A DNA stretch of 64,000 nt from Chthonomonadaceae bacterium (lineage in GTDB: Bacteria > Armatimonadota > Fimbriimonadia > Fimbriimonadales > Fimbriimonadaceae), in the NCBI GenBank assembly GCA_015709495.1, contig CP054189.1:372001-436000 (forward strand), in the 5' to 3' direction. Both the position numbers and the translations under genes were made by a program. The notes beneath the pieces are model-generated. The model had not been told where the DNA came from. It made no database searches and saw nothing but the letters and a program-made list of their open reading frames with translations. Positions 1-64,000 of this stretch are shown in pieces. How positions within the stretch are numbered: position 1 is the first letter of the stretch; every line of letters starts with the position of its first letter.

Positions 1-204
1 AAACGCGAGCTTTACAACTTGATCCACGAATTCGCTCAGCAAGGCATGGCTTGCTTGCTCGTTTCGAGCGAGTTGCCTGAAATCGTCGGACTCTGCGGTC
101 GAACCTACGTGATGCGGGAAGGACGCGTGGTGGCCGAACTCGCGGGCGCGGAGGTCAGCGAGGAGCGGATTATGGCGTACGCTGCGGGGGTAGAGGCCGC
201 GTGA
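1..204 (+). CDS. Sugar ABC transporter ATP-binding protein, C-terminal fragment
   Basis: Partial gene: the frame is open to the left edge and ends at TGA 202-204. The 67 visible residues look like the end of the second ATPase domain of a ribose/xylose-type importer (RbsA/XylG/MglA). They contain the LLVSSELPEI stretch that follows the D-loop and a VMREGRVV strand. The ATPase would power uptake through the permease encoded next, whose GTG start overlaps this stop by 4 nt, so the two are translationally coupled. Walker motifs lie outside the window. The family call is firm because of the permease and binding protein that follow; the exact sugar cannot be told. Confidence 0.85.
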   Translation, partial: KRELYNLIHEFAQQGMACLLVSSELPEIVGLCGRTYVMREGRVVAELAGAEVSEERIMAYAAGVEAA

Positions 205-1202
205 ACCGGGTCGGCGCGTGGCTTCAGAACTACGGCGTCGTGGTGGCGTTTGTCCTGCTACTTCTGATCGCCGCGATCTTCAAGGGCGAGACGTTCCTGA
301 CGGCCGTCAACATCCGCAACATCGTCAACCAGAACGCAGCCGTCGGCATCATCGCCGTGGGCATGACGCTGGTGATCATGACTTCGGGCATCGACCTCTC
401 CGTCGGCAGCGCGTTGGCTCTGGCGGCCGCAGTTGGAATCAAGCTTCTCAACTCCCAGATCGACTCCGGTGCGAACCAAGCGACAGCCGTCGCGCTCGCC
501 CTTGCGGCGATCCTCGCTACCGGAACGGCAATCGGCGCCCTCAACGGTGTGCTGATCACGTTCGGGCGGGTAGCCCCCTTCATCGCGACCCTGGGTGGCC
601 TCGTCGCCTTCCGGTCGTTGACGAAGGTCGTCGCGGAAGGCGGACAAATCACCGCCAAAGGCGACGTGTTCGATGGCCTCGGCCATCTCGGGATCCCCAT
701 TCCAGGAACCCAAATGCCGAACGGCCAGCCCGTCGAGGTCACTTGGGGGATCGTGCTGTTTGCGGTCGTGGCGCTGGCGATCGGGTTTCTCGTGCGCCGA
801 ACCGCCTTCGGAAGGCATGTCGTCGCGGTCGGCGCCAACGAGCGGGCTGCGGTGTACAGCGGAATCAACCCGCGAGCGGTGCGGCTCCGCGTTTACACGC
901 TGATGGGCCTGTGCGTCGGCCTTGCCGCCATCGTCCAAGGCATGCGGTTCAACTCCGTCGCTTCCCAGCAAACCGGCGTTTTTTACGAACTGTACGCGAT
1001 CGCCGCCGTGGTCATCGGGGGCACCCGGCTGAGCGGAGGCAAAGGGCGAGTCTGGGGAACGGTCGTAGGCGTGATGATCCTGGCCGTCATCACGAACCTG
1101 CTCATCCTCATGAACGTACCCAGCGAGTGGCAGGATTTCGTGCAAGGTGTCATTATATTGATCGCGGTTCTGATTCAGCGCGGTCAAAGCGACCGAACCT
1201 GA
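201..1202 (+). CDS. Sugar ABC transporter permease (RbsC-like)
   Basis: A 333-residue integral membrane permease of the ribose/xylose class. It has about eight to ten hydrophobic segments, and the family signature SGIDLSVGS sits near residues 62-70 with GxxxAFGRHVVAVGAN further on. The length is normal for RbsC/XylH. The GTG start at 201 overlaps the upstream ATPase stop. It forms the membrane channel of an importer with the ATPase before it and the lipoprotein after it. The substrate is probably a pentose, hexose or sugar alcohol; the sequence does not decide which. Confidence 0.92.
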   Translation: MNRVGAWLQNYGVVVAFVLLLLIAAIFKGETFLTAVNIRNIVNQNAAVGIIAVGMTLVIMTSGIDLSVGSALALAAAVGIKLLNSQIDSGANQATAVALALAAILATGTAIGALNGVLITFGRVAPFIATLGGLVAFRSLTKVVAEGGQITAKGDVFDGLGHLGIPIPGTQMPNGQPVEVTWGIVLFAVVALAIGFLVRRTAFGRHVVAVGANERAAVYSGINPRAVRLRVYTLMGLCVGLAAIVQGMRFNSVASQQTGVFYELYAIAAVVIGGTRLSGGKGRVWGTVVGVMILAVITNLLILMNVPSEWQDFVQGVIILIAVLIQRGQSDRT

Positions 1203-1223
1203 GATCGAACCCGGAGGGTGCTC

Positions 1224-2225
1224 ATGCGGATTCGGACCTTATTCTTCATAGTGGCGGGCGCGATCCTCGCGTCTTGGCTGGTGGGATGCTCGCAGGGGGG
1301 AACCGGCGCGGGAGCGGGCGGTGGCGGCGGAGTCGCGAAAAAGCTGACCGTCGCGATTTCCATCCCCAGCGGCGACCATGGATGGACGGCAGGGGTCAAT
1401 TACTGGGCCGAAGAGGTTCAGAAGATGTACCCCGACATCACGTGGCTCTACCAGAAGGCGGACAACGTCGAGCAGCAGCGGACCCAGGTCGAAAACATGC
1501 TCGCCCAGAAGCCCGACGCGCTCGTGATCCTCTGTCATGAAAGCGGGCCGCTCGACGGGATCGGAAAGCAAGCCAAAGACCAGGGCGTGTACATCGTCAG
1601 CGTCGACCGCGGGTTCAAAGACCCTGCCATCGCCGACCTCTTCGTCGAAGGGGACAACGTGGCGTTCGGAAGGAAGTCCGCCGAATACGTCGTGGGCAAG
1701 CTGAACGGCCAGGGCAATCTCTTGGTTTTTGAGGGAGCGACCTCAACGGTCAACGACGATCGCGTTGCTGGGGCGATGGAGGTCTTCGGAGCCAACCCCG
1801 GGATCAAGATTCTGAAGCGACAGCAATCCAATTGGAACGCGGAAAAGGCCTTCAACGACGCCGAGACGATCCTCGTCGAGTTTGCGGGCCAGAAGATCGA
1901 CGCGATTTGGGCGCAAGACGACGACATGGCCGAGGGCATCGAAAGGGCGCTCAAAGAGGCGGGGCGTACCGACCTCTGGATGCTCGGCGGAGCGGGAAAG
2001 AAGACCATCGTCAAGCGAGTGATGGACGGCGACCCGCTATATCCAGCCGACATCACCTATCCGCCCTCGATGATCGCGACGGGGATCCACCTTGCCGTAG
2101 CCAACCTGCGAGATGGCCAACTCGACAGGATTCGACCCTTTATGCCTAGGCACGTGAAGATCGACGTCGAACTCATCGAGCCTTCCAACGCGGCGAACTA
2201 CTACTTCCCCGACTCTCCGTTCTAG
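1224..2225 (+). CDS. Sugar ABC transporter substrate-binding lipoprotein (RbsB-like)
   Basis: Periplasmic binding protein of the peripheral sugar-binding (Peripla_BP_4) fold, 333 residues. The N-terminus is a lipoprotein signal, with hydrophobic residues 5-19 ending in a lipobox LVGC, followed by a Gly-rich linker. An in-frame GTG lies at 1218, but GGAGG at 1213-1217 is correctly spaced only for ATG 1224, so that start is chosen. The fold is shown by the VAISIPSGDHGWTAGVNYWA opening, the QKPDALVIL and VSVDRG strands and WAQDDDMAEG. It closes the three-gene importer operon and would deliver sugar to the permease. Confidence 0.93.
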   Translation: MRIRTLFFIVAGAILASWLVGCSQGGTGAGAGGGGGVAKKLTVAISIPSGDHGWTAGVNYWAEEVQKMYPDITWLYQKADNVEQQRTQVENMLAQKPDALVILCHESGPLDGIGKQAKDQGVYIVSVDRGFKDPAIADLFVEGDNVAFGRKSAEYVVGKLNGQGNLLVFEGATSTVNDDRVAGAMEVFGANPGIKILKRQQSNWNAEKAFNDAETILVEFAGQKIDAIWAQDDDMAEGIERALKEAGRTDLWMLGGAGKKTIVKRVMDGDPLYPADITYPPSMIATGIHLAVANLRDGQLDRIRPFMPRHVKIDVELIEPSNAANYYFPDSPF

Positions 2226-2319
2226 CGCCGGTGAGAGGGTGGCGTCGAATCGATCGACTCCACCCTCCGCCAGTCCTTGGCCGACAGCCCGAGGGGTTGG
2301 GGCGTTCGGCCCCAGAATC

Positions 2320-3354
2320 ATGGTTGCCCTGCTCCTATCCGTTGCTTTGCTGACGGACTCTCCCCGTCAGGAATCCCTCGTTTACGTGGGCAAGTCGGGG
2401 CCTGGACTCGGAAAGAACATCGTGTTCCTTGCTGGCGACGAGGAATACCGCTCCGAAGAGGGACTTCCCCAGCTCGCCCGGATTCTTGCCTTCCGGCACG
2501 GTTTCCGGTGTACCGTGCTCTTTTCTCAGGCCAAAGACGGAACGATCGACCCCGAAGTCCAAGACAACCAACCGGGGATGGAGGCGCTCGATTCGGCCGA
2601 CCTCTGCTTCCTTCAGCTTCGGTTCCGGCGGTGGCCCGATTCCCAAATGAAGCGCTTCGACGACTATGTTCGCCGAGGGAAGCCGTTGGTGGCGCTTCGC
2701 ACCTCGACGCACGCGTTCGACTTCACTGGTGGCCCTTACGAGCGATACGGATGGCGCAGTACGACGTGGCCCGGTGGATTTGGGCGAGCAATTCTCGGCG
2801 AGACGTGGGTTTCCCATTGGGGCGCTCACGGAAAGCAGGCGACACGAGGGATTCCCGTCGGCAACCACCCCGTCTTGAACGGCGTCGGCGCCATGTTCGG
2901 CCCGTCGGACGTCTATGAGGCCCACCCCCCAGCGGACGCCAAGGTGTTGGTGCGGGGCCAGGTTCTAGAGGGAATGTCGCCTACCTCGCCCCCATCGACC
3001 GCTCGAAAGACCCCATCTCGCGGCACGGAGCAGGCCGTCAATGACCCCATGATGCCGGTCGTATGGGTGCGTGAGGTCGAGCACGAGCTCGGCCTTCGAA
3101 CGTGGGCTCTGACTTGCACGATGGGGGCTGCGCAGGACCTGCTCGACGACCACCTCCGGCGGCTGCTGATCAATTCGGCGTACTACGCGCTGGGGCTCGA
3201 AGTCCCCGCGCACGCCGACGTGAGCTTCGTGGGCGAGTACGCGCCGTCCCCCTTTGGTTTCGGGGGGTTCAAGAAGGGAGTTCGTCCCTCGAACCTTGCA
3301 TGGCCCAAATCTCTAGCGATCCTCGGGATGTCCCCCTACATCGTTGGACCATAG
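2320..3354 (+). CDS. ThuA-like domain protein, exported
   Basis: About 344 residues from ATG 2320, which opens with a short signal peptide (MVALLLSVALLTDS). An in-frame GTG at 2239 would add 27 residues that do not look like a signal. The body has the ThuA/class I glutamine-amidotransferase-like pattern: KNIVFLAGDEEYRSEEGLP, a conserved ALRTSTHAF and then SHWGAHGK. ThuA proteins are linked to trehalose and related sugar use and are common exported proteins in Planctomycetes and Armatimonadota. The gene follows the sugar ABC operon by about 95 nt and may share its role. No enzyme activity can be assigned. Confidence 0.8.
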   Translation: MVALLLSVALLTDSPRQESLVYVGKSGPGLGKNIVFLAGDEEYRSEEGLPQLARILAFRHGFRCTVLFSQAKDGTIDPEVQDNQPGMEALDSADLCFLQLRFRRWPDSQMKRFDDYVRRGKPLVALRTSTHAFDFTGGPYERYGWRSTTWPGGFGRAILGETWVSHWGAHGKQATRGIPVGNHPVLNGVGAMFGPSDVYEAHPPADAKVLVRGQVLEGMSPTSPPSTARKTPSRGTEQAVNDPMMPVVWVREVEHELGLRTWALTCTMGAAQDLLDDHLRRLLINSAYYALGLEVPAHADVSFVGEYAPSPFGFGGFKKGVRPSNLAWPKSLAILGMSPYIVGP

Positions 3355-3431
3355 TCCTGAGAATCGCCACCCTATCAGCCAAAGATTAAGTCGGAGCCTG
3401 TCCAAAACACAGGTTTTCGGGGGAGCCGCAC

Positions 3432-4331
3432 TTGATTCTGTACGCCCACAACTCCGTAAAAGGGCGAGCGACCGCGCTCGCGCTGAAGGTCGCGCTCGTC
3501 CACACCCTGCTGGGAACGCTTTGGATCGTTTTCTCCGACCGGGCAGCCGTTCTGTTGGGCAAGAGCATCGAAGGCATCGCTTCAATTCAAATGGCGAAAG
3601 GGATCGCCTATGTGACACTAGCGGGTGTGTTTGCCTTCTTGCTCGTATACAAACTCACGGTCAGCGTTCTCAACAAGGAGCGGCAACGAGCCGAAGCTGA
3701 ACGCGAGGTGTTTCAACGGCTGGCCGCCGCTGCCGAGTGGCGGGACGACGAAACGGGAACGCACGTGCTTCGCGTCGCGCAAGTTTCAGGCATTCTGGCC
3801 AAGACCATGGGACTCGCGCCGGAAGCGTGCTCGCATATCTCCCAAGCGGCGGCCTTGCACGACATCGGCAAGATCGGCATCGACGACGATTTGGTTCGGT
3901 TTGAAGGGATCTACTCCCAGGAGCAGCGGGAGCAGATGCAGCAGCACACTGTGATCGGCGGCGAAATCCTCAAAGACCCGAAGTCCAAGCTCATGGAGGT
4001 CGCAAGAAACATCGCGCTGCGCCACCACGAGCGATGGGATGGGAAGGGGTATCCAGGGGGACTTTCGGGCGAGCAGATTCCGGTGGAAGCCCGCTGCGTG
4101 GCGTTGGCCGACGTTCTCGACGCGCTCCATTCGAGCCGCAGGTATAAGAAAGCTTGGGCTTGGGACGAAGCCAAGGACGAGATCGTTCGCCTGTCCGGGA
4201 GTCACTTCGATCCGGCGGTGGTGAAGGCGTTCCTTCGGGCCGAACCCGAGCTTCGACAGGTGTATGTATGGTGGCGGGGACATCCGGGCGATCTCGCAAT
4301 GCCCTCTTCCGAACTCACGGAGGCAGCCTGA
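3432..4331 (+). CDS. HD-GYP domain protein (putative c-di-GMP phosphodiesterase), membrane anchored
   Basis: A 299-residue protein with two N-terminal membrane helices (about 14-35 and 54-77), a short coiled linker, and a cytoplasmic HD-GYP domain. The HD pair lies in LHDIGKIGID (His143-Asp144), with HHERWDGKGYPGGL at 198-211 containing the GYP triad. The family hydrolyses cyclic di-GMP. There is no receiver or sensor domain. Start TTG 3432 follows a GGGGGAG ribosome site. It is the only clear c-di-GMP enzyme candidate here apart from the degenerate GGDEF domain near 47.5 kb. Metal-ligand residues appear intact, so activity is plausible. Confidence 0.9.
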   Translation: MILYAHNSVKGRATALALKVALVHTLLGTLWIVFSDRAAVLLGKSIEGIASIQMAKGIAYVTLAGVFAFLLVYKLTVSVLNKERQRAEAEREVFQRLAAAAEWRDDETGTHVLRVAQVSGILAKTMGLAPEACSHISQAAALHDIGKIGIDDDLVRFEGIYSQEQREQMQQHTVIGGEILKDPKSKLMEVARNIALRHHERWDGKGYPGGLSGEQIPVEARCVALADVLDALHSSRRYKKAWAWDEAKDEIVRLSGSHFDPAVVKAFLRAEPELRQVYVWWRGHPGDLAMPSSELTEAA

Positions 4332-4407
4332 TCCCTTGGCAAGAACTGCCCGCCCAGCGTTGAGCGCCGGACGGGCGATCCGAAGACCTAAGGTCGGTGG
4401 TCCGAAC

Positions 4408-4928
4408 CTACTTGCGGCGTCGGCGAGCCATGACTGCGGCAAAGCCTGCGCCAAGCGCGATCATCGAAGCGGGCTCGGGAACGACGGTGTAGTCGAAAGT
4501 CAGACCCCCATCCTCCCAAACGCCGTCCCAATCGTTAATGTAGTCGTCATACCACTCGAAGAACTCGAGTCGAAGGAATCCATCAGGCAGAACGAGCCCG
4601 AACGCGTCGGGACCACCTGTGTATGTGTCCGACCCAGGAAAGTTGTCGCCCGTTCCAGGTGTAAGCGTGAAGCCGCTCAGACCTGTGTGCATGATGGCGA
4701 CGGAGATTTCCGAAAGGTAGCTAGGGGAATCAGCGAACAGATCGACGTCCCACGCGACCGAATTCACGGTGACGGGGTTCTCGCCGCCAAGATCGACCAA
4801 GTGGACCACATTGTCCGGGTCCCCATACTCGTCCATGCTATCGATTCCAACCGAAGCGTGGAAGTAGACGGCTGCTGTGCCAAACGACGCCGCAGAAGTG
4901 ACGGCCAGTAGGCCGAGGAGTTTTTCAT
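4408..4928 (-). CDS. PEP-CTERM sorting-domain protein, start region frameshifted
   Basis: Exported protein of about 170 residues ending in a PEP-CTERM tail: VPEPAS, a short hydrophobic helix, then RRRRK. That tail is the sorting signal handled by exosortase in bacteria with extracellular polysaccharide. The ATG at 4928 has a good ribosome site (GGAAGGG) and should begin MKKLLGLLAVTSA, a textbook signal peptide. However, only five A residues follow the ATG (4921-4925) where six are needed, so the body is one base out of frame. The only in-frame alternative is GTG 4962, without a ribosome site. A sequencing error or a recent deletion is likely. The substrate and role are unknown. Confidence 0.75.
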
Positions 4929-5213
4929 TTTTCCCTTCCTCGCAAAACCACCGGCGATGCACCAGCGGAAGAATTCAAATACAACTTAGAACGTTTCTCT
5001 TCAAAACGTGCTACATTTGCTTCAAAAACCAGCATTAATACTTGCTTCGCCATGCGACCGAAAGCAATGCCCCTCAAGGGGGCTGTTGACTTCATCGTCT
5101 GAGCAAGGGCTCTGTCTGCCCGAATCGGTCGCTGAACAAGTCCAAGCGCACTTTACAAATTCGAAGCAGGAGCTTCCCACAACCAGGCAGAATCAAGAGT
5201 TGGAGACCTGTTC

Positions 5214-6551
5214 ATGTCGAAACGTCACGCCAAGACCTCGCCCTCTTCCTCAATGTCCGTTCCTTCGCGCCGGGATGTCCTCAGGACAGGCGCTGCGGGT
5301 GCCCTGGCCCTCGGCCTTGGCCCGTTCGCCTTTGCCAAGAACCTGCGGCAAAAGGACAAAATCCGATTCGGAGTCATCGGAGTCGGCGGGAAGGGTTGGA
5401 GCGGACGCGAAGCCGCGCTTCCGTTCGGAATCGTAGTCGCCCTGTGCGATGCCGACCTCTCGCAAGTGGATAAGGGCTCAGCGGAGCACCCCGATGCCGC
5501 GCGATTCCAGGATTACCGGTATATGATCGACCGGATGCAAGGCAAGGTCGACGCCGTCATCGTCAGCACCCCCGACCACAACCACGCGGCAGCATCTCTG
5601 CTCGCCATGGAAGCGGGGATGCACGTGTACTGCGAGAAGCCCCTCACGCGAACGATCAGCGAAGCTCGAAGGCTGACTGAGATGGCAAGAAAAACCGGCC
5701 TGGCGTCCCAAATGGGCAACCAAGGAACCGCGCTCGATGATCTCAGAAAGACCGCCGCCGCCATTCGGAGCGGGGCGTTCGGCGCAGCGAAGGAAGTGCA
5801 TTGCTGGACCGATCGATCGGGCGGATGGTGGCCCCAAGGCGTCGCCCGGCCGATGCCAGAAGTGAAGCCCGAAAACGTCGACTGGAACGTCTGGCTTGGG
5901 CCCGCGCCCGTGCGGCATTTCGCCAAGGGCTATCATCCGTTCTCTTGGCGAGGCTGGTGGGACTTCGGCAGCGGCGCCCTCGGCGACATGGGCTGCCACT
6001 GCATGAACCTGCCCTTCATGGCCCTCGATCTCATCGACCCGGTTGCGATTTCTGCGGAGACGAGCGGCCACAATCAGGACAGCTACCCTTCGTGGTCGCA
6101 TGTGAAGTACGAATTCGGACAGCGAGGGTCGAGACCGCCGCTCACCGTGCATTGGTACGATGGCGGCAAGCGCCCCCCTCAAGACCTCGTGCCGGGGCGT
6201 CCGTTCGGTGGAAACGGCGCAGTGATCGTCATGGAACGCGCCACCCTCTACAGCGACACGGAGTACGGGGGCAACTACCAAGTCGTCGGCGGTCAAATGC
6301 CGGAGGTGGAGTATGAAAAGTCGCCCGGCCACATGGCCGAGTTCGCCCGCGCGATTCTCGGAGGCCCTCAAGCTAGGTCGAACATCGCCACCTATTCCGG
6401 CCCGTTGACCGAGTTCGTGCTGCTCGGCAATCTGGCGGTCTGGGCGAGCGGGCGTCGGCTCGAATGGGACGCAGCGAGCCTAAAGGTGAAAGGCACCTCT
6501 GAGTTCGACGACCTCATCCGCCCAACCTATCGATCAGGCTGGAGCTACTAG
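5214..6551 (+). CDS. Gfo/Idh/MocA family oxidoreductase with Tat signal
   Basis: A 445-residue NAD(P)-dependent sugar dehydrogenase family protein. The N-terminus carries a twin-arginine signal (PSRRDVLRTGAAGALALGLG, about residues 17-36). The Rossmann glycine motif GVIGVGGKG follows near 53-61, and the EKPLTRT motif, holding the cofactor/active-site lysine, near 141. A C-terminal alpha/beta domain contains WWDFGSGALGDMGCH. ATG 5214 has TTGGAG upstream. Secreted members of this family are expanded in Planctomycetes and Armatimonadota and are tied to carbohydrate processing. The substrate is unknown. It stands alone between two PEP-CTERM genes. Confidence 0.92.
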   Translation: MSKRHAKTSPSSSMSVPSRRDVLRTGAAGALALGLGPFAFAKNLRQKDKIRFGVIGVGGKGWSGREAALPFGIVVALCDADLSQVDKGSAEHPDAARFQDYRYMIDRMQGKVDAVIVSTPDHNHAAASLLAMEAGMHVYCEKPLTRTISEARRLTEMARKTGLASQMGNQGTALDDLRKTAAAIRSGAFGAAKEVHCWTDRSGGWWPQGVARPMPEVKPENVDWNVWLGPAPVRHFAKGYHPFSWRGWWDFGSGALGDMGCHCMNLPFMALDLIDPVAISAETSGHNQDSYPSWSHVKYEFGQRGSRPPLTVHWYDGGKRPPQDLVPGRPFGGNGAVIVMERATLYSDTEYGGNYQVVGGQMPEVEYEKSPGHMAEFARAILGGPQARSNIATYSGPLTEFVLLGNLAVWASGRRLEWDAASLKVKGTSEFDDLIRPTYRSGWSY

Positions 6552-6649
6552 GCGCAGGCGCGATTCACTCTGTCTTACCAAACAACAAGGACTTCCAGGC
6601 GATCAAGCCGGGAAGCCCCTTGTGTTCGTGAGCCTTGAGACTCCTCAGA

Positions 6650-7276
6650 TCACCGCTTCTTGCGGCGAATCACAGCGGCGAGCCCAAGTCCAAGCGCTGC
6701 CAAGGTGGCTGGCTCAGGGACTGCGGTCGCCTGAATCTCATAACTCGTGAGGATGCTGCTGCTCGACCACGACGTGCCGCCATTGGTCGTGAACAACGAA
6801 CCCGCATGCGTTGCCAGGCCAGTGGGAGTCTGTGCCGGGCTGCTAGCCTTCCAATCGAACGGGGTCGTAGCTGCCGGCTGGTACATGACCAGCCAATACT
6901 TCGTACTCGCCGCAAGAGCCACGTTTCCTGTAAACGTGTAATTCTGGATCCCCGTCCCGAAAGCTCCTGGGTTCGTAAACGTATGGAACGCTCCGCTGGG
7001 AAGGTTCGATCCGGTGTCCCCGTGTAGCTCGAGAACCGGCGCTGCATTTGGATTCGCATTGAGCCTCGTAATCACCGATGTGATGGTATAAGGCAAGCCC
7101 GCCGGGGTCGTGAACGCCATCGCCTTACGTCTCAAGTTGTTGATCGCTGCGCTCTGAGAGCCATCGTTCCCAGGCATGTTGGAAATCAGCACGTCTGAGA
7201 AAGCGCTACCGGCCACCAAGCCGATCAGCCCCACGGCTACCAAGCGACCCACCAAAGATCTGTAATTGGAGCCCAT
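6650..7276 (-). CDS. PEP-CTERM sorting-domain protein
   Basis: Exported protein of about 208 residues starting at ATG 7276, which has GGAGG at 7286-7290. The frame extends 8 codons further but lacks a site there. The signal peptide spans about residues 9-28. The body is a low-complexity, Ser/Thr/Ala-rich beta-type domain, and the C-terminus is VPEPATLAALGLGLAAVIRR followed by Lys/Arg: a PEP-CTERM anchor. The mature protein would be cell-surface or matrix associated. The choice-of-anchor type is suggested by its composition; the function is unknown. It is the second such protein within 3 kb. Confidence 0.88.
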   Translation of the reverse strand: MGSNYRSLVGRLVAVGLIGLVAGSAFSDVLISNMPGNDGSQSAAINNLRRKAMAFTTPAGLPYTITSVITRLNANPNAAPVLELHGDTGSNLPSGAFHTFTNPGAFGTGIQNYTFTGNVALAASTKYWLVMYQPAATTPFDWKASSPAQTPTGLATHAGSLFTTNGGTSWSSSSILTSYEIQATAVPEPATLAALGLGLAAVIRRKKR

Positions 7277-7573
7277 TCTGCCCCACCTCCTATCTCTCAA
7301 CTCCCGGCAGCATTGCCTGACCGGGTACTGAGGTCATTGTACGGCATCCTCAGCATAACAGCCCGCAAAACCCGTAATTATGCGTGGACCCTGAAGAGAA
7401 TGATCGATGCGGAGATTGCCTCGTGGCTCGATCGTTGGGGGTGTTTTCCTGATAGGAATGTCCGTTTCCTGACATCGGTCATACGCCCGGCGGGAAATGT
7501 TGCTGACAATATACGAAATGACGCACTTTAACGTGCCTCGCCTTGCGCTCGATATCCGACGAGGGGCGGGCGA

Positions 7574-8542
7574 GTGATCTTGCAGGATGAACGGAAGCTG
7601 CCGGTTCGATCTCCGCTGATCACGGTCGGGGGCGTCAAGGTCAAGCTGGAGTGCGTTCAACCCACCGGCAGCATCAAGGACCGAATTGCAACCTACATTC
7701 TCGACGAGAGCGAGCGACTCGGGCTCCTCAGAAAGGGGATGCGGATCGTGGAGGCCACAAGCGGCAATACCGGGATCGCACTGGCTTACCACGGCACACG
7801 CAAGGGCTACCCCGTCACGATCGTCATGCCCGAGCACATGACCGACGAGCGGAAGGCGACGATCCTCTCCTTGGGCGCGGAGCTCGTGCTGTGCTCCAAA
7901 GAAGGGGGGTTCCTCGAGGCCGCCGCCATACGGGACGAGATGGCAAGCACCCTGCCCGGCATCTTTAATCCCGACCAGTTCGCCAACCCGCTTAACGCGG
8001 AGGCGCATCGGATCGGCACGGGCGCGGAGCTGATCGAGCAAGCGGGCCACCCGTTCGACGCCTTTGTCGCAGGGGTCGGAACAGGGGGCACCCTCATCGG
8101 CGTCGCACAGGCCCTCCGAGAGCAAAACCCCAACACCCGAATCGTCGCGGTCGAACCCGCGGAAGCAGCCGTCATGTCGGGAGGTCCCAACGGACCGCAT
8201 GGCATTTACGGGATCGGTGACGGCTTTCTGCCTGATCTTGCTTCGGATGGCAAGGGAGGACTTCATCCTCTGATCGATGAAGTGCAAGTCGTGAGCACCG
8301 CCGAAGCGAGTGAAGCCGCTCAACACCTCGCTTCGACCTTTGGAATCTGCGTGGGGATTTCGTCGGGAGCGAATTTCGTTGCCGCCCAAAGGCTCCGTGA
8401 GCGGTTTGAGAACGTTGCGACGGTGTTCGCTGACGGCGCATCCAAGTATACGAGTTGCGGCCTCAAGGAGTCTGCGCTCGCCGCCTGCCCCTATAGCGAC
8501 GACTGCAAACAAAGCGTCCTGTTCCAGATCAACGATTGGTAA
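7574..8542 (+). CDS. cysK: Cysteine synthase (O-acetylserine sulfhydrylase)
   Basis: PLP enzyme of fold type II, 322 residues, that makes cysteine from O-acetylserine and sulfide. The PLP lysine is in PTGSIKDR (about residue 36). The substrate loop is EATSGNTGIALAYHG, the phosphate-binding loop GVGTGGTLIG, and ISSGANF lies near the end. The C-terminal CGLKESALAACPYSDDCKQS contains extra cysteines not typical of CysK. GTG start 7574 follows GAGGGGCGGG. A cystathionine beta-synthase-like or CysM-like specificity cannot be excluded. It has no operon partner. Confidence 0.88.
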   Translation: MILQDERKLPVRSPLITVGGVKVKLECVQPTGSIKDRIATYILDESERLGLLRKGMRIVEATSGNTGIALAYHGTRKGYPVTIVMPEHMTDERKATILSLGAELVLCSKEGGFLEAAAIRDEMASTLPGIFNPDQFANPLNAEAHRIGTGAELIEQAGHPFDAFVAGVGTGGTLIGVAQALREQNPNTRIVAVEPAEAAVMSGGPNGPHGIYGIGDGFLPDLASDGKGGLHPLIDEVQVVSTAEASEAAQHLASTFGICVGISSGANFVAAQRLRERFENVATVFADGASKYTSCGLKESALAACPYSDDCKQSVLFQINDW

Positions 8543-8676
8543 GTCCGCCAACCGCCTCCCTTCCTGAGGGCGCGTGCTCCGTTGGCGCCAAGGCGATCGA
8601 CTCTCTCGTCGGCCTCCCCGGGGAAAGGGCTAGCAGGGGCGATGAGCGCGTTGCGCATCCGCATTCGCTTCAGCCG

Positions 8677-8786
8677 TTGCGATTCATACCAACTTCCCCC
8701 TCGCCCGTCCACGGCAGAATAGTGCTGAGAGATTCATCCCAGCTTCGCCATCGCCCTTCCGTGGCAGAAGAGGCCAGGGGGTGAGG
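8677..8786. repeat. Two imperfect tandem copies of a ~54-bp intergenic repeat
   Basis: Two adjacent units start with ATTCAT(A/C)CCA(A/G)CTTC, continue with TCGCCC and CC(A/G)(C/T)GGCAGAA, and lie between the cysteine synthase stop and the left end of the IS3 element. The rest of the 8543-8789 gap shows no gene. They resemble the degenerate intergenic repeats often found in this GC range. No function is assigned. Confidence 0.45.
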
Positions 8787-8842
8787 GACTGCACTGCGGC
8801 GAAATTTGTGGACACCTACTTGTTCTGTCAGGAGAAAATAGG

Positions 8843-9154
8843 ATGGTGTCTCGCCGTAGTTTCAGTCGTGAGTTCAAGTTAGGCATATGCCAGGAGATCG
8901 TTTCTGGCTTGCGGTCAAAGGCTCAGGTGTGCCGGGAGCATGGTTTGTCTCCGGGGATGCTGGATCGTTGGGTGGACCAGTTCAAGGTCTTGGGTTCGGA
9001 TGCGTTTCCGAATTCCGGGCGTTCGGGTTCGGGGATGGTGCTGGACCGTACGAAGGAGCTGGAAGCGCTCGTGGGTCGTCAGGCTTTAGAGATCGAGTTT
9101 TTGAAGGCCGCACTAAAAAAAGGGGAGGAACTCCGGGAGAAAAGGCAGCCATGA
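8843..9154 (+). CDS. IS3-family transposase OrfA
   Basis: A 103-residue DNA-binding subunit with an N-terminal helix-turn-helix of the HTH_Tnp_1 type (SREFKLGICQEIVSGL... CREHGLSPGMLDRWV), followed by a leucine-zipper-like coiled coil (about 70-95). The gene ends at TGA 9152-9154, overlapping the OrfB ATG. A run of seven A residues at 9115-9121, in register A-AAA-AAA before GGG, is a typical -1 slippery site. It would produce the OrfAB fusion transposase, as in other IS3 elements. Confidence 0.9.
   Translation: MVSRRSFSREFKLGICQEIVSGLRSKAQVCREHGLSPGMLDRWVDQFKVLGSDAFPNSGRSGSGMVLDRTKELEALVGRQALEIEFLKAALKKGEELREKRQP
9115..9121 (+). promoter_or_regulatory. Probable -1 programmed frameshift site in IS3 orfAB
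   Basis: Seven consecutive A residues in orfA register CTA-AAA-AAA-GGG. A one-base backward slip here passes from OrfA to the OrfB frame, about 30 nt before the OrfA stop. The position and motif match known IS3-family frameshift signals. Confidence 0.7.
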
Positions 9155-9990
9155 TTCGCGCTCTTCGCCCGGAGTTTCCGTCCCTTTCGGTTCACCGCAT
9201 GTCCCAATTGGTGGGCATATCTCGCTCTCTGGTGTACGCTCCGCAGAGGCAGAAATCGCGTCCCGAGTTGCTGTTGGCGATCGAGAGGCTGGTGGTCTTG
9301 TTCCTGGGTTACGGCTACCGCCGGGTTCGGCGCGCGCTTCAGCTCGAGGGCGTTGCGGTCAGCGAGTATGCAGTTCGCAAGCTCATGCGCGAGCACGGGC
9401 TGATGGCGCGAAGGCCGCGCAGCCGCGGGGTGACCCGGCCGGGCGCTCGGGATCGCCGGGCAGGCAACCTGCTCAAGGGCCTCAGCGCCTCGGCCCCCAA
9501 CCAGATCTGGGTCGCCGACACCACGCGGGTGCGCACCGACTCGGGGCCGCTCTACCTGGCCGCCCTCATGGACCTGTATTCGCGCAAAGCGGTGGCCTGG
9601 CACCTCTCGCGCCGAAACGACGAAGCCCTGGTGCGCGATTGCCTCTTGAAGGCTCTGCAAACCCGCAAACCGAACCTCGGCTGGATTCACCACTCCGACC
9701 AAGGCTCGACCTACACCGCCTCCGGATACATGAGGCTCATCCGCGACGCAGGCGGCAAAACCAGCTTCTCCGCTCCCGGAAAACCGCGCGACAATGCCCA
9801 CATGGAAAGCTTCTTTCGGACCGTGAAGCTCGAAGAAGTCGACCGCAACCGCTATGGGTCCTTCCTCGAAGCCCAAGCATCGCTGGAGCATTTCATCGAT
9901 GCAATCTACAACCAACAGCGCATGCACTCAAGCCTCGAGTACATGAGCCCCGACCAATTCGAATCTCGCCCAACAAAGGAGGCGCGATGA
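9151..9990 (+). CDS. IS3-family transposase OrfB (rve integrase core)
   Basis: The 279-residue catalytic part of the transposase, in the -1 frame relative to OrfA and open far upstream, as expected for a frameshift product. An HTH_21-type segment (about 25-85) precedes the rve domain. The DDE residues are in WVADTTRV (first D), [10 protein letters not shown] (second D) and [10 protein letters not shown] (E). It looks intact, in contrast with the frameshifted second copy near 36 kb. The free ATG start is at 9151; the active protein is probably the OrfAB fusion. Confidence 0.92.
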   Translation: MIRALRPEFPSLSVHRMSQLVGISRSLVYAPQRQKSRPELLLAIERLVVLFLGYGYRRVRRALQLEGVAVSEYAVRKLMREHGLMARRPRSRGVTRPGARDRRAGNLLKGLSASAPNQIWVADTTRVRTDSGPLYLAALMDLYSRKAVAWHLSRRNDEALVRDCLLKALQTRKPNLGWIHHSDQGSTYTASGYMRLIRDAGGKTSFSAPGKPRDNAHMESFFRTVKLEEVDRNRYGSFLEAQASLEHFIDAIYNQQRMHSSLEYMSPDQFESRPTKEAR

Positions 9991-10035
9991 AGGTGTCCAA
10001 CAATTTCGCCGCATTTCATCCCAACCCCCCTCAGT

Positions 10036-10069
10036 AATGAAAAAGGCCACCCTATTGCGTAGGGTGGCC
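10036..10069 (-). terminator. Rho-independent terminator of the prpB-prpC pair
   Basis: The minus-strand hairpin GGCCACCCTA / TAGGGTGGCC (10-bp stem at 10045-10054 and 10060-10069, 5-nt loop) is followed by TTTTT. It lies 32 nt after the citrate synthase stop. The IS3 element ends only about 20 bp beyond. Confidence 0.9.
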
Positions 10070-10100
10070 GTTGGAGGAAGGTCCGCGAATCGAGGACCGA

Positions 10101-11240
10101 TTAGTTCCGATCGCCCAGGGCGACCCAATCTCGCAGACCGGAGCCTTCGTAGATGCAGGTCGGGCGAATCAGGCGGTTGTTGTCCAGTTGCTCAATGGCG
10201 TGCGCGCTCCAGCCCGACACCCGCGCGATTACGAAGATCGGGGTGTAGAGGTCGATCGGGATGCCGAGCAAATAGTAAGCGTATGCCGCGGGGAAGTCCA
10301 CGTTCGGGTGCAGGTTCTTTTCGTCGAGCATGACCCTTTCGAGGATGTCAGCGACTTCGCCCCACTTGGTGTTGCCCTTGCGCTGGCCGATGTCCTTGGC
10401 GATTCGGGTCAGGTACATCGCACGGCTATCGCCCTTCTTGTACTCGCGATGGCCGAATCCCATGACCTTTTTCTTCTGCGCGAGAGCGTCTCGAATCCAG
10501 TGCTCGGCGTTCGCAGGGTCGCCGATTTCGATCAGCATCCTCATCGCCTCTTCATTGGCGCCGCCGTGCAAGGGTCCCTTGAGGGTGCCTATCCCGCTCA
10601 CGATTCCGCTGTAGAGGTCGCTGAGCGTGGCGACGGTCACGCGGCAGGCGAACGTGGAGGCGTTGAACCCGTGTTCCGCATACAGCGTGAGCGAGGCGTC
10701 CATAACCTTCGCCGTGTAATCGTCGGGCTCGCTGCCCTCCATCATGTACAGGAAGTTCGCCGCATGGCCGAGTGATGAACTCGGTTCGATCGGGTCCTTT
10801 CCGGTCCGAATCCGGTGCGCGGCCGCTACGAGGCTGGGCGCTTTGGCGACGATGCGCGTCGCCTTGCGGACGTTGGCATCGTGGTCGCCGTTGGTGTAAT
10901 CGGGGTCGTGGGGCGCAAGAGCCGCGAAGGCGACTTTCGCAAGGTCCATCGGATGCGTGTCGCGGGGCATCGCCCGCAGCACCGTGTAGATTTCCGACGG
11001 AACTCCGCGCTCGCCTCGCAGGGTTTCTTTGAAGGTCTCAAGTTGAGCCGCGGTCGGCAAGTCGCCGTGAAGGAGCAGGTAAGCGGTCTCCTCGAAGCTA
11101 CCATATTCGGCGAGGTCTTGTACGTTGTAACCTCGGTAGATGAGAAGGCTCTTGTCGCTGTCGATATCGCAAATCTTGCTGATCCCCGCGATCACGCCTT
11201 CAAGACCGGGGCTGTAATTCGGGTAGGTGGTCGCTGCCAT
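10101..11240 (-). CDS. prpC: Citrate / 2-methylcitrate synthase
   Basis: A 379-residue type II-like citrate synthase of the short bacterial class. The active-site histidines are in GPLHGGANEEAM and MGFGHREYKKGD, and the catalytic Asp is in NVDFPAAYAYY. It condenses acetyl-CoA or propionyl-CoA with oxaloacetate. It lies 108 bp downstream of a methylisocitrate-lyase gene on the same strand. That suggests a 2-methylcitrate synthase for propionate breakdown, although short citrate synthases of this type often accept both substrates. A strong terminator follows at 10036-10069. prpD is not in the window. The enzyme family is certain; the preference for propionyl-CoA is inferred. Confidence 0.88.
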   Translation of the reverse strand: MAATTYPNYSPGLEGVIAGISKICDIDSDKSLLIYRGYNVQDLAEYGSFEETAYLLLHGDLPTAAQLETFKETLRGERGVPSEIYTVLRAMPRDTHPMDLAKVAFAALAPHDPDYTNGDHDANVRKATRIVAKAPSLVAAAHRIRTGKDPIEPSSSLGHAANFLYMMEGSEPDDYTAKVMDASLTLYAEHGFNASTFACRVTVATLSDLYSGIVSGIGTLKGPLHGGANEEAMRMLIEIGDPANAEHWIRDALAQKKKVMGFGHREYKKGDSRAMYLTRIAKDIGQRKGNTKWGEVADILERVMLDEKNLHPNVDFPAAYAYYLLGIPIDLYTPIFVIARVSGWSAHAIEQLDNNRLIRPTCIYEGSGLRDWVALGDRN

Positions 11241-11274
11241 GGTTTCTACAATCCTTAATCTGGCTTACGCTTGT

Positions 11275-11304
11275 GGAACGGGAAACCAGACTCTTGCCCG
11301 TTCC
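11275..11304. repeat. Inverted repeat between prpB-like and prpC-like genes
   Basis: GGAACGGG (11275-11282) and CCCGTTCC (11297-11304) form an 8-bp stem with a 14-nt loop, in the 108-bp gap of the operon. There is no U-run on either strand, so it is not an ordinary terminator. It could be an mRNA-stability hairpin or an operator for the citrate synthase gene. Confidence 0.5.
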
Positions 11305-11348
11305 AGTTTGCTGGGTCACCGCTTCTTTGGGGGAGACGTGCGCCCAAC

Positions 11349-12248
11349 TCAATTGTCTTCTGTCGGTCCCGAGCCGGACCAGAGCGCATCCTGCTTCGTG
11401 TACTCGGCATACTCGATGAGTTCGTAGAGTTCGCTCCGCGTCTTCATTCGCTCAAGAAGAGCGGCTTGAGAGCCAGATCGAATCAACTCTTCGTACGCTT
11501 CGCACATCGACCTCAGCATTACGCGAAAGGCCGACATCGGAAAGATAACCAAATTGTACCCAAGTGATTGGAACCGAGAAAGGGGGAGGAGGGGAGTCTT
11601 TCCGTACTCGGTCATGTTGGCCAAAAGCGGCACATCGAACGCGCTGCGAAACGCTTCGAACTCGGATTCGGATTCGAGTCCTTCTGGGAAGACCATGTCC
11701 GCGCCGGCGTCGACATACGCGCGCGCCCGGTCGATCGCTTGGCTGAGTCCCTCGACGCCGCGCGCGTCCGTCCGTGCGACGATCAGAAACGAATCGTCGG
11801 ACTTCGAGTCCACAGCGGCCCGCACCTTCGAGACCATCTGACCTGTTGGGACGATCTGCTTTCCGTCGAGGTGGCCACACCGTTTAGGGTTGACCTGATC
11901 CTCGAGGTGGATCCCCGCTAGGCCCGCCCGTTCGAGTTCGACCACCGTTCTTGCGACGTTCCAGGCCTCGCCATACCCTGTGTCGGCGTCCGCGATGACT
12001 GGCAGAGGGGCGGCTTGAGTCACGAATCGCGCTTGGGCGCTCATTTCGTCGAGTCCCAGCAGACCGATATCGGGTGCGGCGAGGAGGCTATTGGTGACTC
12101 CCGCGCCCGAAAGGTAGAGCGCTTTTGCGCCCGCAGCGTGGGCGGCGCGTGCCGAAAGCGCGCTGAAAACGCCGGGAGCGAGCACGGTGCCGAGGGACAT
12201 GAGGTCGCGCAGAACCTGGCCGGGCCTCTTGAGCGGGGGACGCAGCAT
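11349..12248 (-). CDS. prpB: Methylisocitrate lyase (PEP mutase/ICL family)
   Basis: A 299-residue TIM-barrel enzyme of the isocitrate lyase/PEP mutase superfamily. The motif LEDQVNPKRCGHLDGK holds the catalytic cysteine and is diagnostic of methylisocitrate and isocitrate lyases. DADTGYG binds magnesium, and RTDAR and FPEGLES follow in the expected order. The short length and pairing with a citrate synthase favour 2-methylisocitrate lyase, releasing pyruvate and succinate. ATG 12248 has no ribosome site but lies 6 nt after TAAACT, so the mRNA is probably leaderless. Confidence 0.9.
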   Translation of the reverse strand: MLRPPLKRPGQVLRDLMSLGTVLAPGVFSALSARAAHAAGAKALYLSGAGVTNSLLAAPDIGLLGLDEMSAQARFVTQAAPLPVIADADTGYGEAWNVARTVVELERAGLAGIHLEDQVNPKRCGHLDGKQIVPTGQMVSKVRAAVDSKSDDSFLIVARTDARGVEGLSQAIDRARAYVDAGADMVFPEGLESESEFEAFRSAFDVPLLANMTEYGKTPLLPLSRFQSLGYNLVIFPMSAFRVMLRSMCEAYEELIRSGSQAALLERMKTRSELYELIEYAEYTKQDALWSGSGPTEDN

Positions 12249-12254
12249 GGCGGA

Positions 12255-12260
12255 AGTTTA
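12255..12260 (-). promoter_or_regulatory. -10 box TAAACT of leaderless prpB-like gene
   Basis: TAAACT followed by 6 nt and the ATG at 12248. One of ten start codons here with a TANNNT box 6-7 nt upstream and no ribosome site. Confidence 0.6.
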
Positions 12261-12381
12261 CCGGTAGGTAAGGGGGCGTCTCCTCATGGCCTTGGCTGGG
12301 GCGAACCCAATTCCGTCATTTTCGTCAAGTTACCGACATCCGAGCGCCCACCCTGTGCCGGGGTTGCGGTTGAATTAGGCT

Positions 12382-12837
12382 GTGGGAATCCGCTTCGCAG
12401 ACGACGAGATGAGGGCCAAGTTCGGCATAGGCGCCTGGCTTTCGAGCGTCTCGCGAGTCACGTTCGCAGGCCTTGGGCTCCTGTTTGTGGTGATGGGGGG
12501 AATCGGGGTCGTGGTTCCGGGTTGGCCCGCCACGTTCTTCTTCATTTTGGCCCTGTGGGCGTTCAAGAGAAGCAACAAGCGCATGGAGACTTGGCTACTC
12601 ACCAACCGTGTGACCGGGCCGACTCTCACAGACTGGGATCGCAACGGCAGCATCAAGAAGCGAACGAAAATCGTTGCGATTACCTTACTTTGGGTTTGTA
12701 TGGGCTCGACCCATTGGCTTGTGAGTTCGACTCCCGTGCGGGTGATTCTGCCTACGATCGGCGCGGCCGTGACGGTCTACATTCTCACCCGGCCCACCGC
12801 GCCTGCGGATAGCGCAAAAAGAGGGCCGCGTCTGTAA
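12382..12837 (+). CDS. DUF454 (YbaN-like) inner-membrane protein
   Basis: A 151-residue protein with two or three membrane segments and the DUF454 pattern: GGIGVVVPGWPATFFFILAL, a basic segment, then WLLTNRVTGPTLTDWDRNGS. Members are small inner-membrane proteins of unknown function. The start is GTG 12382. The gene ends inside the hairpin that terminates the convergent lyase gene, so both genes share that structure. Confidence 0.85.
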   Translation: MGIRFADDEMRAKFGIGAWLSSVSRVTFAGLGLLFVVMGGIGVVVPGWPATFFFILALWAFKRSNKRMETWLLTNRVTGPTLTDWDRNGSIKKRTKIVAITLLWVCMGSTHWLVSSTPVRVILPTIGAAVTVYILTRPTAPADSAKRGPRL

Positions 12838-12850
12838 CTCGACGCGGCCC
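12816..12850 (-). terminator. Terminator of the heparinase-family lyase gene
   Basis: The minus-strand hairpin GGGCCGCGTC / GACGCGGCCC (12823-12832 and 12841-12850, 8-nt loop) is followed by TCTTTTT. It sits 22 bp after the lyase stop at 12872 and overlaps the stop of the convergent DUF454 gene. Confidence 0.88.
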
Positions 12851-12871
12851 CGTCGCTCCTCTCGTTCTTGG

Positions 12872-14818
12872 TTAGGGTAGGTTAGCTTCGTTCACCCAGT
12901 CATCGAGGAACGACTGCCGAACGGAATTGAAGTCGCTAAGGGCACGGCGACCCGGCATGATCGCGACCACCATGCGATTCCAGATCGTTGTGGGCCGGTA
13001 CATCAGGGTGACCTTCTTGAGTCCAGGAATCGGACTCTCGGGCGCCTTGATGTATCCCGAACTGACCTGGAAAGAGACCGTCGGCGGGTACAGGATGGCT
13101 ACCGTCACGGTCTTGCCGTCTTTCGTCATGTAGACCGACTTCCGCCCGGGCCCCGGTTCGAGGGTCGCGGTCGTGTAGGCGGTCCAGTCGACGCGGGTTC
13201 GGGGCGCGGCGGTCCATTCGTCTTGGACGACGACGGTGCTCCCGCCTCGTAGCGCGACGCCTCTCTTCCAGAGGGCCGCTGCTCCGCCTGTCGCCTGGGT
13301 CCCGTCGATGATGCCGAACTGGTTGGCATCTCGGTTCGAGAACGCGATCATCGACGCTTGGGCCGTGCTGGGCTGCTCGCCCTCATTGAACCTCAGCGTG
13401 TTGTGGCCGAGCGTGGAGTTGCGATAGAACTTCCCACCAGGCCCCGGCTGCTGGTCGGCGGTTCGACCCAGATCGAGGAACCACCTCACGCCCTGCGACT
13501 CATAGAGAAAGTGCCCGATGTCGGGCTGGTTGTGATTGGCCTTGTTGTCTCCCCCTTTGAAGGCGATCGCGTTGGGTTCGACGGTCGACCACGAGTTCCG
13601 CGCAAAGAACTGAGCGTTGTTGCGGAACACGCCCGCCTTGGGCAAGTTTGCAAGGTCGCCTGAAGTGCTCGGGACGTACCAGATCAGGTCCCACGGCTTG
13701 ATGAGTTGGCCGTCTTGATGAAGCGTCTTCTGATAGGCGGCTAGCGGGGCCTGGCCGAACTTGCTAGCGAGCCAATAGAGTTCGGGTGCGCCTTCGTTGA
13801 GCGGGTACGTGTTGCCAAAGTCAAAGCACGCCGTTCCCCGAGGTCCGCGCCCACCCGCAAGGACCTTATACAAACCGGTCTTGCTCAAGAATCCGCCAGC
13901 GTCGAGCCCCAGGTCGGTGCCAAGGCTCGTCTCCAGCATATCGAATCCCCGGATCAGACGGCCCACGCCATAGACCCAGTACCCGTGGTGCTCGATCCAG
14001 CCCCCATCGTTGTTGAGGCTCGCCATCGCCAGCGCCAGCGACTTCTGAGCATGGGCAAGAACTTCACTCGAAACCGAAGGATCAGTGTCTCGAATGGCCA
14101 GTGCGCCAGTGATGAACCCGCTGTTGCAGACCATCGCGATATTCAGGCCCGACCAGGTCCACCATTGCTGGGTCGATCCGGAGCGATAGCGCGCCAAAGC
14201 GACGTTGAGGCCCTTGTTCACAATCGCGTTTCGAAGGGCGGTGCGCTCCGAGGGCGTCAAGTAGTCGTAGATCCAGTCGTATCCGATGGCGGCTGCCGAG
14301 GTGAACTCGGCCAAAACGTGGAGCACTGTGGCTTCGGCGCGCCAATCGGGCATCGCGACGAGCGTTGAAAGGTACTGCCGCGCCTTTTCCGCATAAGCTG
14401 TGTTGTTCGTCAGCCGATAAGCGAGGGCGAGCGCCGTAATTCGCTCTTCCGACATTCGCGAGTCCACGTTCTGAACCGTATACACGGGCTGCAACAACAG
14501 CCAATCGACATGGTCGATCAGGCCCGCGTAATACGTTTGCATCGTCGCATCGGTGTTTTTCAGTTGGTTAATTCGAGTGATGCGCTGCGCGTTCAACGTT
14601 AGGTGCGGGCGAACGGGCGCGCCAAACGGCAGCATCTGCCCCATCGCAGTAACTTCGCCCGAATTGGCGGGAACGAACGTTCCGCCCCAGGTGAAGGAAA
14701 CCGGGCTGAGCGTCGATGCGCTGTTGGCCGCGAAATTGGAAAGAGAACTTTGAGCCGCGCTCTGCATCGCCAGCCCAGCGACGATCGCGGTTGTCAAGGT
14801 TATTCGAGAGGTTTTCAT
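12872..14818 (-). CDS. Heparinase II/III / alginate-lyase family polysaccharide lyase, exported
   Basis: A 648-residue secreted protein. The signal peptide is MKTSRITLTTAIVAGLAMQSAA. An N-terminal alpha/alpha-toroid follows, with EERITALALAYRLTNN, and IEHHGYWVYGVGR holding the likely Asn/His/Tyr catalytic set near residue 280. A C-terminal beta-sandwich of the Heparinase_II_III type (GGDNKANHNQPDIGHF) completes it. It would cleave uronic-acid-containing polysaccharide by beta-elimination; the polymer is not known. ATG 14818 has a GGAG site. It diverges from a glycosyltransferase gene and ends at a good terminator. Confidence 0.87.
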   Translation of the reverse strand: MKTSRITLTTAIVAGLAMQSAAQSSLSNFAANSASTLSPVSFTWGGTFVPANSGEVTAMGQMLPFGAPVRPHLTLNAQRITRINQLKNTDATMQTYYAGLIDHVDWLLLQPVYTVQNVDSRMSEERITALALAYRLTNNTAYAEKARQYLSTLVAMPDWRAEATVLHVLAEFTSAAAIGYDWIYDYLTPSERTALRNAIVNKGLNVALARYRSGSTQQWWTWSGLNIAMVCNSGFITGALAIRDTDPSVSSEVLAHAQKSLALAMASLNNDGGWIEHHGYWVYGVGRLIRGFDMLETSLGTDLGLDAGGFLSKTGLYKVLAGGRGPRGTACFDFGNTYPLNEGAPELYWLASKFGQAPLAAYQKTLHQDGQLIKPWDLIWYVPSTSGDLANLPKAGVFRNNAQFFARNSWSTVEPNAIAFKGGDNKANHNQPDIGHFLYESQGVRWFLDLGRTADQQPGPGGKFYRNSTLGHNTLRFNEGEQPSTAQASMIAFSNRDANQFGIIDGTQATGGAAALWKRGVALRGGSTVVVQDEWTAAPRTRVDWTAYTTATLEPGPGRKSVYMTKDGKTVTVAILYPPTVSFQVSSGYIKAPESPIPGLKKVTLMYRPTTIWNRMVVAIMPGRRALSDFNSVRQSFLDDWVNEANLP

Positions 14819-14954
14819 GATGAAGCTCCGTCAACACGGGTGTTCCGTGATGGAGCCGAGATTTCGCAGGTATGTCTTTCGGTTCTGCCCACGAGAGGCC
14901 TGGGGCAGGTCGGCGGTGGGATACACTCCCCAAGTTCGCTCAGAACCCGAACCG

Positions 14955-16091
14955 ATGTCCGCACCTACCCCCCTGCCAAGCCCCCCCGTCCGACGGAAGC
15001 GCCTCGCCATCCTCGTGAACATGGTCGCTCCGTATCGGGTCCCGGTCTACGAGGAACTGGGCGGGGCGTTTGAAACCCTCGTGCTCTTTTCGGGCAGAGA
15101 ACGCAACCGAGGGTCGTGGGAACGGGTCCTCGGCCAATTTCGGAGTTGCCGATGGAAGCAGGTGTGGGGCTTCGCTTTGCGGTTTGCCCGAAGAGCCGAA
15201 CAAGGCGCGATTGACCAGCAGTACTTGCATCTCGATCCGGGGTATTTCTTCGAGCTACTTCGCTATCGGCCCCATGCGGTGATCTCCAACGAGATGGGCT
15301 TCCGCACCCTGGCCGCTCTCTTTTATGGGTTTCTGTTTCGCAGGCCCGTGTGGGTGTGGTGGGGGGGCACGCTTCACACCGAGCGCAACCTCAGTCGGCG
15401 CAAGCGGGCTTGGAGGAAGTGGTTCGTGGGGCGGGTTCGGCGATGGATCAGCTACGGCGAGACCTCGACGGAATACCTGGAGTCGCTCGGAGTTTCACGC
15501 GAGCGGGTGCTCCAGATTCAAAACTGCGTCGACGGGCGGCAATTCCAGCCGGAGGGAGAGAGGCTGATCGACGTCCACCCCAAGCCGGTGGTCCTCTATA
15601 CGGGCCAAATGATTCGACGAAAGGGCGTCGATCGTCTGATTGAGTCTGCCGCGAGGTTGCAGTCTGGGGGAGCGGAGTTCTCCCTATTGCTCGTGGGCGG
15701 AGGGGCCGAAGCGGAGTCGCTGCAGGAGCAGGCGGCGTCGCTCGGTTTGCGGCACCTCGTCTTTCACGGCGCCGTCGCTGCCGAACAAATGCCGGCGGTG
15801 TACCGAAGCGCCGATCTCGTGGTGTTTCCCACCCTCGAAGACGTGTGGGGACTCACGGCGAACGAGGCGATTCTGTGCGGGAAGCCCGTTCTGACCTCGA
15901 TCTATGCCGGATGCGCAGAGGAGATCATCCCGAGCGAGCAGCGCTTCGATCCCCACGACCCCGATCAATTCGATAAGGCCCTTGGCTCGGCGATCCGCAA
16001 GGGGTTGATTCCGCCGAGCCGAGATTCGCTATGGACCTGCGAGCGAACGGGCAAGACGATCGCCGAGGCAATTTCGTCGGTATTCCTGTGA
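14955..16091 (+). CDS. Group 1 (GT4) glycosyltransferase
   Basis: About 378 residues from ATG 14955, immediately before a Pro-rich lead and RLAILVNMVAPYRVPVYEEL; the frame itself is open back to 14817. The GT-B fold is shown by PVVLYTGQMIRRKGVDRLIE, LLVGGGAEAESL, and the nucleotide-sugar-binding FPTLEDVWGLTANEAILCGK with its E-x7-E pair. This is a retaining glycosyltransferase acting in the cytoplasm on a lipid-linked or capsule-type glycan. It begins a rightward envelope-related cluster with the epimerase at 17.4 kb. Acceptor and donor are unknown. Confidence 0.9.
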   Translation: MSAPTPLPSPPVRRKRLAILVNMVAPYRVPVYEELGGAFETLVLFSGRERNRGSWERVLGQFRSCRWKQVWGFALRFARRAEQGAIDQQYLHLDPGYFFELLRYRPHAVISNEMGFRTLAALFYGFLFRRPVWVWWGGTLHTERNLSRRKRAWRKWFVGRVRRWISYGETSTEYLESLGVSRERVLQIQNCVDGRQFQPEGERLIDVHPKPVVLYTGQMIRRKGVDRLIESAARLQSGGAEFSLLLVGGGAEAESLQEQAASLGLRHLVFHGAVAAEQMPAVYRSADLVVFPTLEDVWGLTANEAILCGKPVLTSIYAGCAEEIIPSEQRFDPHDPDQFDKALGSAIRKGLIPPSRDSLWTCERTGKTIAEAISSVFL

Positions 16092-16154
16092 AATGCGCGA
16101 GGTTGCGCTACCTCCTCGCTGGAGCGATCTCGCCGTGATGCCGAAAATCCCAAT

Positions 16155-17405
16155 ATGCTCGCCCGCATAACGCGAACCTTCTTTTCGCCCGTCTTTTGGG
16201 CCGCTGTGCTTTCCGCGCTGCTTACCCTCGCCGCATTCGGTTGCGGTGGGGGAGGGACCGTCACGTCGGGTGGCGGCGGAGGAGGAGGAGGCGGTGGCGG
16301 CGGTGGCGGCGGCGGTGGCGGCGGCGGTGGTGGCGGCGGCGGTGGTGGCGGTGGCGGAGGAACGCCCCCTTCGATCGTCGTGAGCGCCGATCCAGGAGTC
16401 CTTTATGCCCACATGATTACCGGGATGGGCCGAGGGCCGGATTCGTGGATCGATATCGACTGGATTTCGGCGGGGGCGCAGCAGAGCGAGTTCGCAACGA
16501 CTCGAATTCAACTCAACGGGTACACCTCGACCCCGCTCGACATCGTCGCTCTGGGGACTGGCACCCAGACCTTCAATTCGTTCAGTATCAATGTTCTGCA
16601 ACTCATTCTGCCGGGCAATACGATCGTTCCCGGACCTCACACCAAGACTGTCCCGTCCAACTTCAAACTCATGGCCGGTCGAACGACCGCGATTCAAACG
16701 TTCTTCGATGAGTCTATGGTGTTCGAAGACCAAGGCGCAATGATCTTCGATGACGTGGCGTTCGACTTCGTCAACGTCGATCTGTTCGGGGGCTCGATTC
16801 CGGCGTTCTTCAGCGACTGCGTCCGAGTGGACATCGGCCAGCTTTCGTCTCGCCCAGGGCTGAATGCGGGGGGGCAGGCGCAATTTGTGTATGTCTCGGG
16901 CGACGTGGTGGGGCTCAGCGGATCCTCGTCTACGACGTTTGAGATTCACATGGACCGAGACCGCAATTTGGACTTCGTCCCAGTTCGGGGTGGCACGTTC
17001 ATCGGGACGACCGCAGGAACCTACACGGTCGTTGAGCCCAACCCGCAAAACAGTTCCGTCGAGATTCCCAGATACACGGCTCCGTGGACCGACATCGACA
17101 ACGTGGTGCAGGACTTCACCGAGTTCGTGATGATCTCGTTCCCTTCGACGGATTCGACCAAGTCAGACCACCTCTTGATGCTCTCGCGTTCTTCGGGAGT
17201 GATCACCGCATGCTATTTTGGAACGCTCAATCGCAACACGGGCTCCTTCAGCGCCTATCCGATCGGGCAGTTCAAGCAGAGTTCCCCGACGACAATTGGC
17301 GGTGTCGCCTCGATTGAAGCCACGGGTGGCAACTACAGTATCGAGTCCGGAACCCCCCCGGCGAGCTTTCCGTTGACGGGGACATACCTTCGGTTCGTGC
17401 GGTAG
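16155..17405 (+). CDS. Lipoprotein with polyglycine tract, unknown function
   Basis: A 416-residue protein with a lipoprotein signal. The lipobox region is LAAFGC at about residues 26-31. After a short Gly/Thr/Val/Ser linker comes a run of 31 consecutive glycines (codons 16269-16361), a likely flexible tether from the membrane. The remaining ~340 residues are Ser/Thr/Asp-rich, beta-type, and do not match a family I recognise. Repeating hydrophobic strands and several GT-rich turns suggest a surface beta-sandwich. The gene lies between a glycosyltransferase and an epimerase gene but need not be related to them. Confidence 0.8.
   Translation: MLARITRTFFSPVFWAAVLSALLTLAAFGCGGGGTVTSGGGGGGGGGGGGGGGGGGGGGGGGGGGGGGGTPPSIVVSADPGVLYAHMITGMGRGPDSWIDIDWISAGAQQSEFATTRIQLNGYTSTPLDIVALGTGTQTFNSFSINVLQLILPGNTIVPGPHTKTVPSNFKLMAGRTTAIQTFFDESMVFEDQGAMIFDDVAFDFVNVDLFGGSIPAFFSDCVRVDIGQLSSRPGLNAGGQAQFVYVSGDVVGLSGSSSTTFEIHMDRDRNLDFVPVRGGTFIGTTAGTYTVVEPNPQNSSVEIPRYTAPWTDIDNVVQDFTEFVMISFPSTDSTKSDHLLMLSRSSGVITACYFGTLNRNTGSFSAYPIGQFKQSSPTTIGGVASIEATGGNYSIESGTPPASFPLTGTYLRFVR
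16269..16361 (+). repeat. GGN trinucleotide run encoding 31 glycines
   Basis: 93 bases made almost only of GGC, GGT and GGA codons inside the lipoprotein gene. It is a slippage-prone low-complexity tract whose length may vary between strains. Confidence 0.9.
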
Positions 17406-17429
17406 AGTCTGCGGTTAGGCGGACAGCGA

Positions 17430-18368
17430 ATGAAGGCATTAGTCACCGGCGGCGCCGGGTTCATCGGGAGTCACGTGGCGCTGGGCGCCGCGGCGAAGGG
17501 TTGGCAGGTCGTCGTTTTGGACGATCTCTCTTCGGGCAGCCCGAGCAACCTCACCGGCGCGCCGTCCCATTTGGAGATGCGGGTGGGGTCGGTTTGCGAT
17601 CCTGAAGCAGTCCGTTCGGCGGTGGAGGGGTGCGATGTGGTCTTCCACCTGGCCGCGATTGCGAGCGTGCAGCGGTCGGTCGAGGATCCCGTGGGCACGG
17701 GCCGCGTCAACGTCGAGGGAATGGTGAGGGTGCTCGAGGCGGCGACTCGTGCCGGGTCTCGCGTCGTCTTCAGCTCTTCCTCGGCCGTGTATGGAGACGC
17801 CGACGCGTTACCGGTCTCCGAATCCGCTCGACCCCTGCCCTGCAGCCCATACGCGGTTCACAAGCTGTGCGGCGAGATGTACCTTCAAGCGTTCTGGTCG
17901 ACGGGCGGCCTGATCTCGCGCTCGCTCCGTTACTTCAATGTGTATGGGCCAAGGCAGGACCCACAGTCCGAGTACGCGGCCGTCATCCCCAAATTCGTCA
18001 CACGGGCGATTCGCGGCGAGCCGCTCGTGATCTTTGGTGACGGTGGGCAGACGCGGGACTTCGTGTTCGTCGAGGACGTGGCGCGTGCGAACTTGCTGGC
18101 AGCGGAGCAGGGCAGCGGCGGGTCTTTCGTGCTCAATATCGGATCGGGCGTCAGCCTCTCGGTCCTGGATCTTGCGAAGAAGGTCATCGAGATTGCGGAG
18201 TCGAACTCGCAGATCGTTTTCGAACCTCCGCGCCCTGGAGAGGTGCGCGACAGCCGCGCCGACACCGCCCTGGCGCACGCGCAACTCGGGTTCGATTCCT
18301 CGACCCCGCTTGAAGAGGGGCTCAGGCGAACCTTGGAGTATTGGCGCGATCGGGAAAGTTGCCAATGA
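17430..18368 (+). CDS. NAD-dependent sugar-nucleotide epimerase/dehydratase (GalE-like SDR)
   Basis: A 312-residue extended SDR. It has the Rossmann motif VTGGAGFIGSHV at residues 5-16, the catalytic serine in FSSSSAVYGD, and the Y-x3-K pair in SPYAVHKLCGE. C-terminal substrate-site residues include RYFNVYGPRQDP and GDGGQTRDFVFVEDVARA. The length and motifs fit UDP-glucose/UDP-N-acetylglucosamine 4-epimerases, which supply sugar donors for envelope glycans, as the GT4 gene upstream would need. The next gene begins within or just after its stop (ATGA overlap at 18365), so they may be co-transcribed. Confidence 0.9.
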   Translation: MKALVTGGAGFIGSHVALGAAAKGWQVVVLDDLSSGSPSNLTGAPSHLEMRVGSVCDPEAVRSAVEGCDVVFHLAAIASVQRSVEDPVGTGRVNVEGMVRVLEAATRAGSRVVFSSSSAVYGDADALPVSESARPLPCSPYAVHKLCGEMYLQAFWSTGGLISRSLRYFNVYGPRQDPQSEYAAVIPKFVTRAIRGEPLVIFGDGGQTRDFVFVEDVARANLLAAEQGSGGSFVLNIGSGVSLSVLDLAKKVIEIAESNSQIVFEPPRPGEVRDSRADTALAHAQLGFDSSTPLEEGLRRTLEYWRDRESCQ

Positions 18369-18418
18369 ATCGCATGGGGTTGGGAACCTCGGGCGGTGGA
18401 GGCGCAGTCCAATCCTCG

Positions 18419-19255
18419 ATGGTACGCATCTCGTTGCTTGCGGTAGGTTTAGCGCTGGGGCTGACCCCCTTCGCTCAGGCACAGCTCACGCCCGAAGCCG
18501 CGACGCAGAACGCCTTGGCGGGTCTGAGGATGCACCCTTCAGCGTGGCTGAGAATGGACGGCCAAGACACCGTCGGCAGCGTGGCAAATCGGTTCATTGG
18601 CGACCTCTACTGGTATTCCAGTTTTGATGCGCTGGGACTGCCTGTAGCCAAAGCCGAACTGCAAGAGTTCCTCAACGGCAACCTTCGAGTCCGAACCGTC
18701 GGCGACGGCGTTACGCTGTGGCACTACGATTTGGCAAGGTTCGCCTACAACGCGACGACTTACGGCACCTTTTCCGGATCGCCCCCGCCCACGTACTTGA
18801 CGAATTTGATCAAGGGCATGGGCACGCATGCCGAAGGGCAGACGACGCATTTGGTGCGTTTGATTCGGGAGACCTACGATGGCGGATTCGCCCAGTTCAA
18901 GCCGTGGATCGTGGGAGGAGCTTCCTCCTTGCTGACCGGCGGGCAGTCGATGGACGATCCCGTTCTCGGCAACCAGCGAACCTATGTGTCTTCAGCGGCC
19001 GTGGAATACGCGGTCTTCTGGACCGGCCAACCTGCGAACCGCTCGCTCGCCTTCGAAATCATCAGCGATCCGAAGTTTGGGGGCAAGATCGTCAACGCCG
19101 TGTACTATGCGAGCGTCAGCGCGGTCGGCAATCAGAGCCGGTTGGTTGAGTGGACGATGATGGTGCGCCCGGACGTGATCCCGGCGGCAAGCAACTTCGT
19201 GTTTGTGCCTCCTGCGGGCGCGAAGCCGATTCCCAAGACGGGCGGTTCGTACTGA
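18419..19255 (+). CDS. Exported protein of unknown function
   Basis: About 278 residues from ATG 18419, which gives a clean signal peptide (MVRISLLAVGLALGLTPFAQ). An upstream ATG 18365 overlaps the epimerase stop and is an alternative start. I do not recognise the family. The mature protein is mixed alpha/beta with many aromatic residues; YVSSAAVEYAVFWTGQPANR and a C-terminal PPAGAKPIPK can be seen. It ends 4 nt before the stop of the convergent AIM24 gene. It could be periplasmic and associated with the glycan cluster, but that is only context. Confidence 0.72.
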   Translation: MVRISLLAVGLALGLTPFAQAQLTPEAATQNALAGLRMHPSAWLRMDGQDTVGSVANRFIGDLYWYSSFDALGLPVAKAELQEFLNGNLRVRTVGDGVTLWHYDLARFAYNATTYGTFSGSPPPTYLTNLIKGMGTHAEGQTTHLVRLIRETYDGGFAQFKPWIVGGASSLLTGGQSMDDPVLGNQRTYVSSAAVEYAVFWTGQPANRSLAFEIISDPKFGGKIVNAVYYASVSAVGNQSRLVEWTMMVRPDVIPAASNFVFVPPAGAKPIPKTGGSY

Positions 19256-19259
19256 GATC

Positions 19260-19931
19260 CTAGCCCTTGGATGGGATGAATTGGCTCACCCACGGGCCGA
19301 AGCCCTGCGGCGACCGCGTCTGGATGTAGAGGATCCCCGGTCCGACGAACTCGGCAACGAAGCCTTCGCCCGAAGTGAAGCTGCCCAGCCAACTCTTGGC
19401 GGCTCTCCGGATGGTGAAGTTCATGCCATCGGAGAACGCGACGATGTGGCCGGTGTCGACAATGTACGGCTGGCCCTCCATTAGGCGCACGGCATGTACC
19501 GCGCCAAAACTCGAAACGAGCAAGGTGCCGGTTCCAAAGACCCTCATGATGAACAAGCCCTCGCCAGCGAAGAAGCTCCTTCCGCTCAGTTTGGTCTCCA
19601 TCTCGAGCGAGGTATCTCCCGCGAGATAGCAGCCGCTCGTGACCATATAGCCTTGATGGGAGAGTTGCAGCGGGACGATATCCCCCACCGCTGCGGGCGC
19701 CAAGAGCACCTCTCCCGCCCCGCGGTCCGCCGTGAAAGTCGACTGAAAAAGGCTCTCGCCCCCGAAGAGCCTGCCGATCGCCTTTCCGAGTCCGCCCGCC
19801 ATTTTAGATTCGACGGTGATCGTCGGCGACATACTGACCATCGCGCCGCTTTCGGCCCGGATGCTGTCTCCAGGTTCGAGCATCATTCTCGCCACGGCGA
19901 AGGAGGGTTGGTAAAGAATCTCGTAGTTCAT
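19260..19931 (-). CDS. AIM24 / TIGR00266 family protein
   Basis: A 223-residue protein with the family's repeated beta-strand build: LEPGDSIRAESGAMVSM near residues 18-34, GLGKAIGRLFGGESLF, EVLLAPAAVGDIVPL, and FAGEGLFIMRVFGTGTLLVSS. The fold is a double-stranded beta-helix-like trimer and the bacterial role is not established. The full length and motif order are normal. It is convergent with the preceding exported protein and divergent from the MATE gene. Confidence 0.88.
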   Translation of the reverse strand: MNYEILYQPSFAVARMMLEPGDSIRAESGAMVSMSPTITVESKMAGGLGKAIGRLFGGESLFQSTFTADRGAGEVLLAPAAVGDIVPLQLSHQGYMVTSGCYLAGDTSLEMETKLSGRSFFAGEGLFIMRVFGTGTLLVSSFGAVHAVRLMEGQPYIVDTGHIVAFSDGMNFTIRRAAKSWLGSFTSGEGFVAEFVGPGILYIQTRSPQGFGPWVSQFIPSKG

Positions 19932-20017
19932 TCGGCAAATCTCTCACATTCGATACGATTCGGGAAGCGGGTTCGGCGCGCCGAACGCCCCAGCGGCTCA
20001 GGGAGCCACGTGCCAAG

Positions 20018-21430
20018 ATGAAAGTTCGCATGTCGAGTCTGGAACTGTCCGCTGACCCGAAAGGGGCGCCCCACGAAAACCCATCGAAGGTGGTTTGGGC
20101 GCTCGCTTGGCCTGCCGTCGTGCTCAACGGAATGCAGGTTCTCAACATGCTTCTCGATAGCGCGTTTATCGGCAGGTTGGAAAGCGCCGCGCTGCTTGCC
20201 TACGGCGCGCTCACCAACGTGCTGTTCCTCCTGTTTTCGCTTGCGATGGCCTTAGCGACGGCCGCCACCGCGCTGGTCAGCCGAGCCTATGGCGCAGGGC
20301 AGGTCGAGGAGTTTCGCATGGCGTCTCGGCAAGCTCTGTCGGTAACGCTCGCCTGTGGGACGATTCTCGCGATTCTGGGCGCATCGCTCTCCCCGGCGGC
20401 CGCCCAAGCGTTTCTTCCGGCCGGTGAAACCCGGGCGGAGTCGCTGATGCTCTCCTACCTGGCGATTTACTCCTTTGGCTTGCCGGCGATCTACTTGATC
20501 CAATCGCTCGCCGGAGCCATGCGCGGCGTTGGCGACACTCGCAGCCCGATGGTGATTTCGGGGATTCAGATACTGCTTCACATCGCGTTGAACCTGATCC
20601 TCATCTTCCCGCCTCGGGACTTGGGGGGCGGATTGACGCTTCCGGGATACGACATGGGCCTTGCGGGAGGAGCCCTCGCGTTGACGATCTCCGCGTGGAT
20701 GGCGGCGGTCGGCTACCTGCTGTATGCGGGCAGGACGGCGCTGGGGAGCGTCTGGAGGTTGATCCTCCCTTCGTGGGTGTGGGTCGTGCGGATCTTCCGA
20801 ATTGCGATACCCGCGGCGATCATGGCTCTCCTGCGGGTTTCGTCGTTGGCGGTGTTTACGATCGTGCTCAAATACGCCAAGGACGCCTCCGACGCCATCG
20901 CGGGCATGCGGCCTGGATTCGCCATCGAGTCGATGATGTTCATGCCGTCGTTTGGGCTCGCGATGGCGGCCGCGGCGCTCGTCGGGCAGAGCCTGGGGGC
21001 AAAGAACCCCGATCGCGCGGAGCGGCTCGCTTGGACGGCGGCCCATCATGCGGCGATCGTGACCGCGTTGCTGGCGCTTCCGATCTTCCTCGGCGCGGAT
21101 GGCCTGGCGAACCTCTTGGTGCAGGGCAAGCCGAGCATCGCCGCAGAGACCGCGCTCCTCCTCCGCTACCTTTGCGTGACCGAGGTGGGGTTCGCCTACG
21201 CGATGGTGATGATGTTTGCAATGCAGGGCGCGGGCGACACCGTGCGGCCGATGTGGATTACCGTCATCACCCTCTGGGGCATGCGGGTTCCGCTGACATG
21301 GCTGCTCGCCCTTCCCCTGGGGCTCGGCTCGACGGGAGCATGGATCGCCATGAGCGTCACCCAACTGCTTCAGGGGTTGTTCGCGGTGCTCGCTTTTCGC
21401 CAAGGCAAATGGAAACACAAAGAGGTGTGA
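20018..21430 (+). CDS. MATE-family multidrug/metabolite exporter
   Basis: A 470-residue protein with about twelve hydrophobic helices in two related halves. MATE features include VVLNGMQVLNMLLDSAFIGR at the start, QSLAGAMRGVGDTRSPM in the first half and AMQGAGDTVRPMWITVI in the second. It exports cationic compounds by Na+ or H+ antiport. ATG 20018 has GGGAGC upstream. Its neighbour is the convergent folP-lysC operon, so no functional link is evident. Confidence 0.92.
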   Translation: MKVRMSSLELSADPKGAPHENPSKVVWALAWPAVVLNGMQVLNMLLDSAFIGRLESAALLAYGALTNVLFLLFSLAMALATAATALVSRAYGAGQVEEFRMASRQALSVTLACGTILAILGASLSPAAAQAFLPAGETRAESLMLSYLAIYSFGLPAIYLIQSLAGAMRGVGDTRSPMVISGIQILLHIALNLILIFPPRDLGGGLTLPGYDMGLAGGALALTISAWMAAVGYLLYAGRTALGSVWRLILPSWVWVVRIFRIAIPAAIMALLRVSSLAVFTIVLKYAKDASDAIAGMRPGFAIESMMFMPSFGLAMAAAALVGQSLGAKNPDRAERLAWTAAHHAAIVTALLALPIFLGADGLANLLVQGKPSIAAETALLLRYLCVTEVGFAYAMVMMFAMQGAGDTVRPMWITVITLWGMRVPLTWLLALPLGLGSTGAWIAMSVTQLLQGLFAVLAFRQGKWKHKEV

Positions 21431-21446
21431 GTGGTCAGAGGGGTCG

Positions 21447-22271
21447 TTAGGGAAGGAGTTGGAAGGCCGAAATGAGTCGCGCGACCCGAACGGCTTCGGT
21501 GATTTCGTGGGTTCGAATGACCTTAGCGCCCCCCATCTGCGCGAGCGCCTGAGCCGCCAACGTCACGCCCTCTCGCTCCCGGATTGGCAATGGGGTATCT
21601 CCGCCTGCGATTCGTCCGAGAAACGACTTTCGGCTCAAACCCACCAACACGGGATAGCCGAGTCCGCAAATCGCGGGCAGGCCCCGAAGCAGCGCAAGGT
21701 TGTGCTCGACGGTTTTGCCAAACCCGAAACCGGGGTCGATCCAGATATTCTCCTCCGCGACCCCCGCTCTTCGAGCACTCTCTGCCCGTTCCCCCAAGAA
21801 ATCCCGCACCTCCCGCACGACGTCGCCATATCTGGGCTCGATTTGCATCGTCGCAGGGTCGTTTTGCATGTGCATGAGGCAGACTCCGCACCCGAACTCC
21901 GCGCAAACCTCAGCCATCGCCGGGTCGCTCAGCGCTCGAACGTCGTTGACGACCTTTGCGCCAGCTTCGAGGCAGGATTTCGCCACAACGGACTTGGACG
22001 TATCGATGGAAACCGTCACCGATTGCCGGGCCAGCGCTTCCACGACCGGCAGCACGCGGCGCAACTCCTCTTCGAAGGGAACGGGTTCCGCGCCGGGACG
22101 TGTGGACTCACCCCCCACATCGATGAGGTCCGCGCCCTCAGCGATGAGCGCAAGCCCCCGCGCCGCCGCCGAAGGCGCATCGGCATAGCTCCCTCCGTCG
22201 CTGAAGCTGTCCGGAGTCACGTTAACGATGCCCATGAGCAGCGGGCGATCGGGAGGAATCTGCAAGCTCAT
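21447..22271 (-). CDS. folP: Dihydropteroate synthase
   Basis: A 274-residue TIM-barrel enzyme that joins p-aminobenzoate to hydroxymethyl-dihydropterin diphosphate in folate synthesis. Signature residues are MGIVNVTPDSFSDGG near the N-terminus, IDVGGESTRPGA, the pterin-binding IDTSK and NDVRAL segments, and LVGLSRKSFLGR. The ATG overlaps the aspartokinase stop by 4 nt, so it is translated as the third gene of a leftward operon (ACT protein, aspartokinase, folP). Confidence 0.95.
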   Translation of the reverse strand: MSLQIPPDRPLLMGIVNVTPDSFSDGGSYADAPSAAARGLALIAEGADLIDVGGESTRPGAEPVPFEEELRRVLPVVEALARQSVTVSIDTSKSVVAKSCLEAGAKVVNDVRALSDPAMAEVCAEFGCGVCLMHMQNDPATMQIEPRYGDVVREVRDFLGERAESARRAGVAEENIWIDPGFGFGKTVEHNLALLRGLPAICGLGYPVLVGLSRKSFLGRIAGGDTPLPIREREGVTLAAQALAQMGGAKVIRTHEITEAVRVARLISAFQLLP

Positions 22272-23617
22272 TGCGCCTTGCTCAGTTCAAACCTTTCGTG
22301 CAGCGCTCGGACGGCGCGCTCGACGTCGACGTAGGGGATGAGGCAGCTCAGCGAGCGCTCGGAGTCGCTGGTTTGAAGTACGGCAACCTGCTGCTCGTGG
22401 AGAGTCGTGAGAACCTCGTGATAGACGCCGGGTTGTTGGAGATAATCCTGCCCGATCACCGAGACCATCGTGCAGTTCTCCGTGAGGTCGATGGGGAGGG
22501 TGCGAACGCCTCCAAGGGGTCGAAGCAGGTCGGCTTGTGTTTCGACTTCGCGCGAGGGCTTTTCGCCGAGTTGGCAAAGGTAGACCGGTTCGCTGCCCTC
22601 AATTGGGAGAACCAAGCCGTCGATCAGGTCCTTGGCGGTCGAGAACTCTTCGCGAGGCATGGCAAAGCCAAAACCGTGTCTGCTGTGGTTCATCATGTAC
22701 ACGTTGAGGTCGTACCGCGCCATCGTCTCGTAGATTCTCGATTCGAGCGGAACACGATGGGTTTCTTCCGCCGATTCCAGGTTGAATTGCAGGTAGGCCA
22801 ACCGCCCAGAGTGCGTGACCCCAGTGACCCTTCTGCCGGGGAAGCTCTTGCGGTCGACCACTTCAGTGCCCGGATCGTCGCTGAAAGTGTTCTTCACCCA
22901 GAGCGGAATCCCGAACTTCATCGCGATCTCCGCGGCTCGCGGGTGAAGGACCTTGGCGCCGAGGTGCGCGATCTCAGCTACCTCGTCGTAAGTGACCTTG
23001 CGAAGGGTCGGCGCGTTCGGAACGTGGTCCGGGTCTGCGGTCTTGACTCCGTCCACATCGGTGTAGACTGCGACGCGCTCCGCGCCCAAAGCCGCACCGA
23101 GAACCGCAGCCGTCGTGTCCGAGCCGCCCCTTCCCAATGTGGTGAGCTCGCCCCCAGGGTCGCCCTTGCGCGGAACGAAGGTGCCCTGAAATCCGCACAC
23201 CACCGGGACGTTGCCTGTCTCCAGACTCTCGGAAAGGAGTAAGGGGTTGATGCTGACGATCCTCGCGTTCCCAAAAACGCCGTCCGTCCGGATTCCTGCC
23301 TGTCCGCCCCGGAAAGCCTGGGAGGGTTGCCCCATCGCCTTCAGGGTATGCGCGAACAGGGTCGCGGAGAGAATCTCCCCGCACGCGATCATCAGGTCCA
23401 CCTCTCGAGGGTCGGGCGCAACCGTCGGATCAACTTCTTGGAGCAGCCTTAGTAGCGTGTCCGTAGAGTACGGGCTCTCCTCGCGGCCGATCGCGCTGAC
23501 TACGACCACGGGCTTATACCCCTGCTCCTTCGCGGAGAGCACGTGAGCCGCGGCTTTACGCCGGTTCTCAGGTGTCGAGACGCTCGTCCCGCCGAACTTG
23601 AGCACGACGATGCTCAT
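22268..23617 (-). CDS. lysC: Aspartate kinase
   Basis: A 449-residue aspartokinase, the first enzyme of the Lys/Thr/Met pathway. KFGGTSVST at residues 7-15 is the ATP/aspartate site, followed by TLGRGGSDTTAAVLGAALGA and VYTDVDGVKTADP. After about residue 270 come two ACT-like segments, the first poorly matching the usual pattern and the second (MVSVIGQDYLQQPGVYHEVL) clear. It overlaps by 4 nt both the preceding ACT-domain gene and the following folP. Feedback regulation by amino acids is expected from the ACT domains. Confidence 0.94.
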   Translation of the reverse strand: MSIVVLKFGGTSVSTPENRRKAAAHVLSAKEQGYKPVVVVSAIGREESPYSTDTLLRLLQEVDPTVAPDPREVDLMIACGEILSATLFAHTLKAMGQPSQAFRGGQAGIRTDGVFGNARIVSINPLLLSESLETGNVPVVCGFQGTFVPRKGDPGGELTTLGRGGSDTTAAVLGAALGAERVAVYTDVDGVKTADPDHVPNAPTLRKVTYDEVAEIAHLGAKVLHPRAAEIAMKFGIPLWVKNTFSDDPGTEVVDRKSFPGRRVTGVTHSGRLAYLQFNLESAEETHRVPLESRIYETMARYDLNVYMMNHSRHGFGFAMPREEFSTAKDLIDGLVLPIEGSEPVYLCQLGEKPSREVETQADLLRPLGGVRTLPIDLTENCTMVSVIGQDYLQQPGVYHEVLTTLHEQQVAVLQTSDSERSLSCLIPYVDVERAVRALHERFELSKAQ

Positions 23618-24102
23618 CCCTTCGCCTCCGAAAGGGTGGCCCGCAACGCTTCGGCGAGCCCAGATGCGTGCTCTCTCGGCGTCACGATCAGAACGCGGTC
23701 GTGCATATCGCTGAGGTGGTCGATCCGCGCCCCCGTTCCAATCGCAATCGAGACGATCTTGGCGATTCTCCCGTTTTCGTCCCTCATGTTCACCGAATGC
23801 ACGATGAGAATGGCGTAGTCTTTGCCCGCCCGGAAGTTGAGGCCGAGCGCGGACAGGGCGTCTTGCGTCTTCTGAGCCTGTTCTTCGGCGACCAGAAACG
23901 CCATCCCGCTTTGGGTCAGCTTCAAGAAGTCGATGCTCACGCCTGCTCGGGCAACGCCTTCGAGCGCGCGAATTCGGGCCTCTTGCAGGGGCGCCTCCAG
24001 GCCGTGGATGTGAATGTGGGCGTACCCCGTGCGGGTTTCGAACTCATAAACGTCTCGCGGGCGCTCGAACTCGACCTGGGGCGTCGGGTGTTGCTGGCTC
24101 AC
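23614..24102 (-). CDS. ACT-domain protein, likely regulatory partner of aspartokinase
   Basis: About 162 residues from GTG 24102; a TTG at 24123 would add seven residues, and neither start has a strong ribosome site. Two consecutive ACT-type modules are visible: TGYAHIHIHGLEA with ARAGVSIDFLKLT, and ILIVHSVNMRDENGRIAKIV followed by a helix and VLIVTPREH. There is no catalytic domain. The 4-nt overlap with lysC suggests a separate regulatory subunit made with the kinase, analogous to the internally encoded beta subunit of Bacillus-type aspartokinases. The ligand is not predicted. Confidence 0.8.
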   Translation of the reverse strand: MSQQHPTPQVEFERPRDVYEFETRTGYAHIHIHGLEAPLQEARIRALEGVARAGVSIDFLKLTQSGMAFLVAEEQAQKTQDALSALGLNFRAGKDYAILIVHSVNMRDENGRIAKIVSIAIGTGARIDHLSDMHDRVLIVTPREHASGLAEALRATLSEAKG

Positions 24103-24168
24103 CTTCGGGTTCGTCCTCGGCAAAGCGGATCAGCGTTCGGTCTCATCGGCTCGCTAGGTTACCTCTGC

Positions 24169-26097
24169 CTACTGAGAAGATCGTTCCAAGAGGACTCCCG
24201 ATGGGCCTGTCCAAACGGGACGCAGCGCTCCAGTCCGGACGGCATCCGCCAGCAGGGCCTTCCAGCGGAGTTCGAAGTTGTCGAGAAGGCCCTGAATCTC
24301 CTCGTCGGAATAACCTTGGGCTTCAGGTCTTGCCAGCCCAGCGGTCGCGAGCCATGCCTGAACGTCTGACTGAGGCTTCAACGCAAAGCTATAGTAGGCG
24401 AAGCCCACGTTGTTTTCGCCCATCCATCGGGCCAGGTCCTGGCCGGAGCGCATCTCGTCGTAGGGGATCCACGTGCTATGCCCTGGATTGGCCCAAAAAT
24501 AGGGCACGTCGAGCAAGAACCCGAACACTTCGTCGTAAAGCGCGACCTTCGATTCTTGGGCAAGTTCGTTGATCTTCGGCGAGGCTGCCGCAAGCGCGAC
24601 GGTCGACTTCCGGTAGTCCTCGGCCGAGTGGTTGCCCAAAACCACCGGCAGCTTCGGGTCAACCGTCACAGTTTTCATCAGCCACAGGGAATAGAGGGCC
24701 TGCAGAGAGATCGCGCCCGCCAGCAGCGGACCCGCTCTCAGCCTCACCACCCCACCGGCCGCGAGCAACGTCAGCGGCAGCCCCATATTGAGCGCGTAGC
24801 GGCTCTGTTGGCTGAGGAAGAACCAGAAAAGGAAGCACACGAACACTGCCGCCAAAACGCCGCCCTCGAACGAGGAAGTTCGGCCCGAAAGCGGCCAGCC
24901 AAGCAGCGCAATGAGGGGCACAACACCGAGCGCGCCGAACGGGAAGCCCCCACCTTCGGTTTGAGCCGGATTGACGTAGCGCCCCGGCTGGTAGGCGAGG
25001 CCAAGAATGGCATGAGGAAGTTCGAGCGGCGACGCGCCCGTTTTTCCAAACGACTTTTGCTCGGCCTCATAGATTGCGGACCGCCTAGTGTCCCAGTTCT
25101 CGCCGCCAAAGACGGAGTAGAAGAACGGATACACGGGGTTGCCGGTCGTGGCCGCGTTGCGAATGAGCCAGGGGGAAGCGAGCGCAAGCGCGGCGAGAGG
25201 AAGCAGCGAGCCGGACGCAAACGCGCGCTTGGGTTGGCGTCGCACGAGACACCAGATCGCCAGCACGATCCCCACAGCCAGCGCGACCTGAAGGCCCGTG
25301 TACTTGCTCGAAGCCGCAAAACCAAGACAAAGCCCCGAAAGCCACAGTGCGTCCTTGTTCGCTTCCTCGGCGATCCATGCGGCCGCAAACAGCACGCCGA
25401 GCGCCGACCACGTCCCGTGCGCCGCATCGACGTAAGCCGTGCCCGATTCCCACAGGACCGAAGGAATCGCCCAGAACGCGGCCAGGGCGATCCAACCCGC
25501 TGAAGGGCCGTACCTTCCCCGCGCGAAGCCGAACATCGCCAGTCCACCCCAAAACGAATAGGCCCAGACGAAGGCCTTCGCCCCAGCCTCGCCGCCCCAC
25601 TGGAGTCCCCACAGAAATAGGTTGTCGACGAGGAACGGAAAGTTGCTGTGGTGGATGGTCGGAACGAACTCGATTTGGCCGGCTTGAATCCAGAGCTTGG
25701 GAACGGCGAGATGGTAGGCGAGCGAATCCCAGTCGAGCGTGTCGCTCGGCCCCAATACACCCACCAGCGAAAAGAGAAGCGCCAGAGCCGCAAGTCCGAG
25801 AGATAGAAGGGGCCAACCCTTGGGCAGTTGAATGGGGCTCGAAATCGTCTTTCTCGAAGCGAACAGCAGCGAATATCCCGAGATCGCGAGCGCCGCGACC
25901 ACCCCTAAACCCCAGCGCACCCCTCCGGGAGCAAGGCCGATCGGGAGCGAGATCAAACCCACAACGCCGAGACCGATCAGGCCCCGAAGACCCCACGCAA
26001 GGGCGGGGTCGAGGCTCGCCAACCGTCTTCCGGCCACGGCCTGCCCCCAACCGCAAACGCCCAGGCTGAACAGCGCGGTGATCAGGAATCCCAGCAT
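24169..26097 (-). CDS. GT39-like integral membrane glycosyltransferase, putative
   Basis: A 642-residue protein with about ten hydrophobic helices in the first 480 residues and a soluble C-terminal part. After the first helices comes DTLDWDSLAYHLAVPK, the acidic loop typical of dolichol/undecaprenyl-phosphate-sugar transferases (PMT_2/ArnT-like fold). It would transfer a sugar from a lipid carrier on the outer face of the membrane; donor and acceptor are unknown. ATG 26097 has no ribosome site but lies 7 nt after TATACT, so a leaderless start is likely. It diverges from the ABC-2 permease with only 41 bp between starts. Confidence 0.78.
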   Translation of the reverse strand: MLGFLITALFSLGVCGWGQAVAGRRLASLDPALAWGLRGLIGLGVVGLISLPIGLAPGGVRWGLGVVAALAISGYSLLFASRKTISSPIQLPKGWPLLSLGLAALALLFSLVGVLGPSDTLDWDSLAYHLAVPKLWIQAGQIEFVPTIHHSNFPFLVDNLFLWGLQWGGEAGAKAFVWAYSFWGGLAMFGFARGRYGPSAGWIALAAFWAIPSVLWESGTAYVDAAHGTWSALGVLFAAAWIAEEANKDALWLSGLCLGFAASSKYTGLQVALAVGIVLAIWCLVRRQPKRAFASGSLLPLAALALASPWLIRNAATTGNPVYPFFYSVFGGENWDTRRSAIYEAEQKSFGKTGASPLELPHAILGLAYQPGRYVNPAQTEGGGFPFGALGVVPLIALLGWPLSGRTSSFEGGVLAAVFVCFLFWFFLSQQSRYALNMGLPLTLLAAGGVVRLRAGPLLAGAISLQALYSLWLMKTVTVDPKLPVVLGNHSAEDYRKSTVALAAASPKINELAQESKVALYDEVFGFLLDVPYFWANPGHSTWIPYDEMRSGQDLARWMGENNVGFAYYSFALKPQSDVQAWLATAGLARPEAQGYSDEEIQGLLDNFELRWKALLADAVRTGALRPVWTGPSGVLLERSSQ

Positions 26098-26104
26098 TCG
26101 GGCC

Positions 26105-26110
26105 AGTATA
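26105..26110 (-). promoter_or_regulatory. -10 box TATACT of the GT39-like gene
   Basis: TATACT then 7 nt then ATG 26097, with no Shine-Dalgarno. It lies back to back with the TATCGT box of the divergent permease gene. Confidence 0.65.
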
Positions 26111-26126
26111 CGGCCCAGCCTACGGG

Positions 26127-26132
26127 TATCGT
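26127..26132 (+). promoter_or_regulatory. -10 box TATCGT of the ABC-2 permease gene
   Basis: TATCGT, 6 nt, ATG 26139, no ribosome site. Only 16 bp separate it from the opposing -10 box, so the two RNA polymerase sites overlap and probably exclude each other. Confidence 0.55.
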
Positions 26133-26138
26133 CTCGCC

Positions 26139-26945
26139 ATGCGCCGCTACCTGCGCGTGTACAAGACCTTCTTCGTCAGCTCGTTCGCCCGCGAACTCGA
26201 GTTCCGGTCAAACTTCTTCGCGAAGATCATCCAGAACACGCTTTGGGTGGCGTTTTTCGTTCTGATCTTGCTCGTCGTCTATTCGAACACCGACGACGTA
26301 GCAGGGTGGGGCCGAGGCGACGCGTTCGTGCTCGCGGCGACTTGCTTTCTCATGAACGCGGTGGTCTCAGGGCTCTTCATGTCGCTGATGGAGATTCCAG
26401 AGGCCGTCCGCAAGGGAACGCTCGATTACGTCGTCGCCAAGCCGATCGACAGCCAGTTTTGGGTTTCATTTCGACGGTTCAACTTCGACCAAGTGGGGAC
26501 TCTCCTCGCGGGCTTCGGCATGATCGTTCTTGGCGCGCTCCAATCCGGCGTCACGCCCACGGTCGGCCAGTGGTTCGCATATGCGGTGCTGGTCGCCGCC
26601 TCCATCGCCATCTTCTACTCATTCAATCTGATGCTGATGACCTTGGCGATTTGGCTAGTGAGGGTCGATAACTTGTGGGTGCTCGGAGAGACCCTGATGT
26701 CGGTCGTCCGGTACCCCATGGACATTTACGGCACGGGGCTCCAGCGAGTCTTCACGTACTTCGTGCCGCTGGCGTTCTTGGCGACGGTCCCCAGCCGGCA
26801 ACTGGTTCGGCCCGTTCTCGGCAGCTTCGGTGGCGCCGACTGGTTGATGGTGGGTTTGGGCGTGTTGTGGGCGCTCGCATTCCTCTCGGCAAGCCGAGCT
26901 TTTTGGCGGTTCGCGATGACGCGATATACGAGCGCGAGCAGTTAG
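26139..26945 (+). CDS. ABC-2 type transporter permease
   Basis: A 268-residue protein with six hydrophobic helices and the ABC2_membrane_6 pattern: MRRYLRVYKTFFVSSFAREL, then EIPEAVRKGTLDYVVAKPID before the third helix, and MDIYGTGLQRVFTYFVPLAF near 205. Such permeases export drugs, lipids or polysaccharide together with an ATPase. No ATPase or second permease gene is adjacent, which is unusual; the partner must be elsewhere. Confidence 0.85.
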   Translation: MRRYLRVYKTFFVSSFARELEFRSNFFAKIIQNTLWVAFFVLILLVVYSNTDDVAGWGRGDAFVLAATCFLMNAVVSGLFMSLMEIPEAVRKGTLDYVVAKPIDSQFWVSFRRFNFDQVGTLLAGFGMIVLGALQSGVTPTVGQWFAYAVLVAASIAIFYSFNLMLMTLAIWLVRVDNLWVLGETLMSVVRYPMDIYGTGLQRVFTYFVPLAFLATVPSRQLVRPVLGSFGGADWLMVGLGVLWALAFLSASRAFWRFAMTRYTSASS

Positions 26946-27332
26946 CTACTCTCTAGCGGCGAACCCACGGCAATCGCACGTACTCGCGTTTCCCAAGCAA
27001 CGGGCTGGCGCATGGACGGATTTTGGATGTCCACAGATGCAAACGGGGTCGACCGGCCGCCCCTCGCCCCGATGAGCCAGATCTTCGGGAATCACCATGA
27101 CCTTGAGCTTCTTTACCGGAACCTCCTCATGCTGCTCCTGCGAGACGGTTTCGAACACCCAGTCGAGTTCCTCGACAACCCACCGGCTAGCTTCGCCACA
27201 ATGTAGCTCGACGACGTCGCCTTCGCGTGGCAACGGTAGGTCCCAGTGCGTTTCGATCAGCACTCGGTCCATGTTTCGGCTATCGACGAATTCGACTTCC
27301 AAGCTGCACCTCCCCAAGCGTGTTGCGGCCAT
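26946..27332 (-). CDS. Hypothetical protein with C-terminal Cys/His cluster
   Basis: 128 residues. The N-terminal ~90 residues are a beta-rich domain without a recognised family. The C-terminus carries C-x-C-G-H-x4-H-x4-C-x5-C-x-C (about residues 98-122), which probably binds one zinc or iron-sulfur centre. It follows the permease gene tail-to-tail (stops 1 bp apart). The start codon ATG 27332 lacks a clear ribosome site. Confidence 0.68.
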   Translation of the reverse strand: MAATRLGRCSLEVEFVDSRNMDRVLIETHWDLPLPREGDVVELHCGEASRWVVEELDWVFETVSQEQHEEVPVKKLKVMVIPEDLAHRGEGRPVDPVCICGHPKSVHAPARCLGNASTCDCRGFAARE

Positions 27333-27417
27333 TGGCCTTACAGCCAGTACGAATGGCAGGGGGCACTCGTTCCAGGTTTCTGCCGCAACTTGCGACTTGG
27401 GGAGGAGCTTTCAGTGC

Positions 27418-28410
27418 CTACGGGGACTTCTGAAACTCGACGAAGCCTGAAGGCTTGGCGATGGCTAGCCGCTCTACGCCGCCGACGAAGCAAAGAGCGA
27501 CGTCGTTCACGTACTGGTTGACCTTGCCCCGCGCGAGCACGGCCGAAGTCCTGACGTTCCACTCGAAAACCTCGCCGGTATCGCCACCAGTGAACAACCT
27601 TTCGGAGTCGCGGCTCCAGTCGATGCCACGAATCGTGCCAGCATGGCCCTTCAGTTGACGAACGCTCCTTCCATTGACGGCGCTTCGGAGCACCAGAAGC
27701 TCGGCCTCGGCGAGCGCGATCCACCTCCCGTCGGGACTGAACCGCATCGCTTTGGGCTCTTCGTAAATATCAGTGAGGGTCGCGATCTTCGCACCCGTGT
27801 CGACGTTGCGCAAGTAGAGCTTGTCGCCTCGGCTCGCGAAGGCCACCACCGCTCCGTCCGGGCTCAAGGAGAGCGATGAAAGAACTTGGTCGCCAGGGTC
27901 ACCCATCAACTCGCGGACCTTCGACCACGTCTCGGTGTTCCACACGATCACCTTTCCGTCGTCGTCGCAGGCGGCAAGCTTAGCCCCCTCTCCTGACCAA
28001 TCGACGTCGGAAACTCGGCCCGTGAAGCCTTCGAGCGTCTTGAGACGAACTCCCGTGCGGGCGTCCCAAACGCTCACTTGGCCGTTGGATCCGGCGACGG
28101 CGATTCTGCGGCCCGTCGGTTCGACGCGCACGCGATTGACGATGAGCCGCGCGGCGGGTTCGTCGGCGATGTGTACCAGCTTATGGCGAACCTTCTTTCC
28201 TACGATGTCCCAGATGATCGCGCTCCCGTCTTGGCTTCCCGAAACGAGGAACGATGCGTCCCCGCGCAAAGGACGGTTGAAGTCCGAGCCGAAATCGACC
28301 GACGAGATCGACTTCGTATGGACCCGAGTCCAAGGTTCGAATTGCAGCGCATCTCCTTGGGGTGAAGCCGTGACGAGGGTCGAGCAAACGATCAGAAAGG
28401 GAATAGTCAT
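27418..28410 (-). CDS. WD40-repeat protein, exported
   Basis: 330 residues from ATG 28410, which has GGAGG at 28420-28424 and starts a signal peptide (MTIPFLIVCSTLVTAS). The frame itself is open further upstream but has no signal there. At least five WD40 blades are visible, each with an SGSQDGSAIIWDI- or VWDARTG-like strand. The family makes a beta-propeller scaffold for protein contacts. The start is divergent from elbB with a 60-bp gap. The partner is unknown. Confidence 0.85.
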   Translation of the reverse strand: MTIPFLIVCSTLVTASPQGDALQFEPWTRVHTKSISSVDFGSDFNRPLRGDASFLVSGSQDGSAIIWDIVGKKVRHKLVHIADEPAARLIVNRVRVEPTGRRIAVAGSNGQVSVWDARTGVRLKTLEGFTGRVSDVDWSGEGAKLAACDDDGKVIVWNTETWSKVRELMGDPGDQVLSSLSLSPDGAVVAFASRGDKLYLRNVDTGAKIATLTDIYEEPKAMRFSPDGRWIALAEAELLVLRSAVNGRSVRQLKGHAGTIRGIDWSRDSERLFTGGDTGEVFEWNVRTSAVLARGKVNQYVNDVALCFVGGVERLAIAKPSGFVEFQKSP

Positions 28411-28458
28411 GGTAATTGCCTCCGGTGAACTATATCTGACAATCAGAAAGAGGGTTGG

Positions 28459-28464
28459 TAAAAT
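28459..28464 (+). promoter_or_regulatory. Promoter -10 TAAAAT of elbB (with -35 CTGACA)
   Basis: CTGACA at 28436-28441, a 17-bp spacer, TAAAAT at 28459-28464, then 6 nt and ATG 28471. It is the best promoter in the window and places the RNA start at the ATG. Confidence 0.8.
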
Positions 28465-28470
28465 CCTGCA

Positions 28471-29145
28471 ATGCCAAAGGTCGCCGTGGTTCTTTCGGGG
28501 TGCGGTTTCTTGGACGGCGCGGAAATCCAAGAGGCCGTTTTCACCTTGCTGTATCTCGACCGGGCTGGGGCTGAAGTTCAGTGTTTTGCCCCCGACAAGC
28601 CTCAAATGCAGGTCGTCGACCATCGAACGGGCCAGCCCACCGCCGAATCGAGGAACGTCTTTACCGAAGCGGCGAGGATCGCGCGAGGGCAAATCGAGCC
28701 TCTCAGCAAGGCAACGATGGCCGACTTCGACGCGCTCGCGATGCCGGGGGGTTACGGCGTCGCGAAGAACCTCTCGACGTTTGCCACGAAGGGCTCCGAG
28801 GGCGAAGTCGACCCCGACCTCGCTCGGCTCATCGGTGAGGCCCATCGCGCGCGGAAGCCGATTCTTGCGATCTGCATCAGCCCAGCGATCCTGGCTTTGG
28901 CTTTAGCGAGCGTCGGCGCAGGAGCGAATCTCACCATTGGCAGCGACGCGGGGACCGCTCAAGCCATCGAAGCGTTAGGCTGTACGCACGAAGAGTGCGC
29001 CGTCGATTCGTTCGTCGCCGACGAGGAGTCGCGCATCATTACTACGCCCGCCTACATGCTGGGGCCGGGCCCGAAAGGAGTAGCAGCGGGGATTGAAATG
29101 AGCGTCGAAACGCTTATGCGGTGGCTCCGCACGCCCGTCGCCTGA
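28471..29145 (+). CDS. elbB: DJ-1/PfpI superfamily protein, ElbB-like
   Basis: A 224-residue ES1/ElbB-type member of the glutamine-amidotransferase-like superfamily. It opens KVAVVLSGCGFLDGAEIQEA, has AMPGGYGVAKNLS near residues 90-102, and the nucleophile-elbow region is LAICISPAILAL near 130-141. E. coli ElbB (YhbL) is associated with isoprenoid metabolism and shows weak glyoxalase activity. The gene has no ribosome site and starts right after its -10 box. It stands alone between divergent WD40 and a small membrane protein. Confidence 0.88.
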   Translation: MPKVAVVLSGCGFLDGAEIQEAVFTLLYLDRAGAEVQCFAPDKPQMQVVDHRTGQPTAESRNVFTEAARIARGQIEPLSKATMADFDALAMPGGYGVAKNLSTFATKGSEGEVDPDLARLIGEAHRARKPILAICISPAILALALASVGAGANLTIGSDAGTAQAIEALGCTHEECAVDSFVADEESRIITTPAYMLGPGPKGVAAGIEMSVETLMRWLRTPVA

Positions 29146-29182
29146 GACTGCAACGCGCGGCTCGCTGCCACGTATCGGTGGC

Positions 29183-29374
29183 ATGAGCGAATCCACCCAC
29201 GGGCGGAAGCGGCGAAACCCGGCTGGAGCGGGAATCTCGCTCTTTACGTCGATCGGCGTCGCCGTTGCCGTTCAGATTTCTTGGTCGATCAACCAGTCGA
29301 TCGGCTGGGCGATCTGGCACGGTTTCCTGAACTGGATTTACGTGATCTACCGCTGGATTGTGGGCGTGAGCTGA
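29183..29374 (+). CDS. Small single-helix membrane protein, unknown
   Basis: A 63-residue protein: basic N-terminus (HGRKRRN), then one or two hydrophobic helices at 17-35 and 41-60 rich in Trp, Ile and Val. No known family. It lies 37 nt after elbB on the same strand and is probably read through from it. Length and codon use are consistent with a real gene, but there is no independent support. Confidence 0.55.
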   Translation: MSESTHGRKRRNPAGAGISLFTSIGVAVAVQISWSINQSIGWAIWHGFLNWIYVIYRWIVGVS

Positions 29375-29452
29375 AGGGGGGACGCGGTAGGGCAGAGGAC
29401 CCGGCATCGGAAGTTCGGGTACCTTTCAGCACGTACTCCTTGAGAGATCGTC

Positions 29453-29529
29453 GCGGCCTCGTAGCTCAGTGGATAGAGCGCCTCCGTCCTAAGGAGGGCG
29501 TCGGGGGTTCGAGTCCCTCCGAGGCCGCC
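29453..29529 (+). tRNA. tRNA-Arg (anticodon CCU)
   Basis: The four-arm cloverleaf folds by eye. The acceptor GCGGCCT pairs with AGGCCGC, the anticodon stem CCTCC/GGAGG encloses loop GTCCTAA (anticodon CCT), and the T-arm holds TTCGAGT. No CCA is encoded. It marks the left edge of the accessory island; the integron integrase gene ends about 240 bp to the right. Confidence 0.95.
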
Positions 29530-29771
29530 AATGCTCGAAATGTGCCCGCCGGACACATGGGTTACAGATCGTTCAGGAGGCCAAGGTGTCCTTCGGTTTC
29601 CCAACCCTTCCGGGCAAACGGCACGGCCTTTCGCCTGTCTCGGGCATCCTGTCGAGCCACCCGTCGCCTCTCATGATGGTTTGCTGTGGAGCAGTTTCGG
29701 GTCCGCAAAGCCCCAGCGGGGCACCTGGCAAGCTCAGCAGCGCTCGCCCGGCTGTCCGAATCAGTAATGCG
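29530..29771. other. Gap between tRNA-Arg and integrase: no gene seen
   Basis: 242 bp with short open frames only and no RNA or repeat that I can recognise. The first ~60 bp (GGACACATGGGTTACAG...) look like the terminus of an insertion sequence, but no transposase remains. Treated as island-border DNA. Confidence 0.35.
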
Positions 29772-30758
29772 CTAGCCGTCCAGCGGGCTTCGGACGTTCA
29801 TACCCGGACGGTTCATGACGTGGGTGTACACCATAGTCGTCCGCACGTCCTTGTGGCCCAGCAGTTCCTGAACAGTTCGGATATCGTAGCCATGTTCCAG
29901 CAAGTGCGTCGCAAAGGAGTGTCGAAGGGTGTGACAACTGACTGGCTTGTCGATCGCAGCCGCATGTGCCGCCTTCTTGACCGCACGCTGAAGACGGTCT
30001 TCGTGAACGTGGTGGCGACGCACGGTTGAGGTACGGGGGTCGGTCGAAAGGGTCTCGGCTGGGAACAACCAGTGCCACGGCCACTCCTTCCCGGCGTTGG
30101 GGTACTTTCTTTCGAGCGCGCCGGGAAGGGCCACCCCGGGGCGATCGAGCTTACGGTCCAACTCGAACAGCAGCCTGCTTCGTCCGAGTTGAACCTTCAG
30201 GGCCGGGATGATCTTCACTGGGATCATCGTCGTCCGATCCTTCCCGCCCTTACCCTCGCGAACGGTCAGGGTTCGCTTCTCGATCTCCAGGTCCTTGACG
30301 CGCAGGTCGAGGCACTCGGCGAGCCGCAAGCCCGCCCCGTAAAGCAACGAGGCCATGAGGTAGGTCTCGCCGGACATGTTTTCGAGAAGACGCCGCACCT
30401 CGTCTTGGGTGAGGACGCAGGGGATACGCTTGCATCGCTGAGCGCGCACGATTCCAGCAGCCTGGGGCATTTCGACGCCCAGCACGTTGCGGTACATGTA
30501 GACGAGGGCGTTCAGGGCGACGTTCTGCGTGGAGGCGGCCACCGAGCGGTCCACTGCTAGGTGCGTGAGGTAGGCGCTGATGTCCTCGCCGGTCAACTTT
30601 GAGGGGTGTTTGCGCCCGTGAAACTCGATGAACTCCCGCATCCGGTGCAAGTACGCCCTCTCTGTCTTGAGGCTCAAATGGCGCTTGCGCAAGTGGTCTC
30701 GCGCCGTATTGAGGAACTCGGTGACGGTCCGCGGCTCGCCTGACGTCGAGTCTGTCAT
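29772..30758 (-). CDS. intI: Integron integrase (IntI-type tyrosine recombinase)
   Basis: 328 residues from ATG 30758; an upstream in-frame codon at 30791 would add 11 residues. The tyrosine recombinase residues are Arg in LYGAGLRLAECLDLRV, H-x2-R in CHTLRHSFATHLLEHG, GHKD, and the nucleophile in TTMVYTHVMN. Between the core motifs is the extra segment unique to IntI proteins: LPGALERKYPNAGKEWPWHW then FPAETLSTDPR. The tail NVRSPLDG also matches IntI. It would integrate circular cassettes at the adjacent attI and recombine attC sites. The start lies 6 nt after a perfect TATAAT, without a ribosome site. Confidence 0.95.
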   Translation of the reverse strand: MTDSTSGEPRTVTEFLNTARDHLRKRHLSLKTERAYLHRMREFIEFHGRKHPSKLTGEDISAYLTHLAVDRSVAASTQNVALNALVYMYRNVLGVEMPQAAGIVRAQRCKRIPCVLTQDEVRRLLENMSGETYLMASLLYGAGLRLAECLDLRVKDLEIEKRTLTVREGKGGKDRTTMIPVKIIPALKVQLGRSRLLFELDRKLDRPGVALPGALERKYPNAGKEWPWHWLFPAETLSTDPRTSTVRRHHVHEDRLQRAVKKAAHAAAIDKPVSCHTLRHSFATHLLEHGYDIRTVQELLGHKDVRTTMVYTHVMNRPGMNVRSPLDG

Positions 30759-30764
30759 CGCGGG

Positions 30765-30770
30765 ATTATA
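30765..30770 (-). promoter_or_regulatory. -10 box TATAAT of intI
   Basis: Perfect TATAAT on the minus strand, 6 nt before the intI ATG at 30758. No good -35 or ribosome site is visible, which suggests a leaderless integrase mRNA. No LexA box of the usual proteobacterial form was seen. Confidence 0.65.
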
Positions 30771-30883
30771 CCCTGACCTGCTTGATAACATGACGAAAGC
30801 GCGTACATATCTAACAACATCGCATTCTGCCGTCGCGGGCGGGTGCGCATTCCGGTACTCTGCTGGAGAATTAGTAGTTAGGC
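30771..30883 (+). other. attI region with GTTAGGC crossover site
   Basis: The region between the intI promoter and the first cassette. GTTAGGC at 30877-30883 fits the GTTRRRY core, with crossover between G30877 and T30878. It is the exact complement of GCCTAAC at 31417-31423 in the first cassette's attC, as expected if both came from one circular cassette. The left arm holds TCTAACAACATCGCATTC, another AAC-containing element that may be an integrase-binding site. A cassette promoter is not obvious. Confidence 0.7.
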
Positions 30884-31470
30884 GGCTGTGAACGGTCCAG
30901 AGGTTTCCTATGTCAGCAAAGGATAAGTCACGCGGAGCAAGGAATCAACAAGTCGGGCGCGCTGGCGAGTATTTTGTGGTCGCCGAACTTAATAAGCGTG
31001 GCGCTTTTGCTGTGCCTTTTGCTGGTAATATGCCCAAGATTGATATCCTCGCGTGCAACAGCGATGAAAGTCGCACGGTGTACATTCAAGTCAAGACTAA
31101 ACGTGGCGGAAAGACATGGCATTCAAGTATCGTTGGTAGCCAGCCCATGTCTCTTAAAGCTAACGAAACCAACTTCTTTGTGTTTGTTGATTTGGGTGAT
31201 ACGAATACATCACCACGCTACTGGGTCGTGCCAGAATGGTGGATAAAGGACAATATCTACAAGACACACCAGGCGTATCTAAACAAACATGGCGGAATAC
31301 GCCCTGGGAATCCAGATTCGACCCATCACTCAATTGATGAAAGTAGGCTCGAACAATGGAAAGATCGTTGGGACATCCTTGATATCTTCCAGTGAAGTTT
31401 CAATTGCAAGGTTGCCGCCTAACAAGCGCTTCCAGCCGACACGCTCCGCGTGCGGCTGAAGCGCGTGCCG
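30878..31470 (+). mobile_element. Integron gene cassette 1
   Basis: 593 bp from the TTAGGC crossover to the G of the GTTCGCT core at 31470. It contains one rightward gene and ends in attC1. It is visibly AT-richer than the chromosome on either side. Confidence 0.75.
30910..31395 (+). CDS. PD-(D/E)XK-like putative nuclease-fold protein (cassette 1)
   Basis: 161 residues. The pattern GRAGEYFVVAELNKRG (Glu near residue 20), then KIDILACN (Asp near 44) and YIQVKTK (Gln-x-Lys near 58-60), is that of PD-(D/E)XK nuclease-like domains. These are found in restriction enzymes, Holliday-junction resolvases and many uncharacterised defence proteins. The C-terminal part is Trp/Tyr-rich. ATG 30910 has AGAGG upstream. 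It lies immediately after the attI crossover as the first cassette gene, and it may be a stand-alone accessory nuclease or an immunity factor. Function is not established. Confidence 0.75.
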   Translation: MSAKDKSRGARNQQVGRAGEYFVVAELNKRGAFAVPFAGNMPKIDILACNSDESRTVYIQVKTKRGGKTWHSSIVGSQPMSLKANETNFFVFVDLGDTNTSPRYWVVPEWWIKDNIYKTHQAYLNKHGGIRPGNPDSTHHSIDESRLEQWKDRWDILDIFQ

Positions 31471-31476
31471 TTCGCT
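31417..31476 (+). other. attC1-like recombination site
   Basis: 60 bp: R'' GCCTAAC, an imperfect inverted repeat (GCGCTTC-AGCCG-CACGC paired to its complement with two extra unpaired bases, C and A, on the 5' arm), a TCC loop, and R' GTTCGCT. The two extrahelical bases recur at matching places in attC2 and attC3. This is the folded-strand signature that integrases use. Confidence 0.75.
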
Positions 31477-31495
31477 CGAAGAAGGAGGACATACA

Positions 31496-31534
31496 ATGCA
31501 TAACACAACACAGATGAATGGCACACGGACATGA
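31496..31534 (+). CDS. 12-codon leader ORF coupled to the RM gene
   Basis: The peptide MHNTTQMNGTRT has an excellent ribosome site (GGAGG at 31484-31488, 7-nt spacing). Its TGA overlaps the ATG of the restriction-modification gene (ATGA at 31531-31534), which itself lacks a good site. Translational coupling would make RM expression depend on translation of this leader. It could be an expression gate supplied by the cassette. Confidence 0.6.
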   Translation: MHNTTQMNGTRT

Positions 31535-33375
31535 AGCTCCGCCCGTTCTATAGAGTTCCACCCGACCAATGGCTTTTCACGACCAACGGCGACGTTGCCG
31601 CCGCGCAATCTCGGGCACTGGCTGAGCCAGACAAGGATGAGCGCACGATCGAAGAATACGTGCGGCAATGGGTTCTAAAGGAGCTACTCGATTCATACGG
31701 CTATCCGGTCGAGTGGCTCGGCGAGAAGATCGTTATCGAAGAAACCGTCCAAGTCGCTACGGCTGAGAAAGAGGCCGACATCTCAATCAAAAACGACAGG
31801 GGCCGGACGTACATATACATCGAAACCAAGAACGCTTCCTGCTCGAAGCCCGATTTTGACAAGGCCGAAAGACAACTTGAAACGTATCTTTCTTCCACTC
31901 ACACCGCGACAATTGGTATGGTCACAAGTGGTGTCGAGACACGAGTTCTCAGGAAGAAGGTCAACCCCAACGATTTCGACTACATTCCCGACATCCCGGA
32001 GTACGGCGCAAAGGAGAAGTCGTCATACCGGCTTGTCCGAAACCTGGATATAATCAATAAGCAGCGCGGCAAGGTCGGTTTGGAACCCCTGCCTCGTCGG
32101 TGCGAGAATATCCTCTTCGAGGCCCACTCAGCCATCCGCGACATCGACGGACTACACGATGACAACGCGCTCGACGAGCTGTGCAAAGTCATTTACACAA
32201 AGATTTACGACGAGCGGCTTGCTACCCAAGCCAAGGCCGACCAAGAGGTCGAATTCAGATTCCAAACTTACGGCAAGGCCAGCGCGTCAGAAGTCGCATC
32301 CGAAATCCGCGACCTTTACAAGGATGCCTGCGACTACGACCTGCGCGTCTATTCCCAGCGCATTCCCAACTACGAGAGGTCTCGCGGCGTCTTCAAGGAG
32401 CAAATCGGCCTCAGCGACGTTGCACTCTCCCGTGTGGTGGAACTACTCCAAGAGTACTCGATCATCGACGCTGACATCGACATTAAGAGCACTGCCTTTC
32501 AGAAAGTGCTCGGAAGCGCGATCCGCGCCGGCATGGGCCAGTACTTCACCCCTGACGAAGTTGTCCGAATTGCAGTCGATGTAGTGGCCCCAAGGGTATC
32601 TGACTTGATTCTTGACCCCTTTGCAGGAAGCGGGCACTTTCTCTCCCGCTCACTCGACTACGCAGTACATCATTACGGAGCAACTACCGACCAGTACTCA
32701 CTCTACCAGTTCAAGATGTTCCACCTGCATGGCATTGAGAAGTCCCCACGCATGGTGCGCATTGCCATGACCGACATGCTCATCCATGATGATGGTCACT
32801 CGAACATCCGGAATACCGATGCCCTCCTCACGTTTGATAACTATCCCGATATTCTCTGTCTCCCGGACGACGAGAACAAAGACCCGCAGATATTCGACAT
32901 CATTCTAACCAATCCCCCGTTTGGTAGCCTCATGCGAGAGGAAGCACGGAAAATGCTCGGCCGCTTTCAGCTTGGGCACAAAAAGCGGTCCTTGCCTCTT
33001 GAAGTCCTTGCTCTCGAACGTTGCTACCAGTTTCTCAAGCCGGGTGGCAGGCTCGCGATCGTGCTTCCAGACGGCAACCTCGGCAATTTCAATGTTCAGT
33101 TCGTCAGAGATTGGCTGCTCCAGAACATGATGCTCAAGGGCGTTGTGAGTCTGCCGTCGGAAACATTCTCGCCTTTCGGGACGACGACAAAGACAAGCAT
33201 CTGCTTCTTCCAAAAGTTCCGCACTGTGAAGGATCGAGACCTGGACTACGCCGTCGCGTTCTATTTGCTGGAGAACATCGGTTACGACGCCACAGGCCGA
33301 CGCAAAGACGGCTCCGAGGTAGAAGATTGCAGCCGATACATGACAGAAGCCGTCAGATGGGAGCCTGTAGAATGA
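31531..33375 (+). CDS. Fused restriction nuclease - N6-adenine methyltransferase (BcgI-like A subunit)
   Basis: 614 residues. The N-terminus resembles the type I HsdR_N nuclease fold: KEADISIKNDRGRTYIYIETKNA (Asp near 89, Glu-x-Lys near 101-103). The methyltransferase has motif I DPFAGSGHFL near 365-374 and motif IV NPPFG near 457-461, and a target-recognition or scaffold tail follows. Fusion of nuclease and methylase plus a separate specificity subunit is the BcgI/type IIB plan. Its start overlaps the leader ORF stop, and its stop overlaps the next ATG. The composition is more AT-rich than the core genes. Confidence 0.85.
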   Translation: MKLRPFYRVPPDQWLFTTNGDVAAAQSRALAEPDKDERTIEEYVRQWVLKELLDSYGYPVEWLGEKIVIEETVQVATAEKEADISIKNDRGRTYIYIETKNASCSKPDFDKAERQLETYLSSTHTATIGMVTSGVETRVLRKKVNPNDFDYIPDIPEYGAKEKSSYRLVRNLDIINKQRGKVGLEPLPRRCENILFEAHSAIRDIDGLHDDNALDELCKVIYTKIYDERLATQAKADQEVEFRFQTYGKASASEVASEIRDLYKDACDYDLRVYSQRIPNYERSRGVFKEQIGLSDVALSRVVELLQEYSIIDADIDIKSTAFQKVLGSAIRAGMGQYFTPDEVVRIAVDVVAPRVSDLILDPFAGSGHFLSRSLDYAVHHYGATTDQYSLYQFKMFHLHGIEKSPRMVRIAMTDMLIHDDGHSNIRNTDALLTFDNYPDILCLPDDENKDPQIFDIILTNPPFGSLMREEARKMLGRFQLGHKKRSLPLEVLALERCYQFLKPGGRLAIVLPDGNLGNFNVQFVRDWLLQNMMLKGVVSLPSETFSPFGTTTKTSICFFQKFRTVKDRDLDYAVAFYLLENIGYDATGRRKDGSEVEDCSRYMTEAVRWEPVE

Positions 33376-34136
33376 TCGAAGTTAAAAAGCGGTTTACTCT
33401 CCTCAAGTCTGAACTGTCGCGGAAGTTCCGCGTCGAGAACAATAACCTCGACTTCTCTCAACTAATAGAGGCGACCGGCTATCAGGTAGCGCGCATCGGA
33501 GACCTCGCCAAAGCTCACAGGAACGAGCGAAACAAGAAGAAGACGGCTGACTCACGGTTCAAGTATGTCCAGATCAGCGACATTGATGTGGAACTCGGAC
33601 GCATTAAGAGCTTCCGAGTCTTCAAGGGGGCCGACGCGCCCAACAACGCCCGTCGAATCATGAAGGAAGGCGATATCCTTGTCTCAACACGGCGTCCGAC
33701 TCGCGGTGCGGTCGTTGCCGTCCCACAGGATTTCGATGAGCATATCTGTACGGTCTTCTTCACGACACTCCGCGTGACTGATCGCGAAATTCTGGACCCC
33801 TTCTATTTGGCGCTCTTCCTGCGTACCTCCCTGGGGCGGATGCAATTCCAAGCGCAGATCACCGAAACAGCGTATCCGGTTATTTCAGACAGTGACGTAG
33901 AAGACCTTACCGTTCTGTATCCGAGCATCGACGATCAGCGCAAGATTGCTGCTGAGTACGATATAGCAGTGAAGCGATTCCAAGATGCAATTAACTCGGC
34001 TTACCGTGAAATCGCAGCCGCACAACAGTCGATCGAGGATTTCGTATTGGGAGAAGACGCCGAGCAGATTGCGGTGAAGCAATTCACTCTCGGCCAGCAA
34101 ATCGAAGAGGAGAAAGAGGAGCTTAACGGAGAATGA
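33372..34136 (+). CDS. Type I/IIB specificity (HsdS-like) subunit
   Basis: 254 residues from ATG 33372, which overlaps the upstream TGA (ATGA). One target-recognition domain is visible: GDLAKAHRNERNKK, YVQISDIDVELGRIKSF, GDILVSTRRPTRGAVVAVP, and STRxPxxG-type strands ending in ISDSDVEDLTVLYPS. A terminal coiled coil follows (about 205-250). A full HsdS has two TRDs; a single one suggests dimerisation and a symmetric or short bipartite target. It pairs with the fused nuclease-methylase upstream and sits within the same cassette. Confidence 0.85.
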   Translation: MIEVKKRFTLLKSELSRKFRVENNNLDFSQLIEATGYQVARIGDLAKAHRNERNKKKTADSRFKYVQISDIDVELGRIKSFRVFKGADAPNNARRIMKEGDILVSTRRPTRGAVVAVPQDFDEHICTVFFTTLRVTDREILDPFYLALFLRTSLGRMQFQAQITETAYPVISDSDVEDLTVLYPSIDDQRKIAAEYDIAVKRFQDAINSAYREIAAAQQSIEDFVLGEDAEQIAVKQFTLGQQIEEEKEELNGE

Positions 34137-34156
34137 TCACTGGGAGAGCAGATATA

Positions 34157-34213
34157 CGAGCGAACAATCGCATGCAGCGGACGCGGACAAGCCGCGCCGC
34201 TGATGCGCAACGT
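34157..34213 (+). other. attC2-like recombination site
   Basis: R'' CGAGCGAAC, then arms CGCAT(G)CAGCGG(A)CGCGG and CCGCGCCGCTGATGCG with two extrahelical bases, an ACAAG loop, and a diverged 3' core GTGCGAC in place of GTTRRRY. The right boundary is uncertain by several bases. Confidence 0.6.
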
Positions 34214-34250
34214 GCGACAAGGAGAAACGGATGTAGTTCTGGAGGCGACA

Positions 34251-34625
34251 ATGGGCAGTGACGTAAGCAGGTCGAAGGAAGTGGATGCGTACATCGCCAC
34301 CCAACCTCCGGAAACCCGGCGCGCACTTGAAGAATTGCGCTCTTGCATCTGGCAGGCAGCACCCGGGGTGTCCGAACTGATGAACTACAACATCCCGGCG
34401 TTTGCCTTGGCCAAGGGCGGGAAGCGGGACAAGCAGGTCATGATCGCCGGGTATCCCAAGCATGTTGGCTTCTATCCCCACCCCGACGTCATAGACGCAT
34501 TTGTCGATCGGCTTGCGGGGTACAAGTTCGCCAAGGGTTCAGTCCAGTTCCCTTTGAACAAGCCAATCCCCAAGGCACTGGTCATCGAGATGGTAAAGTT
34601 GAGGTTATCTCAGCTGCAGGGATGA
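34251..34625 (+). CDS. DUF1801 (YdhG-like) protein (cassette 3)
   Basis: 124 residues from ATG 34251 with GGAGG at 34241-34245; an ATG at 34203 lies inside attC2 and is rejected. The family pattern is clear: VDAYIATQPPETRRALEELR, ELMNYNIPAFALAKGGKRD, VGFYPHPDVIDAF and KFAKGSVQFPLNKPIPKALV. DUF1801 proteins have a SufE/iron-homeostasis-like fold of uncertain role and are frequent in integron cassettes. Confidence 0.85.
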   Translation: MGSDVSRSKEVDAYIATQPPETRRALEELRSCIWQAAPGVSELMNYNIPAFALAKGGKRDKQVMIAGYPKHVGFYPHPDVIDAFVDRLAGYKFAKGSVQFPLNKPIPKALVIEMVKLRLSQLQG

Positions 34626-34634
34626 GTACTTGTT

Positions 34635-34692
34635 GCATAACAACCGGTTGCAGCAGACGGCGTTCCGCCGCCGCTGGACCGGAACGCTAGGC
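34635..34692 (+). other. attC3-like recombination site
   Basis: 58 bp: R'' GCATAAC, arms CCGGTTGCAGCAGACGGCG and CGCCGCCGCTGGACCGG, a TTC loop, and R' GCTAGGC (GTTAGGC with T to C). Unpaired G and A are at the same positions as in attC2. It is the last attC seen; no further site was found before the IS at 35.8 kb. Confidence 0.65.
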
Positions 34693-34842
34693 CGCTCGAC
34701 CCCGTCATGAACTCGCCAGGCCTCAGGACGAAGTTGCGGGGCAGTTTGCCACCCGGCCTGTACCATTCGTCCCTGATCGTTCATTTCTTCGATTCCAGCG
34801 AATGTAATCCTAACCCACGGCCTGAGAGTTGGGGCCGAGGAT

Positions 34843-35196
34843 TCAGATTTCGGTCAGTCCGACCGCGATCGCCAGTGCATCGTCAACTGCTTCCATCGTA
34901 GGTCCTTCGAGCGCGCCATAAACCGACAGGATGCGCGTCTTGTCGATCGTCCTTAGCTGAGACAGCATCACCTTGGACCTTATCGTGAGTCCGCCCTCGG
35001 GAGGCTCGATAAGGACCTCGAAAGGGTAGACGCGCTCGGTCTTTCGGCTCGTGATTGCCGCCACGATTACTACGGGGCTGTGCTCGTTCATGAGGTCCGG
35101 CGAGATGACCAGCGCTGGTCGTTCCCCCGCCTGCTCAGAACCGACCACCGGGTCGAGACGAACGCGCACGATCTCACCCCTTCGGACTAGGCCCAT
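34843..35196 (-). CDS. MazF/PemK-family endoribonuclease toxin
   Basis: 117 residues from ATG 35196. The fold is shown by RRGEIVRVRLDPVVGSEQAG then ERPALVISPD, typical of PemK/MazF toxins that cut mRNA, and VMLSQLRTIDKTRI near the end. It overlaps the preceding antitoxin gene by 23 nt. A frame extension to 35262 is not needed. It lies on the opposite strand to the cassettes and has no attC of its own, so it is probably not a cassette. Confidence 0.88.
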   Translation of the reverse strand: MGLVRRGEIVRVRLDPVVGSEQAGERPALVISPDLMNEHSPVVIVAAITSRKTERVYPFEVLIEPPEGGLTIRSKVMLSQLRTIDKTRILSVYGALEGPTMEAVDDALAIAVGLTEI

Positions 35197-35431
35197 GCTC
35201 AAGCTCCTCCTCCAAGGGCAGATACTCGCGGGCCGTCTCTCTTGCGATATCCGCCATGGCATGACAGCCCTCCGTCACTTCTTGGCGAAGCCGTTCTCGC
35301 TGTCTTCGCTCCAGCCACTCTCGGATCAGCCCCGCGACGACCGAACTCCGTTTGCCTGGTTCCACTGCGTCCTCAAAGGGCCTGACCGCATTCTCTGGCA
35401 ACGAATACGTACGCTTGATCTGGCGTTCCAT
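35174..35431 (-). CDS. Antitoxin partner of MazF-like toxin (RHH-like)
   Basis: 85 residues from ATG 35431: an N-terminal ribbon-helix-helix-like segment (ERQIKRTYSLPENAVRPFED), then a helical, acidic C-terminus that would wrap the toxin. The gene overlaps the toxin by 23 nt, the usual order antitoxin first. Start ATG 35431 is 6 nt after TACTTT without a ribosome site. Autoregulation is expected, and the upstream TATAGG/TACTTT region would be the operator. Confidence 0.82.
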   Translation of the reverse strand: MERQIKRTYSLPENAVRPFEDAVEPGKRSSVVAGLIREWLERRQRERLRQEVTEGCHAMADIARETAREYLPLEEELEHGPSPKG

Positions 35432-35437
35432 GCTTAC

Positions 35438-35443
35438 AAAGTA
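35438..35443 (-). promoter_or_regulatory. -10 box TACTTT of the antitoxin gene
   Basis: TACTTT, 6 nt, then ATG 35431. It fits the leaderless pattern seen elsewhere, but a TATAGG further upstream is a competing box. Confidence 0.45.
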
Positions 35444-35592
35444 CCCTATACATAGCAATACACGAGTATTCCACGCCTGCGAAAGTGTTCTAGGCAGGAT
35501 GGCAAGGCTGAGCGCCCCGGCTCTGCACCCTTAGGATGCCTTCCTCAATCCTGTCGATCGGGGTCAGGGGCTTCCGGTTCTGGGTTGCGGCG

Positions 35593-35731
35593 ACTGACTT
35601 GCCGCCCCTACGGGGGCTAGGGTTTACGCGACGATCGGCGCTATCGACATGGCGCTCCAACGGAGATAGGAAGGGATCTATCTTGGGCCTTGTCTATAGA
35701 CATGGCGCTCCTACGGGGCTAGGGAAGCCGC
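35593..35731. repeat. Degenerate hairpin-type intergenic repeats
   Basis: Three related segments share GCGCTCC(A/T)ACGG-like cores: GCCGCCCCTACGGGGGCTAGGG, then CATGGCGCTCCAACGGAGATAGG, then CATGGCGCTCCTACGGGGCTAGG. The last two are preceded by TAT(C/A)GA. The rest of the 35432-35840 gap (about 400 bp) shows no gene. Confidence 0.55.
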
Positions 35732-35868
35732 TGCGAGGGGCGCCTGAGCCCGATCCCCTTGATGGCTGTCAAGGTCGGGATTGGCGTGCGCATCCCGGTC
35801 GGCTCTGCGAGTCAAACCGGGGCACCCGGCACCCGGAGTCTGAAATGCGGCGAAATTGTTGGACACCT

Positions 35869-36675
35869 TCATCGCGCCTCCTTTGTTGGGCGAGATTCGA
35901 ATTGGTCGGGGCTCATGTACTCAAGGCTTGAGTGCATGCGCTGTTGGTTGTAGATTGCATCGATGAAATGCTCCAGCGATGCTTGGGCTTCGAGGAAGGA
36001 CCCATAGCGGTTGCGGTCGACTTCTTCGAGCTTCACGGTCCGAAAGAAGCTTTCCATGTGGGCATTGTCGCGCGTTTTCCGGGAGCGGAGAAGCTGGTTT
36101 TGCCGCCTGCGTCGCGGATGAGCCTCATGTATCCGGAGGCGGTGTAGGTCGAGCCTTGGTCGGAGTGGTGAATCCAGCCGAGGTTTGGTTTGCGGGTTTG
36201 CAGAGCCTTCAAGAGGCAATCGCGCACCAGGGCTTCGTCGTTTCGGCGCGAGAGGTGCCAGGCCACCGCTTTGCGCGAATACAGGTCCATGAGGGCGGCC
36301 AGGTAGAGCGGCCCCGAGTCGGTGCGCACCCGCGTGGTGTCGGCGACCCAGATCTGGTTGGGGGCCGAGGCGCTGAGGCCCTTGAGCAGGTTGCCCGCCC
36401 GGCGATCCCGAGCGCCCGGCCGGGTCACCCCGCGGCTGCGCGGCCTTCGCGCCATCAGCCCGTGCTCGCGCATGAGCTTGCGAACTGCATATTCGCTGAC
36501 CGCAACGCCCTCGAGCTGAAGCGCGCGCCGAACCCGGCGGTAGCCGTAACCCAGGAACAAGACCACCAGCCTCTCGATCGCCAACAGCAACTCGGGACGC
36601 GATTTCTGCCTCTGCGGAGCGTACACCAGAGAGCGAGATATGCCCACCAATTGGGACATGCGGTGAACCGAAAGG
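35869..36675 (-). pseudogene. IS3 OrfB remnant, truncated and frameshifted
   Basis: It matches the last ~808 nt of OrfB in copy 1 but lacks the start (removed with the 193-bp deletion). It has a single-base loss near 36074: ACCGCG in copy 1 reads ACGCG here, shifting the frame between PGK and the NAHMESFF motif. The first two catalytic Asp codons and the Glu codon are all present but split between frames. Confidence 0.88.
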
Positions 36676-37971
36676 TTTGTGTCCCAGCTCGTGGTGTAGA
36701 AAGAGGCGCCATTCCGTCCGGTTGCTTTGTGAGAAGTCAACGGAGGACGAGAATGGCAAACAATAGCATAGCGCTCTTGGAGGGCGCGGAAGTTAGGGAC
36801 ATGCTTCGAGAGTTGGTCAAAGACGCACTTTCGGAGCTGATGGAACTCGAGGTGGAGGCTCAAAGGGAGGCTTCAGACCGGAAGACCTGGAGAAACGGGT
36901 ACCGCGACCGCAGTTGGAAGACGCGCGTGGGAGACGTAGAACTCCGGATTCCCAAGCTCCGCACGGGCAGCTACTTCCCGAGCTTTCTTGAGCCTCGCCG
37001 GGGCGTGGAGAAGGCTCTCGTGAGCGTAATTCAGGAAGCGTACCTGCAAGGGGTTTCCACCCGGGCGGTGGACGATCTGGTGCAGGCTCTGGGAGGCTCG
37101 GGGATCTCCAAGAGCGAGGTCTCTCGCCTTTGCCTGGAGGTCGAGGGGCGGGTTCGGGAGTTCCTGGAGCGTCCGCTCGAGGGGAGCTTCCTTACCTCTG
37201 GCTGGACGCTACCTACGTGAAGGTTCGCGACGGCTCTCGGATCGTGTCGAAGGCGGCGGTGGTGGCGATCGGACTGAACGAAGAGGGGCGCCGCGAGGTT
37301 TTGGGGATGCGCGTCGGGCACGCCGAGACGGAGGAGTTCTGGACGGAGTTCCTGCGCTCGGTCCTCGACCGGGGCCTTCGGGGACGAGGCTGGTGGTCTC
37401 AGACTCCCACTCGGGGCTCAAGAAAGCGATCGAGCGCTGCATGGGCTGCCAGTGGCAGCGCTGCCGGGTGCACTTCATGCGCAATGTGCTGGCGCGGGTT
37501 CCCAAAGGGCGCAAGGAGAGGGTGGCCTGCCTGATCCGCACGGCTCTGGCTCAGGCCGATATAGAGACCACCAAGGCCAAGTGGCTGGAGGTCGCCGCGC
37601 ATCTGGAGGAGACCTTTCCGGAGGCGGTTCGGCTCATGCGGGAGGCGATGGAGGACGTGCTGGCGCACCGGGCGCATCCGCCGGGTTTGTGGCCGCAACT
37701 GGCCTCGACCAACGGGCTGGAGCGGCTCAACCGGGAGGTGAAGCGCCGCGCGGACGTGGTGCAGATATTCCCGAACGAATCCGGGGTGGTGCGGCTGGTG
37801 GGAGCGATCCTCATGGAGCAGCACGACGAATGGCAAGTCTCCCGGCGGCAGGCTCCCAAGGAGAGCCTCGGGCTGCCGAGCACGAAAAACGACGCGCTGC
37901 TCGCAAGAGCAAGCGGATGGTGATATCATGGAACAGGCGGATGGCGCCCTCTACACCACGTCCTGGGACAC
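36676..37971 (+). mobile_element. IS256-family insertion sequence nested in IS3 copy 2
   Basis: A 1296-bp insert with inverted repeats GTGTCCCAG(C/G)(T/A)CGTGGTGTAGA near both ends (36679 onward and ending 37971), followed by GGCGCCAT on each side. It carries an IS256-type transposase gene in three frames. The insertion has no 8-bp target duplication because 193 bp of the host IS3 is gone; an adjacent deletion is the simplest cause. Confidence 0.88.
36753..37923 (+). pseudogene. IS256-family (Mutator-like) transposase, two frameshifts
   Basis: It begins at ATG 36753 with CGGAGGAC upstream. Frame 1 runs to 37184 ([20 protein letters not shown] and other Mutator motifs). Frame 2 covers [16 protein letters not shown], with the first catalytic Asp, and frame 3 from about 37383 covers LVVSDSHSGLKKAIERC (second Asp) and NGLERLNREVKRR (Glu). 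Both shifts are one missing G in runs of four G (37181-37184 and 37380-37383). Restoring five G in each would give an intact ~390-residue enzyme. Confidence 0.88.
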
Positions 37972-38118
37972 GACCTTGAACTGGTCCACCCAACGATCCA
38001 GCATCCCCGGAGACAAACCATGCTCCCGGCACACCTGAGCCTTTGACCGCAAGCCAGAAACGATCTCCTGGCATATGCCTAACTTGAACTCACGACTGAA
38101 ACTACGGCGAGACACCAT
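37972..38118 (-). pseudogene. IS3 OrfA N-terminal remnant
   Basis: The first 49 codons of OrfA from copy 1, ending at the IS256 junction. It contains most of the helix-turn-helix. Together with the OrfB remnant on the other side it shows the host IS was one element. Confidence 0.85.
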
Positions 38119-38220
38119 CCTATTTTCTCCTGACAGAACAAGTAGGTGTCCACAAATTTCGCCGCAGTGCAGGACGCCTTTTCGATGGGACGAAGGGGAG
38201 GTCTACCCTTGCCTCGCCCC

Positions 38221-38273
38221 AATAAAATAAGAGCGCGGCTACTCGCTGGGCAAGCCCACCTTTGACCGCGCTC
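38221..38273 (-). terminator. Terminator at the 3' end of the 38.2-38.7 kb RNA candidate
   Basis: The minus-strand hairpin GAGCGCGG / CCGCGCTC (38266-38273 with 38231-38238), with an inner TGGGC/GCCCA stem, is followed by TTATTTTATT. It is oriented to end transcription coming from 38.7 kb. Confidence 0.75.
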
Positions 38274-38718
38274 TCAACTTCGAGACGCCGGATCTTCCGA
38301 AGAAGGCCCACGCCTCAAAGTTTGTAGACTTCTTGCATTTAGGTTAGGGTCCGAAGACCCTACTACTGGTCCGCATTCTGTCTACTGCGGCGCCGCTTGG
38401 ATAGGATTGGCCGAAGCCTCACCTGTCCTGCTGTGCGAGGAATACCGAAGTCTCCCTCACACGGCGCGGTCGCCGCGTCCTTCTGTTGCCGCCGGACAGG
38501 GCCTTGGCTCTCCGACTCTACGCTCGCTGTACTTTGGTCCAAGCCGCCCAGCGAGGTTGCAGAAGGCTCCCGACGTCTCCCGTTTCCGGGACCCGCCTCC
38601 TCCCGAGAGAGGATTACGGATTTCTCCGCAAGGGCAGTGCACTTTCGGCGAAGGGAATGTCGTCTTCGCCGTCTCCGGCGCACCGGAGCGGTGATCCGAT
38701 TCCATCACCGTCAAGCGC
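38221..38718 (-). ncRNA. Candidate large structured non-coding RNA (~490 nt), family unknown
   Basis: No protein frame here resembles a gene. The minus strand from 38718 to the terminator at 38221 shows many paired elements. They include CTCCGG-TGCG-CCGGAG, GGCGAAG/CTTCGCC, CGGA-GAAA-TCCG and CCCG-GAAA-CGGG (GNRA loops), and GTGTGAGG/CCTCGCAC. There are also three UUCG-type hairpins, and long-range CCTGTCC/GGACAGG and GCTTGGA/TCCAAGC. A TTGGGT-17 bp-TATCGT promoter precedes it. GCAACAGAA and AGACAGAAT resemble RNase P segments, but the near-universal GAGGAAAGUCC is absent, and no tRNA-like end for tmRNA is seen. So I leave the family open. Confidence 0.55.
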
Positions 38719-38724
38719 ATGAAT

Positions 38725-38753
38725 ACGATATCACGCTTTTTCGCAATACCCAA
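38725..38753 (-). promoter_or_regulatory. Putative promoter of the structured RNA
   Basis: The minus strand reads TTGGGT (38753-38748), 17 bp, TATCGT (38730-38725). Transcription would start near 38718, just before the first hairpin of the candidate RNA. Confidence 0.55.
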
Positions 38754-38762
38754 GCATTTTTT

Positions 38763-38815
38763 CGGGGGTTTATCCACAAACCTGCGTGGAAAAGGCAGGG
38801 ATAACTGTGTTAACT
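38763..38815. promoter_or_regulatory. Cluster of DnaA-box-like 9-mers
   Basis: A perfect DnaA box TTATCCACA at 38770-38778. An inverted TTTTCCACG (8 of 9) is 6 bp away at 38785-38793, and an inverted TTATCCCTG-like 9-mer follows near 38796-38804. The sequence is slightly AT-richer than its surroundings. No dnaA, dnaN or other replication gene is in the window, so this is only a candidate DnaA-binding region. Confidence 0.5.
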
Positions 38816-38890
38816 GTCTGGCGAACCTACTCTCAGGTTCAAACAGCCCTCCAGGGCCCCGATCCAAACCCCCACTTCAATGCCCGATCC

Positions 38891-40030
38891 CTACTGGGGC
38901 GCCGTCTCGAACGACCACCTGCGAACGAACTCCGACCCGTCCTCCGCGGTCGCTTGGACCTCGACGCGGTACTTCCGGCCAGGAATCAGCGGGTCTTGCG
39001 GAATCAGAATCAGCGCGTTTCTGAGGCTCTTGTCGTTGTCGGGAGTGTTCAGGTAAGTCGCCACGGGCTCGTCAGAGTCGTTCAGCAGCCTCGCGTCGAT
39101 CACGGTCAAACGATCCTTGCCACGCCTGTAATATGCAAACGTGATGGGGTACCCCACGCCCACGATCGCCTTCCCATGAATCCGGAGGGGATTCGGCCGT
39201 TCGAGGCGGTTCCACCTCGTCGGGACATCGCGCTGGCCCTCATAGGGATAGATCGAGACGCCGGTTTCCTGAGTGAGCGAAAACTGAAGGGTCACCCGGT
39301 CTTCGGCGACGCCCGCTCCAAACGCAAGTTCGCCGGGCTGAAGGATCGGAAGCCGGTGGTAGGGCCCATCGACGAGGGCCGCGAGAGCGTCTTCCGGGGT
39401 CCAGCTTCCACAACTCACCGCCTCGTAGGTTCCGCCCAGGAACCCGAACGACTCCGCCCGGTCTATGGGCGTCGCGCCCGTGAACCCCTGCGATTCGGGC
39501 TTTTCGTAGTGGCCGGTGGTTTGATTGCTGAGGTTGTACTCGCTGTGGCTTTGGCAAGCGACCGCGAGGCTCGGGTGCATGTACACTGGCGGAAGCCCGA
39601 CCCTCAATCTGAAATCGTTGACGGCTCGCTGCAACTCGTGCTGGTTGGACGAGGGCTCAGGCAGGTCCGCCATCGCAGAGAACCCCACCGTGAACCGCCA
39701 GTTCGAGCGAACCGCAAAGCCCCGCTCGAAGACCGCTCGCGCGACGACTTCGTAATTGCCTGGAGCGAGTTGCAGGGGGGTTTCCGTTCGAACCGCCAAT
39801 CGAGCCACGTCGTACACCGCCGGGATCGGCTCGCCGTTCAGTTCGATGACGCCCCTTATGATCCGATCGGCGCCCGTCGACCACACCTCCCACATGAGGG
39901 TCACGTTGCTGGAAAGCAGGTTGCCGGTCGGGCCGCAGAGTCCGGACTTCACTTCCGCGTGCGCCAGAGTCGCCCATGCGAGCAAGACTCCGACTCCGAC
40001 TCCGATTCGCGAAAGTGATGCGGTTGACAT
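38891..40030 (-). CDS. CAP/SCP-domain secreted protein
   Basis: About 379 residues from ATG 40030, where a signal peptide starts (about 24 residues ending in AHA); the frame is open to 40279 without a signal. After a ~100-residue N-terminal domain comes a CAP (SCP/PR1-like) domain: NDFRLRVGLPPVYMHPSLAV with ACQSHSEYN and TTGHYE, then SCGSWTPEDALAALVDGPYH. A C-terminal beta domain of about 110 residues completes it. Bacterial CAP proteins are extracellular, but their activity is not known. It diverges from the kinase gene. Confidence 0.85.
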   Translation of the reverse strand: MSTASLSRIGVGVGVLLAWATLAHAEVKSGLCGPTGNLLSSNVTLMWEVWSTGADRIIRGVIELNGEPIPAVYDVARLAVRTETPLQLAPGNYEVVARAVFERGFAVRSNWRFTVGFSAMADLPEPSSNQHELQRAVNDFRLRVGLPPVYMHPSLAVACQSHSEYNLSNQTTGHYEKPESQGFTGATPIDRAESFGFLGGTYEAVSCGSWTPEDALAALVDGPYHRLPILQPGELAFGAGVAEDRVTLQFSLTQETGVSIYPYEGQRDVPTRWNRLERPNPLRIHGKAIVGVGYPITFAYYRRGKDRLTVIDARLLNDSDEPVATYLNTPDNDKSLRNALILIPQDPLIPGRKYRVEVQATAEDGSEFVRRWSFETAPQ

Positions 40031-40247
40031 CCTATGAGGTTCGTTCCTCTTGGAGTTCGCCCAATCCCTACGGAAGCTTGCGAGGTTTCGGATTCCCGAA
40101 GCCCCGCCTTCGGAGCTACCCTCGCGGAAAAACGAGCCGACAATTCGAATGGAGCAACTCTGAGGTCGAAAACCCGAACCCTTCGCCCTCGCGCTACGTT
40201 CTAATGGATGGTAACCGACGTTCCAAGGTACGGCACACACGGAAAGG

Positions 40248-42029
40248 ATGAGCGGAACAACTCCGACTACGCTGGGCAAGTATCAGATCATCCGCGAGAT
40301 AGCGCGGTCGAACGACATCGTGTACGAGGCGTACGACCCACTGATGAATCGTCGGATCGCTTTGAAGGAGCTCGCGATGCCTTCTGGCGCGAGCGACGCC
40401 CAACGCGACGATCGCATCCGGAGGTTTTCGCGGGAGGCTAAAGCCGCCGGTTCGCTGAATCATCCCAACATCGTCACGATATTTGAGTTCGGCGAAGACT
40501 CCGGCAGGCACTTCATCGCCATGGAGTTCTTGGAGGGCCACAACCTCCGCAACGAACTCGACACCCACGGATTCCTGGCTGCCGACCGGGCCATCGAGAT
40601 CACCCTCGAAGTCCTGGACGCCCTCGACTATGCGCACAAGAACGGCGTCATTCACCGTGACATCAAGCCGGAAAACATCCAGCTACTACCCGATGGCAGG
40701 GTGAAGCTCACTGATTTCGGGATCGCGAGAATCACCTTCGAGCCTAACCTCACCATCGACGGGCAGGTCTTTGGGACGCCGAGCTACATGTCGCCGGAAC
40801 AGGTCGTGGGCCGCGAGATCGACGCCCGGAGCGACGTTTTCGGCGTCGGCGTGATCCTCTATGAGATGCTCTCGGGACAGAAGCCGTTTCAGGGCGACAG
40901 CGTGGTGAGCATCACCTACGGCATCGTGAACAGCGAGCCTAGCCAACCTCCCCAAGCCAACCACGCCGTGTGGCAGGTCCTCACCAAGGCGCTCGACAAG
41001 AGCCCGGCGCTGCGGTTTGCCACTGCCCACGACATGCACAGGGCGCTGGAGTCGGCCAAGTCCGCTTCTCGGTCCCAAGTGATCGACTACGACCTTCAGC
41101 TCTACGGAGGCTCAGGGACTTCGCATTCCCCGCCGCAGCCGGCCGCGCCTCCGATCGGCAACCCCTACGTCGGGACGCCTTACGGGAACCCGTACATGCC
41201 CGCCCCGCAGCAGCACCCTTACAACCCCTATCAACCCGGGACGCCACCCATTACGCAAGCTCCGCATGGGCTTCCCCCAGGTCAGATTCCGGTCTACTAT
41301 CCGCCTCCGCCTCGCGCGCCCCTAATCTCCCCGGAAACCAAGCAGTTTCTCGGGAAGATGATGCTGACATTGATCGTGCTCGGCACCCTCTTTGCCCTCG
41401 TCATCGCCATCATCCAAGGGTTAGGAACGCTGATCGACCGAATGCAGACGCAAGCGGCGGACCTCCCGATGCGGGAGAGAATGGCTGGGCAAGACCCGAA
41501 TGTGCCCCTCCATGAAAGGATCGCCGAGCGTGAGAAGATCATTCCCGAACTGAAGAGCGAAGTCAACCGCCGCACCGAGGAACGCAACGTCGCCAAGCTC
41601 TACGAAGCCCAAGGCCGCGAATACGTTCGCGTGGGCAACCTTGTCGCCGCTGAACAGGCGTTCCGAAGCGCGATCGCCAACGACCCACAAAACCCCACAT
41701 ACTACAGGCTGCTTGGCTCGCTGTTTTCTCAGACCGCAGTTCAGGAAATGGACATCGAGCAGCGCATGAACCTCTGGAAGCAGTCGATTCGCAACTGGGA
41801 GTTCGCACTGACGTTCGAGACCAACGAAGCGATCCGGAAGGACAGCGCCGCGCTGCTGGCCTCCGCGTGTTATCGGCTGGCGAACGACTACTTGAATCTG
41901 GGGCAAGAGGCTGAGGCGCGGTCGCTGCTGTATTCAGGCCGAGAAGTCGCGGACCCGAGCTCCGAAGTAAGCGTTGCGATTCAAGGTTTGCTCGACAGGC
42001 TCACCCGCCCCGACGACTCAAACCCCTAA
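40248..42029 (+). CDS. Ser/Thr protein kinase with transmembrane helix and TPR-like tail
   Basis: 593 residues: kinase domain about 12-270, a Pro/Tyr-rich linker, one membrane helix near 370-395, and a helical C-terminus with two or three TPR-like repeats (AEQAFRSAIANDPQNPTYYR). The kinase keeps the ATP lysine (IALKEL), HRDIKPENIQL, DFGIAR and GTPSYMSPEQ. The glycine-rich loop is odd: REIARSNDIVYEAYD lacks the GxGxxG pattern. The APE segment is SPEQ. It may phosphorylate proteins with weakened ATP handling. The ribosome site is AAAGG. It has no adjacent phosphatase gene. Confidence 0.9.
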   Translation: MSGTTPTTLGKYQIIREIARSNDIVYEAYDPLMNRRIALKELAMPSGASDAQRDDRIRRFSREAKAAGSLNHPNIVTIFEFGEDSGRHFIAMEFLEGHNLRNELDTHGFLAADRAIEITLEVLDALDYAHKNGVIHRDIKPENIQLLPDGRVKLTDFGIARITFEPNLTIDGQVFGTPSYMSPEQVVGREIDARSDVFGVGVILYEMLSGQKPFQGDSVVSITYGIVNSEPSQPPQANHAVWQVLTKALDKSPALRFATAHDMHRALESAKSASRSQVIDYDLQLYGGSGTSHSPPQPAAPPIGNPYVGTPYGNPYMPAPQQHPYNPYQPGTPPITQAPHGLPPGQIPVYYPPPPRAPLISPETKQFLGKMMLTLIVLGTLFALVIAIIQGLGTLIDRMQTQAADLPMRERMAGQDPNVPLHERIAEREKIIPELKSEVNRRTEERNVAKLYEAQGREYVRVGNLVAAEQAFRSAIANDPQNPTYYRLLGSLFSQTAVQEMDIEQRMNLWKQSIRNWEFALTFETNEAIRKDSAALLASACYRLANDYLNLGQEAEARSLLYSGREVADPSSEVSVAIQGLLDRLTRPDDSNP

Positions 42030-42802
42030 CCGTGCCCCATCGTCAGGCCGCCATCGACCAGCAAGTTGACGCCGGTGACGTACGAAGCTTTCTGGGAGCA
42101 TAGAAACGCCACGGCCGAGGCGATTTCGTCCGGCTCGGCGAGCCTGCGCATCGGGATCGACCGAGCCTGAGCCTCCAAAGCCTCCTGCGCCGAGATCCCC
42201 TCGCGCTCGGACCGGACCTTGGCCAAGTGAACCTGCCGGTCCGTGAGCGTATGCCCGGGCAGCACGGAGTTGACCGTGATCCCGTGTTCGGCCAGCGAAG
42301 CCGCTTGAAGTCGGGTCAAACCCATCAACCCTGCGCGCAGAGTGGACGAAATCGGCAACAGCGCGTGAGGCTGCTTGGCCACGATGCTGGTTAGGTGGAC
42401 GATGCGCCCCCATCCGTTGGTTTTCATCGGTTCTGCCGCCAACCGCACCAGACGAACCACGTTGAGCAGCGTGCTCTCGAAGCCTTGCTGCCACTGCTCG
42501 TCGGTCATGGACTCCCAAGCCCCGGCGGGGGGTCCGCCCGTGTTCGTGATGAGGATATCCGGAGGTCCTAGTTCGCTCGCCGTCGCCTGATACCAACTCT
42601 CGATGGATTCTCGGTTCGAAACGTCGCACACAAACCCCGACGCGCCCCTCAGTCCAAGGCAAGCCTCGTCCAACGCCTCCTCCGACCGCCCGCAAAGCGA
42701 AAGTCGGCAGCCTTCATCGTGGAGGGCTCGGGCAATCGCGAGGCCGATCCCCTTGCTTGAGGCGGCGACCATTGCGACTTTGCCCGAAATGCCGAGGTCC
42801 AT
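42026..42802 (-). CDS. Short-chain dehydrogenase/reductase-like protein, atypical active site
   Basis: 258 residues from ATG 42802. The Rossmann features ASSKGIGLAIARALHDEG, NTGGPP and the C-terminal YVTGVNLLVDGG are those of FabG-like SDRs. But the usual Tyr-x3-Lys is replaced by ISSTLRAGLMG at residues ~150-160, so neither the catalytic Tyr nor the Lys is in place. This subgroup of SDRs with a Ser/Asn-LRA motif is known and may have changed chemistry. It overlaps the kinase stop by 4 nt in the convergent direction. Confidence 0.85.
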   Translation of the reverse strand: MDLGISGKVAMVAASSKGIGLAIARALHDEGCRLSLCGRSEEALDEACLGLRGASGFVCDVSNRESIESWYQATASELGPPDILITNTGGPPAGAWESMTDEQWQQGFESTLLNVVRLVRLAAEPMKTNGWGRIVHLTSIVAKQPHALLPISSTLRAGLMGLTRLQAASLAEHGITVNSVLPGHTLTDRQVHLAKVRSEREGISAQEALEAQARSIPMRRLAEPDEIASAVAFLCSQKASYVTGVNLLVDGGLTMGHG

Positions 42803-42845
42803 GGGCCGATTTTGCCCCGAATGCGAGCCGGTTTCGCAAGCGGGA

Positions 42846-43508
42846 TCAGCTCTCGCGCGCCAACCGGGCGAGGTTCGAGAAATGGAGCCGAAGCCGCTCG
42901 GCGATCTCGGTGGCGTGGTCAGCCACGTGCTCCAGCGCGTGAAGGGCGTCGATGCTGCGAACATACACGTCAGCGGACTCGGGCGACTTGCGGATCAACT
43001 CGATCACCCGGTTTCGGGCGATTGTATAGAGTTCGTCGACGACCTTATCGTTGCGAATGATCTCTTCGGCGAGATCTCCATCGAAATCCATGAAGAGCTT
43101 TAGCGACAACGTGAACTGCTTGATGGAGAGTTCGGCAAGCTCGGCCAAGTTGGTCTTGAGTTCGGCTGGGAACTGGCCAGTGAGCTTGGTGGCGCGCCTT
43201 GCGAGCTTGACCGCGTGGTCGGCCGCTTTCTCGATCTCGCCCACCACCCCCAGCGCCGAAGTGAGCATCTTCAGGTCGCCGGCGACCGGGGACTCCTTCA
43301 TCACGAGCACGACCGCCTTGAGCGTGATCTGCTCTTCCAACTCATCGACTTCGTTGTCCCGCTCAATCGTCGCGCGGGCGTTTTCGAGGTCGCCGGTCTG
43401 GATCGCGGCGCAGGCCGAACGAACCATTTCGGTGGCGATTCCCCCCATTCGGGTGACCATCGATTGCAGTTCAAGAAGCTGTTCGTCGTAGTTTTGCCGC
43501 AGTGTCAT
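42846..43508 (-). CDS. phoU: Phosphate signalling protein PhoU
   Basis: A 220-residue helical protein with two PhoU repeats. Metal-site residues recur: ERDNEVDELEEQITLKAV and IRNDKVVDELYTIARNRVIE, with EKAADHAVKLAR and EHVADHATEIAE. PhoU represses phosphate uptake through the Pst/PhoR system. pst genes are not in this window, so it lies apart from them. ATG 43508 is 6 nt after TAGGAT without a ribosome site. Confidence 0.93.
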   Translation of the reverse strand: MTLRQNYDEQLLELQSMVTRMGGIATEMVRSACAAIQTGDLENARATIERDNEVDELEEQITLKAVVLVMKESPVAGDLKMLTSALGVVGEIEKAADHAVKLARRATKLTGQFPAELKTNLAELAELSIKQFTLSLKLFMDFDGDLAEEIIRNDKVVDELYTIARNRVIELIRKSPESADVYVRSIDALHALEHVADHATEIAERLRLHFSNLARLARES

Positions 43509-43514
43509 TTCGCC

Positions 43515-43520
43515 ATCCTA
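43515..43520 (-). promoter_or_regulatory. -10 box TAGGAT of phoU
   Basis: TAGGAT, 6 nt, then ATG 43508. Same leaderless geometry as the other genes listed. Confidence 0.5.
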
Positions 43521-43730
43521 GGCACGCGTTGCGTTCGCCGTCCGGGCCCGTCCGCCCGTCCATCCGAAGCGGCTCACGAGGCACTCGATCTTAGCCGCGC
43601 GCAATATTGTAGGCAACTCGGCCCGAAATCGTTAGGTTCACGGTCGAGAACCTCAATCGGTACTTACGCTCAGCAAGGGCAATAGGTTCGGCTTTTGGCG
43701 AAGCGCAGGTGAAGCCGGGCCAAGCCGGGG

Positions 43731-43736
43731 TATGTT
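43731..43736 (+). promoter_or_regulatory. -10 box TATGTT of the exported protein gene at 43744
   Basis: TATGTT, 7 nt, then GTG 43744. It favours GTG 43744 over ATG 43732, which lies inside the box. Confidence 0.45.
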
Positions 43737-43743
43737 AGCCTCC

Positions 43744-44355
43744 GTGAAGTTCCTCGGAGTGGCAGCGGCGTTAGGGGTCCTCGCGCCAGCGTTTGCAGAC
43801 CGACTGATCGTGATCCCTACCGGAAAGAAGTTGCCTCTCGGGACGTACCGCTTCGAGAGCCTCTTGGGTCCGGGTGACCCTTCATCCAAATCGTGGTCGA
43901 TCGGCGCGGCCTTCAACAAGTTTTTCGACGGCCAGGTGGCTTGGGAGCGGGGAGACGACATGGCCGAGAGGGTGTCGTTCGACCTCGGCTTCAATCTGGT
44001 CGACCCCGTAATCGGGTTTGCCCCCGGCTTCAGCGTGGGAGTGCGCGACCTCACGGGCGAATCGCGCGACGGCAGGATGCTGTACGCCGCCTTGACCCAC
44101 TATGAGGGGCTGACGGGCACTCACAACAGCGATGTGCCGCTCGAATTCACCGTGGGCCTCTCGGCGGGAGACCGGACCGGCGTGTTCGTGGGCTTGGTCG
44201 TGCCGTTCACCCGTTGGACTCGGTTCATTTCGGAGTACGACACGCGCAGGCTGACGCAGGGCTTTCAGTTCACACCGACTCAGGCGTTGGATGTTCGTTG
44301 GCTGCATCGACCTGGGGAGTCGTTCTGGACGGTGACTCTGCGGCTGAGGCAGTGA
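43744..44355 (+). CDS. Exported beta-rich protein of unknown function
   Basis: About 203 residues from GTG 43744, giving a signal peptide (MKFLGVAAALGVLAPAFA). The upstream ATG 43732 would insert four residues before it. The mature protein alternates short strands (ERGDDMAERVSFDLGFNLV, LEFTVGLSAGDRTGVFVGLV) and ends in a Trp/Arg strand, as in small outer-membrane beta-barrels (YjbH/DUF-type). Function unknown. Its last 86 nt overlap the end of the convergent plsC-like gene. Confidence 0.72.
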   Translation: MKFLGVAAALGVLAPAFADRLIVIPTGKKLPLGTYRFESLLGPGDPSSKSWSIGAAFNKFFDGQVAWERGDDMAERVSFDLGFNLVDPVIGFAPGFSVGVRDLTGESRDGRMLYAALTHYEGLTGTHNSDVPLEFTVGLSAGDRTGVFVGLVVPFTRWTRFISEYDTRRLTQGFQFTPTQALDVRWLHRPGESFWTVTLRLRQ

Positions 44356-44998
44356 GTTCGAGTCCGCCCGTCTTGCAGGCTTCGAGAATGCGCCTGGTGA
44401 GCTCGGCCGCGAATCTCTCGCGGGCGACTTTTGGAACGGATATACCCTCGGCGACCTCTTCGTAGGTGAAGGGCGAGCCGAACACGACCGTCACCCTACC
44501 GCGCCGGATGGACTTCGAGCCGCGAGGCAGTTTGTCATGGGTTCCGACGAGCCCGACCGGCACGACCGCCGCGCCCGAGCGGCTTGCGAGCATCGCGATC
44601 CCGCTCGAAATCGGCCCCAGAGATTTGCCGTCGCCTCGTGTGCCTTCGGGAAACATGAGGACCGCTCGGCCCTCGCCCAGAAGTCGGAGCGAGAGCCTGA
44701 CCGCCTCGGTGTCGGCCTCGCCGCGACGCACCGGAAAAGCGCCGACCGACGAGATCAGCCATCCGAACGCCCGGTTCTTGAAGAGCGATTTCCGCGCCAT
44801 GAACGTGAGCCTGCGTCTGGAGGCGCATGCGACTGCGGGAGGGTCGAGATGGGAGAGGTGGTTTGCGGCCACGATCACGGGGCCCTCGCCAGGCAGATTG
44901 TCGCTGCCGACCACCTTCAGGCCCCCGGTTAGCCAGAACACCAGGGATTTGGCGAGAAACCGGATGAAGTCGTACCAAGCGCATAGAACGCCGCGCAT
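44270..44998 (-). CDS. plsC: 1-acyl-sn-glycerol-3-phosphate acyltransferase
   Basis: 242 residues from ATG 44998. Acyltransferase block I is the NHLSHLDP stretch (His-x4-Asp), block III FPEGTRG, with VPVGLVGT after it. An N-terminal membrane helix (about 8-30) is visible. It adds the second acyl chain to lysophosphatidate in phospholipid synthesis. The ATG is 6 nt after TATACT and has no ribosome site. The C-terminal ~40 residues (Ser/Pro/Thr-rich) overlap the convergent gene and are probably disordered. Confidence 0.9.
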   Translation of the reverse strand: MRGVLCAWYDFIRFLAKSLVFWLTGGLKVVGSDNLPGEGPVIVAANHLSHLDPPAVACASRRRLTFMARKSLFKNRAFGWLISSVGAFPVRRGEADTEAVRLSLRLLGEGRAVLMFPEGTRGDGKSLGPISSGIAMLASRSGAAVVPVGLVGTHDKLPRGSKSIRRGRVTVVFGSPFTYEEVAEGISVPKVARERFAAELTRRILEACKTGGLELTASAAESPSRTTPQVDAANEHPTPESV

Positions 44999-45004
44999 GG
45001 GCCG

Positions 45005-45010
45005 AGTATA
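45005..45010 (-). promoter_or_regulatory. -10 box TATACT of plsC
   Basis: TATACT, 6 nt, ATG 44998, with no Shine-Dalgarno. Identical to the box of the GT39-like gene at 26105. Confidence 0.6.
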
Positions 45011-45060
45011 ACTCGCAACCGCGAAGGAACCCCGGTCCCTCAAGGCGAACGTCTATTCGC

Positions 45061-46338
45061 ATGTCGCTCGCCCCTACCCCTCGCGTCCCGATCTTCCGCC
45101 AGTTGAACGGCTATCAATGGCTCGTCCTTGGGGTCGCCTGGCTGGGGTGGGTGTTCGACATCGCCGACACCGCGCTGTTCACCTTCGCCAAGGTCCCGAT
45201 GCTCACCGAGATGTTGGGACCCGAGAAGTACGCGCAAGTGGGCGCGGCGATCGAGGGGCAGATTCAGATGACCTTCCTCGTGGGGTGGGCGATCGGCGGC
45301 CTTGTCTTCGGGATCGCTGCCGACAAGTACGGCCGCACGCGGGTCCTCATTCTCACGATCCTGCTCTACTGCCTTTTCACCGGGCTCACCGCCCTCTGCC
45401 AGACGTGGGAGCAAGTGACGGTCGTGCGGTTCCTTACGGGGCTGGGGATCGGGGGCGAGTGGGCCGCCGGCGCAGCGTTGGTCGCCGAAGTGATGCCCGA
45501 TAGGGCGAGACCGTTCGCTGCGGCTCTGCTTCAAACTGCCGCTGCGATCGGCCCTGTCCTTGCGGGCACGGCGAACCTCGCGCTCGCCGGACAAAGCTGG
45601 AAATGGCTGTTCTTGGTCGGGGTCGCGCCGGCGCTTCTGACCGTCGTCATCCGGAGCAAGGTCCGCGAGCCGGAAAGGTGGCAATCGAAGGGAGTGGAGG
45701 TGCGAAAGGCCACGGAGACAGTTCGGGAGCTTTTCCGGCAAACCCCTTGGCGCAGGCATGCGATCGTGGCGATGATCCTCGGAGTCGTTGGGATCGCAGG
45801 GGCCGGCAACGTCGCGTTTTGGCTGCCCAATCTCGTGAAGGAGTCTCTCCCGAACGCGGAAAAGGCCGTCGTGGACGCGTCGGTGAGTTACGCCACGTAT
45901 ACCCTCCACCTCGGCACCCTCCTCGGAGTCTTTGCTTTTCCTCTGCTTTGCCAGCGGATCGGCCGCAAAGCGTCGTTCGCGCTGTTCTTCGTCCTCAGCC
46001 CTCTCGCAACCGTTCTGGCCCTCCAAGGCAGCCTCGATTACACGAAACTCCTCTGGATGGCGCCAATCATGGCGTTCTTCGCGATTGGACTGAGCGCGGG
46101 TTACGGGCTCTACTTCCCCGAGTTATTCCCAACTCGCCTTCGAGCGACAGGCTGCGGGCTTGCGTACAACACGGCACGCATCTTTTATGCGCCGATCCCC
46201 TGGCTGACCGGGCTCGTCATCGGCGCGTCGAAGGGTTCCCCCTCGCATGGGGTCGCCCTGGCGGCAATGGTCTATATCGTCGGGCTTCTGGCGCTTCCGT
46301 TCGCGCCTGAAACCAAGGGGAAACCCCTTCCCGATTGA
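45061..46338 (+). CDS. Major facilitator superfamily transporter
   Basis: 425 residues, twelve helices, with the MFS signatures DKYGRTRVLIL after helix 2 and RFLTGLGIGGEWAAGAALVAE after helix 4, the latter typical of the sugar/organic-acid:H+ symporter group. It would import or exchange a small organic solute. The substrate is unknown, and no metabolic gene is adjacent. It is divergent from plsC by about 60 bp. Confidence 0.9.
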   Translation: MSLAPTPRVPIFRQLNGYQWLVLGVAWLGWVFDIADTALFTFAKVPMLTEMLGPEKYAQVGAAIEGQIQMTFLVGWAIGGLVFGIAADKYGRTRVLILTILLYCLFTGLTALCQTWEQVTVVRFLTGLGIGGEWAAGAALVAEVMPDRARPFAAALLQTAAAIGPVLAGTANLALAGQSWKWLFLVGVAPALLTVVIRSKVREPERWQSKGVEVRKATETVRELFRQTPWRRHAIVAMILGVVGIAGAGNVAFWLPNLVKESLPNAEKAVVDASVSYATYTLHLGTLLGVFAFPLLCQRIGRKASFALFFVLSPLATVLALQGSLDYTKLLWMAPIMAFFAIGLSAGYGLYFPELFPTRLRATGCGLAYNTARIFYAPIPWLTGLVIGASKGSPSHGVALAAMVYIVGLLALPFAPETKGKPLPD

Positions 46339-46344
46339 GTCAGC

Positions 46345-47268
46345 CTACGATTCGGGCCGCACGACCACAACCGAGCACGGCGCGCTCGTGGCAACCTCAT
46401 ACGAGACGCTTCCCACGAGGATGCGTTCGAGCGTTCCATGACGGCTCGCGCCTACCGCGATCAGGTCGGACTTGGTTTCGGCGGCAACTCGAACGATCAG
46501 CGTCGAAGGCCGGGCGATTTCGGCGTAGGTGTCGATAGAGGGCGCCCTGCCCGCCAATTCCTCCGCTGCCTCAGCGACGAGTTCGCGCGCTTGATCGTGG
46601 TCGAACTCATACACTTGAGCGAACGCCGACGGGTCGATCCCTGCCGGGATGACTCCAAGAGGCTCCGCGCACACGACGTGTAGCGCGGCCAGCGACATCG
46701 ACACACGCTGCTGAATCCAGCGCATCGCCACTTTCGAACCGTCCGAGCCGTCAATCGCGACCACGGCGTCGAGTTCGGCCTTCGCATTCAGGGCTTCGAT
46801 GCTTTCTTCCGGGCTCATGCCTTCGAAAGCCCGTGCGATCAGAACTGTGGACGGGCATCGAGAGACGAGTTTCCGCGCCACGCTCCCCAGCAAGAACGAC
46901 GCGATCCCGCCCAATCCGCGACTGCCGATCACGACCAGGTGGGCGTCGTTTCTCTCGACAAATTCGATGAGGGTATCCGCGGCGTCGCCCTCCAAGACCA
47001 CCGCCTCGGCGTCAAAGCCCTTCCCTCGGAGCCGCTCCGTGGCTTCCTCGGCGAATCGCTCGGCTGCGACCTTCACCGCATCATACAACTCGGTTAGGCC
47101 CCCGACCGCCGCCACGCCTCCTCCCGCGATCGTGCCCATTCCGACAACGATCGGAGCGGAGACGCTCACGGCCGTGACCTTCGTCTTCGAGGGGTCCAGA
47201 ACCTTCGCCAACACCGCCTCGGCAAGGCGGGAATGACCCGAACCGTCGGTAGCCAAGACAACGTTCAT
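46345..47268 (-). CDS. Universal stress protein with two UspA domains
   Basis: 307 residues in two tandem UspA folds, each ending in a G-x2-G-x9-G-S/T nucleotide-binding loop. The first is GSRGLGGIASFLLGSVARKL near 132-151; the second is VGASRHGTLERILVGSVSYE near 273-292. Opening strands are VVLATDGSGHS and VVAIDGSDGSK. Such proteins respond to starvation and stress and bind ATP. It has a GGAG ribosome site. It is convergent with the MFS gene (stops 6 bp apart). Confidence 0.92.
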   Translation of the reverse strand: MNVVLATDGSGHSRLAEAVLAKVLDPSKTKVTAVSVSAPIVVGMGTIAGGGVAAVGGLTELYDAVKVAAERFAEEATERLRGKGFDAEAVVLEGDAADTLIEFVERNDAHLVVIGSRGLGGIASFLLGSVARKLVSRCPSTVLIARAFEGMSPEESIEALNAKAELDAVVAIDGSDGSKVAMRWIQQRVSMSLAALHVVCAEPLGVIPAGIDPSAFAQVYEFDHDQARELVAEAAEELAGRAPSIDTYAEIARPSTLIVRVAAETKSDLIAVGASRHGTLERILVGSVSYEVATSAPCSVVVVRPES

Positions 47269-47335
47269 CTTGGCTCCATTCTGAAGGATTCGAGATCGCT
47301 TTAGCTTGCCTCAAGGGGCAGGATGCAGGGCACTC

Positions 47336-48607
47336 TTAGGCCGCTTGGAACCCCGCAGACTCGATGTCCACCGGGCGCAGAGCCTTGTCGAGGATCGTGG
47401 CGGCTCGTTTTCCGTCCACCGGGAAAGACGAACTCCCCAAGATAGCTTTGACGTCCTGCTGGTCCACCTGCCGCGAAGCGATCCATGCGACGATTCGTGA
47501 GAGGATTCGCTGCCGAGCCAACGAAGCCGTGTTGGCCGTCGAAGGAAGGAGCACAGCAAACCCGGCATCCCCCAGCCTGCAAACCACGTCGAGTCGGCGT
47601 ACGGTTTCCTTGAGGAAGTCGGCGGCGTCCGCCAAGAAGTCGTCCACGCTCGTTTGTCCATAGAACGACGCCAGGTGGGCCAGCCCCTCGAAGCGGACCG
47701 TCACCAGAGCGACCGCCCCGTTCTGGCCTGAAGCTCGGTGCAGTTCTTCTTCGAGCCGGGTTCGGAAGTAGGCCTCTGTGTACACCCCCGTGGTCGCATC
47801 GATCACGTCAAAGTCGAGACTCTCAGCTTGACGCTTGAGGATGCGGTCGTTCTCTTCTTCCCTGCTGAGAATGCGCCGCAGCTTCGAGAGCGATTGACGC
47901 AGGATGTGCGAAACGTAGTTGCACGAGATGCCCAGCTTGGCGGCGATTTCCGTCTGGTTGAGCGATTCAAAGTGGAAGAGGACGAGCACCTCGCGTTCGA
48001 GGTCCCGCAGCTGCTTCATCGCGCTTTCCAAGACCACTCGCTCTTCGACGCTCAATTGCTCGGGGCAATAGTCCGAAGCGTCCAACCGATCGACCTCGGC
48101 GTCGGAATCGTCGTCGCCCGTGAGCGAATCCAGCGATCCCACCCGAATCATCTCGGAGGTCTGAAACACTTCGTGGACCGTATGCTCCGCAACATCGAGG
48201 TACGAAGCGATTTCCGCCTCGGAGGGCTCCCTGCCCAACTCGCTTTGAAGCACCGCGGTCGCCCGATTCACCTTGTGGCGCAGTTCCTGGAGCCAAGCGG
48301 GCTGGCGGATTGTCTGAGCCTTGTCGCGGAGGTAGTGCTTGATCTCACCGGCGACGAGATACGTCGCATACGTGTTGAAACGAACTCCCGCCTCGGGGTC
48401 GAACTTGGAGAGCGCGTTCAAAAGGCCGATGAAGCCCACTTGAACGAGGTCGTCGAGCGGTTCGATGCCCGCGAACTTCCTCGCGACGCGCTCCACCATC
48501 GGGGCGTATTGGACGAGGATCAAGTCCTTGAGGTCCGGCCTGGGGTTCTCCAGGTAGCGGAAGACAATCCCCTCGGGGTCCATCTCGAAGTTCAAAGATT
48601 CAGCCAT
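47336..48607 (-). CDS. RNA polymerase sigma factor fused to a degenerate GGDEF domain
   Basis: 423 residues. Residues ~20-250 are a group 3 (SigB/FliA-type) sigma factor. Region 2 reads DDLVQVGFIGLLNALSKFDP, RFNTYATYLVAGEIKHYLRD, with core and -10 contacts; region 3 is WLQELRHKVNRATAVLQ; region 4 (about 198-247) holds TEIAAKLGISCNYVSHILRQ. Residues ~270-385 fold like a GGDEF domain (DATTGVYTEAYFRTRLEEEL, CRLGDAGFAVLLPSTANTA), but GGD(E/D)F has become GDAGF, so cyclase activity is unlikely. The C-terminal domain may sense or bind a nucleotide and gate sigma activity. It has its own ribosome site (GGAGTGATAC). Confidence 0.88.
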   Translation of the reverse strand: MAESLNFEMDPEGIVFRYLENPRPDLKDLILVQYAPMVERVARKFAGIEPLDDLVQVGFIGLLNALSKFDPEAGVRFNTYATYLVAGEIKHYLRDKAQTIRQPAWLQELRHKVNRATAVLQSELGREPSEAEIASYLDVAEHTVHEVFQTSEMIRVGSLDSLTGDDDSDAEVDRLDASDYCPEQLSVEERVVLESAMKQLRDLEREVLVLFHFESLNQTEIAAKLGISCNYVSHILRQSLSKLRRILSREEENDRILKRQAESLDFDVIDATTGVYTEAYFRTRLEEELHRASGQNGAVALVTVRFEGLAHLASFYGQTSVDDFLADAADFLKETVRRLDVVCRLGDAGFAVLLPSTANTASLARQRILSRIVAWIASRQVDQQDVKAILGSSSFPVDGKRAATILDKALRPVDIESAGFQAA

Positions 48608-48715
48608 GTATCACTCCATTGATTCTCGCGCCGCCGCATTCCCTGCGAGCGGCCCCTCCGGTCTCACCCTCCTGGCTCGACCTTCGGATCTTGCTTTCAT
48701 GTCGCCGCAAGCGAC

Positions 48716-49921
48716 TTACTTCACACTATTGACCAGCTTGAAGATCGGGGTCATTACCGAAATTGCAATGAATCCCACAATGACACCCATGAAGATGATC
48801 AGCGCGGGTTCGATCATCGACGTCAAGCCCTTGACGGTGGTCTCCACCTCGTTATCATAAAACTCGCCCACCTTGACGAGCATCTCCGGCAACCTGCCCG
48901 ACTCTTCGCCCACGTCGATCATGCAGGTGACCATGTTCGGAAACAGCCCGCTCGCGCCCAAAGGCTGCGAGAGCTTCTGTCCCTCGCGGATGCTCGTGCG
49001 CGCTTCGTCGATCGCCTGGGTCAACACGGAGTTGTTCAGGGTCTCACCGACGATTTCGAGGCTCCGCAAAATGGGGACGCCGCTGTTGATCAATACGCCA
49101 AACGTCCGGGTGAACCTCGCGACGCTCATCTTGAGCGACAGCTCACCCACGATCGGAAGCCTCAGCTTGAGGTGGTCGATCTGATATCTCCCGTTGGTCG
49201 TGCGTCCCCACAACTTGATGCCCAAGAACGTTCCGAACACGAAGAACAGGATCACGAACCAGTAGCTGTTCATGAAGTCGCCCATCGCGAACAGCGCCGC
49301 CGTGACCGGAGGCATTTCCACGTCCATCCCGGTGAAGATCTCCTTGAACTTCGGGAGGACAAAGCTGAAGAGCGCGAAGAGCATCACAATCGAGAAGAAG
49401 AACACAAGAGTCGGATACATCATCGCGCTCTTGATCTTCCCTCGCACCTCGGCCTCGTATTCGAGGAATCCGGCCAATCGGTCCAGGATCAAATCGAGGA
49501 TGCCACCGACCTCCGCCGCTCGAATCATGTTCACATAGAGCTTCGAGAAACAGTGAGGGTGCTTGGCGACGGAGTCGGCGAGCGACATGCCACCCTTCAC
49601 GTCGATCGTGACGTTATCGAGCGCAGGCTTGAGAGCGGGGTCCCGCGTTTGGCCTGCGAGGATGTCGAGGCACCGCATAATCGGAATTCCCGCATCGATC
49701 ATCGTGGCAAACTGCCGCGAGAACACCACAAGGCTCTTCGCCTTCATCCGCTTCCTGCCGAACGAACGAACCCTTCCGCTCGAAGACGTTCGACGGATGT
49801 CCGTCACATGCAGCGCCTGATCGCGGAGCTTAGCTAGGACGATCTGCTCGTTGTCCGCTTCAACAGTCGAGCGGACCGCCTTCCCCGAAGCATCGATGGC
49901 AGTATAGGTGAATACGGGCAT
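48716..49921 (-). CDS. Type II secretion/type IV pilus inner-membrane platform protein (PilC/GspF)
   Basis: 401 residues from ATG 49921, where a GAGGAC site lies upstream; the frame is open further. It has two T2SSF repeats, each with the SFSRQFATMIDAGIPIMRCL / MSVARFTRTFGVLINSGVPI pattern and membrane helices near 170-195, 220-245 and 375-395. It is the platform of a type IV pilus, type II secretion or competence pseudopilus. No pilB/pilT partner gene is in the window. It lies upstream of the sigma gene but separated by 108 bp, probably a separate unit. Confidence 0.92.
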   Translation of the reverse strand: MPVFTYTAIDASGKAVRSTVEADNEQIVLAKLRDQALHVTDIRRTSSSGRVRSFGRKRMKAKSLVVFSRQFATMIDAGIPIMRCLDILAGQTRDPALKPALDNVTIDVKGGMSLADSVAKHPHCFSKLYVNMIRAAEVGGILDLILDRLAGFLEYEAEVRGKIKSAMMYPTLVFFFSIVMLFALFSFVLPKFKEIFTGMDVEMPPVTAALFAMGDFMNSYWFVILFFVFGTFLGIKLWGRTTNGRYQIDHLKLRLPIVGELSLKMSVARFTRTFGVLINSGVPILRSLEIVGETLNNSVLTQAIDEARTSIREGQKLSQPLGASGLFPNMVTCMIDVGEESGRLPEMLVKVGEFYDNEVETTVKGLTSMIEPALIIFMGVIVGFIAISVMTPIFKLVNSVK

Positions 49922-50069
49922 ATCTGCGTCCTCACCCCGTGGGCCGTCGCCGGACGGAGTGCTTCCAAGGGAAATATCGGTTCTCCGTCGGAGAACTTCC
50001 AGCACAATTCGGCAGAAAAACCAGGGATTCTGAGCTTTCTGCGGCGCGAATCGCCCGCGGTTGACCCTG

Positions 50070-52187
50070 ATGAGGGAAGATAAGAGTGTCAACGTGAGAC
50101 CCCGAAAACCAGCATCGGCTCAGCGCCCCAACGACCGGGCGTACTGCGAGAAGCTCCTTTCTAAGGCGTTCGGCCCGGATGCGCGCTTCCGGGAGGGCCA
50201 ATGGGAGGCGATCGAGGCCGTTTTGCAGTCCGGCGCGAGGAATCTCGTCGTGCAGCGAACGGGCTGGGGAAAGAGCGCCGTGTACTTCCTCGCAGCCCGA
50301 CTCTTTCGAAAAAGGAAGGAGGGGCCCACCCTCATCGTCAGCCCCCTGCTGGCTCTGATGCGCAACCAGATCGAAATGGCCGCCAAGCTCGGGCTTCGGG
50401 CCGTCTCGTTCACCTCCGACAACGCCGGTGAATGGGAATCGTGCGTCGCTGAACTCCAAGCAGGGAAGGTCGATGTGGCGCTCGTCGCTCCCGAACGCCT
50501 CTCTCGCCCCGAGTTCGCCGAAACCGCTCTCCCTTACTTCTTCGAGAGGGGACGGCTCTTGGTCATCGACGAAGCTCATTGCCTGAGCGAGTGGGGGCAT
50601 GACTTTCGGCCCGACTACCGAAAAATCGTTAGCATCGCTTCGCGGTTCCCCTCCGACGCCTCCTTGCTCGCCACCACCGCCACCGCGACGTCCCCGGTCA
50701 TCGAAGACCTGATGAGCCTCTTGGGGGGCGGTTGGTCTGTGCAGAAGGGGGACCTGAACCGAACGAACCTGCGGCTTCTTGCTTACCGGCTTCCAAGCCC
50801 AGCCGCGAGGCTCGCATGGCTCGATGAGGCGCTGCACAAGCTTCCTGAGGTCGGAGTCATCTATTCGCCGACCATCTTCGACGCAGAGCAGACGGCCGCC
50901 TGGCTCAGTCACAGGGGCCACAAAGTGCTGCCGTACCATTCGGAGCTGCTTTCCGACGAACGCCTGCACGCCGAGGAGCTGTTCTCGGCGAACCAACTCA
51001 AGGCTCTCGTCGCAACCTCCGCATTGGGCATGGGGTACGACAAGGAGGACATCGGCTTTGTCGTCCATGCTCGAATGCCCGGTTCCGTTCTCCAGTACTA
51101 TCAGCAGGCGGGAAGGGCAGGCCGCAAGCTCAGGCGCGCAATCGCTGTTCTCCTTGCTTCTGAGGGCGATCGAGACATCCAACTCGGGTTCATCGAGCGA
51201 GGCTCTCCCCCGGCACGAGTTTTCGACTCGATTCATAGCTTGCTCACCAGGGAGCCGATCCCGAAGTCGGAGTTGGTGCGGCTCGCCGACGCCCCCCAGG
51301 CCCAAGTGCTTCATGCGCTCGAAATCCTCGAAGCGCAGGGCGCATTGCTGGTGGAGGACGACACATTGAACTGGCGTCCCGGCGCGTCGCCGCCCGACCC
51401 GGCCCTATTCGAGTCGCTTCGAAAGCGCAGGCTTAAAGAACTCGACGACATGGAGCGGTACATCGAGACGGCGGACTGCCGAATGTCCTATCTGCTATCG
51501 GCTCTGGGGCAAGACCCCGCAAAGGACTGCGGGCAATGCGACCGGTGCCGAAACTACTCCTCGTTCACGCCTTCGCCCGACTCCATAGAAGCCGCGGCGG
51601 CGTTTCTCGACCGGGAACTGATCCTCATTCGAGTTCCTAAGCAAGCGCCGCTGGGGGCCAAGACGAAGGGACGAAAGGGCCTGCTCGCGACTCGAAAGGT
51701 AGCCGAAGGCGTGGCGCTCTGCTTCTATGGGGAACCGGGCCGCGGAGAGGCAGTGCAGGCGGGAAAGTACGTTCATGACGAGTACGACGACGATCTGCTC
51801 TTCGCCGCGCTAAGAGCCATCGATTCGGTCGGATGGACGCCCGATTGGATCACGTGGGCGCCTCACGCTTCCCAACGAAAGGCGCTGGAATCCTTCGCGA
51901 ATCGCCTCGCGCGATCGCTCGGAATCGAATGTCGAGGCGTGATCGAGCGGGAAAGGCGCGTGTTGCCGCAAAAAGAGAACGGCTCGGAAGTTCGGCAGTT
52001 TGAGAACGTTTGGGGGCGATTCTCGGTTCGGGGCGAGATCGAGGGGACCGTCCTGCTCCTCGACGACATCGTGGACTCCGGCTGGACGCTGGCCGCAATC
52101 AGCGCGGCTTTGGTCGAAGCGGGCGCAACTTCGGTGTATCCTTTAGCATTGGCGACATCTCGGCGAAGAAGCCGGAGGAGCAGATGA
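50070..52187 (+). CDS. RecQ-family helicase fused to a C-terminal phosphoribosyltransferase domain
   Basis: About 705 residues from ATG 50070; TTG 50061 or GTG 50094 are alternatives. The helicase has motif I QRTGWGKSAVYFLA (TGxGKS), VIDEAHCLSEWGHDFRPDYR (DEAH, aromatic loop), SPTIF, and YYQQAGRAGR (motif VI), then the RecQ zinc segment CGQCDRC near 495-502. The last ~170 residues are a type I PRTase fold, with the PRPP loop VLLLDDIVDSGWTLAAI. Fusion of RecQ and PRTase is rare, and the ATGA overlap with a DprA-like gene recalls the ShosT (PRTase)/ShosA (DprA) defence toxin-antitoxin pair. It diverges from pilC. Confidence 0.9.
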   Translation: MREDKSVNVRPRKPASAQRPNDRAYCEKLLSKAFGPDARFREGQWEAIEAVLQSGARNLVVQRTGWGKSAVYFLAARLFRKRKEGPTLIVSPLLALMRNQIEMAAKLGLRAVSFTSDNAGEWESCVAELQAGKVDVALVAPERLSRPEFAETALPYFFERGRLLVIDEAHCLSEWGHDFRPDYRKIVSIASRFPSDASLLATTATATSPVIEDLMSLLGGGWSVQKGDLNRTNLRLLAYRLPSPAARLAWLDEALHKLPEVGVIYSPTIFDAEQTAAWLSHRGHKVLPYHSELLSDERLHAEELFSANQLKALVATSALGMGYDKEDIGFVVHARMPGSVLQYYQQAGRAGRKLRRAIAVLLASEGDRDIQLGFIERGSPPARVFDSIHSLLTREPIPKSELVRLADAPQAQVLHALEILEAQGALLVEDDTLNWRPGASPPDPALFESLRKRRLKELDDMERYIETADCRMSYLLSALGQDPAKDCGQCDRCRNYSSFTPSPDSIEAAAAFLDRELILIRVPKQAPLGAKTKGRKGLLATRKVAEGVALCFYGEPGRGEAVQAGKYVHDEYDDDLLFAALRAIDSVGWTPDWITWAPHASQRKALESFANRLARSLGIECRGVIERERRVLPQKENGSEVRQFENVWGRFSVRGEIEGTVLLLDDIVDSGWTLAAISAALVEAGATSVYPLALATSRRRSRRSR

Positions 52188-53086
52188 AATCAGACCTGGC
52201 CGTTGCGTTTGTCGGACGACTGGTATCCGGCATCGAGCCCTTGCCTCAGAGGACATGGGAGGTTCTGCGCGACTTGGTCGACGCTGAGTTCTCGCCGGAA
52301 CAGTTGATCGATTGGTGCGAGCGCAGCCTCGGCCCTGACGACGTTCGAAGGATCAAGCACCTGTGGGACCACCGGGAGGGAGCGTGGGCCCAGGTCGAGG
52401 CGCTGAAGGCCGTGGGCATTCGCGTCGTCACCGAGTTCGACGACGAGTATCCGCCGAACTACCCTCTCAAGCTCGGCCACCGCGCGCCCCCCGTCCTCTT
52501 CGTCCTCGGCCAGATCCCCCGATTCGATAAGCTTCCCGTTGCGGTCGTAGGCTCCCGAGACGCCGACGAACCCGGACTCGCGTTTGCCGCCGAACTCGGG
52601 AGAGAGATCGCCGGCAAGGGACGTGTGCTCGTGTCCGGGTGCGCTCGGGGGGTCGATGCGTCCGCCATGGACGCCGCTTTCGAGACTGGGGGGAGCGTCG
52701 TCGGAGTCGTCGCGGATTCGCTCGCTCGAATCGCCGAACAGCCGCCCCACAAAGAACGAGCCGCCACCGGGCGGTGGACGCTCATCAGCCATCACCACCC
52801 TTCGGCGCCATTCTCGGTCGGGAGGGCCATGGCCCGCAACAAGCTGATCTTCGGAATGGCGGAATGTGCTATCGCGGTATCGTGCGTCGTCGACTCCGGA
52901 GGAACCTGGGCCGGCGCGGTCGAAGCTCTCGAAAACGACTACTGCCGACTGCTGGTGCGGATCGACGAGCACGCCCCCGACGACAACCGCTCGCTCGTAG
53001 CCAAGGGTGCGGTCGCGCTCCCCTCTCCAAGTCAGCTTTGGGAGACCCTCGCAACGGCTCCCAAAGCGCAAGGCGAACTGCTCTGA
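52184..53086 (+). CDS. DprA/Smf-like Rossmann-fold protein
   Basis: 300 residues from ATG 52184 with GGAGGAG at 52173-52179; the ATG overlaps the helicase stop. The Rossmann core matches DprA/Smf: PVAVVGSRDADEPGLAFA, LVSGCARGVDASAMDAAFE, GVVADSLARIA, and VGRAMARNKLIFGMAECAIA near 210-229. A short N-terminal helical domain precedes it. Canonical DprA loads RecA during transformation, but a copy coupled to RecQ-PRTase is more likely the antitoxin-like partner of a defence pair, or a paralogue. Which one is unresolved. Confidence 0.85.
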   Translation: MKSDLAVAFVGRLVSGIEPLPQRTWEVLRDLVDAEFSPEQLIDWCERSLGPDDVRRIKHLWDHREGAWAQVEALKAVGIRVVTEFDDEYPPNYPLKLGHRAPPVLFVLGQIPRFDKLPVAVVGSRDADEPGLAFAAELGREIAGKGRVLVSGCARGVDASAMDAAFETGGSVVGVVADSLARIAEQPPHKERAATGRWTLISHHHPSAPFSVGRAMARNKLIFGMAECAIAVSCVVDSGGTWAGAVEALENDYCRLLVRIDEHAPDDNRSLVAKGAVALPSPSQLWETLATAPKAQGELL

Positions 53087-53147
53087 CAGGGGGACTGGGA
53101 AGGATCGAGCCGGCCTGCGGCGAATCGAATCGCAAAGGAGTCTCTGC

Positions 53148-53714
53148 ATGACCTATCTCGCGCTTCTCGCCGGCATCGCCCTCACCCACCCTTCGACGCC
53201 TCTCTTCGACGAATACAGTCCCAATGGACCCAAGGTGCGATTCACCCTCACCTCGGGTTCCTCGTTCGTGATCACCACCGATCCGAAGAACTCCCCCAAG
53301 ACCGTCGAGCATATCCTCGCACTGGTGAAGTCGGGGTTCTACGACGGGCAAAGAGTTCACCGAGTCGAGTGGTGGGTGACCCAGTGGGGCGCGCCCAAGA
53401 GCAAGACCGAGCCGCTCGACATCACCGATCCCGAAACCGGCGAAAAGACCTCGAACCCCGTCGTCGCAGGGGGAGGTTCCGGGGCATCGATTCCCGTCTT
53501 CGAGGCCTCCAACGTGGATTTCCTCCGAGGCGTGGTCGGGGTCGCTTCGACCGGTCTTCAAGTTCCCGGCGACAGCCAACTCTTCATCCTGAGGCAAGAC
53601 GCCCCGAGGCTTTGGCGGTCCTACGCGGTGGTCGGTAAGGTCACCGAAGGGATGGACGTGGTCGGTACAATTCAGCGCGGCGATCGATTCCGCTCCGCGC
53701 GCGTCCTCAAGTGA
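53148..53714 (+). CDS. Cyclophilin-type peptidyl-prolyl isomerase, exported
   Basis: 188 residues from ATG 53148 with AAGGAG at 53135. A short signal-like N-terminus (MTYLALLAGIAL) is followed by a cyclophilin fold: NSPKTVEHILALVKSGFYDG, then VHRVEWWVTQWGAPKS, and GVVGVASTGLQVPGDSQLFI with the catalytic-site order of small bacterial PpiA/B. The core Arg and Phe-rich residues are only partly kept. It catalyses proline isomerisation in exported proteins. Confidence 0.87.
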   Translation: MTYLALLAGIALTHPSTPLFDEYSPNGPKVRFTLTSGSSFVITTDPKNSPKTVEHILALVKSGFYDGQRVHRVEWWVTQWGAPKSKTEPLDITDPETGEKTSNPVVAGGGSGASIPVFEASNVDFLRGVVGVASTGLQVPGDSQLFILRQDAPRLWRSYAVVGKVTEGMDVVGTIQRGDRFRSARVLK

Positions 53715-53782
53715 CCTAGGCGCCCCCGCCGAGTCCGAGAGGAGAGAGTCGTTCGCTTCGTAGATTCTGATAGAGCGAAGGT

Positions 53783-53796
53783 CCCCGCGATCGGGG
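53783..53796. repeat. Small inverted repeat upstream of copZ
   Basis: CCCCG-CGAT-CGGGG at 53783-53796, followed by TTTCG, about 20 bp before the copZ ribosome site. It could be a regulatory hairpin or operator in the copper operon leader. There is no matching known CueR/CsoR box, so I make no specific call. Confidence 0.35.
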
Positions 53797-53816
53797 TTTC
53801 GTTCGATGGAGGACCC

Positions 53817-54023
53817 ATGACGACCACTTTGAAGATCGATGGAATGAATTGCAGCCACTGCGTGGCGAGTGTGAAGAAAGCCCTGGAATCGGTTTCGGGC
53901 GTGATTTCGGCCGACGTCACCCTTGAACCCGGCATGGCGAAGGTGGAGCACAATCCCGAAGTCACCCGTGAGCAACTCGCCCAGGCCGTAATAGACGAAG
54001 AGTTCCGGATCGTGGAGGGCTGA
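53817..54023 (+). CDS. copZ: Copper chaperone (HMA domain)
   Basis: A 68-residue heavy-metal-associated domain with MNCSHC at residues 10-15, which binds Cu(I). It carries copper to the P-type ATPase encoded 2 nt downstream. GGAGG is just before ATG 53817. Full length for CopZ. Confidence 0.93.
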
Positions 54024-54025
54024 GT

Positions 54026-56290
54026 TTGCCCGGGTCTCCGGTCGATGCCGAGCGTGTCCTCGCAACCGAGGACGGCGCTCAAACCGAATTGGTGATCGAG
54101 GGGATGACCTGCGCCAGTTGCGTGCGGAGGGTCGAAAGAGCGCTTTCGAAAGTCTCCGGAGTCGCCACTGCGGAAGTCAACTACGCTACGGAACGGGCCC
54201 TCGTTCACCATGGCGTCGATCTGGCCGTCAACGCACTCGTCCAAGCCGTCGAAGACGCTGGATACCACGCCCATCTGACTCCTTCCGATCGGAAGGGCGC
54301 TGATGAGGCAGACGAGAGCGAGCACGGTCACGCCTCGCTCGATGCATTCGGGCCGCTCGCGCGTCAGCTTGCGAATCTGAAGCTGGCTCTCGTCCTTACC
54401 CTCCCGGCGGTCGCCATTTCGATGCTGTGGCACCCCAGGCCGAGTTGGGCGAATCTGCTGCTCTTTGGACTCACGACTCCGGTGGTGGCTTGGTGCGGGC
54501 GCGATTTCTTTGTGAACGCATGGAAGTCGCTTCGGCACTTCACCGCCACGATGGACACGCTCATTGCCGTAGGAGCGGGCGCGGCCTGGGTCTACAGCAC
54601 CGTCGCCCTTCTGACGGCTTCGGGCGATGCCCACCACCAAAGCGAGCATATCTACTTCGAAACGGGCGCTGCAATTGTCACGCTCATTCTGCTCGGCCGA
54701 TATCTCGAATCCCGCTCCAAGAGCCGAATGTCCGCAGCCATCCAGAAGTTGATTGGGCTCTCCCCGAAGACAGCGACGCGGTGGGTGGACGGCCAAGAGG
54801 TCGAGACGCCGATCGAACAGGTTCAGGTGGGCGACCTGGTACGCGTCCGCCCGGGTGAGAAGTTCGCCGCGGACGGCGTGGTGGTCGAAGGGGCTTCCTT
54901 TGCCGACGAGTCGATGCTGACCGGCGAATCGGCTCCCGTCTCCAAGTCCGTCGGCGACCCCGTGACCGGCGCGACTCTCAACAAGTCGGGATTGCTCCTT
55001 GTCGAGATTCAACGGGTCGGAAAGGACACGGCGCTGGCCCAAATCGTGCGCCTCGTCGAGCGGGCTCAGGGCAGCAAGGCCCCGGTTCAGCGGCTCACCG
55101 ACCAGATCTCGGCCGTGTTCGTGCCGATCGTGATCCTAATCGCCCTTGGAACGTTCCTGTATTGGTGGCTCCTGGTCGGAATCGATCCCGGAACCGCCAC
55201 GATGTATGCCGTGACGGTGCTCGTGATCGCGTGTCCTTGCGCGTTGGGGCTTGCGACGCCGACAGCGATCATGGTCGGGACCGGACGAGGGGCTGAAATG
55301 GGCGTGCTCATCAAGGACGCCACGGTGCTTGAGACCGCCGGAAGAATCCAGACCGTGCTCCTCGACAAGACCGGCACGATCACACGAGGCGAACCGCGAG
55401 TAACGGACTTTTTCGCTTTCGACGGCGAAGAAAACGACCTGCTGGCGCTCATTGCCTCGGCTGAGTCAGGCTCGGAACACCCCGTTGCCGAGGCGGTCGT
55501 TCGCGCGGCGAAGGAGCGAAACCTACCCGTCTCTGTGCCGAGCCGCTTTCTCGCGCTGGAGGGCCGGGGAGTGGAAGCGGAGGTTGGGGATCACAAACTC
55601 CTGATTGGCACTCAACTTCTCATGTCGGAACGATCTATCGAGGTTCCGAAGGCCGTACTGGCCCAGAAGGCGAGGCTTGAAGACCAAGCCAAGACGGTCG
55701 TGCTCGTCGCGCAAGACGGAAAGCTCTCCGGGCTCTTTGCGGTCGCCGATGTCGAAGCCGAACACAGCGCTCAAGCCATCACAATGATTCGGTCGATGAA
55801 CATCACGCCGGTGATGGTGACGGGCGACAACTCTGGTACGGCTCGCGCGGTGGCGTCGCGCGTCGGAATCCACGAAGTCGAGTCGGAAGTCTTGCCCAGC
55901 CAGAAGGCGGAGATCGTCCAGAAGCACCAGGTTTCGGGGCAAGTTGCGATGGTCGGCGATGGCATCAACGACGCTCCCGCCCTTGCCCAAGCTGACCTTG
56001 GCATCGCGATCGGCTCGGGCACCGACGTCGCCATCGAAACGGCGGGCGTGACGCTCATGGGAAGCGACCTGAGGGGCGTGCCCGACGCCATCCGACTCGC
56101 CCGCGCGACCCTTTCGACGATTCGCTGGAATCTCGCTTGGGCCTTCGGCTACAACGTCGCGATGATTCCGCTGGCCGCTATGGGAAAGCTGAGCCCGATG
56201 CTCGCAGCAGCCGCCATGGCGTTCTCGAGCGTTTCGGTGGTTCTCAACTCGCTCCGGCTCCGGAGATTCCCGTCGAGCCGAGAAAGCTGA
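54026..56290 (+). CDS. copA: Copper-translocating P1B-type ATPase
   Basis: 754 residues. An N-terminal HMA domain holds GMTCASC near residues 26-32, followed by eight helices; the CPCALG ion site is near 402-407, [10 protein letters not shown] (phosphorylated Asp) near 450, MTGDN near 595 and [10 protein letters not shown] near 650. It pumps Cu(I) outwards for detoxification with the CopZ chaperone immediately upstream (TTG start 2 nt after its stop). Downstream lies tRNA-Ser. Confidence 0.95.
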
Positions 56291-56297
56291 GCAAGGC

Positions 56298-56390
<93 letters not shown>

Positions 56391-56435
56391 GAGGGCGTAT
56401 TATGCCCCAAGGGAGCCGATCCGCACCAAGCGGGC

Positions 56436-58520
56436 CTATCGCGCCGACAGCAGCCGCGCCGCCTCATCGACCGAAAACGGGCCCCGGACTTCCCCTCCCC
56501 GGACGACATAGCACCCCGCGGACCGCTTTTGTAGGTCGGGTCGCACCAAGTCGAGGGCGGGGACGACCAAGCGGTTCGGAGCTTTCTTCGCGAGTTCATT
56601 GGCGGCGGCGACGGAATCGGGTCCAACGCATACCGCGGTCGGCTGGTCGAACTCGGAAACCAAGCCCCCCACCGCCGCAGAACCGAAAAGAACCAGGCGA
56701 GGGACGAGGCCCCGCACTCGCTGCGCCGTGCTCAGAGCCGCTTGATTGAACCTGGCGGCCAAAGGAGCGGACTCCGACGAACGCGAGTCGAGGTCGATCA
56801 AGATTCTTCCAAGTCGTGACGCAAGGCTCATCATCTGCGCCGTGCTTGAGTCGGACTTGAGGTCGAGAACCTCTGGGACGTTCACATCCGCCACGCCAAG
56901 AGCATCGGGGTCCCGGAAGAGCCCCTTCCAAACTCCCGGAGCGGGACCCGCGAAGAGGGTTAAGGCGCGATCCAGAATCCGCACGCTGGTTCGGAGCGAA
57001 GGAATGTGCCCGGTCGCGCAGTAGTCCTGGAAGTAAGCGTCCGCGACCGCCAAGTAATCGCCCAAGTACGGCTCGCTCGTGCTCGAAGGGTCGTCCGAGT
57101 GCCGAACATCATCGTTCGCCACGTACACGCTGAGCCGGTCGACCCTCAGCGAAGCGGCCCTCATCGAAGCTTCGTCGCCAAAAAGCCGAGCAGTTCGCAC
57201 CAGTCGAGACGCCACATACCCGTCGACGAGCGCCGTCCCGGAAATGGCGAGCGAGGGCTTGGCGCTTCCTTTGCGCAGGAGGTCCGAGACCCGCTCCCAT
57301 TGCTCGCCCTCGCGGATGAGCGCGGCGACGTCGTCCACGCGAATCACCATCATCGGGTTCGTTTCGACGCGCAGACCGAGCCGATCCCGAGCCCAGTCTC
57401 GGTCAGAAGGCTCGGGCAATAGCTCCCGCAACCTTCGGGGCGAAAAGCTGCTCCGGGCGCTCCGATCACGCTCGTCTTCGTCCCCGACCCTGCAAGCGGC
57501 GATTCGCCCGTTCAAAACGAAATCGTTCGAAAGCGCCTCAAACGTCCGGCGGGCAACGAACCGATACTTCTCGTCGTCGAACATCTCCCCCGCTTGGGCG
57601 AAGGTCAGCATGAGGTCGGCGTTTGTGGTCGCGACCTTGTCAAACTCCAAGATCGGCTTCCCGCGATGCCGAATCGCTGCAAAGAAGCCTCCGTCGAGCC
57701 AGTCGACGAGCGGCCCTCGAAGGAGAAGGTCCGCGGCTTCTTGAAACGTATTCAACTCGCCCGCCTCGAGGAAATAGCGGAACGCAGCCGGGTAGGGCTG
57801 AGTTCGATTGAATGCAGTGAAGCCGCCATGCTCTCGATCGAGCAGGGTGCGCAGGGATTCGGCAAAGCCCCCCCCGTCGAAGGGTTCGGGCGAATCCGAT
57901 TCGACGATCCGTCGGATGTCACGCTGTTGAGCGTCGCCGGACACCTGGGCGGCAGGATCGTTCAGGCGGATCTGTCGATACTCGCTCAGAACCTCATCCA
58001 ACGCCAACACAAACGACGCCGGATCGGTCGAAACCGTCTTTCCAAAGCCCCGGACCGCGCTGAACATCCTCCCTTGCGGGTCGAGAAACCAAATCTGGAA
58101 GCCATCGAGCAGTTGCCACTCGGGGCGGGTCAGGGGAAGAAAGGCGCCGAGCCATTGGGGGTTGAGTTGGCCGTCCACGCGAACGCACACGAAGTTGCGG
58201 GCGAGCGCAGTCCCCACGTCCACATCCTCAAAAACGTGCTTGTCGGCGATCCGCCCGATGGTGCTCCAGGGCGCGCCGACGACCAACATGACGGGCTTAT
58301 CGAGCCGCCTGGCGCGAGCAAAGGGTTCCGGACCGAGCGGATACCAATCGATCGGCTGCTTCGAGGCCTGACGCAAGAACTGAGAGGATTCCGATTCGAG
58401 CCGGTTGGTGGCGATTTCGGGGACCAGCGGTTGAATGGACTTCACGGCAAGCCCAAACAGCACCAGCACCGCCACGGTCAACGTGGTCAAGGCAAAGCTC
58501 GGTTGGCGCATGCGTTCCAT
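56436..58520 (-). CDS. YyaL/DUF255-like thioredoxin-fold protein, membrane-anchored
   Basis: 694 residues: an N-terminal helix (about 10-30) anchors it, then a thioredoxin-like region (RLDKPVMLVVGAPWSTIG, DVGTALARNFVCVRVDGQLN) of the DUF255 type and a long alpha/alpha-barrel of the SPATA20/YyaL class. The CxxC redox site of typical DUF255 is replaced by APWSTI, so thiol chemistry is unlikely. The C-terminal domain carries SKAQ-like helices. Role unknown; related proteins are proposed in redox or glycan metabolism. Ribosome site GGAAG; it is divergent from gatC. Confidence 0.8.
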   Translation of the reverse strand: MERMRQPSFALTTLTVAVLVLFGLAVKSIQPLVPEIATNRLESESSQFLRQASKQPIDWYPLGPEPFARARRLDKPVMLVVGAPWSTIGRIADKHVFEDVDVGTALARNFVCVRVDGQLNPQWLGAFLPLTRPEWQLLDGFQIWFLDPQGRMFSAVRGFGKTVSTDPASFVLALDEVLSEYRQIRLNDPAAQVSGDAQQRDIRRIVESDSPEPFDGGGFAESLRTLLDREHGGFTAFNRTQPYPAAFRYFLEAGELNTFQEAADLLLRGPLVDWLDGGFFAAIRHRGKPILEFDKVATTNADLMLTFAQAGEMFDDEKYRFVARRTFEALSNDFVLNGRIAACRVGDEDERDRSARSSFSPRRLRELLPEPSDRDWARDRLGLRVETNPMMVIRVDDVAALIREGEQWERVSDLLRKGSAKPSLAISGTALVDGYVASRLVRTARLFGDEASMRAASLRVDRLSVYVANDDVRHSDDPSSTSEPYLGDYLAVADAYFQDYCATGHIPSLRTSVRILDRALTLFAGPAPGVWKGLFRDPDALGVADVNVPEVLDLKSDSSTAQMMSLASRLGRILIDLDSRSSESAPLAARFNQAALSTAQRVRGLVPRLVLFGSAAVGGLVSEFDQPTAVCVGPDSVAAANELAKKAPNRLVVPALDLVRPDLQKRSAGCYVVRGGEVRGPFSVDEAARLLSAR

Positions 58521-58590
58521 AGGTCTTCCGTTCTGTCAAAACAACGGTTGGTCGCTAGATTATCTACTTTCGGAACGAAAGAACCTGTGC

Positions 58591-58596
58591 TACAAT
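58591..58596 (+). promoter_or_regulatory. -10 box TACAAT of gatC
   Basis: TACAAT, then 6 nt (GGCCCC) and ATG 58603. No ribosome site, so leaderless. The -35 region is poor. Confidence 0.6.
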
Positions 58597-58602
58597 GGCC
58601 CC

Positions 58603-58893
58603 ATGTCCATTTCCCTCGACGAGGTTCGCCATGTTGCGCGGCTCGCTCGTCTGGAACTCGACGAAGCCGAGATCCTCGCCCTTCAGGGCGAGTTGAACGT
58701 GTTGCTGGGGCACTTTGCGGACATCCGAGGCCTCAACGTGGCCGGGTTCACCCCCACCAGCCATGCGGTCGCCGAGCAAAACATCTTCGCCGACGATGAG
58801 ACGATCCCGGCGCTTACGACCTTGCAGGTGCTCCAAAACGCGCCCAAGTCCAAAGCCGGGCTCTTCGTCGTACCCACGATCATCGAGGACTAG
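58603..58893 (+). CDS. gatC: Aspartyl/glutamyl-tRNA amidotransferase subunit C
   Basis: A 96-residue protein: DEVRHVARLARLELDEAE at the N-terminus and a C-terminal FVVPTIIED, matching GatC, which bridges GatA and GatB. It starts leaderless at 58603. GatA follows 6 nt downstream, in a gatC-gatA order; gatB is not here. Confidence 0.92.
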   Translation: MSISLDEVRHVARLARLELDEAEILALQGELNVLLGHFADIRGLNVAGFTPTSHAVAEQNIFADDETIPALTTLQVLQNAPKSKAGLFVVPTIIED

Positions 58894-58899
58894 CTGAGG

Positions 58900-60348
58900 T
58901 TGCTGACCCGACTCAGCGCAACGGAGCTTCACAAGTTGCTTCTCAGTCGGCAGGTGTCGACGCGGGAGGTGCTCGACGCCCACCTCGAACGGATCTCCCG
59001 GCTGAACCCCCGTCTGAACGCGTTTGTTACGGTCGCAGAAGAAAGGGCCCGAGAAGACGCCGACCGTGCCCAAAAGCTCTTCGATGAGGGTGCCCCGACC
59101 AGGCTCACCGGAGTCCCGGTCGCGCTCAAAGACAACATATCGACGCAAGGGATCGCCACGCTGTGCGCCTCAAGAGTCCTGGAGGGGTACGTGCCGCCCT
59201 ATGACGCGACCGTCGTCGAGAGGCTTCGAAGCGCAGGCGCGGTGATTCTGGGCAAAACGAACTTAGACGAGTTCGCGATGGGCAGTTCGACCGAACACTC
59301 GGCGCATGGCCCTACCCGGAATCCGTATGACCTCGAACGATCGCCCGGAGGCAGTTCCGGGGGCTCTGCCGCCTCGGTCGCAGCCGAACTTGCGCCTTTT
59401 GCGCTCGGGTCCGATACCGGCGGCTCCGTCAGGCAGCCCGCGGCTCTTTGTGGCGTTGTGGGGTTCAAGCCCACCTACGGGCGGTGCTCGCGATATGGAC
59501 TCGTGGCGTTCTCGTCGAGCCTCGACCAGATCGGCCCCTTCGCTCGAACCGTAGAGGACGCCGCTTGGCTGGCGTGGGGGATCACGGGTCACGACCCCAA
59601 AGACAGCACCTCGCTTCCCATGAGCCCGATCGACTCCGCTTCGATCCACGGCGGGACCCTCAAAGGGGCGCGGTTCGCATTGCCCAAGGAGATGTTCGGC
59701 GAAGGTATGCAGCCTGGAGTGGTCGCGACCCTGCGCGCCGCTCTCGACAAGCTGGCCGCCGAAGGCGCCGAGTTCGAGGAGGTCTCTTTGCCCTCCACCC
59801 GGTTCGGCGTAACCACGTACTACATCATCGCCCCCGCCGAAGCTAGCAGCAATTTGGCGCGCTACGACGGGGTTCGATTTGGCTTGCGCGCCGACCGCTC
59901 GGACCCGATCTCGATGACCGAGGCGACCCGCGCTGCCGGATTCGGTAAGGAAGTGAAGACCCGCATCTTGATTGGAACCTATGTGCTCTCGGCGGGATAT
60001 TACGACGCCTTCTACTTGCAAGCCTCGAAGGTTCGGGCAATGATGACGCAGGAGTACCAGCAGGTCCTCGAGAGGTTCGACGCCATCCTCTCTCCCACGA
60101 GTCCGATTACGGCGTTCAAGATCGGCCAGCTTTCCGAAGACCCGATGGCGCTCAAGCTCCTCGATTACTGCACGATCCCCGCAAACATGGGCGGCTTTCC
60201 CGCTCTCTCCCTCAGTTGCGGGACGTCCGAAGGCCTGCCGGTGGGCCTGCAAGTCCTTGGTCCCCTGCGAGCCGATGAGCGGGTCCTCCAACTCTCCCAC
60301 TGCATCGAGCGAACGTTGGGTGCCACCTCACGGCCTCCGGAGGCGTAA
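58900..60348 (+). CDS. gatA: Aspartyl/glutamyl-tRNA amidotransferase subunit A
   Basis: A 482-residue amidase with the Ser-cisSer-Lys triad: Lys in ALKDNISTQG, SPGGSSGGSAASVAAELAPF and SDTGGSVRQPAALCG. It releases ammonia from glutamine, used by GatB to convert mischarged Glu-tRNA(Gln) or Asp-tRNA(Asn). The start is TTG 58900 after GAGG. The next gene starts 9 nt later. Confidence 0.95.
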   Translation: MLTRLSATELHKLLLSRQVSTREVLDAHLERISRLNPRLNAFVTVAEERAREDADRAQKLFDEGAPTRLTGVPVALKDNISTQGIATLCASRVLEGYVPPYDATVVERLRSAGAVILGKTNLDEFAMGSSTEHSAHGPTRNPYDLERSPGGSSGGSAASVAAELAPFALGSDTGGSVRQPAALCGVVGFKPTYGRCSRYGLVAFSSSLDQIGPFARTVEDAAWLAWGITGHDPKDSTSLPMSPIDSASIHGGTLKGARFALPKEMFGEGMQPGVVATLRAALDKLAAEGAEFEEVSLPSTRFGVTTYYIIAPAEASSNLARYDGVRFGLRADRSDPISMTEATRAAGFGKEVKTRILIGTYVLSAGYYDAFYLQASKVRAMMTQEYQQVLERFDAILSPTSPITAFKIGQLSEDPMALKLLDYCTIPANMGGFPALSLSCGTSEGLPVGLQVLGPLRADERVLQLSHCIERTLGATSRPPEA

Positions 60349-60357
60349 GTACGGCTG

Positions 60358-61173
60358 ATGGAAGACATCAAAGCCGTCGACCAGAAGCTCTTTTGGAAGG
60401 AGGCGGCGCATCCTGGGAGACTCATTTTCAGCACTGCGGCGATGTACCTGATTTGGGGTCCCTTGTACTGGGCCGACATGTCCATGTCCTTTGTGATGGG
60501 TTTGGCGTACGCCGTTCTTGCCGGTCACGCGCTGGTGTCGTATCGAGCAAGCGTCAGGAAGCGATTCATCAACCGTAGGTTCGAAGCGCACTGGAACTCG
60601 CTCAAGGAACGGCTCGACCTGTTCGACCAGGTGATGCAGAGGGTCCATAAGAAACACCTCGCGGGCATTCATGAACTGCCCCGCAACGTCCACTCGGTCG
60701 CAAGGAGCCTCTACGTCGCATTGCGAAGGGCCGATCTGATCACCCAAGAGGTGTCGCTCACCGAACGCGGACTGTACGCCCAGCCGCCTTCGTGGAACCC
60801 TCCCGCGCACGACGCACAGGCCAAGGAGCTTTACCGAATCGCCGACAAGAACATCGCCGAGTATCAGCACCACTTCGCCGGGGTCATGGCGGGAGTTCAG
60901 CGGACCGAAGCGCAGACGGCGGTGTTCATCACGACCGTAGACACCCTGCGCATGAAGATTCTCGGCTACCGGCTCGCTGGCGCAGCCCCCGAACTGAACA
61001 GTCAAGACTTCCTTGCGGCGATGCAAGAGGCCAAGATGCAGCTTGCCGCCATCGACCAAGCCCTCGAAGAACTCGAGCTCACCCCATTTCCCAAGACCAT
61101 CGCAGTCATGCCTCCCGAACCGCGAACTGATGCGAACTCGGAGGCCACCCAAACCCTCGACCAAGAGAGTTGA
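60358..61173 (+). CDS. Unknown protein with N-terminal membrane helices
   Basis: 271 residues: two N-terminal hydrophobic segments (about 22-40 and 42-60), then a long helical domain with many Gln, Glu and Lys, possibly coiled. No family recognised. It lies between gatA and ispE on one strand, in apparent operon (9-nt gap before, 4-nt overlap after). It may be a membrane-bound partner of unknown type. Confidence 0.68.
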   Translation: MEDIKAVDQKLFWKEAAHPGRLIFSTAAMYLIWGPLYWADMSMSFVMGLAYAVLAGHALVSYRASVRKRFINRRFEAHWNSLKERLDLFDQVMQRVHKKHLAGIHELPRNVHSVARSLYVALRRADLITQEVSLTERGLYAQPPSWNPPAHDAQAKELYRIADKNIAEYQHHFAGVMAGVQRTEAQTAVFITTVDTLRMKILGYRLAGAAPELNSQDFLAAMQEAKMQLAAIDQALEELELTPFPKTIAVMPPEPRTDANSEATQTLDQES

Positions 61174-61991
61174 ACGCGGTGATCGAAATCGCGTGCCCCG
61201 CAAAGGTCAACCTGTTCCTTTCGGTCGGCCCTCCCGACGACGCGGGGATGCACCCGATTCGGACCGTTTTTCAAGCGATTTCGCTCTTTGACACGCTAAG
61301 GATCGAGCGGGCAGCAGGTCCGACAACAATCGAATTTGAGGGCGAGGTCGTGCCCGAAGACAACACCCTCACGAAGACCCTGCGGCTGCTCGCTGAGGTG
61401 GCTGAGCTTCCTCCCCTCAACCTCACCGTGATCAAGCGCATTCCCAGCGAGGCGGGTTTGGGAGGAGCGAGTTCCGACGCGGCGGGGTTGCTGCGGGCCG
61501 TCCCGCTCCTGACGCGCTCTCAGGCATCCGAGTTTGAACTGAGCGAAATCGCGCGAGCCGTAGGCGCAGACGTACCCTTCTTCCTTGTGGGGGGGCGGGC
61601 GAAGGCCGAAGGGTACGGAGACCGGCTGACGCCTCTCGAAGACCCCATCCCGTTTTGGCTCGTCGTCGCGCAACCCGAGGCAAGGTGCTCGACGAGGGAA
61701 GCGTACGCGCGGTTGGACGAGATTCAGCGCTCCTGGAGGGAATTCCCTCTGGCCGACGATCTGCACAACGACTTCGAACTCGTTGCGCCCGAGGAGTCGC
61801 TGGCGCTCAAGCGGCGCCTGCTCGATCTGAACGCCACCGAAGCGCTCTTGTGCGGGTCGGGCTCCGCGGTGTTTGGCATCTTCCCCAACGAGCCGAGCGC
61901 CGAGAGGGCGCGCCGCGCGGTTGCGCCGGAAGTCGGCGGCAAGGCCTGGTTGTGCCGATCGTTGACTCGGATGGAAAGTATCTCCCTCTGA
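61170..61991 (+). CDS. ispE: 4-diphosphocytidyl-2-C-methyl-D-erythritol kinase
   Basis: A 273-residue GHMP kinase of the MEP isoprenoid pathway. CPAKVNLFLSVGPPDDAGMH opens it, the ATP loop is PSEAGLGGASSDAAGLL near 90-106, and GSGSAVFGIF ends the third motif near 228-237. It phosphorylates CDP-methylerythritol. The start is TTG 61170 overlapping the previous stop (a GTG lies 3 codons later). Confidence 0.92.
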   Translation: MNAVIEIACPAKVNLFLSVGPPDDAGMHPIRTVFQAISLFDTLRIERAAGPTTIEFEGEVVPEDNTLTKTLRLLAEVAELPPLNLTVIKRIPSEAGLGGASSDAAGLLRAVPLLTRSQASEFELSEIARAVGADVPFFLVGGRAKAEGYGDRLTPLEDPIPFWLVVAQPEARCSTREAYARLDEIQRSWREFPLADDLHNDFELVAPEESLALKRRLLDLNATEALLCGSGSAVFGIFPNEPSAERARRAVAPEVGGKAWLCRSLTRMESISL

Positions 61992-62048
61992 GGCCGCACC
62001 CTAACCTGACCGATACTGTCTTGAGGTCAGGAATTGCCAAGTCACTCA

Positions 62049-62285
62049 ATGTTTCGGCGGTGGGTCGAGGTGGAGTCCGCGCTGATGGGCGTACCCGGCG
62101 TAGCCGACGCTTCGGTCATGAAAACCCAGGGGAAGGTGCTGGCTCACGTTCTCGTCGAAGACGAAGGCGCGGTTTCGAGCAGCCTGCTGCGTGAGGCCGT
62201 CGTAAGTGAGGGCGATAGAGAAGGCGAAACGCTCAAGATCGTGCTCGTCCCGAGGGCGGGCCGTTCCAAGTCGCGTGAAGGCTAG
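62049..62285 (+). CDS. Small protein of unknown function
   Basis: 78 residues from ATG 62049; a TTG at 62034 would add five. The stretch VESALMGVPGVADASVMKTQ followed by KVLAHVLVEDE resembles the C-terminal lid of AMP-forming acyl-CoA synthetases, but the rest of such an enzyme is absent. It could be a stand-alone fold or a remnant. It converges on the zinc-ribbon gene, with 4 nt of shared stop sequence. Confidence 0.5.
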   Translation: MFRRWVEVESALMGVPGVADASVMKTQGKVLAHVLVEDEGAVSSSLLREAVVSEGDREGETLKIVLVPRAGRSKSREG

Positions 62286-62533
62286 TCTTGCTCGTCCGAC
62301 TCTTCGGGCTCTTCGGGCTCGATAGCTTCGGCGATAACATCCTCCGCCTCATCGTCCGTGTGCTTCTCTGCCTTCGAGTTCGCCTTGGTTTCCTCCGACG
62401 CGGACTCCAAGATCACGTGCGCGATGCTCGTGGTCTTCCTGTCCGGGCAGTTGTTGCAGACGAAATCAACCTTGATGCCGGCCAACCAAGCGGGAACTAA
62501 CTCCAGCGGCTTACCGCACTTGCACTGAACCAT
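62282..62533 (-). CDS. Zinc-ribbon-like small protein with acidic tail
   Basis: 83 residues from ATG 62533. Two Cys pairs (QCKCGKPLE and FVCNNCPDR) suggest a zinc ribbon; the C-terminal ~35 residues are almost all Glu, Asp, Ala and Ser. The start overlaps the stop of the preceding membrane-protein gene (TGATG). Function unknown; it may recruit partners or a metal. Confidence 0.72.
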   Translation of the reverse strand: MVQCKCGKPLELVPAWLAGIKVDFVCNNCPDRKTTSIAHVILESASEETKANSKAEKHTDDEAEDVIAEAIEPEEPEESDEQD

Positions 62534-62793
62534 CAATCCACTTCCTCTTCCGTCAATTCGTTGTAGTGCTGCACCGTTTGGCGGTGGCTGAGCCATCCGT
62601 TGATGAACATGGCGACCGCGCCCCCAAAATAGATGAGAACCAGCCCACCTTCTCGCTTTTGCCCGGGGTCACGGATCGAGTTCTCACCCAGCAGCATGGG
62701 CAAACCAAGAATCGCGAGCACAAAAAGGATTCCTGCGATCCAGAAATAGGTGTTCTTCCACCACTTCGGTTGGGGAGGTGGCTTTTCGCTCAC
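62533..62793 (-). CDS. Small two-helix membrane protein, unknown
   Basis: 86 residues: a polar N-terminus with Pro/Trp, helices near 15-37 and 49-68, and an acidic tail. Its stop TGA overlaps the ATG of the zinc-ribbon gene, so the two are an operon. No family recognised. ATG 62793 has no clear ribosome site. Confidence 0.65.
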   Translation of the reverse strand: MSEKPPPQPKWWKNTYFWIAGILFVLAILGLPMLLGENSIRDPGQKREGGLVLIYFGGAVAMFINGWLSHRQTVQHYNELTEEEVD

Positions 62794-62835
62794 AAGGCGG
62801 GATTGTACCCCTGTGCGGAAACGTGCGGATTGCGG

Positions 62836-63015
62836 CTAGACCCGAAGGTCGAGGCGGCGCCCCTTTCCCGAGTCTTCCGCGCTCAACTCCTCGATTTGGG
62901 ACTTCTGGACTTCGAGGAGCCTCTTGAGGAGCTTCGATTGCGCGGATTCGACTCGCGCCTCGTCCGGCGGAACCGGTTGCCCGATGCGCGAGACGTTGGG
63001 TCCTTGAATCTCCAT
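62836..63015 (-). CDS. Small charged protein of unknown function
   Basis: 59 residues from ATG 63015, rich in Gln, Glu, Lys and Arg: EARVESAQSKLLKRLLEVQK followed by SQIEELSAED is a likely coiled coil. An in-frame ATG at 63036 would add seven residues. It is the 3' end of a longer open frame whose upstream part is antisense to the gene at 63178; only this end looks protein-like. The FliS/FlhB-like operon use is not supported. Confidence 0.45.
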   Translation of the reverse strand: MEIQGPNVSRIGQPVPPDEARVESAQSKLLKRLLEVQKSQIEELSAEDSGKGRRLDLRV

Positions 63016-63177
63016 TAGGCTAAGTGTCGGCAACATTGCCGGGATTTGGAGGTTGCCGGTCCACGCCCCTCGCCGATTCCCACGCTTGCCGCGCCGCAAA
63101 AACTCCCTCGATAGGCGTAGGGAGAGAGGTGAGCCCTCGCAGGGCGTCATAATGACCGAGATTCCGGGAACAATTCG

Positions 63178-64000
63178 ATGATCGCTTACCTGCTCGCGCT
63201 CCTCGCGTCTCCTGACGACGCCATCGACCGCATGACTCAATACATGGCGAACGTGAAGACCCTCTCGGTGGACCTTCGGTTCGAATCTGCCGGGGGGCAG
63301 TACGTCGGAATCGGGAAGCTGATCTTCGAACAACCTTCGAGTCAACGGTACACGATGAAGCTGGGGGCGAGCGACTACCTCTTCATCGCGAACCCCAAGG
63401 GCCAAATCGAAATCGAGCATCGACGACGGCGGTATCGCGAGTTCCCGCCCGACGCTCGCTTGACTTCGCCGGCCGGCCTGCTTTCCGACACCCCGGCCAT
63501 CGCGTTTCCTTTGCCGCTGATCGTCGGCGACGTTTATTCGATCCTCCCGACCAACACCCGATTCGCTCATGGGGGCGAGCGCGAGGGCCCCAATGGGCTC
63601 GAAGACCGGCTCTCGGCGACCTACGACACGATGATGGGGCGACAGACGATGATCCTTTTCATCGACAAGGTGGGCCGACTCACGCGCTATGAACTCCAAG
63701 GTGAAAAACGCGAAGACGGGTTCCTATCGATGACGATCACCAACTACGCCAAGAACGTCCCGGTGTCCGCTTCCAATTTCCGGCTGGAGTACCCCCTTGG
63801 ATACGTTCCCGACGGCCTTACGCCGCACGAGATTCCGCTTCAACCGGGCGACAAGATCGCCTTGGAGGAGTTCCTCTCTTCGGAGTCGGGCAAGAAGGCG
63901 CGCCTGCCCGCGGGAAGCAAAGGCGTGCTGGCCATTCTGTTCGGCGCAAACTGCGAGCCTTCCCGCCGCCTCATCCAGGCAGCGCAAGAAGTGAAGGCCG
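63178..64000 (+). CDS. LolA-like/thioredoxin-related exported protein, truncated at right edge
   Basis: Partial: 274 codons from ATG 63178, with no stop before 64000. A short signal (MIAYLLALLAS) is followed by a beta-sheet domain of the LolA/DUF2092 kind (VDLRFESAGGQYVGIGKLIF, YLFIANPKGQIEIEHRRRRY) and a C-terminal part with GVLAILFGANCEPSRRLIQA, which resembles a thioredoxin fold with a single Cys. Outer-membrane lipoprotein carrier-like proteins bind lipids in the periplasm. Full function cannot be told. Confidence 0.75.
   Translation, partial: MIAYLLALLASPDDAIDRMTQYMANVKTLSVDLRFESAGGQYVGIGKLIFEQPSSQRYTMKLGASDYLFIANPKGQIEIEHRRRRYREFPPDARLTSPAGLLSDTPAIAFPLPLIVGDVYSILPTNTRFAHGGEREGPNGLEDRLSATYDTMMGRQTMILFIDKVGRLTRYELQGEKREDGFLSMTITNYAKNVPVSASNFRLEYPLGYVPDGLTPHEIPLQPGDKIALEEFLSSESGKKARLPAGSKGVLAILFGANCEPSRRLIQAAQEVKA

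What the first reader, a model, noticed from the sequence alone, without database searches (positions are those of the whole stretch)
38221..38753. Unidentified ~490-nt highly structured RNA candidate
A gene-free stretch carries, on the minus strand, a plausible promoter (TTGGGT-17-TATCGT), at least eight hairpins with GAAA and UUCG tetraloops, two long-range pairings (CCTGTCC/GGACAGG, GCTTGGA/TCCAAGC), and a terminator with a U-rich tail. Segments GCAACAGAA and AGACAGAAT, and a possible UCCGUA/UGCGGA helix beside GGAGAAA, faintly recall the RNase P P4 region, but the universal GAGGAAAGUCC is missing. It may be a new class of RNA or a strongly diverged known one.
Basis: partly seen in the sequence, partly recalled or inferred. 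Interest (0 to 1): 0.72.

Follow-up and report, generated by a model that had tools for sequence, protein, structure and literature searches.

The report
New large structured RNA in Fimbriimonadaceae
This gene-free stretch encodes a 500-nucleotide folded RNA with its own promoter and terminator, shared by at least 15 sequenced genomes of one poorly studied bacterial family and matching no catalogued RNA, so it looks like a new kind of non-coding RNA whose job is still unknown.

Summary
Minus strand 38720-38221 forms a very stable fold (-253 kcal/mol for 533 nt, z = -8.4, 0/100 shuffles), with a promoter at 38753-38725 and a terminator at 38275-38221. The genome is Fimbriimonadaceae (Armatimonadota). 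Covariance-model searches found 16 copies in 15 genomes of this family (5 of 32 genera) and none elsewhere among 291 phylum genomes. Core identity falls to about 45-60%, yet four helices are kept: 17 of 29 pairs change on both sides, 0/500 shuffles. The heart is a three-way junction whose two hairpin loops are complementary (CUUGG/CCAAG). Nothing in Rfam matches, in the window or in 13 homologues. RNase P, tmRNA and SRP RNA lie elsewhere in the genome, so the RNase P hint is wrong. Neighbouring genes differ between genera, so it is free-standing, not a leader. New clue: a DnaA-box-like inverted repeat sits at a fixed distance upstream of the promoter; in five genomes this is its only site. Best guess: a regulated structural RNA working as an RNA-protein or RNA-RNA scaffold. 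Function is not established.

The parts
38770..38793 (-). DnaA-box-like inverted repeat TTTTCCACGCAGGTTTGTGGATAA upstream of the promoter
   Evidence: Same position, about 16 bp upstream of the -35 element, in nearly all copies; only site with <=1 mismatch in G000 and in four relatives
38725..38753 (-). sigma-70-type promoter TTGGGT-17-TATCGT
   Evidence: Homologues carry TTGG(C/T)..-17-TATNNT at the same place
38221..38720 (-). inferred RNA gene, about 500 nt (transcript start inferred, +/- a few nt)
   Evidence: Between promoter and terminator; z = -8.39; homologues in 15 genomes
38632..38719 (-). 5' domain: closing helix P1 around hairpins P2 (38710-38689), P3 (38688-38673) and P4 (38670-38647)
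   Evidence: Hairpins covary in G073/G075/G078 and partly in A3; P1 seen by eye in most copies. In the window the unconstrained minimum-energy fold pairs this stretch differently inside P1
38572..38630 (-). linker hairpins P5 (38630-38615), P6 (38612-38596), P7 (38594-38572)
   Evidence: Predicted fold; counterparts in relatives covary, one-to-one correspondence for the window is tentative
38479..38566 (-). conserved core: three-way junction P8/P9/P10 with near-invariant CUUGG (38543-38539) and CCAAG loop-loop complement
   Evidence: Models R1 and R2; 29 pairs, 17 with both-side changes, 0/500 shuffles, 85.9% cells paired
38523..38555 (-). hairpin P9, loop CUUGGACC
   Evidence: 7 of 9 pairs show compensatory change
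38491..38516 (-). hairpin P10, loop GCCAAG
   Evidence: 5 of 8 pairs show compensatory change
38276..38477 (-). variable 3' domain, including the UAGAC...GUCUA hairpin with GCGGACCAGUAG (38384-38325)
   Evidence: GCGGACCAGUAG present in G000, G001 and G015; other genera carry a different, covarying 3' domain
38221..38275 (-). intrinsic terminator with GCUUGC loop and U-rich tail
   Evidence: Sequence; the other copies end in similar hairpins with a U tract, except G076, where the end was not located

Best explanation
Window 38720-38221 (minus strand) is a gene for a free-standing structured non-coding RNA, the founding example of an RNA class so far seen only in Fimbriimonadaceae. It is transcribed from its own sigma-70-type promoter, which a DNA-binding protein probably controls through a dedicated inverted repeat (DnaA is the first candidate by sequence), and it ends at its own terminator. 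The transcript folds into a 5' domain, a three-way-junction core locked by complementary hairpin loops, and an exchangeable 3' domain. It most likely acts in trans as a stable architectural RNA: the rigid core binds a protein or a second RNA copy, and the periphery is free to vary. Shown by sequence: fold, covariation, promoter/terminator layout, conserved repeat, changing neighbours. Inferred: transcription, trans action, scaffold role, the regulator's identity.
For: Fold z = -8.39. 16 homologous loci in 15 genomes at E 1e-15 to 1e-27, with a clear gap to the next hits (67 versus about 27 bits). Full-length covariation in G073/G075/G078: 33 pairs with both-side changes at 70-72% identity; A3: 28 of 74 predicted pairs. 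Promoters and terminators conserved. Different flanking genes in different genera. Dyad unique to this promoter in five genomes. No Rfam, phage, plasmid or viral-contig relative.
Against: No RNA-seq or biochemistry was available, so transcription and size are unproven. Only 15 of 85 family genomes have a recognisable copy, so it is not essential to the family, or it diverges beyond detection. The loop-loop pairing is nearly invariant and therefore has no covariation support of its own. The scaffold role rests on analogy. Structure, alignment and test share sequences, so the covariation counts lean somewhat towards the structure given. DnaA as regulator is unproven: some sites read TTATCCCCA, and no cluster of such boxes was found near dnaA.
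Confidence: 0.62

Rival explanations
1. It is a trans-acting regulatory sRNA that works by base-pairing with mRNAs, the large fold only protecting or presenting a seed.
For: Free-standing gene with own promoter, terminator and a regulator site; an Hfq-like gene was seen in the G012/G092 flanks.
Against: The conserved part is a compact junction with paired loops, not an exposed unpaired seed; peripheral single-stranded segments are little conserved.
Confidence: 0.14
2. It is a ribozyme (self-cleaving or acting in trans) of an undescribed kind.
For: Pseudoknot-like compact core with nearly invariant loop and junction residues (CUUGGA, GUAGCG).
Against: No match to any catalogued ribozyme in Rfam; no substrate or cleavage site evident.
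Confidence: 0.07
3. It is a decaying or mobile-element RNA (phage, plasmid, intron) without a host function.
For: Patchy occurrence (15 of 85 genomes) and IS genes next to it in the window.
Against: No relative in phages, plasmids or matching viral contigs; mostly ordinary chromosomal neighbours; kinase linkage shared by genera g1 and g13; sister species in g12 keep the RNA at 93% identity; the IS genes are absent beside the same-species copy G094.
Confidence: 0.05
4. It is a cis-regulatory leader (riboswitch or attenuator) for a downstream gene.
For: Highly structured intergenic RNA that ends in a terminator.
Against: Downstream genes differ in identity and orientation: citrate synthase-like on the opposite strand, fabH-like opposite, leuS-like on the same strand, others elsewhere; about 340-520 nt with a fixed promoter.
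Confidence: 0.04
5. It sequesters CsrA, like CsrB/RsmZ RNAs.
For: csrA is present in nearly all family genomes, including G000; some hairpin loops contain GGA.
Against: GGA count is at or modestly above expectation in most copies, with usually 0-3 GGA in hairpin loops of the predicted fold; csrA is universal while the RNA is patchy; the conserved core is not GGA-based.
Confidence: 0.04
6. It is a strongly diverged RNase P, tmRNA or SRP RNA.
For: Short look-alike segments (GCAACAGAA, AGACAGAAU); sub-threshold RNaseP-T hit, 12.9 bits against a 60-bit cut-off, E = 3.
Against: Canonical genes for all three exist elsewhere in the genome; the look-alike segments are explained by P8 and by the variable 3' domain.
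Confidence: 0.01

Closest known systems
OLE RNA (Ornate Large Extremophilic)
   Same: Large, free-folding bacterial non-coding RNA with a conserved multi-domain structure; [quoted passage not shown]
   Different: No Rfam match, different organisms, shorter; dimerisation and protein partners untested here.
ROOL and GOLLD RNAs
   Same: Large orphan structured RNAs; kissing loops hold ROOL cages together (PMC12286853).
   Different: No sequence match and no phage or plasmid relative found; the complementary loops here are predicted within one molecule.
raiA motif RNA (ModT)
   Same: Compact structured bacterial RNA with its own function, widely conserved (PMC11706538).
   Different: raiA is 205 nt (PMC12286853) and found in over 2,500 species (PMC11706538); this one is about 340-520 nt, no Rfam match, one bacterial family.
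RNase P RNA (RF00010)
   Same: Size range and a few short look-alike segments.
   Different: Genuine copy elsewhere in the genome; CR-I absent; architecture differs.
CsrB/RsmZ RNAs
   Same: Free-standing RNA with several hairpins, some with GGA.
   Different: No strong GGA loop enrichment and a conserved junction core instead.

Membership tests
RNase P RNA | Covariance-model match (RF00010 and clan) | tested here: not met
   No match at gathering score; best is RNaseP-T 12.9 bits against 60
RNase P RNA | Universal CR-I GAGGAAAGUCC and P4 with partner | tested here: not met
   CR-I absent; present in the genome's real RNase P RNA
tmRNA | RF00023 match | tested here: not met
   Not at this locus; true tmRNA at G000:1145430-1145786, 177 bits
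SRP RNA | RF00169 match | tested here: not met
   Not at this locus; true SRP RNA at G000:286586-286684, 51 bits
OLE, ROOL, GOLLD, raiA, 6S and other Rfam families | Match to a curated covariance model | tested here: not met
   Window and 13 homologues scanned against 4227 families, no relevant match
OLE/ROOL/GOLLD-like architectural RNA (works like) | Homo-oligomerisation or a dedicated protein partner | not testable with these tools
   Only a conserved near-palindrome GGUGUACAUC in g19/g13 copies hints at dimerisation
6S RNA | Long hairpin with open central bubble; RNA polymerase binding | tested here: not met
   No Rfam match and a multi-branched fold; polymerase binding and whether G000 has a separate 6S gene were not tested
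CsrB/RsmZ sponge | Many GGA motifs in hairpin loops | tested here: not met
   Usually 0-3 per copy in the predicted fold, weak or no enrichment in most copies
Cis-regulatory leader | Conserved downstream gene on the same strand | tested here: not met
   Neighbours vary between genera and in orientation
DnaA-regulated promoter | DnaA boxes TT(A/T)TNCACA bound by DnaA | tested here: inconclusive
   Box-like dyad at fixed position; TTTTCCACA and TTATCCACA are known DnaA boxes elsewhere; no box cluster near dnaA here

The most novel reading that the evidence does not exclude
A new class of large architectural RNA whose synthesis is tied to DnaA, and hence to the replication cycle, through a promoter site found nowhere else in the genome, forming an RNA-protein particle or homodimer in a bacterial lineage where no such RNA was known.
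Probability: 0.12. Interest if true: 0.85.

Novelty: categorically new. Interest (0 to 1): 0.64.

Why it matters
Large structured RNAs of unknown function are few and have repeatedly turned out to be surprising machines. This one has a strongly supported fold, a set of relatives ready for R-scape and probing, and a dedicated promoter site that makes its regulator findable. It also comes from Armatimonadota, for which I found no earlier report of such an RNA in the two genome-wide screens read and one literature search.

Tried and rejected
RNase P, tmRNA and SRP RNA: rejected. CsrA sponge: GGA statistics and csrA distribution do not fit. Viral origin: six IMG/VR pattern hits had no core and no model match; phages and plasmids gave nothing. 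Weak model hits (about 16-27 bits) in other genomes: the ones inspected lacked the CUUGG/GCCAAG core and look like chance or coding sequence. A mismatch-tolerant pattern search was uninformative, as its control showed. DnaA-box cluster near dnaA to confirm the dyad: none found. Core tree of copies: mostly unresolved. First model R1 had P10 entered one column off; R2 corrected it.

Full report
Check of the observation. The 533-nt strand folds at -253.1 kcal/mol, 8.4 standard deviations below dinucleotide shuffles. Rfam at gathering score finds only two tRNAs in the whole window; at relaxed thresholds the locus gives only noise, among it RNaseP-T at 12.9 bits against a cut-off of 60.

Organism. 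Relatives of the kinase gene at 40248-42029 are from Fimbriimonadaceae, Fimbriimonadales and other Armatimonadota. The genome is one contig of 2.9 Mb.

Homologues. A plain DNA search found a same-genus copy (G001) and a same-family copy (G012). Their shared 75 bases gave model R1, which found more members. By my mistake R1 carried the second hairpin one column off, and it did not contain the outer helix at all; members were therefore not selected for those helices. The corrected 102-position model R2 finds 16 loci in 15 genomes with E-values of 1e-15 to 1e-27, all in this family: genera g1, g12, g13, g15 and g19. The next best hits drop from 67 to about 27 bits, and those inspected lack the core motifs. 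So 15 of 85 family genomes have it; G013 has two copies.

Structure. The core is a three-way junction: P8 (CCUUCUG/CAGAAGG in the window), P9 (loop CUUGGACC) and P10 (loop GCCAAG), with CGUAG joining P9 and P10. In 15 distinct copies 85.9% of cells pair, 17 of 29 pairs change on both sides, and none of 500 shuffles reaches any of the five measures; slid partners fall to 32-47% paired. The two loops are complementary (CUUGG/CCAAG), 97% paired but almost invariant, so that contact is predicted rather than shown by covariation. Outside the core, three g19 copies at 70-72% identity have 33 pairs with both-side changes, and an alignment of seven copies has 28 of 74. Sister species G012 and G092 already show a C-G to U-A exchange in one hairpin. 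The 3' domain is exchangeable: G012 and G092 stop about 340 nt from the start, the window genus and G015 share a GCGGACCAGUAG hairpin, and g19/g13 copies share UGACGA and GGUGUACAUC motifs.

Gene layout. Copies have a TTGG...-17-TATNNT promoter and, except G076 where I did not locate the end, an intrinsic terminator. Flanking genes differ between genera and in orientation. The kinase neighbour is shared by g1 and by one g13 copy, which suggests vertical descent at that site. This is a free-standing gene, not a leader.

Upstream site. About 16 bp before the -35 element most copies have TTATCCACA-N6-TGTGGA(A/T)AA or a decayed form of it. In five genomes, with one mismatch allowed, the only site is the one at this RNA promoter; a sixth (G012) has none at that stringency, and the reversed control pattern has none anywhere. 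TTATCCACA and TTTTCCACA are DnaA boxes in E. coli and cyanobacteria. I could not confirm that these are DnaA boxes here, since no cluster was found near dnaA.

What it is not. RNase P, tmRNA and SRP RNA genes are elsewhere. GCAACAGAA is the 3' strand of P8. CsrB-like function is not supported. No relative was found in phages, plasmids or matching viral contigs, nor any match to Rfam in 13 homologues. The two genome-wide RNA screens I searched do not mention this group, and no held paper combines Fimbriimonas with ncRNA; subscription papers and preprints were not searched, so an earlier description cannot be excluded.

How it most likely works. A regulated, stable, trans-acting RNA whose rigid core presents nearly invariant loop and junction residues to a protein or another RNA, with a periphery that evolves quickly. 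OLE, ROOL, GOLLD and raiA RNAs are the nearest in style (PMC12286853, PMC11706538), but none is a relative by the tests run. That this is a genuine structured RNA class I hold at about 0.93; the scaffold mechanism at about 0.6. The label 'categorically new' refers to the RNA class: no known family matches. In the wider sense it joins the group of large orphan bacterial RNAs.

Noticed in passing
window 38770-38793: DnaA-box-like inverted repeat at a fixed distance from the RNA promoter in most copies, unique in five genomes.
   Followed up: partly
window 38530: In this genome P9 carries A where the same-species genome G094 has C (sense of the RNA), breaking a G-C pair of the conserved hairpin.
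   Followed up: partly
window 38494-38500 and 38422-38428; L131: In the window and G001 the 3' strand of P10 can also pair with a segment of the 3' domain (CCUGUCC/GGACAGG; UCUGCCG/CGGCAGA): a possible alternative fold.
   Followed up: no
window about 35900-38180: IS3-like and IS256-like transposase genes, apparently broken, begin just after the RNA terminator; the same-species genome G094 has a citrate synthase-like gene there instead.
   Followed up: partly
L139 and L140 (G013): Two diverged copies of the RNA in one genome, each with promoter and terminator; one lies next to the same kinase gene as in the window.
   Followed up: partly
L137, L138, L139, L140, L141, L142, L143, L144: Near-palindrome GGUGUACAUC (GGUGCACAUC in one copy) conserved in the 3' domain, a possible dimerisation loop.
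   Followed up: no
L132, L133: Short form of the RNA (342-344 nt) without the large 3' domain in genus g12.
   Followed up: partly
terminators of several copies (window 38275-38221, L131, L137, L142, L143): Terminator hairpins often end in a GCUUGC loop (CUUG tetraloop).
   Followed up: no
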